This document shows positions 1 through 28,213 of a stretch of 28,213 nucleotides of DNA, piece after piece (within the stretch, counting starts at the first letter, position 1; each line of letters begins with the position of its first letter). The stretch is from positions 1 through 28,213 of IMG/VR virus record IMGVR_UViG_3300030103_001634; one strand, given 5' to 3'. A model generated the notes under the pieces. The model saw nothing but the letters and a program-made list of their open reading frames with translations. It ran no database searches and was not told where the DNA came from. A program made the position numbers and the translations under genes. This DNA comes from a virus.

Positions 1-2
1 CT

Positions 3-164
3 GAAGAGCTTGGTGTGAAACCTCAAACTGTGCGTCTATGGAGAACCAAAACACGCAGGGGGCATCCTAGTGGCCCCAAATGGACTGTCATTCTTAATAA
101 CACTATTCGATACAACCGAGAAGACATTAAAGATTGGCAGAACAAACCTAACAACCCTATTTAA
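3..164 (+). CDS. Helix-turn-helix DNA-binding protein, excisionase/AlpA-like (5' partial)
   Basis: The open frame enters from the window edge and stops with TAA at 162-164, leaving 53 codons. The visible peptide runs EELGVKPQTVRLWRT, then a basic RRGHPSGPKW turn, then NNTIRYNREDIKDW. This is the arrangement of a MerR/excisionase-type winged helix: recognition helix, wing, then the (I/Y)RY..EDI..W closing helix. Proteins of this kind bind DNA as transcriptional switches or as excisionases. Eleven bases separate it from the SSB gene, so both are probably on one transcript. The N-terminus is outside the window, so total length and any extra domain are unknown. The HTH call is fairly safe; the regulator versus excisionase choice is not. 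Confidence 0.6.
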   Translation, partial: EELGVKPQTVRLWRTKTRRGHPSGPKWTVILNNTIRYNREDIKDWQNKPNNPI

Positions 165-175
165 AAAAAATTATT

Positions 176-496
176 ATGTTAAACGTAACAGCCGTTGGCA
201 ATTTAGCCTCAGACCCAGTACAGAAAGAAACTGCAAAAGGAACAAAAGTGACTAGCTTCACTTTACTTACAAATGATCAAGATACTACAACACAATTTGA
301 TTGTGCTGTATGGGGAAATCGTGGTGATGTGATTGCAAACTATGTAAAAAAAGGAAATCAAATTACTGTTGTTGGTCGTGGTAAGTTAAAAACCTTTGAG
401 AGAAGGGATGGTAGTACTGGAGCAGCGATTGAAATTAATGTTGATAATTTCACATTGCCAGTAAGAAGTAGAGACTTTGAAGCGATCCCTGCCTAA
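176..496 (+). CDS. ssb: Single-stranded DNA-binding protein (SSB)
   Basis: This 106 aa protein has the OB-fold pattern of bacterial SSB: MLNVTAVGNLASDP at the start, VTSFTLLTN in strand 2, FDCAVWGNRGDVIANYVKKG in the middle, then ITVVGRGKL and a final strand IEINVDNFTLP. It should coat single-stranded DNA during phage replication or recombination. It is shorter than cellular SSB (about 170-180 aa) because almost all of the disordered linker is missing. It ends SRDFEAIPA rather than the acidic DDDIPF tip that recruits host repair proteins, so it may bind DNA without those contacts. A hairpin followed by T residues lies directly downstream. The HTH gene just upstream is likely co-transcribed. 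Confidence 0.88.
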   Translation: MLNVTAVGNLASDPVQKETAKGTKVTSFTLLTNDQDTTTQFDCAVWGNRGDVIANYVKKGNQITVVGRGKLKTFERRDGSTGAAIEINVDNFTLPVRSRDFEAIPA

Positions 497-501
497 GTTA
501 T

Positions 502-554
502 AGGGGCATTGAAATCTTTTTAACGAGGTTGATTTCATGTAAGACCCCTTTTTT
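502..554 (+). terminator. Rho-independent terminator-like hairpin after ssb
   Basis: AGGGGCATTGAAATC (502-516) pairs with GATTTCATG...CCCCT (531-549). The arms TGAAATC/GATTTCA match perfectly, and an outer AGGGG/CCCCT pairing is separated by a short bulge. A run of T residues (548-554) follows. Its position immediately 3' of ssb fits an intrinsic terminator or an attenuator before the next small genes. The bulged stem makes efficiency uncertain. Confidence 0.6.
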
Positions 555-558
555 ATTT

Positions 559-642
559 ATGACAACAGCCGAAAAGATTGCCGCAGCAAAGAAAAGAATT
601 GCTGAATTAAAACGACTCATTGAATTATGGACACAGGAATAA
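559..642 (+). CDS. 27 aa helical micropeptide, unknown
   Basis: ATG at 559 opens a 27-residue frame (MTTAEKIAAAKKRIAELKRL... ending WTQE) that stops at 640-642. The peptide is one continuous amphipathic helix rich in K, A, E and L, a composition expected of a leucine-zipper-like segment. It starts just after the ssb terminator and its end overlaps the start of the next gene (627) by 16 bases, as in translationally coupled phage genes. No ribosome-binding site is evident because the region upstream is the T-run. It could be a chance frame; it is listed because sequence and overlap both look coding. Confidence 0.35.
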   Translation: MTTAEKIAAAKKRIAELKRLIELWTQE

Positions 643-845
643 AAGTCTTTGCATCACCAAATACCGAGATATTGCTTGGTGGTGGTATTTTATGGGAGGT
701 CTGTTGGCAAAGAAAAGAAGAGGATATGTTTAGCTTGATGGTACAGCTACCACCAAAGGGGTGGCTTGATCCTGACCTCGTAGATGTCTTGCCAAAAGAT
801 GTTATTGAAGCACTAATTAAAAAATATAATTTTAATGAAAAATAA
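627..845 (+). CDS. 72 aa hypothetical protein
   Basis: The product begins MDTGIKVFASPNTEILLGG and ends ALIKKYNFNEK. The N-terminal half looks like alternating beta strands (EILLGGGILWEVCWQRKE), followed by MVQLPPKGWLDPD and a helical tail (LPKDVIEALIKKY). I do not recognise a family. It overlaps the preceding micropeptide by 16 bases and the following gene by 11 (835-845), so all three are probably one coupled unit. Composition and overlap pattern support a real gene; function is unknown. Confidence 0.55.
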   Translation: MDTGIKVFASPNTEILLGGGILWEVCWQRKEEDMFSLMVQLPPKGWLDPDLVDVLPKDVIEALIKKYNFNEK

Positions 846-1059
846 AGACCTGATCAAAAACTACCAGCACCAGCTTGCAGAACTTCAAAACCAATTCTGG
901 TTTAATAATTTAGATATGAAAGAATATTGCGTCAGATATGATGCAATTAAGAAACGAATCAACGAATTAGAAAATGAAAAGAGAAGAACATCCATCTGGC
1001 AAAAAATTAAAATTTTTGCAAGACAACAGAAGAAAAAGATTAGTGAGATTATTACTTGA
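835..1059 (+). CDS. 74 aa coiled-coil hypothetical protein
   Basis: The first 50 residues look like a helical hairpin (LIKNYQHQLAELQNQFWFNN, then YDAIKKRINELENEK) of the kind common in small phage proteins. A strongly basic tail follows (RRTSIWQKIKIFARQQKKKI). The gene starts inside the end of the 72 aa gene and its last 86 bases are shared, in another frame, with the 97 aa gene starting at 974. The hairpin half lies largely before that overlap and is the more convincing part. The basic tail may simply reflect the overlapping frame. Function unknown. Confidence 0.5.
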   Translation: MKNKDLIKNYQHQLAELQNQFWFNNLDMKEYCVRYDAIKKRINELENEKRRTSIWQKIKIFARQQKKKISEIIT

Positions 1060-1267
1060 TGTAGAGCTTCGTGGTGTGGATCACAAGATCCATATAACTA
1101 AGGATGCGAGAGCAGACCTAACAGTAAATGATGGGAACTGGATCAATGACCATATTAGGACTGCTATTGTAAAACATAACTATGAAATCAATAAGATACC
1201 AAAATTACAGGTAAAAGATTTTACCGCCAAAGAAATTAAAGCTTACGAAGATTCAAAATGCCAGTAG
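974..1267 (+). CDS. 97 aa hypothetical protein, possibly a small basic regulator
   Basis: The product starts MKREEHPSGKKLKFLQDNRR and continues with a hydrophobic/charged stretch (LVRLLLDVELRGVDHKIHI), then DLTVNDGNWINDHIRTAIVKHNYEI and a helical C-terminus. I recognise no domain. The shared stretch with the upstream gene is long (86 bases), so the true start may lie further in. No in-frame ATG occurs before residue 1 that would avoid the overlap. The end overlaps the next start (ATG 1258) by 10 bases, which supports coupled translation. Confidence is moderate for a gene here and low for the exact start. Confidence 0.5.
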   Translation: MKREEHPSGKKLKFLQDNRRKRLVRLLLDVELRGVDHKIHITKDARADLTVNDGNWINDHIRTAIVKHNYEINKIPKLQVKDFTAKEIKAYEDSKCQ

Positions 1268-1470
1268 GACAAAAATTTAAACTAAACCAAACTGTAAAAA
1301 GAAATCATACAGTTGGATATTCAGCCAGTAAATATTCGCAATTTGCTGGAACAATTCAAGAAGCTTTTACACGAAAAAATAAACTTGGAGTGCCTCAATA
1401 TTATTACAAAGTTTTTTGGGAGGACGGAAGATCATCTGAACACGCTCAACACAGCCTTAAATCTATCTAA
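1258..1470 (+). CDS. 70 aa small beta-barrel-like hypothetical protein
   Basis: The sequence reads KFKLNQTVKRN...YSQFAGTIQEAF, then YYYKVFWEDGRSSEHAQHSL. The order (short strand, GTI strand, YxVxWxDGxxSEHxxxxL) is that of small SH3-like barrel proteins often found in phage accessory regions. The exact role of these proteins is unknown. It is the last gene of the + strand early cluster. Its 3' end overlaps tail-to-tail by 39 bases with the convergent gene at 1432-1746, so no terminator separates the two transcripts. Confidence 0.6.
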   Translation: MPVGQKFKLNQTVKRNHTVGYSASKYSQFAGTIQEAFTRKNKLGVPQYYYKVFWEDGRSSEHAQHSLKSI

Positions 1471-1746
1471 TAAAGTTTTTTTAGTTTTATACTTTTTCTT
1501 TCTGATTTTTTTTATATCTTTCATTTCTTGCACTGTAACTATTGCTTCAAGTTCTACAAGCCGACCAAGTAAAGATGCAAGAAATACATCTTGTTTCATT
1601 TGATGCCTTATGAGGTGAGTGCAATATCTTTTGATATTATCGTATTCATCACTTTTCATAATTTCTCTACACCTCATTTCAACTGAAAGCTGAAGTTCTG
1701 GAGGTGCTGGTTCAATTTCTATATTAAGAAATTTTTCTGGGTTCAT
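1432..1746 (-). CDS. 104 aa helical hypothetical protein (NblA-like comparison only)
   Basis: After a proline-rich leader (FLNIEIEPAPPELQLS), two helices follow: VEMRCREIMKSDEYDNIKRY and CTHLIRHQMKQDVFLASLLGR. The C-terminus is very basic (KKIRKKKYKTKKTLLDRF). The two-helix hairpin recalls small helical proteins of cyanobacteria and their phages, and superficially the phycobilisome-degradation adaptor NblA. I see no diagnostic motif, so that remains a guess. ATG at 1746-1744 overlaps the stop of the gene upstream (ATGA), which shows coupling and fixes the start. The antisense frame at 1313-1603 is a shadow. Confidence 0.6.
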   Translation of the reverse strand: MNPEKFLNIEIEPAPPELQLSVEMRCREIMKSDEYDNIKRYCTHLIRHQMKQDVFLASLLGRLVELEAIVTVQEMKDIKKIRKKKYKTKKTLLDRFKAVLSVFR

Positions 1747-1904
1747 TTTACTGGGAAGAGTTTTTCTTCAATCATCTTGACTATGGCATCATCCACATCA
1801 TTATCTGATTTAGCCGCCAAATCTTTTAAGAGGGATAATGCTGCTTTGCGTAAAGATTCCGATTTTCCGAACTTAATGAAAAGATTTATAAGAAATTTTG
1901 ACAT
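1743..1904 (-). CDS. 53 aa hypothetical protein
   Basis: The start is CAT at 1902-1904 on the plus strand and the stop TGA at 1743-1745. The product begins MSKFLINLFIKFGKSES and ends IEEKLFPVK. It consists of an amphipathic first helix, a basic ALSLLKDLAAKSDN helix and an acidic DVDDAIVKMIEE helix. This could be a small helical bundle or a membrane-surface peptide, but no family is recognised. Its stop overlaps the next start in an ATGA, which strongly supports a real coding pair. It lies 34 bases downstream of the membrane-peptide gene. Confidence 0.5.
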   Translation of the reverse strand: MSKFLINLFIKFGKSESLRKAALSLLKDLAAKSDNDVDDAIVKMIEEKLFPVK

Positions 1905-1938
1905 TTGTTTATGTGTTCTTTTTCAAACATACCAAACT

Positions 1939-2100
1939 TTATTGAATCTTGCCTTCTAACCTACTTACCGCTTCACTCAATTTATTTAATCTATTATAAA
2001 TATCAATAATAGTTTTTTCTCTTCTATTGCTCATATTAGATAAAGTCATAGCTAAAGCTGTAACTATTGCACCTATTAACGCTGCTTGTACCTCTCCCAT
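1939..2100 (-). CDS. 53 aa membrane peptide with coiled-coil tail
   Basis: ATG is at 2100-2098 and TAA at 1941-1939. Residues 5-23 (QAALIGAIVTALAMTLSNM) form one hydrophobic segment. A charged coiled-coil helix follows (RREKTIIDIYNRLNKLSEAV, then SRLEGKIQ). A single N-terminal membrane helix with a cytoplasmic or periplasmic coil is a layout seen in small holin-associated or spanin-like phage proteins. That comparison rests on topology alone. It is divergent from the membrane protein gene at 2147, with 46 bases between them. Confidence 0.55.
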   Translation of the reverse strand: MGEVQAALIGAIVTALAMTLSNMSNRREKTIIDIYNRLNKLSEAVSRLEGKIQ

Positions 2101-2116
2101 TGCTTAAATCTATAAT
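2086..2116 (+). promoter_or_regulatory. Possible sigma70-type promoter in the divergent gap before 2147
   Basis: TATAAT at 2111-2116 is a perfect -10 hexamer. TTGTAC at 2086-2091 could act as a -35, but the 19-base spacer is long. It lies in the gap between divergent genes 1939-2100 (-) and 2147-2572 (+), where a promoter for the rightward secreted-protein cluster is needed. The region is AT-rich, so a chance match is quite possible. Confidence 0.3.
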
Positions 2117-2146
2117 TATGCCTATTATTGCTAATAAAACTACACT

Positions 2147-2572
2147 ATGGCAGATAAAACAATAGAAAAAGAGCAAAAAATACAACAAACAGAGGATGAA
2201 AAGCCAGATTATCAAGAAAAAATTACTTTTTTAGTTTCTACTGTTGCACAAGGTTTTATTTTAACTTGGTGTTTATTAGTTTTATCTCTTGGTTATGTTA
2301 AATTGCCCAATAAATTGTTTGGTGTTGATATACCAGACCAGCCAAGAGTTGATAGCACTTTTGCTGCTGGACTTTTAGGAAATATTCTCGGTGGTTTAGG
2401 GATAAGTGTTAATGCAGCACAAGGAGCTAAAAAGAAAAAGAAAGAAGGTGAAATATCAAATGGTGTCGGCAACTCCTCTGGACAGCAGACTATAATAATT
2501 AGGCAGCCTATTGAGCTAATAACAAGTAAACCAGAAGTCGTAAAAGTAGAACCTACAAAACCAAAATCATGA
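2147..2572 (+). CDS. 141 aa membrane protein, holin-like topology
   Basis: The N-terminus is hydrophilic and charged (1-25). A long hydrophobic helix follows at about 26-50 (ITFLVSTVAQGFILTWCLLV). A second, weaker glycine-rich hydrophobic segment lies at 71-91 (TFAAGLLGNILGGLGISV), then a KKKKK cluster and a disordered Q/P/K-rich tail. Two membrane segments with a charged tail would suit a holin or another inner-membrane protein, but there is no family-level evidence and no endolysin nearby. The last four bases overlap the next gene (ATGA at 2569-2572), so it is coupled to the secreted proteins that follow. Confidence 0.6.
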   Translation: MADKTIEKEQKIQQTEDEKPDYQEKITFLVSTVAQGFILTWCLLVLSLGYVKLPNKLFGVDIPDQPRVDSTFAAGLLGNILGGLGISVNAAQGAKKKKKEGEISNGVGNSSGQQTIIIRQPIELITSKPEVVKVEPTKPKS

Positions 2573-2934
2573 AAAAATTTATTATTTTAGCTTTTTTTGT
2601 ATCAAGTCCAGTTTTTGCAAATGGTACTCCGACTTGGACTACTGGCTCTAGCAACCGCACAGAGAATACTACTCAGACTATTACAAGAAGCGTAGTAACA
2701 GAAAAATACGGATCAGCTTTAAACACTTGGGAAGCTTCTAACATAGAGGTTACAAGTGCATCTAGTGGTGGTATAGCTCATTCTGATGCAATATTCACAC
2801 CAAAAACTGTAACTAGCGATTGGTCTTTGTCTATAACTACAAGAGCAGCAAGCCAAATGATTGAAAAGATTACACAGAATGACTCGATTACAACAACTAG
2901 CGTTATCACTTCTCTCAGCGTCTTTAGTCAGTAG
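2569..2934 (+). CDS. 121 aa secreted protein with signal peptide, cyanophage-type
   Basis: MKKFIILAFFVSSPVFA is a clear Sec signal peptide with cleavage expected after A17. The mature part is Thr/Ser-rich (TPTWTTGSSNRTENTTQTI...) and ends in SVFSQ, a pattern I associate with small conserved proteins of marine cyanophages. It would be exported to the periplasm or outer face. Whether it is a virion or host-surface protein is unknown. Its 3' end shares 74 bases with the next gene in another frame. The mature chain has no cysteine. Confidence 0.65.
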   Translation: MKKFIILAFFVSSPVFANGTPTWTTGSSNRTENTTQTITRSVVTEKYGSALNTWEASNIEVTSASSGGIAHSDAIFTPKTVTSDWSLSITTRAASQMIEKITQNDSITTTSVITSLSVFSQ

Positions 2935-3439
2935 CCCAGTATTTGCAGAGGGTGAGACTGATGTAATAGCACAACCTAATGCAGTAGGTAACTCATCAAT
3001 AATTAATCAAAATATGAATATAAATCAGGGAGCAACAAGTAAGAATCAATTTGGGAATTTAGTTTGTTCTCAACCCAGTATGAGCTTTACCCCTTTTTAT
3101 ACTGGCAATGATGCTCAAGGTGAAGATACTTATAGCATAAATGAGGGATGGGGTGGTCAAATATCTTTTATGATTCCACTAGGATCTAATAATAAAATCT
3201 GTACTGATTTAGCAAAAGTAAAGCTAAAACTAGCCAAAGAAGAATTAAACAAACAAGTCCATGATAAGCAATTAGTGAGAGTCTTGAAGTGTTCACAACT
3301 CCATGCAAGCGGCTATATGATAAATCCTAAATCAAAGTTTGCTGGTCTTTGTAGTGATGTAATAAATATAAGAAGTTATGTAAAAGCTAATCCTCAGATT
3401 TTTTCTTCAGAGAAGAAACCTCCTTCTTCAAAACCTTAG
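2861..3439 (+). CDS. 192 aa secreted protein with signal peptide
   Basis: The signal sequence is RLQQLALSLLSASLVSSPVFA, with cleavage expected after residue 29. Translation may start at 2861 (MKRLHRM) or at the in-frame ATG at 2879 (MTRLQQ). Both give a functional signal. The mature part has an Asn/Gln-rich segment (NSSIINQNMNINQG), a conserved-looking PSMSFTPFYTG stretch, GWGGQISFMIPLG, and a helical second half with cysteines (CTDLAKVKLKL, then VLKCSQLHASGY, then GLCSDVINIRSY). Similar gene pairs occur in marine cyanophages. Its end overlaps the opposite-strand gene by 53 bases. Function unknown. Confidence 0.65.
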   Translation: MKRLHRMTRLQQLALSLLSASLVSSPVFAEGETDVIAQPNAVGNSSIINQNMNINQGATSKNQFGNLVCSQPSMSFTPFYTGNDAQGEDTYSINEGWGGQISFMIPLGSNNKICTDLAKVKLKLAKEELNKQVHDKQLVRVLKCSQLHASGYMINPKSKFAGLCSDVINIRSYVKANPQIFSSEKKPPSSKP

Positions 3440-3878
3440 TAATTATTTTCTTAAATATTTTTTTTAATTGTGCAACTACAGCTTGAGCAGCGATTCCTCC
3501 AGCTACAGTAACAACTGATGCTGTACCAGCCGCAACAACTGAACTAGCAATGACCTCTGGTGCTGGTATTGGAAATTCTCCAAAGAAAGGTATATTGAAA
3601 GTACCTATGGTTTCTACATTTGAAGTATTTTCTAAGTTTTTTGGGAGGTTCAGCGGTATCTTTTCTTGCTTTATACCTGTTACTTCCTCGGATTGCTCCT
3701 TTTCTTCTTCAGAAGTATCTTCCTTCTCTTCTTCCAAACCCGACTGAACTTGTTCCAGACTTGGGAGCAACAAAGGATCTAAAAAAGGTTCTTCCACTAC
3801 AGGGGGATAAAAAATTGTTTTAGGTGGATTGAGTATATTGTTTGTCTCTGGTAAGTTTGGATAGTACAGTTCGTCCAT
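3387..3878 (-). CDS. 163 aa structural-type protein with Pro-rich, acidic and hydrophobic segments
   Basis: The order of segments is striking. A Pro/Tyr-rich N-terminus (YYPNLPETNN...PPKTIFYPPVV) is followed by an acidic block at about 49-65 (EEEKEDTSEEEKE). Next comes PFFGEFPIPAPEVIAS, an Ala/Val hydrophobic segment at about 108-137, and a lysine-rich amphipathic tail (LKKIFKKIITKVLKK). Proteins with this PIPAPEV + hydrophobic + basic tail plan occur in cyanophages, where some are reported as virion proteins. It starts three bases from a divergent mini-gene and converges on the secreted-protein gene. It is the last gene of the late transcript, so virion association fits. Confidence 0.6.
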   Translation of the reverse strand: MDELYYPNLPETNNILNPPKTIFYPPVVEEPFLDPLLLPSLEQVQSGLEEEKEDTSEEEKEQSEEVTGIKQEKIPLNLPKNLENTSNVETIGTFNIPFFGEFPIPAPEVIASSVVAAGTASVVTVAGGIAAQAVVAQLKKIFKKIITKVLKKEVSSLKKKSED

Positions 3879-3881
3879 TTT

Positions 3882-4010
3882 ATGAAATACGCTATAGCAA
3901 AAGCTTTAATTCCTGTTACATTAATAACATTCTGCGGACTATGTGCTTTAGCTCCACTCTATCTGTCACTATCTATGATGACAAGACAATTAAATCATAA
4001 GTCTAATTAA
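3882..4010 (+). CDS. 42 aa single-pass membrane peptide
   Basis: The frame begins MKYAIAKALIPVTLITFCGL and continues CALAPLYLSLSMMTRQLNHKSN. Residues 8-32 form one hydrophobic helix with a basic N-terminus and a polar tail. It sits on the + strand between - strand genes, 3 bases from the divergent start of the 163 aa gene. Its end overlaps the zinc-ribbon frame (ends 4003) by 8 bases. No clear ribosome-binding site precedes it, so expression is uncertain. It could be a holin-like or membrane-anchored peptide. Confidence 0.35.
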   Translation: MKYAIAKALIPVTLITFCGLCALAPLYLSLSMMTRQLNHKSN

Positions 4011-4134
4011 CAACTTTTGATCTGCAAAATCTAGTTTTACACGCGCCACTACAATAAATTTTTCTTTGCTCCATAGTATTAAAATTTGCACCACAAACAG
4101 GACAAGTTTTTAATAATATACCTTCTACTTTTTT
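4003..4134 (-). CDS. Zinc-ribbon extension reached by -1 frameshift (no start codon of its own)
   Basis: In the -1 frame relative to the 52 aa gene, the sequence reads KK-VEGILLKT CPVCGANF ... IYCSGACKTRF and stops at TAG 4005-4003. CPVC and CSGAC (C-x2-C, then C-x3-C) form a typical treble-clef/zinc-ribbon metal site. Going upstream, the frame meets TAA before any ATG, GTG or TTG, so it cannot start independently ahead of the first cysteines. The overlap holds A AAA AAG at 4134-4128, directly followed by the zero-frame TAG. The predicted fusion is 52 + 41 = 93 residues: helical coil plus zinc ribbon. A one-base homopolymer assembly error would look the same. Confidence 0.6.
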   Translation of the reverse strand, partial: KKVEGILLKTCPVCGANFNTMEQRKIYCSGACKTRFCRSKVVN

Positions 4135-4283
4135 ATGTTTTCTTTTACCTCTTTTGGTTTATTTATTTCCTTCAATAACAGTTGGTAAGCTTGTACACCA
4201 CCTTCAAGTTTTAAAATATACTGTCTTTGATTTATTATTTCCTGTTGCCATTCAAGAATTTGTTTTTCTATAATTTCTTTCAT
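4125..4283 (-). CDS. 52 aa coiled-coil protein, zero-frame product of a frameshift gene
   Basis: ATG is at 4283-4281 and TAG at 4127-4125. The product starts MKEIIEKQILEWQQEIINQR and ends KEVKENIKK. It is one long amphipathic helix with a GG break, probably a coiled coil. The gene directly follows the 104 aa fibre-tip gene with 3 bases between, so it belongs to the late fibre transcript. The last two lysine codons (AAA AAG) are part of a slippery heptamer that can lead into the zinc-ribbon frame. Function unknown; an adaptor or chaperone for a fibre would fit the position. Confidence 0.6.
   Translation of the reverse strand: MKEIIEKQILEWQQEIINQRQYILKLEGGVQAYQLLLKEINKPKEVKENIKK
4128..4152 (-). 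promoter_or_regulatory. Candidate programmed -1 ribosomal frameshift signal
   Basis: The mRNA reads AGAGGT (plus 4152-4147), then 12 bases, then A AAA AAG (4134-4128), then TAG. A AAA AAG is the most efficient -1 slippery heptamer known in bacteria (dnaX, IS911), and both of those use an SD-like stimulator about 10 bases upstream, as here. I see no strong downstream stem-loop; TTTG...CAAA shortly after is only a 4-bp pairing. Confidence 0.6.
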
Positions 4284-4286
4284 ATT

Positions 4287-4601
4287 TTAAACAATAGTAA
4301 GGGTTTCTCCTGAACCAACAGTCACAGTAACACCGCTGTTGATGGTAATAGGACCAGCAGCCATAGCATTTTTACCATTTGTTATTGTGTAATCTGCTGT
4401 AACCGCCTGATCGTTTTCATAAAAGACAGAGTCACTTCCTCCTCCAGTTGGAACGCTACTACCTCCTCCAATCTCCTTTACTGTACCTCCATCGTTGACA
4501 AATAACTTTTGAGCAGAAGTATCTAAAGCAACTTCCCCATTAACAATATCACTTGTAGTAGGTGTGCTTGTACCTCGTTTTAACTTAATAGTATTTGCCA
4601 T
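4287..4601 (-). CDS. 104 aa fibre-tip/tail fibre-like protein
   Basis: The N-terminus (MANTIKLKRGTSTPTTSDIV, then NGEVALDTSAQKLFVNDGG) is the short beta-rich module found at the start of many marine phage fibres. The C-terminal half (SVFYENDQAVTADYTITNGK, then PITINSGVTVTVGSGETLTIV) is a small beta-helix-like capping module. A close copy of this module ends the 266 aa fibre protein (9386-10186). The gene has a good ribosome-binding site (AGGAG, about 9 bases before the ATG). It is likely a trimeric fibre component or cap. Which fibre it belongs to is unknown. Confidence 0.75.
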   Translation of the reverse strand: MANTIKLKRGTSTPTTSDIVNGEVALDTSAQKLFVNDGGTVKEIGGGSSVPTGGGSDSVFYENDQAVTADYTITNGKNAMAAGPITINSGVTVTVGSGETLTIV

Positions 4602-4621
4602 TGGCTTTTATCTCCTATGGC

Positions 4622-6631
4622 TCAAAAAGTGCCACCGTCAACATTAAAGCCAGAGGTAGATCCATCTTCTAAAAATGTAACTAAGTCAGACAGTGCAACT
4701 TGTTTCATCGTTCCAGCATCATTACATACAAAACGATCTCCTGTTGCAAGTGTTGTTGAAGTAGCAGAAGTTGCTCCATCCATTAAATTCAATTCTGAAG
4801 TTGTTGCTGTAACTCCATCCATGATATTGAGTTCTGATGTAGTAGCAGTAACCCCATCCATGATATTTAATTCAGAAGCTGTCGCTGTTACTCCGTCTAA
4901 AATATTTAGTTCTGAAGCTGTCGCTGTAACTCCGTCTAAAATATTTAATTCAGAGGTTGTAACTGTAGCTCCATCTAATATTGCAACTTCAGTCGCAGTT
5001 AATAAAGCCAATGCAGCAGCAGCACCAGTTTGACAGCTTGATAAAGCAGTAAGATCAGCGTCCGCAGCCTGTTTTGCATCTAATTGAGTTTGAATACTTG
5101 ATGTTGCATCCACTCTGTTAAGTTGTGCTGTCGTTACTGTTGCTCCATCTAATATCTGTACTTCAGCTTGTGTAAGATCAGCTAAAGCACTTGCTGTATT
5201 AGCACCCATTGTTGCTAATTCAGTAAGCTGTGCGTCTGAAGCCTGCTTTGCATCTAACTGTGTTTGAATATTACTTGTTACTCCGTCTGTATGATTAAGT
5301 TCAGTAGTAGTAGCAGTTACACCATCCAAAATATTTATTTCAGATGCAGTTGCGGTAACACCATCAAGAATATTCAATTCTGCTGTAGAGACAGTCGCTC
5401 CATCAAGAATCTGTATTTCTGTAGATGTTATTGCAGCTAAAGCAGAAGAAGCACCAGACTGCATACTAGATAAGTTATCTAAATCAGCATCATAGGCTTG
5501 AACATTAGTACCGATTGCTAATCCTAAACTGGCTCTTGCAGTAGATCCACTTTCAAGAACAAAGTTCGATCCATCTCCAACAATAAAATTACCATCAGAA
5601 GGTGTAAGACCTGCAATATCAGATAATTGTGCATCAAAAGCTTGTACATTTGTTCCAATGACAAGACCTAATGCTGTTCTTGCAGCAGAGGCACTTGTAG
5701 CTCCTGTTCCTCCATCAGAGATAGCTAAAGTTCCTGTTATAGAACTGGCATCAAGCTTAAGAGCAAGTTCAGTTGACTCAATAACAAGTCCACCATTTGA
5801 CTTAAGATCAACACTAAACTCATTACCAGACTTATCAAGACCATCACCAGCAGTTATATTTCCACCACCACTAAATTGTGTAAAGGCTAAGTTGTTAGTG
5901 CCGACAACAGCAGATCCTTTGTCAGAACTACAAACAAAACCTTGGTCAGCTTGTGTAGAACCTTGCTCAACAAAGGTGAACATTCCAGCAGCATCGACAC
6001 CAGCAGCTAAATCATCTGTTCTTACCCATGTACTTGCTTTGCAAAGATACAGTCCGTTCTGACTAGAAGTAGACTGATTTTTAACTAAAACTCTTTCATC
6101 AGCAGAAACAGCAACACCATCAATAGTTTGTGTCCCAGATAAAGTTATGTTTGCTGTTGTTGCAACTTTTACAGAATTTTTTACATCTAATCCGCTTGCG
6201 ACACTATCCACATAAGACTTAATAGCAAAATGAGCATCAGCAGTCGGTGTTACTCCACTTACAGGGTTAGTTGCACTTGCTAACTGATCAACTCTATTGG
6301 CCTGTACTCCAGTATCGAAATCACTAATTTTGGTATGAGCAATAGAAGGAATATCAGCAGCAACCAAATTTCTAAATGTAGGTGCAGCAGCCGATCCAGA
6401 GGTCGGGCCAGCTAAGATTGCATTTGCGCTTCTTGTATCTGTTTTACTAAAAAATGCACCAGATCCACCAACAGTAATAATTGAACTTGCCTCATTACTA
6501 CCTGTGTCACCAAAACCATAATATAATTTTAAATCAGCTTCATTAAAAGCTAATTCAGAAGGGTTTAAAGTTGGAGGCGCACCAGCAGATCCACTGGCTG
6601 CTCTTTTTTTGATTCTTATTGTGTTAGACAT
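4622..6631 (-). CDS. 669 aa tail fibre protein with 13-residue repeats
   Basis: The N-terminus (MSNTIRIKKRAASGSAGAPP, then LNPSELAFNEADLKLYYG) is the fibre-attachment type seen in cyanophage fibres. Next come a TKISDFDTGV segment, an IKSYVDSVASGLDVKNSVK region and a GLYLCKASTWVRTDDL domain. After these are two copies of LGLxIGTNVQAxDAxL, and finally long arrays of ELNILDGVTATAS-type units. It ends FNVDGGTF. Such repeats give slender trimeric beta-structured shafts. The protein is probably the receptor-binding or side fibre. The gene is 3 bases from the collagen-like gene upstream. Repeat number may vary between strains. Confidence 0.85.
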   Translation of the reverse strand: MSNTIRIKKRAASGSAGAPPTLNPSELAFNEADLKLYYGFGDTGSNEASSIITVGGSGAFFSKTDTRSANAILAGPTSGSAAAPTFRNLVAADIPSIAHTKISDFDTGVQANRVDQLASATNPVSGVTPTADAHFAIKSYVDSVASGLDVKNSVKVATTANITLSGTQTIDGVAVSADERVLVKNQSTSSQNGLYLCKASTWVRTDDLAAGVDAAGMFTFVEQGSTQADQGFVCSSDKGSAVVGTNNLAFTQFSGGGNITAGDGLDKSGNEFSVDLKSNGGLVIESTELALKLDASSITGTLAISDGGTGATSASAARTALGLVIGTNVQAFDAQLSDIAGLTPSDGNFIVGDGSNFVLESGSTARASLGLAIGTNVQAYDADLDNLSSMQSGASSALAAITSTEIQILDGATVSTAELNILDGVTATASEINILDGVTATTTELNHTDGVTSNIQTQLDAKQASDAQLTELATMGANTASALADLTQAEVQILDGATVTTAQLNRVDATSSIQTQLDAKQAADADLTALSSCQTGAAAALALLTATEVAILDGATVTTSELNILDGVTATASELNILDGVTATASELNIMDGVTATTSELNIMDGVTATTSELNLMDGATSATSTTLATGDRFVCNDAGTMKQVALSDLVTFLEDGSTSGFNVDGGTF
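4757..4990 (-). repeat. Six tandem 39-bp units in the fibre gene
   Basis: Glutamate codons recur every 39 bases (first bases at 4990, 4951, 4912, 4873, 4834, 4795). Each opens a 13-residue unit of the form ELNILDGVTATAS; the first is the diverged EVAILDGATVTTS and the last ELNLMDGATSATS. The middle units are nearly identical at DNA level, which favours slippage or recombination. They are in frame, so copy-number change would lengthen or shorten the shaft without breaking the gene. Confidence 0.85.
5264..5419 (-). repeat. Second block of about four 39-bp fibre repeats
   Basis: The same 13-residue unit recurs with first codon bases at 5419, 5380, 5341 and 5302: EIQILDGATVSTA, ELNILDGVTATAS, EINILDGVTATTT and a degenerate ELNHTDGVTSN. 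It is separated from the other block by two copies of an IQTQLDAKQA(S/A)DA spacer, so the whole region looks like a duplicated larger cassette (repeat block plus spacer). Confidence 0.75.
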
Positions 6632-6634
6632 GGC

Positions 6635-6871
6635 CTAAAAATTACCTCCATTAACAAGTTTTAGTTTAGTAACATTGTCATCTAATATCAGCTTACCACT
6701 ACTCGCTTGATAATACATTACAGAATTATCAACTTTAGCAGTATGATCTAAAGTTATATCAAAGCCTTCTCCTTGTGGACCTTGAGGTCCGGCTACTTTA
6801 ACAGTGACAACTCTAGTTTCACCATTAACAGTAACGGTGTTTTTATTTTGAGTGATGTTTATGTTGCTCAT
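6635..6871 (-). CDS. 78 aa collagen-like fibre-associated protein
   Basis: The protein has beta-strand pairs (INITQNKNTVTVNGETRVVTVKVAG), a short collagen-type GPQGPQGEG, then a small C-terminal domain ending KLVNGGNF. Proteins with this VVTV..GPQGPQG plan are widespread in marine phage fibre loci. The shared G-N-F/GG-x-F end with the 669 aa fibre (VDGGTF) suggests they belong to one assembly. It overlaps the upstream gene by 4 bases (ATGA at 6868-6871) and is 3 bases from the fibre gene downstream. Its probable role is fibre connector. Confidence 0.7.
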   Translation of the reverse strand: MSNINITQNKNTVTVNGETRVVTVKVAGPQGPQGEGFDITLDHTAKVDNSVMYYQASSGKLILDDNVTKLKLVNGGNF

Positions 6872-7212
6872 ATTGTGGTGTATCCTTCACTTACAAATAT
6901 AGTACCTTCAAGATAATATTCCCGCTTGCCTCCTGAGTTTAAAATTAAAAGATCGTATGCTAATTCATTTGGTGTAAACTGCAAAGTCTGTGTATGTGAA
7001 AGACTCATTGTAAACTCACCGTTAGTTCTGTTTGTATAAGCAATTAAAAAGTCTGCAAACTTGCCAGTCCTTTCTTTGTCCCACACTTGAGCGGCTATTG
7101 TTGCTCCGCTGAGGTCAACCGCATCATCATTAGAATCAGTTATTCTTATTGACTCTGTATGATCTGATCTTCTTTGAACAGTAAAATCATAAGTTCCAGC
7201 AATAATAGCCAT
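6868..7212 (-). CDS. 114 aa BppU-like N-terminal fold, baseplate/fibre adaptor
   Basis: Residues 1-114 alternate beta strands with phrases typical of the BppU N-terminal/immunoglobulin-like adaptor of siphovirus receptor-binding complexes: TYDFTVQRRSDHTESIRITD, VDLSGATIAAQVWD, then FTMSLSHTQTLQFTPNELAY and YYLEGTIFVSEG. Such domains dock fibres to the tail tip. One base separates it from the TAC-like gene upstream, and an ATGA overlaps the collagen-like gene. The assignment is from pattern, not from a profile search. Confidence 0.65.
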   Translation of the reverse strand: MAIIAGTYDFTVQRRSDHTESIRITDSNDDAVDLSGATIAAQVWDKERTGKFADFLIAYTNRTNGEFTMSLSHTQTLQFTPNELAYDLLILNSGGKREYYLEGTIFVSEGYTTI

Positions 7213-7473
7213 TTAACTATAAGGTGAAGAACCTAGTATATCAGTTTTCCATTGTGCCTTAAGTGCATCCGTATCACTAGCAGAAGCTATACCAGAATCA
7301 GCAGGGGCATCTCTTAATGCTTGTTTTTTAGCAACAATGTCTGTGGTTGAAGCACCAGTTTCTAATGCTTTTTGAAATTCAATATCAAGCTCTGCAAGTT
7401 TTGGTGTCCTTGCATTTCTAATATTTGATTTATGAATCTCTCTGGCTTTCGCCATATCAACGCCAAATCCCAT
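7213..7473 (-). CDS. 86 aa fibre/tail assembly chaperone-like protein
   Basis: The sequence has a helical N-terminus (MAKAREIHKSNIRNARTPK), LDIEFQKALETGASTTDIV and AKKQALRDAPAD. The ...IVAKKQALRDxP... signature is shared with small chaperone-like proteins (tail assembly chaperone/DUF4376-like) that assist folding of adjacent phage fibres. It is followed by WKTDILGSSPYS. Its place among fibre genes supports the role. A second, different member (124 aa, YRQALRDIT) occurs at 8992-9366. Confidence 0.65.
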   Translation of the reverse strand: MGFGVDMAKAREIHKSNIRNARTPKLAELDIEFQKALETGASTTDIVAKKQALRDAPADSGIASASDTDALKAQWKTDILGSSPYS

Positions 7474-7476
7474 GTT

Positions 7477-7677
7477 TTACTCCGTATAAGTCCAAGCGTT
7501 TCTGAAACTCCTGTCTGTAGGAATTACAGATTTATCTACAGTATAAACTGTCTTACCACTGGGGCAATCTTTAGATTTAATCTGATCTAAGGTTAAATCT
7601 GTATTATCTGCTGGACAAACAATACTGATAGATCCATCATCATTTGTATAAATAAATCTTTTGTCTGAATTTGCCAT
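7477..7677 (-). CDS. 66 aa hypothetical protein of marine-phage fibre loci
   Basis: The product reads RFIYTNDDGSISIVCPADN, then LDQIKSKDCPSGKTVYTVDK and IPTDRSFRNAWTYTE. The pattern (beta pair DDGSISIV.P, helix, then SVIPTDRSFRNAWTY) recurs in small proteins next to tail fibre/TAC genes of marine phages and may itself be an assembly factor. Two cysteines are present. It is 3 bases upstream of the 86 aa gene in the same transcript. No function is established. Confidence 0.6.
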   Translation of the reverse strand: MANSDKRFIYTNDDGSISIVCPADNTDLTLDQIKSKDCPSGKTVYTVDKSVIPTDRSFRNAWTYTE

Positions 7678-7702
7678 AATGTTTTCTTTTAGTATATCTT
7701 AA

Positions 7703-8077
7703 TCAAGTCAGATCGAAAACAACACCATAATTAAACTCGCAATCAAAATTTTGATCAGAATTATTTCTAGAATCTACTTGTGCGTTTGTATTACTTGCTA
7801 AACAATTAGTAATGTCTGCATAAGGGCCATCATGTGCATCATCATTAAATGAACCAGAGGTCACTCCACATGGGTTCGTCAAAGTGACACTATAATTTAC
7901 TGTATATTTTCCAGTAGCATTATCTGTAATAGATGTAATATTAAAACTATTTCTTACGGCTGGTGTACTCTGATTATAATTCCACCAAGCTTTTGCTCTA
8001 CCCTTTTGAATCTGTTCTGGGCTTGAACTACCACCACCGCTTGTGTTTTGTATTGTGTTGACTTTAAGTGTTGACAT
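7703..8077 (-). CDS. 124 aa fibre protein, MSxLxV family, copy A
   Basis: It begins MSTLKVNTIQNTSGG, a short attachment helix/strand, then KAWWNYNQSTPAVRNSFNIT, then SITDNATGKYTVNYSVTLTN. The aromatic, Gly/Asn-rich C-terminal beta domain resembles small phage receptor-binding or fibre-head domains. It is a paralogue of the next gene: both share the MSTLxV start and the (V/I)R(N/D)SFN(I/V)xSITDN core. It ends in a conserved-type FNYGVVFDLT. It is likely a short fibre or tip protein. Confidence 0.7.
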   Translation of the reverse strand: MSTLKVNTIQNTSGGGSSSPEQIQKGRAKAWWNYNQSTPAVRNSFNITSITDNATGKYTVNYSVTLTNPCGVTSGSFNDDAHDGPYADITNCLASNTNAQVDSRNNSDQNFDCEFNYGVVFDLT

Positions 8078-8079
8078 AA

Positions 8080-8475
8080 TTAATCTCCAAAAACAACAAC
8101 ATTGTTAAAAGTAGTATCTAATAAACTTGAAGAACTAAGAGAAAATACAGTGACAGAACTAGTAGTTCTTGTATGACTACTATTTGAAGATGCATCAATC
8201 AAATAAGCACCAAATTGTGTTTGTGCATCTGAACCTAAACCTGATACACAGAAATTAGTATTACTTAATGCTGTGCTGAAATTTATTTTATAAGTACCAG
8301 TTCCGTTATCAGTAATTGAACTTACGTTAAAAGAGTCCCTAATAGCCACAGTACCAGTTCCATTAAAACAAACCCACACTCTTGCAAGCTGGCCCATTTC
8401 CGTTCCACTCGTATTCTGAAATACAGGTGAAGCAGATGAAATGCTTTTAATTGTGCCAACGGCAAGTGTACTCAT
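8080..8475 (-). CDS. 131 aa fibre protein, MSxLxV family, copy B
   Basis: MSTLAVGTIKSISSASPVFQ opens the protein. The core ARVWVCFNGTGTVAIRDSFN followed by VSSITDNGTGTYKINFSTAL aligns with copy A. The last part (SSSLLDTTFNNVVVFGD) also ends in a beta strand. This is a tandem duplicate diverged in its surface loops, as expected of receptor-binding modules. Its ATG overlaps the stop of the 171 aa gene upstream (ATGA at 8472-8475), and 2 bases separate it from copy A. Confidence 0.7.
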   Translation of the reverse strand: MSTLAVGTIKSISSASPVFQNTSGTEMGQLARVWVCFNGTGTVAIRDSFNVSSITDNGTGTYKINFSTALSNTNFCVSGLGSDAQTQFGAYLIDASSNSSHTRTTSSVTVFSLSSSSLLDTTFNNVVVFGD

Positions 8476-8987
8476 CCTGATACCTCCATTAAAGTCAAGA
8501 ATGAAAAGAATTCATCATCATCTTGAAAATCTACTGAATTAGTCGAAGTGTTATCTCTACATTTACCTTGAATTTTATAAGTTGTCGCAGAAGTTGTATT
8601 TGGGGAATCAAGAATTGATCTCATAACCATATAACTTATGCTTGCATTATTTGCATATTGACTTCTAGCACCATACCCATATTGGTAAGATTCAGTGGGT
8701 GGTGAAAGTGGAGTTGATCCTCTCACTATTTGAAGATTACCTGCATTATCATTTGCAATTATAAAGACCCTAGATTGTACATCGTAAGTAACTAAAATTT
8801 TACTTGAACTAGAAGTTGGAGTAATTGTTGCACTTAGTCCAATATCAGTAAAAGATGTAGCAGTCATTCTGACTTGCGTATTAGTTTGTTGTTGTACGAT
8901 TTGAATAATTCCACCACCATAGACATTACCTCCTGTTGAAGGTATGCCACCTATAGGAACTATTGAATTTACTTTAAGTTGAGACAT
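8472..8987 (-). CDS. 171 aa fibre protein, MSxL family, copy C
   Basis: It starts MSQLKVNSIVPIGGIPSTGG like the two neighbours, but the following domain is different: IIQIVQQQTNTQVRMTATSF, a SSKILVTYDVQSRVFI strand set, then FFSFLTLMEVSG. This is the fold pattern of fibre head domains containing a SSSKILV motif, common in marine phages. The shared N-terminus suggests all three bind the same docking site while presenting different heads. Confidence 0.7.
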   Translation of the reverse strand: MSQLKVNSIVPIGGIPSTGGNVYGGGIIQIVQQQTNTQVRMTATSFTDIGLSATITPTSSSSKILVTYDVQSRVFIIANDNAGNLQIVRGSTPLSPPTESYQYGYGARSQYANNASISYMVMRSILDSPNTTSATTYKIQGKCRDNTSTNSVDFQDDDEFFSFLTLMEVSG

Positions 8988-8991
8988 AAAA

Positions 8992-9366
8992 TTAAGAAGG
9001 CTTGGTGGGAAAAGTTACAGAGGACATATCCAAATTATAAAGAGAATCTAATTTAGGTGATGCTTTTAAAGTGATGTCACGTAAAGCTTGCCTATATGTT
9101 TTCCATTCATCAGTTTCAGCAACCCCAGTTTCTTTTGCTTTTATTACGACCCAATCAGTTTCTTTAAGCAAAATATCTCTTTCAAGTCTAAGTAATCTCA
9201 TAGGTTCTGCATTATTTAATTCAACAACCTTAGCATTTACTTCAGACTCAGTAGGTTGTGTTTGATTATTATCTAACCATTTAAGACCAGAATAAACATT
9301 TCCATAAAGAACCCACTCAGATTTTGGTTTTAAATACGAAATTGCGTCTTTAATTGAATATTTCAT
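8992..9366 (-). CDS. 124 aa tail fibre assembly chaperone-like protein
   Basis: Features are a short N-terminal segment (MKYSIKDAISYLKPKSEWVL), a WLDNNQTQPTESEVNAKVVE helix, then RLLRLERDILLKETDWVVIK and TYRQALRDIT. The LERDxLLxxTDWxxxK plus YRQALRDIT pattern is the hallmark of phage TAC/fibre-assembly chaperones that help an adjacent fibre fold. It sits directly between the fibre head genes and the 266 aa fibre. Its ATG (9366) lies close after a TATAAT on the coding strand. Confidence 0.72.
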   Translation of the reverse strand: MKYSIKDAISYLKPKSEWVLYGNVYSGLKWLDNNQTQPTESEVNAKVVELNNAEPMRLLRLERDILLKETDWVVIKAKETGVAETDEWKTYRQALRDITLKASPKLDSLYNLDMSSVTFPTKPS

Positions 9367-9372
9367 AAATCT

Positions 9373-9400
9373 ATTATATACACTTTTATACTACAGTCCA
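9373..9400 (-). promoter_or_regulatory. Possible internal promoter before the fibre chaperone gene
   Basis: On the coding strand TGGACT (9400-9395), a 16-base gap, then TATAAT (9378-9373) resemble a weak -35 and a perfect -10. A transcript would begin near the ATG at 9366, so it would be almost leaderless. The stretch overlaps the end of the upstream gene. The AT-rich context makes chance likely. Confidence 0.22.
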
Positions 9401-10186
9401 TGTCTCTCCAGAACCAACTGTAACGGTGACTCCGCTTTGAATAGTTATCGGACCAAAACTACCAGCATTTTTTCCATTAGTTATCGAATAATTTTGTGTA
9501 ATGGTTTGATCATTTTCCCAAAATATTTCATCTGAACCACCGCCCTGTGCTCCAGCACCAGCAACACCCCAACTTAAGTTGCCACTTCCATCAGAAATTA
9601 AAGCATATCCAGCTACAGTCGTGTCAGCATTTGGAAGTTTCCAAACTACATTACCAGCTAAAGTATCGGGTGCTTTAAATCCTACATATTCAGATCCAGC
9701 ACTTGACGGTTCAGATAATCTTAATTCTTTTTGATTATTTATAGTTATGCCATTTTGATCAAAAAAAGTTGTTTCTGCTGTTGCAAAAGTTAATCCTATT
9801 TGATTTGTACCTTTCTTAAAAATGCCTGTTGTACTATCTCCAAAATGAATAGATGGTGCGGAAGCAGAGCCACTAGACGCAGCCAAAACACCAGTAAGGG
9901 TTCCTCCTGATGCTGATAAAAAACCAAAGTTAGTTTGACTTACATTACCTAAAGTAACGAAAGCTGAATTAGCACCATTTCTAATTTTTAAAGTATCTGT
10001 ATCACTATCAATATGTAATTGATATGCTGCAAGGTTAGCAGAACCAGAAGGATCACCAGCTGCACTATTCACTGTTCTTAAGGATTCAAATATATCTTTC
10101 ATTGCTGTTCTTACAGCAGATCCAGTACCATTATCAGGTGAAAAATTACTGCTAGATTCTTTGCCAGTTGAATTAACTCTTGTCAT
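9386..10186 (-). CDS. 266 aa tail fibre protein
   Basis: It starts MTRVNSTGKESSSNFSPDNG and has AMKDIFESLRTVNSAAGDPS, then ASAPSIHFGDSTTGIFKKGT and NQIGLTFATAETTFFDQNG (a repeated phage-fibre motif of GxxFGDxxTGIFxxGxxxIGI type). KAPDTLAGNVVWKLPNADTT and a C-terminal capping module follow: IFWENDQTITQNYSITNGK, then PITIQSGVTVTVGSGETWTVV. The last module matches the one in the 104 aa protein. The gene directly follows the J-like gene with 3 bases between, the usual place of a central or lateral fibre attached to the tip. Confidence 0.8.
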   Translation of the reverse strand: MTRVNSTGKESSSNFSPDNGTGSAVRTAMKDIFESLRTVNSAAGDPSGSANLAAYQLHIDSDTDTLKIRNGANSAFVTLGNVSQTNFGFLSASGGTLTGVLAASSGSASAPSIHFGDSTTGIFKKGTNQIGLTFATAETTFFDQNGITINNQKELRLSEPSSAGSEYVGFKAPDTLAGNVVWKLPNADTTVAGYALISDGSGNLSWGVAGAGAQGGGSDEIFWENDQTITQNYSITNGKNAGSFGPITIQSGVTVTVGSGETWTVV

Positions 10187-10189
10187 TTA

Positions 10190-13100
10190 CTAAGCACCTT
10201 TTCCATATCCTAACGCTTGAAACGTAAATTTCACATCTATGACTGCATTTGATGCGTTCTTAAAAACTATTGTAAACCCTGCACCACTTATAGAACTTAA
10301 AAGAAAAAATGCACCGCTTGGCATATCCTCTGGAGCTATAGAGATAGAAGGTAAAAATGCTGTGGTCGATCCACCTATATCACTTGTGCCTGTGAAAAAT
10401 GGCTTCCCAAAAACGACTGCTAATCCGCTTGCACTTGTTCCTGACTGTAAAGGTGTAGAAATAATATTTCCACTTGATTGATATTTGTTTTCTGTTCTTG
10501 ATGGCAAAAAAGCGTCAAAACCTAATTCTGTAAATTTTATATTTTCATTAATATCTACTGATATTAAATTACTTGTAAATTTAAAAGCTCTTGCACTAAA
10601 TGAACCATTAGTTAAATTTTGCTCTGCTGTAAAACTTGAGTTATCTTGTGATGTTTGAACTTGTAATCTGCTTTTTAAACGATCACTTCCAGCACCATCA
10701 AAATTTAATCTTGCATCTAAATCTGGGATAGAGTCAAATTGATCTGAAACAAAAAAACCTTCACTTTTTATATGTCTTTTTAATCTTAGATTAGTAAATA
10801 CAGATCCTAAGTCAAAAACTGAAGCAAATTCATAAGTTCCTGTAAGGTTGTTTGCTGGATTTGTAAGTTGTAATGCGCTTGAACTAACAGTTACATTAGT
10901 TTTAGTACCACTGAATGCTGTTTGCTCTCTTTGGCTTTTTATTAATAATTCATCTGCCATTTCAGGCAAACTTAATTCTACTTTTGCCTCTGTTGTTGAT
11001 ACTCTTCCACCTACATCGGCAAATTTTAAAGAATAAGTTCCTGTTAAAGCTGGAAGAATTGCCTCATTTGTAGCCCCATTTATGTTTTCATTTAAGTCGG
11101 TAGAGTTAGAAAAAGAGGCAGAACCTAAAGCATTTGGAGTATGTCTGACAATACATCTTCCACCAAATTCAACGTCAAGACTTGTTGTTTTAGTCCATGA
11201 TAATTTTACTTGTGAGTTATTAAGTGGTTCAATTTCAAGATTTGTTGGATTTTCAGGATCAGCCGTCAAACCTATAGTGTTAACACTGACCTCTGTAGGA
11301 CTTGCACTTCTTTCTCCATTACTATTAATTGTAAATATTTGAATAACATAAGTTCCAGCTTCAGAGGGTAATATTTCATGCTCTGATTGTTGAGTATTAA
11401 CTACAACTGGATTTTCATTATCTTTAGTAAAAATTAATTGATACCCAGAAGCTCCATCTACAGATTCCCAATCAATAAAAAGCTTTGGAACAGGTCTATT
11501 ATTATTTAAAATAATTTTTTCTTCTATTGCTTTTGTACCATCTGATCCGTTAATTATTTGTGGTGAAGGCAAAAGAGAAGTTAACAAATTAATGTTTTTT
11601 ATGGGTAATTGCTCTCCATCTTCTATTGCCTCATATTTATTAGAATTATGAATTACTGCTGTAATTAAAAAACTTTTTTGTTTGTTTTCTTTTATATTTA
11701 CTACTCTAAAAGATTGTGCTGAAAGTGAGCCAGATTCTAAAACATATGGACTGTTAATAACAGGGGCTTGTGAAAAATTATCTGAAACATTTACTTCATT
11801 GTCATTAGTATAATTTGTAATTACCTTTGTTTCTACCGTTCCATCTGATAATAAACAACTAATAGTTGGACTGTCGCTTATATCGGGTAAATTAGTCTGT
11901 GTTACATTATCTAAAATTATTTTTACATTTGTTGCTGATTTAACTAAACCTCCCCTTCTAGTAGAAGCCTTAACCCTATCTGCAATACCAATAATATCTC
12001 CAATTCTTAAAACAGATCCAGCAGCAATATTAGTTTCAAAAGTACAAGTTTCTGTTTGATTTTGTTGTGTTTGTAAAAACCATTTTCCAACTCTTTGTGC
12101 CATTCCTCTTGAGGTCGTACCAAAAGTATTAATTGTTTTTGTCTGTGTTCCATATTTTTGTTGTGCAGTACTATCTTTAACAGTCACATAATCTATTTCT
12201 TGTGTTTCTAAATCAAAATATGAAACATTAATTACGTTAAATCTAGTTTTTGATGAACTGCCAGAATAAACAAATTCGCCATTTACCACATTAGCGTTAT
12301 TGAAAACATAATCAAAACTTACAGAACTTGGATTATCAATATCTTTTGGTGCGTCCTGAGAAATTTTTATAGTTCCTTCTTCATAATATGGTATTGCTCT
12401 CATTACAGAGCAAATATCCTTTATAACTGCCATTGCATCGCGTCTATTATTAATATTTACATTTATAGAGAATCTAGGTTCTTGACCACCATTTCCATCA
12501 TCTACTAATTGACTGCAATATTTACTAACACCAAAAAAAGAAAAAACGTCTAACTCTGAATCTGGTATTGAACAGCCACTAACGCTATCTGTTAAAAGAT
12601 CATACAAAACAAAAGCAGGATCACTTGTCCATTCTTTATCTGTTTTAAACGAACCATTGAAAGTCCCAGAATAAAATAATCGACCATTTGTATAATCAAC
12701 AGTCGCATTATGTGGAATTTTTACAAGTTTTCCTCTTACTCTAAAAACGCGATTAGGGGCAGAAGTAAATAATTCCGAAGAAAATCTTAAAGACGAATAT
12801 GCAATATTAGGATAATTATTTTGTTCTCTAATAATTTGTCTTATTTCTGCTAAACGCATTGTATTAAAGGTGTTTTCGTCACCAACATCATTTGCTCTTT
12901 CAACACTTACAACTACAGGAAAAAAATTTGTTTCATTAAAATTTGGAAAATCTTTAAAATTTATTCCAAAATCTCTTGAATAAGGGTTGAAACTTTTACC
13001 AGTGATTGTTTCATCAATAACTGTTGCTTGAGAAGCATTGTTTGGATTGACTTTTATTAAAACTCTGACGCTTGTAGATTCTCTATTACCATTTTCTGTA

Positions 13101-13579
13101 TTAAGTTTAAAAAATTGATCAAATTTTACCTTAACTTGAACAGTGTCAATAGATGAATTCGTTATAGTACCTGATCTCGGCGTTGCAGATCCTCCTACTG
13201 GAAAGCTGCATTCTTGCCCTTTATCACCTGTTATAACTTCACTTGATTGTTGTTGTGCTGCAAACAGAACTTCGTTGTTAGCAGTCCCATCTTGAAACTC
13301 AAAAGTAAGTCTTTCTTTTGGATAATTAAAATCTGAATCTATAGGACTTGTATTACTTGCATCACCTTGCAACACAGCAGTTTTATTTAAAAACAAATCT
13401 TTAAGAAAGGCATTTTTAAAAGCTGTGCTTGTTTTATCTGTAATTCTTGCTTTGCTTGCAGTTGCAGACCCCTCAATCTGTCCTTCTCCAATAGCATCAA
13501 CAATAGTACCAAAATCAATAGATTTTAGTTTATTTTCAGGGAAAAGAGCATCAATAATCTGTCTTATTGGAAAAACCAT
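10190..13579 (-). CDS. 1129 aa tail tip protein, lambda gpJ-like (host specificity)
   Basis: Position (directly after the I homologue), length and content mark this as gpJ. The N-terminus (IGEGQIEGSATASKARITDK...FLNKTAVLQ) matches the conserved lambda J start. The middle carries the hub domains (RLAEIRQIIREQNNYPN, NNRRDAMAVIKDICSVMRA, NGEFVYSGSSSKTRFNVINV). Two fibronectin III-like segments lie at about 690-768 and 775-870 (each with a W-x-V/T and a Tyr strand). The C-terminal about 260 residues are the variable, probably receptor-facing part. It forms the trimeric central hub/fibre of the tail tip. C-terminal fibre genes follow directly. Confidence 0.88.
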   Translation of the reverse strand: MVFPIRQIIDALFPENKLKSIDFGTIVDAIGEGQIEGSATASKARITDKTSTAFKNAFLKDLFLNKTAVLQGDASNTSPIDSDFNYPKERLTFEFQDGTANNEVLFAAQQQSSEVITGDKGQECSFPVGGSATPRSGTITNSSIDTVQVKVKFDQFFKLNTENGNRESTSVRVLIKVNPNNASQATVIDETITGKSFNPYSRDFGINFKDFPNFNETNFFPVVVSVERANDVGDENTFNTMRLAEIRQIIREQNNYPNIAYSSLRFSSELFTSAPNRVFRVRGKLVKIPHNATVDYTNGRLFYSGTFNGSFKTDKEWTSDPAFVLYDLLTDSVSGCSIPDSELDVFSFFGVSKYCSQLVDDGNGGQEPRFSINVNINNRRDAMAVIKDICSVMRAIPYYEEGTIKISQDAPKDIDNPSSVSFDYVFNNANVVNGEFVYSGSSSKTRFNVINVSYFDLETQEIDYVTVKDSTAQQKYGTQTKTINTFGTTSRGMAQRVGKWFLQTQQNQTETCTFETNIAAGSVLRIGDIIGIADRVKASTRRGGLVKSATNVKIILDNVTQTNLPDISDSPTISCLLSDGTVETKVITNYTNDNEVNVSDNFSQAPVINSPYVLESGSLSAQSFRVVNIKENKQKSFLITAVIHNSNKYEAIEDGEQLPIKNINLLTSLLPSPQIINGSDGTKAIEEKIILNNNRPVPKLFIDWESVDGASGYQLIFTKDNENPVVVNTQQSEHEILPSEAGTYVIQIFTINSNGERSASPTEVSVNTIGLTADPENPTNLEIEPLNNSQVKLSWTKTTSLDVEFGGRCIVRHTPNALGSASFSNSTDLNENINGATNEAILPALTGTYSLKFADVGGRVSTTEAKVELSLPEMADELLIKSQREQTAFSGTKTNVTVSSSALQLTNPANNLTGTYEFASVFDLGSVFTNLRLKRHIKSEGFFVSDQFDSIPDLDARLNFDGAGSDRLKSRLQVQTSQDNSSFTAEQNLTNGSFSARAFKFTSNLISVDINENIKFTELGFDAFLPSRTENKYQSSGNIISTPLQSGTSASGLAVVFGKPFFTGTSDIGGSTTAFLPSISIAPEDMPSGAFFLLSSISGAGFTIVFKNASNAVIDVKFTFQALGYGKGA

Positions 13580-13583
13580 TTTT

Positions 13584-14162
13584 TTACTTGTTTACAACTT
13601 GAAAAGTATCAACAGAAGAACTTACAACTGTGCTACCTACTAAAGTTTCTCCATAAATAATATTAATTGGTACACCTTGTTTTGAATTATTTAAAAGACC
13701 TGTAAAAATATAACTAGGATCTTGTGGATCTTCTTGCCTTGCAGTATTAGGGGTCACTGGGTCTGGTGTTAATAAATCTGCAACTCCACTAAGTAAAAAG
13801 CTTGTCCCTATTGCTGTTAAAGCACCAGCTATTGTAGTTCCTAAAATTGTTGCTGTAAAAATTCCTCCAACTGCTGATGCAACTGCGCCAGCCCCTAAAA
13901 ATGCGGCTGCTAAAAAAAATACCTCACCATGAACAACAGGAATTATTTTAATATCACTTTTAGTCTGTATATCTAATAAATCTTCAGTAATTCTTACATT
14001 ACCAGCCATAACACAATATTCCTGTTCTTTTATATGTTCCAAAACACCTTTAAAATTATTAATTAAAAAACTAAAAGCTTCTTTAGGACTTTGTGCATTT
14101 ATTTCAAATGTTGATTGTCCTATAAACTTTCTTAATCTGCCATAAATAGTTAATTTAATCAT
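13584..14162 (-). CDS. 192 aa tail assembly protein, lambda gpI-like
   Basis: The N-terminal about 80 residues form a ubiquitin-like beta-grasp (IKLTIYGRLRKFIGQSTFE, then SFLINNFKGVLEHIKEQEY). A hydrophobic Ala/Gly segment follows (FFLAAAFLGAGAVASAVGG, then GTTIAGALTAIGTSFLL) and a C-terminal RQEDPQDPSYIF...GVPINIIYG. This is the lambda gpI pattern. GpI is needed for tail tip assembly together with J, K and L. The gene overlaps the JAMM gene by 8 bases and is 4 bases from J. Confidence 0.88.
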   Translation of the reverse strand: MIKLTIYGRLRKFIGQSTFEINAQSPKEAFSFLINNFKGVLEHIKEQEYCVMAGNVRITEDLLDIQTKSDIKIIPVVHGEVFFLAAAFLGAGAVASAVGGIFTATILGTTIAGALTAIGTSFLLSGVADLLTPDPVTPNTARQEDPQDPSYIFTGLLNNSKQGVPINIIYGETLVGSTVVSSSVDTFQVVNK

Positions 14163-14502
14163 TTATCTCAGATGGATATACAACAATAATAGACTCTGTT
14201 TTAGGTTCAACAAGATAAAAAGGTAAATCATTAAACTTACAACTTATTTTATCAGCATGACTAAATGCCATTTCACCATCAGGATGGCTATGTACAATAC
14301 CAAGAACTTCTCCTTGATCTTCACCAGTTGCATAATCTAAAGGGTCTATAACAAATGACTTTTCTTTATATGCACCTGATATATTTTTACATTTCCAATA
14401 GGTTTCAATACCATCAATATTAATTATTAAGCCGCAAGACTCCTCTGGATAAGCTTCTGTAGCATCTTTAAAAGCGTCTGTAGCCCATGTATATTCTGTC
14501 AT
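14155..14502 (-). CDS. 115 aa JAMM/Mov34 metallopeptidase, lambda gpK N-terminal-like
   Basis: It carries the full JAMM zinc site: Glu21 in PEESCG, then H71-S-H73-P74...S81-x2-D84. Lambda gpK has two domains, JAMM and NlpC/P60 (about 200 aa). This protein is only the JAMM half and ends at ...YPSEIND. The absent cysteine-hydrolase half would leave a peptidase that processes tail proteins but cannot cut peptidoglycan cross-links. Its ATG overlaps the stop of the L-like gene by 1 base (14502), and its end overlaps I. Position between L and I is exactly the lambda order. Confidence 0.88.
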   Translation of the reverse strand: MTEYTWATDAFKDATEAYPEESCGLIINIDGIETYWKCKNISGAYKEKSFVIDPLDYATGEDQGEVLGIVHSHPDGEMAFSHADKISCKFNDLPFYLVEPKTESIIVVYPSEIND

Positions 14503-15125
14503 TAGACAAATGTTCCAACAGCAGGGAATAAGTCTCTGGTAACTACTCTCTGTGGTATTGACCTATTCTCTAAGTCGTGTGCAGCAGTAAGTTCAAATTG
14601 TACAACTTGCCTATTTTCAACAGCTTTTCTATCTATTACATATATCTCATCACGCAATCTATCAGAACTAGGAGTGCCAAACGGATTAGAACCCGATAAA
14701 AAATTTGAGTTGTCCAAGGCAGAAGCAAGCGGCATTTTTCTAGTAAACTTTGCATCTATCAAATCATTATGTGGAGTTACTAGATTCACACTATTTAAAA
14801 AATCACTCATTGTTATAACTAAGCCTGTTGATGGATTTTGAACTATACCACCTAAATTAGAGAAAGTAATTGTTGGTCTTGAGATAGTGCCTGTGCTTTT
14901 CTTTTCAAAACCTTGCACCTCTACAGCTACCCTTTGATAGGAATTTGATTGAAATATTACTTCACCAAAATTGTTTAGATTCGCACCAGCATGAAATCTA
15001 TATACTGTAGGCAAGTTTTGTGGATTTCCAGCCGCTATATGAGTTCCTACTGTAAGCTCAAGTTCAAACAGTTCAATAATAGAACTTGGATTTATTTTAT
15101 TTAGTTCAACAAAAGGTATTGCCAT
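14502..15125 (-). CDS. 207 aa minor tail protein, lambda gpL-like without Fe-S cysteines
   Basis: The sequence fits the N-terminal beta-domain of gpL: SSIIELFELELTVG, YRFHAGANLNNFGEVIFQSNS, YQRVAVEVQGFEKKSTGTIS, RPTITFSNLGGIV, and AVENRQVVQFELTAAHDLEN. Lambda gpL (232 aa) ends in a cysteine-rich domain that binds a 4Fe-4S cluster. Here translation ends shortly after IPQRVVTRDLFPAVGTFV and there is not a single cysteine. The protein caps the tail tip between M and the K/I/J group. It starts at the stop of the M gene (1-base overlap). Confidence 0.82.
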   Translation of the reverse strand: MAIPFVELNKINPSSIIELFELELTVGTHIAAGNPQNLPTVYRFHAGANLNNFGEVIFQSNSYQRVAVEVQGFEKKSTGTISRPTITFSNLGGIVQNPSTGLVITMSDFLNSVNLVTPHNDLIDAKFTRKMPLASALDNSNFLSGSNPFGTPSSDRLRDEIYVIDRKAVENRQVVQFELTAAHDLENRSIPQRVVTRDLFPAVGTFV

Positions 15126-15466
15126 TATGCCTCGAATACCTCTCTAAAAACACAAGATAATCTTACTCTGTTTAAAAATGGAATTGATCTTGGAAAAGAA
15201 TCACAAACAAATTTTCTCGAAGATGATTCACTAGGCAAAGTGTAATCAAAAGATGCTCCATCATCAATTCTTGCATTTAAAAAATCAAGTGCTGTAGTTG
15301 CGTCAGCCTGAGATAATTCAAAAACTAAATTTACAGATAAAGCGTTCTGGTTTAATCCTTCAGTTAATCTCTGCTCAAACCCATCACCAAAAGAAATTAC
15401 GTTTACAGATGGTTTTGGAGTAATTCTTGTGTTATAAACTGGTTTTGCAATTGGAAATGTAGCCAT
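15125..15466 (-). CDS. 113 aa minor tail protein, lambda gpM-like
   Basis: The protein reads FPIAKPVYNTRITPKPSVNV, then ISFGDGFEQRLTEGLNQNAL, ATTALDFLNARIDDGASFDY and FLNRVRLSCVFREVFEA. The ...SFGDGYxQR...G(I/L)N... and ...F(L)xxRxGxxFxxxxP motifs are diagnostic of phage minor tail protein M (distal tail component next to the tape measure). It shares a 1-base overlap with tape measure (15466) and L (15125), as in lambda order H-M-L. Confidence 0.9.
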   Translation of the reverse strand: MATFPIAKPVYNTRITPKPSVNVISFGDGFEQRLTEGLNQNALSVNLVFELSQADATTALDFLNARIDDGASFDYTLPSESSSRKFVCDSFPRSIPFLNRVRLSCVFREVFEA

Positions 15467-17625
15467 CAGTTTAATAAACCTCCAGATCGTTTTTGATTTA
15501 TTATCTCAGCTTGAATCGCTGCTGCAAGCTGTTCTCCAAACTGATTAGCATCTGCATCATTACCTTGAACAGAAGAGCCTGAAGCATCAACATTTACAGT
15601 AATATTATTTACTACTGATTGTCCGCCAGATATTTGATTATTTGGTGTTATAAATCCTCTGCTGGTTCCCATTGACAGCAATTCTGGTCCCTTTTCACCT
15701 ACTAGGAAAGTTTTGCCAGCAGCAACTTGACCACCACTTGCTTTTCCACCACCAAAAACTTTACCTAAAAATCCCCCTATTTTATCACCAATACCTGAGA
15801 CTGCTTGTTGAATAGCGACCTCAATTAATTTTCTTTTTAATTTATTTAAAACACTTACAGCCGCTTCAGCTAAAGTCTTTGTACCTTCTACTGCATCAGC
15901 TAGGTTTGAAACAATACCTTTTTCAATATCTTGACCTATATCCATAAATTTTTGCTTTAGTGCTTTAGCTGCTTTTTCTTGTTCCTTAAGTTTATTTACA
16001 CCATCCTCCAACAAATTATTTTTCTTTTCTAAATCAATTAATTCATCTGCTAAATCTTTTCCAAATTTTTCTGTTAACTCTTTTCTTTTTTGATCTAGCT
16101 CAAATTGTTTTCTACCTTCCTCTGTACCAATTTTTAATTTTGCCTCAATCTCTTTTAATTCTTTATTTTTTGCTTTTAAAGCATTTTTTGATTTTTCAAA
16201 GTCTTTAAATAATTCAATACCTTGAGCTATTATTAATTTTTCTTGTAACTTTTCTAAATCGCTTTCTAAACCTAAAAGTTGCGCCCTTTGATCTGCGTGA
16301 AATATTAAAAATGGTTGTTTATCAGCTTTAGCTTTAGCTTCTTTAAGTTTGTTTATTTTTTTTGTGACAGATTCTATTTCTGACTGTATTTCTGAAGAAG
16401 TTCCCTCTTGAAGTAATTTATTAAATTCTTTTTGTTTATTTATTGCTTTGATAATACTATTCGTTAAAAAGACAAATCCACTGGCTAAAGCAATTAAAGG
16501 AAGCGCATTTGCAGCCATTGTTAAAGCCCCAACTGCAACAGTCAGTTTTGAAACGCTGCCAGCAGCTAATAAACTTGTAGCACTTACACCTGTTAATCCA
16601 CTAGATGCAATTAAAGATTTTACTCCAACCATACTAAAACCAGCAAGTAAAGCTTTTATTTGCAAAACAGCAAAAGGAATAGCAACGCTTAAACCTTTCA
16701 CCGCTAAACCAACACCAGCAATAACTGCTGCCGTTTGCCCACCTTCTGAATTTAGAAAATTTACTAAACTTGTTAAACCTTCTACAGCAGCTGTCAAAGC
16801 TGGATTTAGAGCTTCGCCTAAAACTTCTGAAAAATCTCTAAAAGATTCTCCTAAAGAATCAGTTGCGCCAGCTAAGCCTGTAGCAGCAGCTTGTGCTAAT
16901 TGGTTATAACTTTCTTCAACAATTCCTAAAATCATATCGTGTGCTTCAGCTACTTTATTTGTCTTCATTAATTGTTTTATTACATCTGTCTGAGTCTTTG
17001 TAAAAGCTATACCAGATCGGTTTAAATTTGATAAATTTCTCTCTGGATCTTGCAAAGCTTTAGCCAATTGCATGAAAGAAGTACTAACATCAACTTGGTT
17101 GACTTCTGCAATATCTGCAGCTGATTGCGCAACACGTGTGTACGCATCGACTCCAATATTTCTAAAACTTGTTAATAAGTTAAAACCTCTAGTAAAGTCT
17201 TCTTGGTCAAATAAAGTTTGTTTGCCTAATTTATCTGCAGCTTTTTGTAGTTCAGTTAAAGCAGAAGTCCCCGCACCTAAATTTCTTAAACCTTGTGTAA
17301 GTATTGCAACGTCTGCTTCTCGTTCTGAAAAAGTTCTTAAAGCTGTGTTTAGAGTATGAAAAGCTGCGCCAAGACCAACTAAAGGAACAAGTAAAGGAGC
17401 TATAGAAGAAGTTAAAGTAGTAAAACCACTAGCCGCAGCGGTTGCCCCTGCCCCTGTAGCCGTTAACCCTGCGGGTAAAGGTTTTAAACTACCAGCAGTT
17501 GCTTTTAATTTTCCACTAGTACCAGTAATTGTTGTATTAAATTTCTTAGCTCTATCGTCAACATTTTTTAGTGCTGTAACAGCTTGTGTGGCGTTTACTC
17601 TTAGTTCTACATTGGAAACTGCCAC
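15466..17625 (-). CDS. 719 aa tape measure protein
   Basis: It starts with GTG at 17625-17623 (MAVSNVELRVNATQAVTALK) and is the longest helical protein of the module. Domains in order: an Ala/Gly-rich tail-length N-terminus, a tape-measure core (AVAILTQ-like LTELQKAADKLGKQT, then SMQLAKALQDPERNL), hydrophobic segments about 295-395, a coiled-coil region about 395-570, and a C-terminal GGGKASGGQVAAGKTFLVGE with KGPELLSMG and ITPNNQ. Length sets tail length; at about 1.5 angstrom per residue this predicts roughly 105-110 nm. It follows the GT chaperone frame and precedes M. The SD-like AAGGAG lies about 13 bases before GTG. Confidence 0.92.
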   Translation of the reverse strand: MAVSNVELRVNATQAVTALKNVDDRAKKFNTTITGTSGKLKATAGSLKPLPAGLTATGAGATAAASGFTTLTSSIAPLLVPLVGLGAAFHTLNTALRTFSEREADVAILTQGLRNLGAGTSALTELQKAADKLGKQTLFDQEDFTRGFNLLTSFRNIGVDAYTRVAQSAADIAEVNQVDVSTSFMQLAKALQDPERNLSNLNRSGIAFTKTQTDVIKQLMKTNKVAEAHDMILGIVEESYNQLAQAAATGLAGATDSLGESFRDFSEVLGEALNPALTAAVEGLTSLVNFLNSEGGQTAAVIAGVGLAVKGLSVAIPFAVLQIKALLAGFSMVGVKSLIASSGLTGVSATSLLAAGSVSKLTVAVGALTMAANALPLIALASGFVFLTNSIIKAINKQKEFNKLLQEGTSSEIQSEIESVTKKINKLKEAKAKADKQPFLIFHADQRAQLLGLESDLEKLQEKLIIAQGIELFKDFEKSKNALKAKNKELKEIEAKLKIGTEEGRKQFELDQKRKELTEKFGKDLADELIDLEKKNNLLEDGVNKLKEQEKAAKALKQKFMDIGQDIEKGIVSNLADAVEGTKTLAEAAVSVLNKLKRKLIEVAIQQAVSGIGDKIGGFLGKVFGGGKASGGQVAAGKTFLVGEKGPELLSMGTSRGFITPNNQISGGQSVVNNITVNVDASGSSVQGNDADANQFGEQLAAAIQAEIINQKRSGGLLN

Positions 17626-17643
17626 GATTAAATAATATCTCCT

Positions 17644-17838
17644 TCAACTATACTTTGATTTTCTCTTAATAGCATCTGCCTGTTTTTTTTCTCTATCATA
17701 CTTTAGTTCATAATAACCAGCAAAAAATATTAATTCTTCATCAGTTAAATGAGTTCTTAACTCACTTACGGTCTTACCTAATTCTGTTGCTAGGAAGAAC
17801 TCAAAATTTAGCCAGTTATCCCCCTTTAAGATTCCTTT
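17644..17838 (-). CDS. gpT-like extension of the G/GT tail assembly chaperone (-1 frame)
   Basis: In the -1 frame from the 117 aa gene, the sequence KGILKGDNWLNFEFFLATEL followed by TVSELRTHLTDEELIFFAGY and YELKYDREKKQ ends at TGA 17646-17644. The combination TELGxTVxELRxxLTxEEL...YYEL is the T-domain motif of tail assembly chaperones. No ATG, GTG or TTG starts it. Slippage at A AAG (17838-17835) joins residue 114 of G to 64 codons here, giving a 178 aa GT protein. The -1 frame is closed upstream by TGA, so the slip must occur within about 7 codons. GT binds the tape measure. Confidence 0.75.
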   Translation of the reverse strand, partial: KGILKGDNWLNFEFFLATELGKTVSELRTHLTDEELIFFAGYYELKYDREKKQADAIKRKSKYS

Positions 17839-18179
17839 GCGTTTTCAATATTTGCATTTGGATCAACATTAAATAAAAATAGTTCTATCTCATTTAAAAC
17901 AGATTCAGGTAAATCATTTTGCAAACTGGCAAAATCAGAAGGGTGAAAAGCTTTAGTTCCATCTTCTTTTTGTGCTAATTGACAAAGCATATGTGTTGAA
18001 ACTGTAATAGCGTCATCACTCCCAGCCCTTTGAGTAGCTCTTGCTCTGTCTGCTCTTGTAATAGCGGGAAAATATAAAGTCGTAACTACATTTCCCTCAG
18101 AGTCTTTAACTTCAAATTTTCTTCTTTTACTTAAATCAAAAGCTTCTCTTAGTATTTCTAAAGTTCTTTTATCTGACAT
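17826..18179 (-). CDS. 117 aa tail assembly chaperone, lambda gpG-like
   Basis: The product reads TLEILREAFDLSKRRKFEVK, then YFPAITRADRARATQRAGSD, VSTHMLCQLAQKEDGTKAF and LNEIELFLFNVDPNAN. Location between the tail tube and tape measure genes and a linked -1 frame (T) identify it as the G component. G coats the tape measure as a chaperone before tube polymerisation. It is 3 bases downstream of the tube gene. The C-terminus ENAKES runs into the slippage zone. Confidence 0.8.
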   Translation of the reverse strand: MSDKRTLEILREAFDLSKRRKFEVKDSEGNVVTTLYFPAITRADRARATQRAGSDDAITVSTHMLCQLAQKEDGTKAFHPSDFASLQNDLPESVLNEIELFLFNVDPNANIENAKES

Positions 18180-18182
18180 AAA

Positions 18183-18602
18183 TTAAATTGCTGAAGTGAT
18201 TGTACCAGTTGGCTTAAATGTAATGCTTATTGTATTTGGATCTCCAAGTGATGAACTTTGTTCAAAACTCGTAATGATTCCATTAAAGCTTATTTTTTTT
18301 GTACCGCTAGAACTATCAGGAAATAATTCAAAAGCTGCTGCCCCTGCATCACCAGTAGTTAAAGCACCATCTATAAAAGCTGCAGTTTCACCTGTAGCAG
18401 CATCATCATAAAGTAGTTCTGCTGTACCCTCACCCTCAATCAAACCTCCAACAAAAGCTTTAAAAGTGTCGCCTTGTGCTGTAATTTCTTGAGTGTCTTT
18501 AGAAATTGACATAGACCAACTCGTAGTTCCTAATACTGGATTTACAGAAGAGCCAGCATCGTCAAACTTTACTTGTCCGACATCACCTTTTACCTTTGCC
18601 AT
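18183..18602 (-). CDS. 139 aa major tail tube protein
   Basis: The sequence (MAKVKGDVGQVKFDDAGSSV, then TSWSMSISKDTQEITAQGDT and AFVGGLIEGEGTAELLYDD) has the typical tail-tube pattern: SWS(L/M)S..., then (D)TTxxGD, then an EG(S/T)xxLLYD turn and a final ISITFKPTGTITSAI strand pair. It lies where lambda V lies, between the tail terminator side and G. It is likely the most abundant tail protein. The N-terminal start is not preceded by a clear SD but by AT-rich TATAAATA boxes. Confidence 0.8.
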   Translation of the reverse strand: MAKVKGDVGQVKFDDAGSSVNPVLGTTSWSMSISKDTQEITAQGDTFKAFVGGLIEGEGTAELLYDDAATGETAAFIDGALTTGDAGAAAFELFPDSSSGTKKISFNGIITSFEQSSSLGDPNTISITFKPTGTITSAI

Positions 18603-18605
18603 AGC

Positions 18606-18630
18606 TATTTATAGAAGATTTATAAATATA
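18606..18630 (-). promoter_or_regulatory. AT-rich leader with TATAAATA before the tail tube gene
   Basis: Between the stop of the 48 aa gene (18631) and the tail tube ATG (18602) the coding strand reads ...TTTATAAATCTTCTATAAATAGCT. TATAAATA (18613-18606) resembles a strong -10, and a second TATAAAT lies 11 bases upstream. No -35 and no SD are visible. It may be a promoter boosting tube expression, or just an AT-rich gap. Confidence 0.25.
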
Positions 18631-18777
18631 TTAACCTTTTTCAGCTTTTTTTACATCTTTTTTTTGTGCTTGTTGTTTTTCCATGTATCTTTTACATTGA
18701 TTATCCCAATATTGTGGTTCTCTTCTACCTTTAACAGCTTCAATAGCGTCAAGCATTTCTTCAGTAATTTCAATCAT
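18631..18777 (-). CDS. 48 aa basic hypothetical protein between tail terminator and tube
   Basis: ATG is at 18777-18775, overlapping the stop of the tail terminator gene in an ATGA; the stop TAA is at 18633-18631. The product is MIEITEEMLDAIEAVKGRRE, then PQYWDNQCKRYMEK and a Lys-rich tail (KKDVKKAEKG). The acidic helix plus central W/C and basic tail is not a family I recognise. Its size, coupling and place in the tail operon favour a small assembly factor. Confidence 0.6.
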   Translation of the reverse strand: MIEITEEMLDAIEAVKGRREPQYWDNQCKRYMEKQQAQKKDVKKAEKG

Positions 18778-19211
18778 GTTGTAAGAGCTTCATATAGTTC
18801 AAATGTTATTCTAATCTGCGTTTGAAATTTACCTTCTGGACTTGATTGTAATATCTCAGGCCCGATCGGTGGATCAAATCGTACATCAGAAACTGTGATT
18901 CTATTAAATAAATTTCTTAGTCTTTTGGCAATATCAAAATTTGCTCCTGATCCTAATCCTTGCTTTGTATAAATATTAAAAATAATAAGACCAACGACAA
19001 GATTTGTAGAGGTGGTGCTTGAATTAGGTGCTTGTTGTGTAAGGTATTCACTTGATCCAAAGCTAGTGATACATTGTATATATTGATCAACATTAGAGGC
19101 ATCAAAGGGAATATTATTGAAAACTAAAGGTATTGATGGTCCTATTCTAAACTCATCATTTAATCGTTTTTCAATAGTTGCTCTAACTGTGTTTAAATCT
19201 GTAGCTGTCAT
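18774..19211 (-). CDS. 145 aa tail terminator protein-like
   Basis: The sequence (MTATDLNTVRATIEKRLNDE, PSIPLVFNNIPFDASN, VGLIIFNIYTKQGLGSGANF, IAKRLRNLFNRITVSDV, GKFQTQIRITFELYEALTT) shows the alpha-beta pattern of tail terminator proteins (lambda U/DUF4128-like): N-terminal helix, PSIPxxFxNxPF strand, long strand ending in YxxQG, helix xxRLRxLF, final strands. It forms the ring that stops tube growth. It follows the gp10-like gene (19215) with 3 bases between. Confidence 0.7.
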   Translation of the reverse strand: MTATDLNTVRATIEKRLNDEFRIGPSIPLVFNNIPFDASNVDQYIQCITSFGSSEYLTQQAPNSSTTSTNLVVGLIIFNIYTKQGLGSGANFDIAKRLRNLFNRITVSDVRFDPPIGPEILQSSPEGKFQTQIRITFELYEALTT

Positions 19212-19214
19212 AAT

Positions 19215-19550
19215 TTATTTACCAAATTGACCTTTCATCCAATTTTCAAGTTCTTTTGCAATCAACTCTGGAAAACCAGCTTGTGTATTTTGTCTCGTTC
19301 TGTATGAACCACCCCATGATGGTGGTAAGTTAGTGCCATAACAAACTGGTTCTGCATAAGGTAAATTATTGATAATTGTTCCGTTAAATTTTTTTATATC
19401 GGTTTGCCATGAATTTCGTAATCTTCCAGTATCAACTGGTGTAGCTTTTTTAACTCTTGCTGTCCACTCCAAAGTTGTAGCTGCTACAAGGTCAACAACA
19501 TCTTCTTCAAAAAAATCATTTATTTCTGTAAGTTTTATTTCTCTAACCAT
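19215..19550 (-). CDS. 111 aa HK97 gp10-like head-tail connector protein
   Basis: The motif TARVKKATPVDTGRLRNSWQ is diagnostic of the HK97-gp10/phage minor tail family (TPVDTGRLRxSW). NLPYAEPVCYGTNLPPSWGG is the matching YAxxxxxG turn. It lies between the head-tail joining and terminator genes and would sit at the neck. Length (111 aa) matches the family. Two bases separate it from the gene upstream. Confidence 0.85.
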   Translation of the reverse strand: MVREIKLTEINDFFEEDVVDLVAATTLEWTARVKKATPVDTGRLRNSWQTDIKKFNGTIINNLPYAEPVCYGTNLPPSWGGSYRTRQNTQAGFPELIAKELENWMKGQFGK

Positions 19551-19552
19551 CT

Positions 19553-19906
19553 TTACCTCAGAAAAATATCAAAGCTTATAGCTGTATTACCCTGCTCATT
19601 AGTATTAATTTGAATGATTTTATATTCTGTTCCACTAATAACAACTCGATCAAATGTTGTTGGAGTAAAACTTATATCACCAGCAGAGATAGTCAATCTT
19701 TTGTCTTGACTAGAAACTAAGTCAGTCACCTCAGATCTCGTTACATTGCTAACAACACCTTTTATTGTTGAATCGTTTTTTACTTCACTTATACTGCCAC
19801 TGGTAGAATTATAGATGCCTGTAGTGACTCTCCTATAAGTAACAGTTCCACCAACAGACCGCATAGCGGCACTAATTCCTTTAATAGCTGCTTTTGCAAT
19901 GCTCAT
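19553..19906 (-). CDS. 117 aa head-tail joining/stopper-like protein
   Basis: The protein reads AAMRSVGGTVTYRRVTTGIY, SISEVKNDSTIKGVVSNVT, KRLTISAGDISFTPTTFDRV, then VISGTEYKIIQINTNEQGN. The sequence of strands with G(T)VTYRRxT and (S)P(T)xxDxV(I)xSGTxYxI(I) is typical of siphovirus stopper/head completion proteins. It overlaps the next upstream gene by 4 bases (19903-19906) and sits where a stopper is expected. Confidence 0.7.
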   Translation of the reverse strand: MSIAKAAIKGISAAMRSVGGTVTYRRVTTGIYNSTSGSISEVKNDSTIKGVVSNVTRSEVTDLVSSQDKRLTISAGDISFTPTTFDRVVISGTEYKIIQINTNEQGNTAISFDIFLR

Positions 19907-20142
19907 AAGTAATACGCAATAACGGCATCACCACTTGAAACTTGAACACTTGTAATGACACCACAAACCTCTGCTGAATGGTGTATCGGTATTCCAGCAA
20001 TAGTTGATGAAGTATTTTCTGTTATGTTTTCTGCTACAAGATCAACTGTTGAATTTTTTAATGCAACAACCTTACCAAATCTGCCAGTATAGGCTTGTGT
20101 GTGATCCGTAATTATTATTGCTGCTGGGTATTCATAAGCCAT
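19903..20142 (-). CDS. 79 aa beta-rich hypothetical protein in the connector region
   Basis: The product reads PAAIIITDHTQAYTGRFGKV, LKNSTVDLVAENITENTSST, IAGIPIHHSAEVCGVITSVQ. It alternates strands and turns like a small beta-barrel decoration or connector, ending AVIAYYL. I do not recognise a family. It lies between the 186 aa connector and the stopper gene, overlaps the latter by 4 bases and is 3 bases from the former, so it is probably a minor virion or assembly protein. Confidence 0.55.
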   Translation of the reverse strand: MAYEYPAAIIITDHTQAYTGRFGKVVALKNSTVDLVAENITENTSSTIAGIPIHHSAEVCGVITSVQVSSGDAVIAYYL

Positions 20143-20145
20143 TTG

Positions 20146-20706
20146 TTAAGACCTCTTAATTGGTAAGTTTGCTGTTCCACCCATTCTAATGCCATTTAAG
20201 TAATGATCCACTATTGGTGGGATGCGATCAATACCAACCCTTCCATAAAAGTTGGGAGTTAAACTTATATTACCAATATTTAAGGATTGGAAATCTTCTA
20301 ATCCACTTAAACCTAATCCATCTTTATTATTATTTAAATAAACAGCTAAATGTATTTGAGCGTGTTTTACCCTGTCTGGTATTTCGGTGTCTGTGTAATA
20401 ATCGTCAACGATCCTATAAGGAAAACTAAGAGAATATAAATGATTGTATTGGTCAGGAACACGAACACCGCTTCGTGGCCACTGTAGTGCCTGTGTCTTA
20501 TCTACCCTAGATCCTAAAAAGTTTTCACGATCAATTCTCTGAGTGCTTGTAAATAATGCTCTATTTTTTTGGTCGTCAGTACTATTACCCCACGCCACAA
20601 CGTCATCAGACTCTGTTAAGCCATCTATAAATGCTTGTGCCTGAGTCAGAGTGACATAGCTATTGGCTGATGCGCTACCGACTGTCGCTACTATTGAGAT
20701 TGCCAT
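20146..20706 (-). CDS. 186 aa head-tail adaptor (DnaT-like/gp6-type)
   Basis: The sequence (VATVGSASANSYVTLTQAQA, FIDGLTESDDVVAWGNSTDD, QALQWPRSGVRVPDQYN, ASTEIPDRVKHAQIHLAVYL-like KHAQIHLAVYL, YGRVGIDRIPPIVDHYLNGI) matches the adaptor pattern: AxSY(V)T, xAxxFxDxL, QxLxWPRxG, (I)P..VkxAqxxLA, LxPYL. Such proteins bridge portal and stopper. Its start lies inside the end of the 44 aa gene (32-base overlap). Confidence 0.75.
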   Translation of the reverse strand: MAISIVATVGSASANSYVTLTQAQAFIDGLTESDDVVAWGNSTDDQKNRALFTSTQRIDRENFLGSRVDKTQALQWPRSGVRVPDQYNHLYSLSFPYRIVDDYYTDTEIPDRVKHAQIHLAVYLNNNKDGLGLSGLEDFQSLNIGNISLTPNFYGRVGIDRIPPIVDHYLNGIRMGGTANLPIKRS

Positions 20707-20809
20707 TTTTCTTTACTTTTGGCTTTGTTTTTTTTACAGGAGTAACAGAGGCCGCTTTTTGTTTAGCAGCCTCTCGTTCTCTTAATCGCCTAAATGTTGC
20801 GATTCCCAT
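20675..20809 (-). CDS. 44 aa basic hypothetical protein
   Basis: ATG is at 20809-20807 and the stop TAG at 20677-20675. The product is MGIATFRRLREREAAKQKAA, then SVTPVKKTKPKVKKNGNLNS. The MGIATFRR... start and K/A-rich tail recur in small proteins at this place (between decoration and adaptor genes) of marine phage head operons, but no role is known. It overlaps the 186 aa gene by 32 bases and has no gap to the decoration-like gene (stop at 20810). Lysine/arginine make up about a third. Confidence 0.55.
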   Translation of the reverse strand: MGIATFRRLREREAAKQKAASVTPVKKTKPKVKKNGNLNSSDSR

Positions 20810-21187
20810 TTATTTTCTAAATGCACTGACAGCAGTAGAACTTGTTACTCTCACTAAGAAAGTGCCAGAACTTGCTGCTGCAACATCAGCATCACCAACA
20901 ATAGTGACACCAGAACCAGCAGTTAAGGTGAACTTATGAGTTGAAGTTGCCTTGTTGACAATTGTTAGCTCAAAAGTTTGACCGACACCACCCTGAGTAT
21001 CTAAGGCAGAAATAATAGCTGCCGCAGTAGGTGTTGTAACTGCTCTGTTGCCTGTTGGAGTTCCATCAACAATGCCTTCAATCATTTCAGCAGTTGTTAA
21101 TGTATGAGCTCCGTTTTCAGTCTTAATAACTTTAGTTTTAGTTAGTTGACCAAATGGGGGATTCTGTAACTCAAAAAGAGTAGCCAT
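20810..21187 (-). CDS. 125 aa head decoration-like protein
   Basis: It follows the major capsid gene and reads IKTENGAHTLTTAEMIEGIV, GNRAVTTPTAAAIISALDTQ, VGQTFELTIVNKATSTHKFT, LTAGSGVTIVGDADVAAASS, TFLVRVTSSTAVSAFRK. The small Thr-rich beta-sandwich plus the helix TPTAAAIISAL fits capsid decoration or accessory proteins of marine phages. The assignment is based on content and position. SD AGGA lies about 10 bases before the ATG. Confidence 0.65.
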   Translation of the reverse strand: MATLFELQNPPFGQLTKTKVIKTENGAHTLTTAEMIEGIVDGTPTGNRAVTTPTAAAIISALDTQGGVGQTFELTIVNKATSTHKFTLTAGSGVTIVGDADVAAASSGTFLVRVTSSTAVSAFRK

Positions 21188-21221
21188 AATTTAAAATCCT
21201 AGTTATAGCAAGGGTTTTCGG

Positions 21222-22259
21222 TTAATCGTTATTTGAAACAACGGTCGCGCGAACAATCCCTATATTTTTAGTTTCATAGACTTTCGACCAAGAGCCTACA
21301 GTTTCAAGAACTGATCTTGTTGGGTTTACTGTTGAAACTGCATATTTCAAACCAACAGGATGGTAGATGTAATGCAAATCAATAGCCATTGCCTCTTCTA
21401 AGGCAAGTATATCTCTATCAGTTTGAGTTCTCACTGGTGCTTGCTCACCTGTTACCACTGATCCAGCAGCAAACATGAAGACTGAATACTCAGTGGAAGA
21501 ACCTGTTCCAGTTGTGGGAATATCATCAGAAACAATAATATTTAGACCCATAAACTGCCCAAAGTTTGGATTAGCAAAAGCGTTCTGGATAGATCCACCA
21601 GATGCTGTTGCACCGCCACCATTAACATCAGTTGCAAGAACAAAATCAACTGCTCTTCTTTCCATTAAGTCGTAGTAGCACTTACTGTGCATTGCGATTG
21701 ATGTAAGTTTAGAACCTTGATCGCCAAGTAAGGATTGAGCCTTTGCAACGTGTCTTGGACTTAATGCAGTAGGTGTATCACCTGATTCAGAATCAATAGT
21801 TAAACCAAACAATGCTGAACTACTCGAGTTGTTATTGATAGAGCCAAACGCACCAGTTAAGCAAGAATATAAATCCTTTTGTTTCTGGTTATTGATATAT
21901 GCTGCGGTTTTCTGAGCGATAGCAGCCATTGGATCAGTAGAACTACCGATAGCTAGACTTGCTAAATCTCTTGAACTGAAAGCTTTACCTCTATGCAATA
22001 CAGCAGCTATTTGTTGATCTGCTGTAATTTTTGATGGTGTTAATGATGAAGAATCTGTAAGTACTTCAAAATCACCACTTAAATTTGCCTTGTAAAAAGG
22101 GATTCGGACGAAATCGCCCCCACGCTCTGCGGATAGATTTAATTCTGCTAGAGGTTGCACCACACCACTTTGAAGAAAGCTATCTGTCTGAGTAGTAGCT
22201 TCGATCAAATAGGGGGTAAACACCTCTGGAATAATTAAATCACTACGAACTGTAGCCAT
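21222..22259 (-). CDS. 345 aa major capsid protein
   Basis: The sequence (SDLIIPEVFTPYLIEATTQT, RGGDFVRIPFYKANLSGDFE, AAVLHRGKAFSSRDLASLAI, IAQKTAAYINNQKQKDLYSC, GLTIDSESGDTPTALSPRHV, NFGQFMGLNIIVSDDIPTTG, YIYHPVGLKYAVSTVNPTRS) contains the features of an HK97-fold capsid: an E-loop region, long helix AxxxAxxxNxxxQ, P-domain and A-domain GMxVIVSDDxP. It is preceded by scaffold and has its own 66-base leader. No delta-domain fusion or N-terminal scaffold is seen because a separate scaffold gene exists. Confidence 0.85.
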   Translation of the reverse strand: MATVRSDLIIPEVFTPYLIEATTQTDSFLQSGVVQPLAELNLSAERGGDFVRIPFYKANLSGDFEVLTDSSSLTPSKITADQQIAAVLHRGKAFSSRDLASLAIGSSTDPMAAIAQKTAAYINNQKQKDLYSCLTGAFGSINNNSSSSALFGLTIDSESGDTPTALSPRHVAKAQSLLGDQGSKLTSIAMHSKCYYDLMERRAVDFVLATDVNGGGATASGGSIQNAFANPNFGQFMGLNIIVSDDIPTTGTGSSTEYSVFMFAAGSVVTGEQAPVRTQTDRDILALEEAMAIDLHYIYHPVGLKYAVSTVNPTRSVLETVGSWSKVYETKNIGIVRATVVSNND

Positions 22260-22325
22260 GTTAATTAAAAGATATGTTCACTTTCGGGTGCAAACCCTAA
22301 CTAGCGCACACTAGATAGTCCTATA
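22260..22325 (-). promoter_or_regulatory. 66-base leader of the major capsid gene with two small inverted repeats
   Basis: This is the longest non-coding gap within the late operon. The mRNA strand contains CTAG...CTAG (22314-22301) and GGGT-TTGC-ACCC (22297-22286, a 4-bp, 3-GC hairpin). No SD is visible before the ATG at 22259. The gap could hold a promoter (TATAGG near 22323) or stabilise capsid mRNA. I cannot rank these options. Confidence 0.3.
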
Positions 22326-23003
22326 TTAACCGCTAACTGCGTTTTTGAGCATATTGTATTTATTAATATCTGTTTTAAATAATCTGCTTTGCTCAGTAAG
22401 ATTAAAAGATTCTTTAGCAAATGGATTTTTTTCACCAGCAGCACTAACAAATTCTGTTTGCACTTTTGTAGTTGTAGCACCTCCTCCCTGCGGTCTTGGA
22501 TTTTTTTGAACCCATTGGGGCATTTGTGACATTGCCCATTCTTTTACAGGAGTTCTGTTATATCCATCAACAACAACAACTGTTCCATCAGCTTCTCTCG
22601 ATAATTGATCCTTGCTAATACGAGATAACACATATTGTGGATCATGCACCACATCAGCAAGGGCTGTAACTGCTGGAGCTTCAACTTCTAACTGTCTCTG
22701 CCTAGATTCTAAGTCTTGTATTCTTTGTTTTTGTTGCGCTTCTGCTTCTCTAAACTGTTGTGCCTGTTTTGCAATAGCCTCTTCATATCTGCCTTTAGCT
22801 TCTAACTCTTCTTGCTCTTTCTGTTGTTTAAAAGCTATCAACGCATTTACATCAACATCTGGCGGTAATGCCTTTGCTTTCTCTTGTGCTTTTGCATATT
22901 GATCCATTAGTGCTTTGTTATTTGCTTCAAGCTTTCTAACGCTTTCTTTCAATGCTTCAACTTCTTGTTGTGATGGATTTGGCTTGATTGGTTCTTCTGC
23001 CAT
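22326..23003 (-). CDS. 225 aa scaffolding protein
   Basis: The N-terminal two thirds is a highly charged coiled coil (VEALKESVRKLEANNKALMD, QEELEAKGRYEEAIAKQAQQ, LESRQRQLEVEAPAV). It is followed by ALADVVHDPQYVLSRISKDQ, a beta region VVVVDGYNRTPVKEWAMSQM, and a basic C-terminus. This plan (coiled coil rod plus capsid-binding basic tail just upstream of capsid) is that of phage scaffolds. A small basic gene lies upstream. No protease motif is seen inside. Confidence 0.8.
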   Translation of the reverse strand: MAEEPIKPNPSQQEVEALKESVRKLEANNKALMDQYAKAQEKAKALPPDVDVNALIAFKQQKEQEELEAKGRYEEAIAKQAQQFREAEAQQKQRIQDLESRQRQLEVEAPAVTALADVVHDPQYVLSRISKDQLSREADGTVVVVDGYNRTPVKEWAMSQMPQWVQKNPRPQGGGATTTKVQTEFVSAAGEKNPFAKESFNLTEQSRLFKTDINKYNMLKNAVSG

Positions 23004-23031
23004 AGATAAAAATTAACAATTATTTACAATA

Positions 23032-23316
23032 TTAGCTCCACTTGGTTCTGTCTGCCCAAAATGCTGCTGACATTTTACCTTTGGCAATATTTTTAGCGTG
23101 TCTAGCTTTAAAACTGCGTCTTTTTGCCTTATCTGCGTCAGATTCACCCTTTCTTGGTGGTTTTGTAGCGGCTCCCTGCATACCAAAGCGAATTAATTTG
23201 ACCTTATCACCTTCTTTCGCCAAGACAACATGAGACTTTGTTGGATGTGATGGTGTTCTTTTAGGTTTATTAAAAGCAGATAAACCAAACCTTTTAAGTC
23301 TCGGATCTTTGCTCAT
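23032..23316 (-). CDS. 94 aa basic protein of a phage-wide family (DUF6321-type)
   Basis: The pattern RFGLSAFNKPKRTPSHPTKS, then HVVLAKEGDKVKLIRFGMQG and RSFKARHAKNIAKGKMSAAF followed by WADRTKW is easily recognised: (K/R)FG(L)xxxNxPKRTPSHPxKSHxV(V/L)AK... and SFKARHxKNI..GKMSAAxWADKxKW. I associate it with the DUF6321 phage family of unknown role. It is rich in K and R and has a conserved C-terminal aromatic cap. It overlaps the upstream gene in ATGA (23313-23316). Confidence 0.75.
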   Translation of the reverse strand: MSKDPRLKRFGLSAFNKPKRTPSHPTKSHVVLAKEGDKVKLIRFGMQGAATKPPRKGESDADKAKRRSFKARHAKNIAKGKMSAAFWADRTKWS

Positions 23317-23468
23317 TTGCCTTTTTTGCTCATTGCCATTCTATGAGCCTGCGTAAAACTCATGCCTTCTCTCATCTTGCGTTTCATATATTCCATGTGC
23401 GCCTTTGTATGCCCATGTGTTTCTTGATGTTTTTTAAGAGTGTTCTTTTGTCTGGTAGTTAGTTTCAT
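23313..23468 (-). CDS. 51 aa basic Met/His-rich protein
   Basis: ATG is at 23468-23466 and the stop at 23315-23313. The peptide reads MKLTTRQKNTLKKHQETHGH, then KAHMEYMKRKMREGMSFTQA, then HRMAMSKKGK. The pattern MKLTxRQKxTLKKHxxxHxxxHMxxMxxxM(R/K)xGxSFxxAHxxAxxKxGK recurs next to DUF6321-type genes in many phages. It is one long basic helix pair with seven Met and five His. Its stop overlaps the next ATG. DNA or RNA contact is only a guess. Confidence 0.7.
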   Translation of the reverse strand: MKLTTRQKNTLKKHQETHGHTKAHMEYMKRKMREGMSFTQAHRMAMSKKGK

Positions 23469-23474
23469 TTTGTT

Positions 23475-23738
23475 TTACTTTGTTAAATCAGCATCTGCTT
23501 TTCTAGCTCCACCTTTGCCAGTGATGAAACTATTTACTCTGCCCATTGCCCACGCACCCATAGGGACATTTCTTGATCCACCAGACAAGTAAGCCCCTTG
23601 ACCTCTTCTATAAACAGCAGCCAGTGTTCGATAAGTGAATTTAGTACCTTCGGCTTTTTTCTTTAGTGACTTAACTACTGCGGCACTTAAAGGTTTAGCT
23701 TTTGGTGCTTTTTTTACGCTTTTTTTTCTTGGAGGCAT
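23475..23738 (-). CDS. 87 aa basic protein of the RGQGAYLSGGSR type (DUF5824-like)
   Basis: After a Lys/Pro leader (MPPRKKSVKKAPKAKPLSAA) the core reads FTYRTLAAVYRRGQGAYLSG, then GSRNVPMGAWAMGRVNSFIT and GKGGARKADADL. The motif YRRGxGAYxxxGSRxxxxxxxWAxxRVxSF..GG.ARxxDADL recalls the DUF5824-type family in phages. Members have no established function. Its start region overlaps the 74 aa gene by 44 bases (23695-23738). Confidence 0.7.
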   Translation of the reverse strand: MPPRKKSVKKAPKAKPLSAAVVKSLKKKAEGTKFTYRTLAAVYRRGQGAYLSGGSRNVPMGAWAMGRVNSFITGKGGARKADADLTK

Positions 23739-23919
23739 CTTGATTAGTTCGGGATTTAGATACTGCTTTAATGTCTATAAACTCTCCTCTCTTATACGCT
23801 GCGGATGTCCGCTTAATTTCCGCTGCTTTTGCACTCTTGTTTTTAGCACCGCTAAGATATTTCTTAGCAACACCAGTCTTTTTATCCTTCGCTACTTTTC
23901 TAAACTTTCTTTTTTTCAC
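23695..23919 (-). CDS. 74 aa lysine-rich protein, GTG start
   Basis: It starts with GTG (23919-23917), which overlaps the upstream mini-gene stop as GTGA. Sequence: KKRKFRKVAKDKKTGVAKKY, LSGAKNKSAKAAEIKRTSAA, YKRGEFIDIKAVSKSRT, then a KKKKRKKSTKS end. KDxKTGxxKKYxSGxxxxxAxxRAxEIKxTxxxYxxG is a recurring phage motif. Lysine plus arginine make up about 40 percent. Function unknown; its 3' end overlaps the 87 aa gene by 44 bases. Confidence 0.65.
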   Translation of the reverse strand: MKKRKFRKVAKDKKTGVAKKYLSGAKNKSAKAAEIKRTSAAYKRGEFIDIKAVSKSRTNQDASKKKKRKKSTKS

Positions 23920-24026
23920 TTCTTTTTAACTTTTTTTACTTTTACTTTTTTGGTTTTCTTGGGTGTTCCGTACATAGTAAGAAGTGCAACTGGTTTTATT
24001 TTACTTCCTTTTACGTTTTTTAGCAC
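23916..24026 (-). CDS. Very basic short peptide (36 aa from GTG or 19 aa from ATG)
   Basis: The frame KGSKIKPVALLTMYGTPKKT-KKVKVKKVKKK ends at TGA 23918-23916 and overlaps the next start. It can begin at GTG (24026) or ATG (23975). PVALLTMYGTPKK looks like a conserved core, so I favour the longer form or a still longer fused form. It overlaps the 43 aa gene by 26 bases. Expression evidence is lacking. Confidence 0.35.
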   Translation of the reverse strand: MLKNVKGSKIKPVALLTMYGTPKKTKKVKVKKVKKK

Positions 24027-24132
24027 TTGATAATGCTATTGCTTGTGCCTGTTTTAATGTTTTGCCTTCCTTCATTAACAAACGAATGTTTGCAGATATA
24101 GCCTTCTGTGATTTGCCTTTTTTTAATGGCAT
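24001..24132 (-). CDS. 43 aa basic helical peptide (MPLKKGKSQK family)
   Basis: ATG is at 24132-24130 and TAA at 24003-24001. The sequence MPLKKGKSQKAISANIRLLM continues KEGKTLKQAQAIALSSAKKR. The pattern MPLKKGxSQKxISxNIxxxxxxGKxxKQAxAIALSxA is a common phage miniprotein (comparable to the DUF6496 helix pair, but without a firm match). It is the first gene of the basic cassette. It is divergent from the + strand gene at 24148 with 15 bases between. Confidence 0.6.
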   Translation of the reverse strand: MPLKKGKSQKAISANIRLLMKEGKTLKQAQAIALSSAKKRKRK

Positions 24133-24147
24133 AAGTAAACTGTATTT

Positions 24148-24444
24148 ATGCTAACTATAACTATCACTACCTTACTAGGGGATATTGAAATTCAACATTC
24201 TAAACAAATAGCAAAAGCTATAGGTTCAAAAGATGCTGTTGATCTCTGGAATATAGATGTAAAAGATGGATTATTTGGTATTCATGGTCATGTCTTTGAC
24301 CCTAAAAACTGTGATATTGCAGATGTTATATCAGCAGCCATTGAATCGGTTGGACTATCAAATGTAAAAGTGCCAGAAAAATCAAGGCTGCAAGCTGTCA
24401 AAGATTTAGAAAGCTACCCTGACCCTAGAGATTCCCTGCCCTAG
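24148..24444 (+). CDS. 98 aa hypothetical protein on the opposite strand within the late operon
   Basis: The product reads MLTITITTLLGDIEIQHSKQ, IAKAIGSKDAVDLWNIDVKD, GLFGIHGHVFDPKNCDIADV, ISAAIESVGLSNVKVPEKSR. It has a beta start, helix, WxxD strand with GIHGH, and a helical end. The composition is coding-like and no competing long frame exists on the - strand here. I recognise no family. It is the only + strand gene between 4010 and 28213, starts 15 bases from the divergent basic cassette, and its last 20 bases overlap the end of the MuF gene. It behaves like an inserted moron gene. Confidence 0.6.
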   Translation: MLTITITTLLGDIEIQHSKQIAKAIGSKDAVDLWNIDVKDGLFGIHGHVFDPKNCDIADVISAAIESVGLSNVKVPEKSRLQAVKDLESYPDPRDSLP

Positions 24445-26725
24445 ACATACCAACTACTAACTCAAATAAATCTGGGTGCTTTTGTATAAGTGTTTGCATA
24501 TTTACAGAACTAGAGAAAGTTTCTACAGACATTGTTAAAACTTCTGAAGGATTTATTTTGTTTTTAAAATCTCCATATTTAGAGTAATCAAACATATCAT
24601 AAACTTTACCCATATATGCATTTTTATAATCATTTACAAAAGCAAGTTCTTCTTTTCTGTAATTATTAGGAGTTATACTTTTTAACTGATACACAGGTTT
24701 TTCAAGCTTTGTGGTCATTGCTTTGTTTGGTCTTGCGTTAGGACTGTCTAAATATTCCTGTAATATTTTTTTATCTGTAATTTTCTTTGCACCTACATCA
24801 CCAAAAGCTCTATCAAATTTCCATTTGTTTGTAAAATTATTTAATTTTGGGTTTGCAACTTCCACAACATGAGTTATTTCATGGAAAGTAGTTGATTTAC
24901 TTATAAGACCCTGCCTGTTACCACTTGTTGTAAATGTACCCTTATAAAAAGCACATGAAGCTCTTTTTGCTTTTCCAACGGCGTTAACTGCTGGTACTCC
25001 ATTTACCGAGTCAACAAATCCAGCACCATTAAACATTCTGACATATTCAGTAAAGTAATTTTTAATCTGTCCTTTTTGAGCCGCAGTAAAGCTTTTTGAA
25101 ATATTCACATTGTTAACAAGTTTAGATACCTGTGCATCTGTCAAACTTGTCTCAAGCATTTTATTTCTTAATTTTTCTAAATTTTTCGTAAAATTATCAT
25201 TGTATTTAACATATGCGTCTTTAGCTTTTTCAAACTTTGCAATCAAGCCATCTTGTAGTTCTGGTCTTATGTTTGTGCTTGTATTAGCGGCAGCTACCCT
25301 CAACTCTTCTTTTAACTTTTTAAGTTTAACTACATCAAGACCACCTACTTCCTCCATCAAGGCTTTACCATCTTTCCTTAGTTGCTCTGGACTTGAATCA
25401 ACCAGCCTTCTCTCAAAAGCGACAGGTTTAGTGACAGGCTTGGGCTTTGGTATCTTGATCGTTATATCACTAGGTTTGCCATATAACCTTTGTAAGTCCT
25501 TAAGACTTCTTTCGCTGCCATCTTCCCTTACAAGTTTTCTTATCGCCTTCTGTCCAGATCCCTCTTTTTTTGCCAACCTTTTAAAATAATTTACCTTACC
25601 TTCATTGCCTAAAGTTTTAATCTGTAGCTTTTTATCTTGCTTTAATAACCAATCACCATAAGCTGTTCCCTGTGGTACTCTGCCAGTTCCCTCTCCTGTA
25701 GGTCGAGTGACAACCTTGCCTACTGGTGGCTTTTTTAAGCTTGGATATTTTTTTTGTAATCCATCAAAATCAACAACAGGAACAGTAGTAGATCGACAAT
25801 TAAAATGCTGTGGTGGTGTTGGCCCTTTGTTATATGCAAACTCCTGTCCATCAAGCCTTCTACAAATAGGACTTGTCCTACTGTCCAGCGTTGCAACATA
25901 TTCATATTTAGGTGCAACTTTACTATTAGCTGCATAAACAGCCTGTGATGCTTGATTCTGTACTTGATTAACAGATGTTCTTACTATTGTTTGTATTTGA
26001 TTATTAGCTAATTTTGTAAGTTCACCACCAGACTGTGCAAGTTGTTTTACTGATAAAGGGCCAAAGTCTCCAAATTCTAATTTTCCTATCATTCTTCTAG
26101 CAATCTGCTGTGTGGTTTCACCAGAAAAAACTCCTGATCTTATAGCTAAAGCAAGTCTTTCTTGTGATTTAGTAGCTATACCTCGAAATGCTTTATTAAC
26201 AGTTTCACCATTAGGCAATGTTATTGCTGCCCCTTGTGTAGATGTTAAATCAAATTTTCCAGAACCAAATTTTATAAAGTCATCTTCTCTAAATTTTGTA
26301 TTTGTAAATATATTTACTTGTGTTGGATCAGTCATTATTACTGACTCTGCATATTTTGGACTTACAGCAACAGAATTAATAGGAATATTTCCAGATTTTA
26401 CGACTTTTTTTAGTTCATTCTCTACAAACTCTGTCTGTAAAACAGTCACCCCTTGAAGTTCTTGTTTAAAATCCCTTGCAGTTGCACCAGACCATTTATT
26501 TAAACTATCTTTTGACTGTTTTATGATTGCCCTAAGTCTTTTTCTGGTCTGTGGTGCTATAACAACTGCTTCCCCTGCGGCTTGTTGTCTTAAATCTATT
26601 TTTTTTAACTGATTGGCAGCGTTTAATATTATTTCGTTGTAAGTTATGGCATATTTTTTTGCAACAGCATTACTATATCTGTTTAAATCAATAGTCTCTC
26701 TAAAAAATGCTTCTGGTGTACTCAT
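24425..26725 (-). CDS. 766 aa MuF-type minor head protein fused to a HExxH domain
   Basis: Residues about 1-240 are helical. Residues about 240-320 carry the MuF/SPP1 gp7 core: QTIVRTSVNQVQNQASQAVY, YVATLDSRTSPICRRLDGQE (C288) and PPQHFNCRSTTVPV (C310). After a linker (KPVTKPVAFERRLVD...) a helical middle leads to a C-terminal domain with FYKGTF...TFHEITHVVEVAN (HEITH at 615-619). It ends INPSEVLTMSVETF (E728) and HPDLFELVVGM. The HExxH plus late Glu is a zincin-like metallopeptidase plan also found in other MuF fusions. It lies directly after the portal, where MuF proteins sit. It may be ejected with DNA or act in maturation. Confidence 0.8.
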   Translation of the reverse strand: MSTPEAFFRETIDLNRYSNAVAKKYAITYNEIILNAANQLKKIDLRQQAAGEAVVIAPQTRKRLRAIIKQSKDSLNKWSGATARDFKQELQGVTVLQTEFVENELKKVVKSGNIPINSVAVSPKYAESVIMTDPTQVNIFTNTKFREDDFIKFGSGKFDLTSTQGAAITLPNGETVNKAFRGIATKSQERLALAIRSGVFSGETTQQIARRMIGKLEFGDFGPLSVKQLAQSGGELTKLANNQIQTIVRTSVNQVQNQASQAVYAANSKVAPKYEYVATLDSRTSPICRRLDGQEFAYNKGPTPPQHFNCRSTTVPVVDFDGLQKKYPSLKKPPVGKVVTRPTGEGTGRVPQGTAYGDWLLKQDKKLQIKTLGNEGKVNYFKRLAKKEGSGQKAIRKLVREDGSERSLKDLQRLYGKPSDITIKIPKPKPVTKPVAFERRLVDSSPEQLRKDGKALMEEVGGLDVVKLKKLKEELRVAAANTSTNIRPELQDGLIAKFEKAKDAYVKYNDNFTKNLEKLRNKMLETSLTDAQVSKLVNNVNISKSFTAAQKGQIKNYFTEYVRMFNGAGFVDSVNGVPAVNAVGKAKRASCAFYKGTFTTSGNRQGLISKSTTFHEITHVVEVANPKLNNFTNKWKFDRAFGDVGAKKITDKKILQEYLDSPNARPNKAMTTKLEKPVYQLKSITPNNYRKEELAFVNDYKNAYMGKVYDMFDYSKYGDFKNKINPSEVLTMSVETFSSSVNMQTLIQKHPDLFELVVGMSRAGNL

Positions 26726-26728
26726 TCA

Positions 26729-28147
26729 TCAAGCCGCCTCTTCTTCTTCATTATCTGAAGCTGGTTCTTCTGGTGGTTCCATTTCTACCAACCCTCCGCT
26801 TTGCGTACTTTCCATTTCTTCCTCAATATCAAAATCATCACCAAGAATCTCACCAGCAGATAATTGATTTAATAATGTTTCCTGTGAGATAGTTCCAGCA
26901 GTAAATAATTGTAAATAAGCTTGAATTTCCTGTGGTTCTAGTCTTGCTGTAACGAAATCTCTATTAACAAAACTACTTCCAGCGTTAGGTTCATTAAGAT
27001 ATTCACTATGAAACTTGAGACAGTTATCAATCAGATCTTGCATCTGCTGGGCAACAACCATCATTGTGCTGTCATTCTGTGAACGGTCTATACGCTTGGC
27101 CTCGGCTGACTCACCAACAAGCTTTTGACCAAGAACAGCAGCAAGTGACAGTGTATTTATCTGCTTTTCAATATCCTCCAACCTTTTAAACTGTGCATTA
27201 TAACTATCTGCTGCTGGTGATACATATTCCATTCTTGACTCAGGTGGTAAAGATAAGGCTTCATTTGGGCCTGTTGTTATCTCATCACTATTAGGAAAAC
27301 CAAAAACAACCAAATTAGGAACAGCACTGATATGCAAAATATTATCCAAGTCTGATTGAATCTGATAATGCTTAAGGTTTAACTCTGCTATGTCATATAA
27401 GGGACTACGTGATTCAAAAAAACCTGTTCTATTTGAATATGCTAATGCAAATGGAATTTTATCTTTAAGGCTCATTTCACCCTCTTCAAATAATTTATAT
27501 TCGCTCTTTTTTTCATCCCTTCTATGGATTTCATATCTGCCACGCTCCAAAACTCTTACTTGAGTAATGTTCTTTTCTCCATACTTACCATCAGGTTCAA
27601 TAACATTTTCTAATAATCGTACCTGTGCAAGCTGTCTTGCACCATCTATGATTTCAGTCCTCCATCCTAAAATATCTGATGGCTTATATGTCACCCAATA
27701 AGGTCTGGCCTTCTCACCTTCCTTTGGTGCATCTACTAAAACTCCACAATGACCAAATGATATTACTGTTCTTGCAGTTTGATACAACCACACATTCAGA
27801 TCATTTTGCTCTAAATCCACATCAAAAAGCTGCTCCCTGACTAAATCAGATACATTATCTAATCTAATTGGTTTTCTTACTAACATCCCTGCAAGCATTT
27901 TTTCTATCCTTTGCATATAAGGAACAACAGTACTTCTGTTTAATCTTGAGTCATAGCTTTCTGTACTTTCTCTTGGTTCTGGAAATAAATATTTTCTATG
28001 TTTACTCTTTATTTTATATGATCCTTCTTTTAAATCTTCTATCAAAGGCCAAAACACAGCCATGCGTTGATATGCCGCATTTGGTGATTCTACGGTGTTA
28101 GGTTTTATTGCAAGTTGCTGGTCGTAAATATTTAGGGAGCTATACAC
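26729..28147 (-). CDS. 472 aa portal protein (DUF4055-type)
   Basis: It starts with GTG at 28147-28145. The protein reads NAAYQRMAVFWPLIEDLKEG, YLFPEPRESTESYDSRLNRS, RIEKMLAGMLVRKPIRLDNV, YWVTYKPSDILGWRTEIIDG, LYDIAELNLKHYQIQSDLDN, LSLPPESRMEYVSPAADSYN, AAVLGQKLVGESAEAKRIDR. These are typical of DUF4055 portal proteins: long wing helices, LxxLNxxHYQxxSDxxNxLH, ARL- and G-loop. The C-terminus is acidic (ESTQSGGLVEMEPPEEPASD, then EEEEAA). It forms the dodecameric DNA channel. The portal precedes MuF by 3 bases. Confidence 0.85.
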   Translation of the reverse strand: MYSSLNIYDQQLAIKPNTVESPNAAYQRMAVFWPLIEDLKEGSYKIKSKHRKYLFPEPRESTESYDSRLNRSTVVPYMQRIEKMLAGMLVRKPIRLDNVSDLVREQLFDVDLEQNDLNVWLYQTARTVISFGHCGVLVDAPKEGEKARPYWVTYKPSDILGWRTEIIDGARQLAQVRLLENVIEPDGKYGEKNITQVRVLERGRYEIHRRDEKKSEYKLFEEGEMSLKDKIPFALAYSNRTGFFESRSPLYDIAELNLKHYQIQSDLDNILHISAVPNLVVFGFPNSDEITTGPNEALSLPPESRMEYVSPAADSYNAQFKRLEDIEKQINTLSLAAVLGQKLVGESAEAKRIDRSQNDSTMMVVAQQMQDLIDNCLKFHSEYLNEPNAGSSFVNRDFVTARLEPQEIQAYLQLFTAGTISQETLLNQLSAGEILGDDFDIEEEMESTQSGGLVEMEPPEEPASDNEEEEAA

Positions 28148-28213
28148 AGTTTTTCCTCATAGTACCATTGCTTTTAATATATTCTAATTCCTGTTGGTCT
28201 GCCTGCTCTACCA
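28140..28213 (-). CDS. C-terminal end of an unidentified gene upstream of the portal (partial)
   Basis: Twenty-three codons (VEQADQQELEYIKSNGTMRK, then NCV) run from the window edge to TAG at 28142-28140 and overlap the portal GTG by 8 bases. In most phages a terminase or a small head gene precedes the portal. The piece is too short to identify and shows no terminase motif. Confidence 0.45.
   Translation of the reverse strand, partial: VEQADQQELEYIKSNGTMRKNCV

Follow-up and report, generated by a model that had tools for sequence, protein, structure and literature searches.

A probable -1 frameshift joining small helical proteins to a start-less Cys4 finger in the fibre region of marine phages

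Introduction

Can a short phage gene that stops directly behind an A_AAA_AAG heptamer also supply, through a programmed -1 frameshift, the beginning of a second protein whose cysteine-rich domain has no start codon of its own? This question is raised by a site in a 28,213-nt virus DNA (the window, meaning the whole stretch that was analysed). Among phages, frameshift signals have been described chiefly from tail chaperones, capsids and transposases; start-less -1 open reading frames are missed by gene finders. A preliminary description of the window had proposed that such a frameshift fuses a 52-aa coiled coil to a zinc ribbon without a start codon, a proposal that, some details aside, the comparative data given below support.

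The window encodes a portal protein that is 80% identical to the portals of Prochlorococcus phages MED4-184 and P-HS2. This points to Prochlorococcus, the most abundant photosynthetic bacterium of the ocean, as the most likely host. In the example genome of Prochlorococcus MIT 9201, one tRNA-Lys, with anticodon UUU, was found among 38 tRNA matches. A single tRNA-Lys(UUU) is the slip-prone situation also known from E. coli (PMC5009743).

Layout of the site

The features of the site are collected in Table 1. The -1 frame opens from 4128 with GTA GAA GGT and comprises 41 codons with the translation VEGILLKTCPVCGANFNTMEQRKIYCSGACKTRFCRSKVVN. It is limited upstream by a TAA at 4161-4159, and no ATG, GTG or TTG precedes its first cysteine. 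The gene end, the start-less frame with its upstream TAA and the AGAGGT hexamer are all as the preliminary description had given them, and its A-run is also present, shifted by one base from the 4128-4133 reported there. Only two other in-frame A_AAA_AAG heptamers occur among the window's own genes. The short spacing to the upstream gene recurs in most of the related loci, with 3 nt or a TAATG overlap after fibre-region genes, and a homologue of the downstream gene also adjoins a finger-less coil in the cultured phage P-RSP2.

Table 1. Features of the frameshift site in the window
Feature	Position	Strand	Remarks
Upstream fibre-type gene	4287-4601	minus	C-terminal GPITI.SGVTVTVGSGET; its stop is followed by 3 nt and the coil ATG
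0-frame gene, 52 aa	4125-4283	minus	helix 2-40 and flexible linker; ends ATA AAA AAG TAG
SD-like AGAGGT	4147-4152	minus	12 nt 5' of the heptamer; possible stimulator
Slippery heptamer A_AAA_AAG	4128-4134	minus	run of six A (4134-4129) and final G (4128)
0-frame stop TAG	4125-4127	minus	immediately 3' of the heptamer
-1 frame ORF, 41-aa Cys4 finger	4003-4128	minus	CxxC-x13-CxxxC; start-less; stop TAG at 4005-4003
Conserved downstream gene	3387-3878	minus	proline-rich; C-terminus hydrophobic/basic

Two small, putative membrane-like ORFs on the plus strand (3882-4010 and 3620-3823) overlap the intergenic region and the 163-aa gene. The C-terminal motif NGKNA..GPITI.SGVTVTVGSGET is common to two minus-strand fibre genes, the upstream gene of Table 1 and another at 9386-10186, which suggests a repeated or exchangeable fibre tip.

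Predicted products

The helix and the finger were folded with AF2 as separate inputs. The 52-aa protein is predicted as a single helix over residues 2-40 (block pLDDT 94-98) followed by a linker of low confidence, and a coiled coil is plausible for this helix. The heptamer sits in the flexible tail, so that the slip would fall in the linker between two predicted folded parts. The finger model (pLDDT 87) comprises strands at residues 5-8 and 15-18 and a helix at 28-40. The CxxC knuckle, the second Cys pair at the start of the helix and the strand-strand-helix order are those of a treble clef, and the four Cys are invariant in alignment A7. The finger is thus predicted to be a Cys4 treble clef that probably binds zinc; the Cys4 domain of the preliminary description stands, while the zinc ribbon fold given there is replaced.

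The best Foldseek match of the finger is gyrase-bound YacG (4tma, TM 0.72, prob 0.94), which lies below significance; an FCS finger is also among its nearest solved folds, again not significantly. The finger resembles these YacG/FCS-type Cys4 treble clefs in fold, whereas its Cys spacing differs. An assignment to the YacG gyrase inhibitor was rejected (Pfam/NCBIfam E 0.05-0.07, with Pfam at E 0.068; NCBIfam 13 bits versus a cut-off of 83), and the fold and profile comparisons, all sub-significant, gave no supporting sign of gyrase binding. An HNH endonuclease was likewise rejected, as the finger has 41 aa and no HNH domain match, and as the HNH PHROGs that align do so only through an accessory Cys4 finger, which some of them carry. 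Matches of the finger to known families were thus confined to sub-threshold Pfam/NCBIfam hits and HNH-associated PHROG fingers, and no function-bearing homologue of the helix or the finger was found.

Conservation among viral relatives

Querying IMG/VR with the 52-aa protein returned 60 loci, or 61 with the window. The A_AAA_AAG heptamer, the adjoining TAG or TAA and the finger in the -1 frame are kept in all 61, well in excess of chance, the consensus of the -1 frame being V-x-G-x-L..CP.C..F.T.EQR..YC..AC. Finger-profile searches and a search with a second coil family extended the set to 138 distinct motif hits. Among these, 128 carry an in-frame A_AAA_AA(G/A) with an open 0-frame and the finger in the -1 frame, eight lack a slippery site and encode the finger as a stand-alone ORF that begins with an ATG, one is a spurious hit (L006) and one, L260, is a single-frame helix-finger fusion, the only one seen. 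Given that 128 different virus sequences retain the slip site, the frameshift arrangement is almost certainly real, and it has not been described before. The preliminary description had named homologues as a check, with joint conservation of heptamer and finger frame speaking for a frameshift and an uninterrupted frame against it; the first was found, and the second in L260 alone. In L260, an internal helix deletion of ~50 bp around position 1899 brings helix and finger into one frame, and could be genuine or an assembly chimera.

The surroundings of the heptamer vary. In the earlier set of 90, the 0-frame stop is found anywhere from 1 to 10 codons past it, and the A-run has 6 or 7 A in 80 of 89 sites and 9-10 A in 6 of 89. 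What is kept is therefore the heptamer and its codon phase. This bears on transcriptional slippage, in which RNA polymerase would add an A within the run and the altered mRNA would encode the fusion. The poly-A at the junction and the few runs of 9-10 A would suit such a process, but most runs are shorter than the length of about 9 A from which selection against slippage is evident in many bacteria (PMC1088944); moreover, slippage of the polymerase needs neither the A_AAA_AAG phase nor the final G, yet both are kept as the run length varies. We consider this explanation improbable.

A canonical start ahead of the finger is absent in 85 of 89 sites. The heptamer is kept where an ATG is absent and missing where the finger has one, as in all eight slippery-less fingers. 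These observations weigh on a second alternative, that the finger is translated independently by termination-reinitiation past the coil stop, from a non-canonical start such as ATA. An ATA is common 3 codons past the junction in loci with the window's helix family (coil A), and stand-alone fingers do exist. Reinitiation would nevertheless have to do without ATG, GTG or TTG at nearly every site, leaves the reciprocal occurrence of heptamer and ATG aside, and meets a 0-frame stop that can lie as much as 10 codons into the finger frame in the second helix family (coil B), where stop adjacency to the heptamer is thus not required. It is less probable still than transcriptional slippage, and -1 ribosomal frameshifting remains the preferred reading.

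Selection on the heptamer and the finger frame

The heptamer codons are invariant in coil A loci (AAA 54/54, AAG 54/54). The 0-frame stop is TAG in 52 of these loci and TAA in 2, and the first codon of the -1 frame is GTA in 54/54, while the remaining Val codons of the finger vary; a GTA as first -1 codon fixes the 0-frame stop as TAG or TAA. At the 52 non-redundant sites, the wobble base ahead of the heptamer is always A, whichever the codon (GAA, GTA, GCA, ATA, CAA, ACA or AAA), and the Lys pair is always AAA-AAG or AAA-AAA, though AAG accounts for 21% of Lys codons. Codon usage on its own makes this improbable: the log10 P is about -16 for the wobble base; for the Lys pairs, when all are scored as AAA-AAG, it is about -41. 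Both values are for 52 sites of <90% identity with shared ancestry ignored.

The finger frame has a median dN/dS of 0.19 (mean dS 1.1) and is under purifying selection, as judged from the aligned sequences. Homopolymer indels are common errors and IMG/VR contigs are metagenomic assemblies, so a once-single frame could in principle have been split by a sequencing error or by decay into a pseudogene. Such an origin is hardly credible in view of this dN/dS, of the identical split in 128 distinct sequences that differ in linker length and in the place of the stop, and of the truncated helix in L260, the sole single-frame version.

Natural controls and carriers

Coil B (MARKTTEELQQELKTLQKNYEEAVQVQKNCQNRAIAINAILADR...) has no sequence relation to the helix of the window. 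Where it is followed by the finger, A_AAA_AAG lies near the 0-frame end in 30 of 31 members, the remaining one having A_AAA_AAA; where the finger is lacking, A_AAA_AAG occurs in 0 of 7. For this coupling, Fisher's test gives 6e-7, a number to be read as a guide only since the members are distinct but related. The finger-less form is found in the cultured Prochlorococcus siphoviruses MED4-184, MED4-117 and P-HS2 and in the cultured Prochlorococcus podoviruses P-RSP2, P-GSP1 and P-SSP2/3. Stand-alone fingers occupy the same slot, 3' of a fibre-region gene, followed in several loci by a conserved membrane-protein gene, and in two of these loci a small helical gene of its own precedes the finger. 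Another small Cys4 protein (MKCYWCDNELIWGGDIDIDESM..NLSCPKCFSEVEILKKRDAFD) is encoded 3' of stand-alone fingers in L119 (4421-4582), L312 (808-969) and L314 (3464-3628).

Carrier contigs include siphoviruses with a P-HS2-type portal and T7-like podoviruses with a P-GSP1-type portal; the cassette thus crosses phage families. An exchange of unrelated helices over near-identical fingers was looked for by comparing loci whose fingers are up to 99% identical. Their helices have 55-62% DNA identity, too near the null maximum of 0.60, so that swapping is unproven by this comparison. Searches by tblastn with the coil, the finger or the fusion found no frameshift form in cultured phages, and no homologues were found in 84,980 bacterial and archaeal genomes.

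Stimulators and slip rate

Pairing with the anti-SD at <= -4.5 kcal/mol is predicted upstream of 72% of sites versus 39% of shuffles. Some 15 loci are without the SD-like AGAGGT, roughly one site in four lacks an SD-like motif, and some lineages are without any; a universal SD stimulator was therefore rejected. The SD-like element that the preliminary description had pointed out is present in the window and is not universal among the relatives. A conserved 3' RNA structure was not found (single-strand fold z +1.5; alifold -1.45 kcal/mol and a single covarying pair). When stimulators are present, A_AAA_AAG ranks in the top three heptamers of E. coli, rather than being the single strongest bacterial slip site as had been proposed, and there heptamers without a stimulator reach at most tenfold over a ~0.05% background (PMC4066793). 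Given these E. coli figures, the partial SD-like motif and the lack of a conserved 3' stimulator, the slip rate could be well under 1%.

Proposed expression of the cassette

Very probably, -1 programmed ribosomal frameshifting gives two proteins from one start, the helix and the helix with the finger. Most ribosomes would stop at the TAG and yield the 52-aa helical protein. A fraction would slip by -1 on A_AAA_AAG, where both Lys tRNAs would re-pair one base back, the two slippery Lys codons being presumably read by the host's only tRNA-Lys(UUU). Slipped ribosomes would then read on in the -1 frame and add, via the flexible linker, the predicted treble-clef domain. As the major helix and the minor helix-finger would share their N-terminus, they could co-assemble in the manner of IS3 OrfA/OrfAB or of extended phage coat proteins, and the frameshift may serve to keep finger-bearing chains few within a helical oligomer or complex that is produced together with the tail fibres. 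This minority role is suggested by the fact that the helix is exchangeable and found alone, and that the finger is found alone with its own start. The product may act at the fibre itself, or its target may be a nucleic acid or a part of the host.

A wider proposal is doubtful, and we offer it as speculation: a frameshift-coupled module might move among unrelated marine phages, with the heptamer as the fixed junction and with interchangeable fibre-locus helices bearing a minor dose of the finger, and the sub-stoichiometric finger might act on a host or nucleic-acid target.

Relation to known frameshift systems

Neither frameshifting nor the heptamer nor the finger fold is new in itself. No description of the gene family, of exchangeable helices with one finger or of its presence in sipho- and podovirus fibre regions was found in the open-access literature, and a literature search on frameshifting in cyanophages found nothing relevant.

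The site resembles E. coli dnaX in its A_AAA_AAG, in the single tRNA-Lys(UUU) and, in part of the phage sites, in the 5' SD-like element; in dnaX, however, the frameshift leads to a shorter product, whereas the phage site adds a domain and does so without a conserved 3' stem-loop. Frameshifting that yields a short major product and a minor one with an extra domain, as proposed here for a phage gene close to structural genes, is known for T3/T7 gene 10 and other extended phage structural genes (e.g. with an Ig-like domain; PMC5009743). Unlike in those genes, the domain added here would be a Cys4 finger, the base is a helix of 52-75 aa and the locus lies 3' of the tail fibres. IS3-family OrfA/OrfAB share the A_AAA_AAG-type slip and the short and fused proteins with a common N-terminal region, but the phage gene has no transposase domain and a downstream structure was not found. 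In the cassette, a widespread signal lies in a phage gene of another kind, and natural controls come with it: the helix is alone, the finger is alone, or the two are joined only with the heptamer. Frameshifting in Prochlorococcus and its phages could be tested cleanly on this cassette, and its example suggests a fresh look at other small ORFs that lack a start and follow short phage genes.

Lambda-type G/GT also relies on a -1 frameshift, in a short phage gene and close to its 3' end, but differs in gene, position and added domain. The 52-aa gene was rejected as a tail assembly chaperone G/GT, as it sits 3' of fibre genes and not between the major tail protein and the tape measure (15466-17625). 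A 117-aa gene does lie between these two genes, at 17640-18179 on the minus strand; its -1 frame continues ..KRKGILKGDNWLNFEFFLATELGKTVSELRTHLTDEELIFFAGYYELKYDREKKQADAIKRKSKYS and it has no A_AAA_AAG. From its sequence and place, it is likely the window's own G/GT tail-chaperone frameshift. On the same strand, 14155-14502 encodes a JAB/MPN-type protease domain (Pfam Prok-JAB 3e-11), which is usual in lambda-like tail tip genes.
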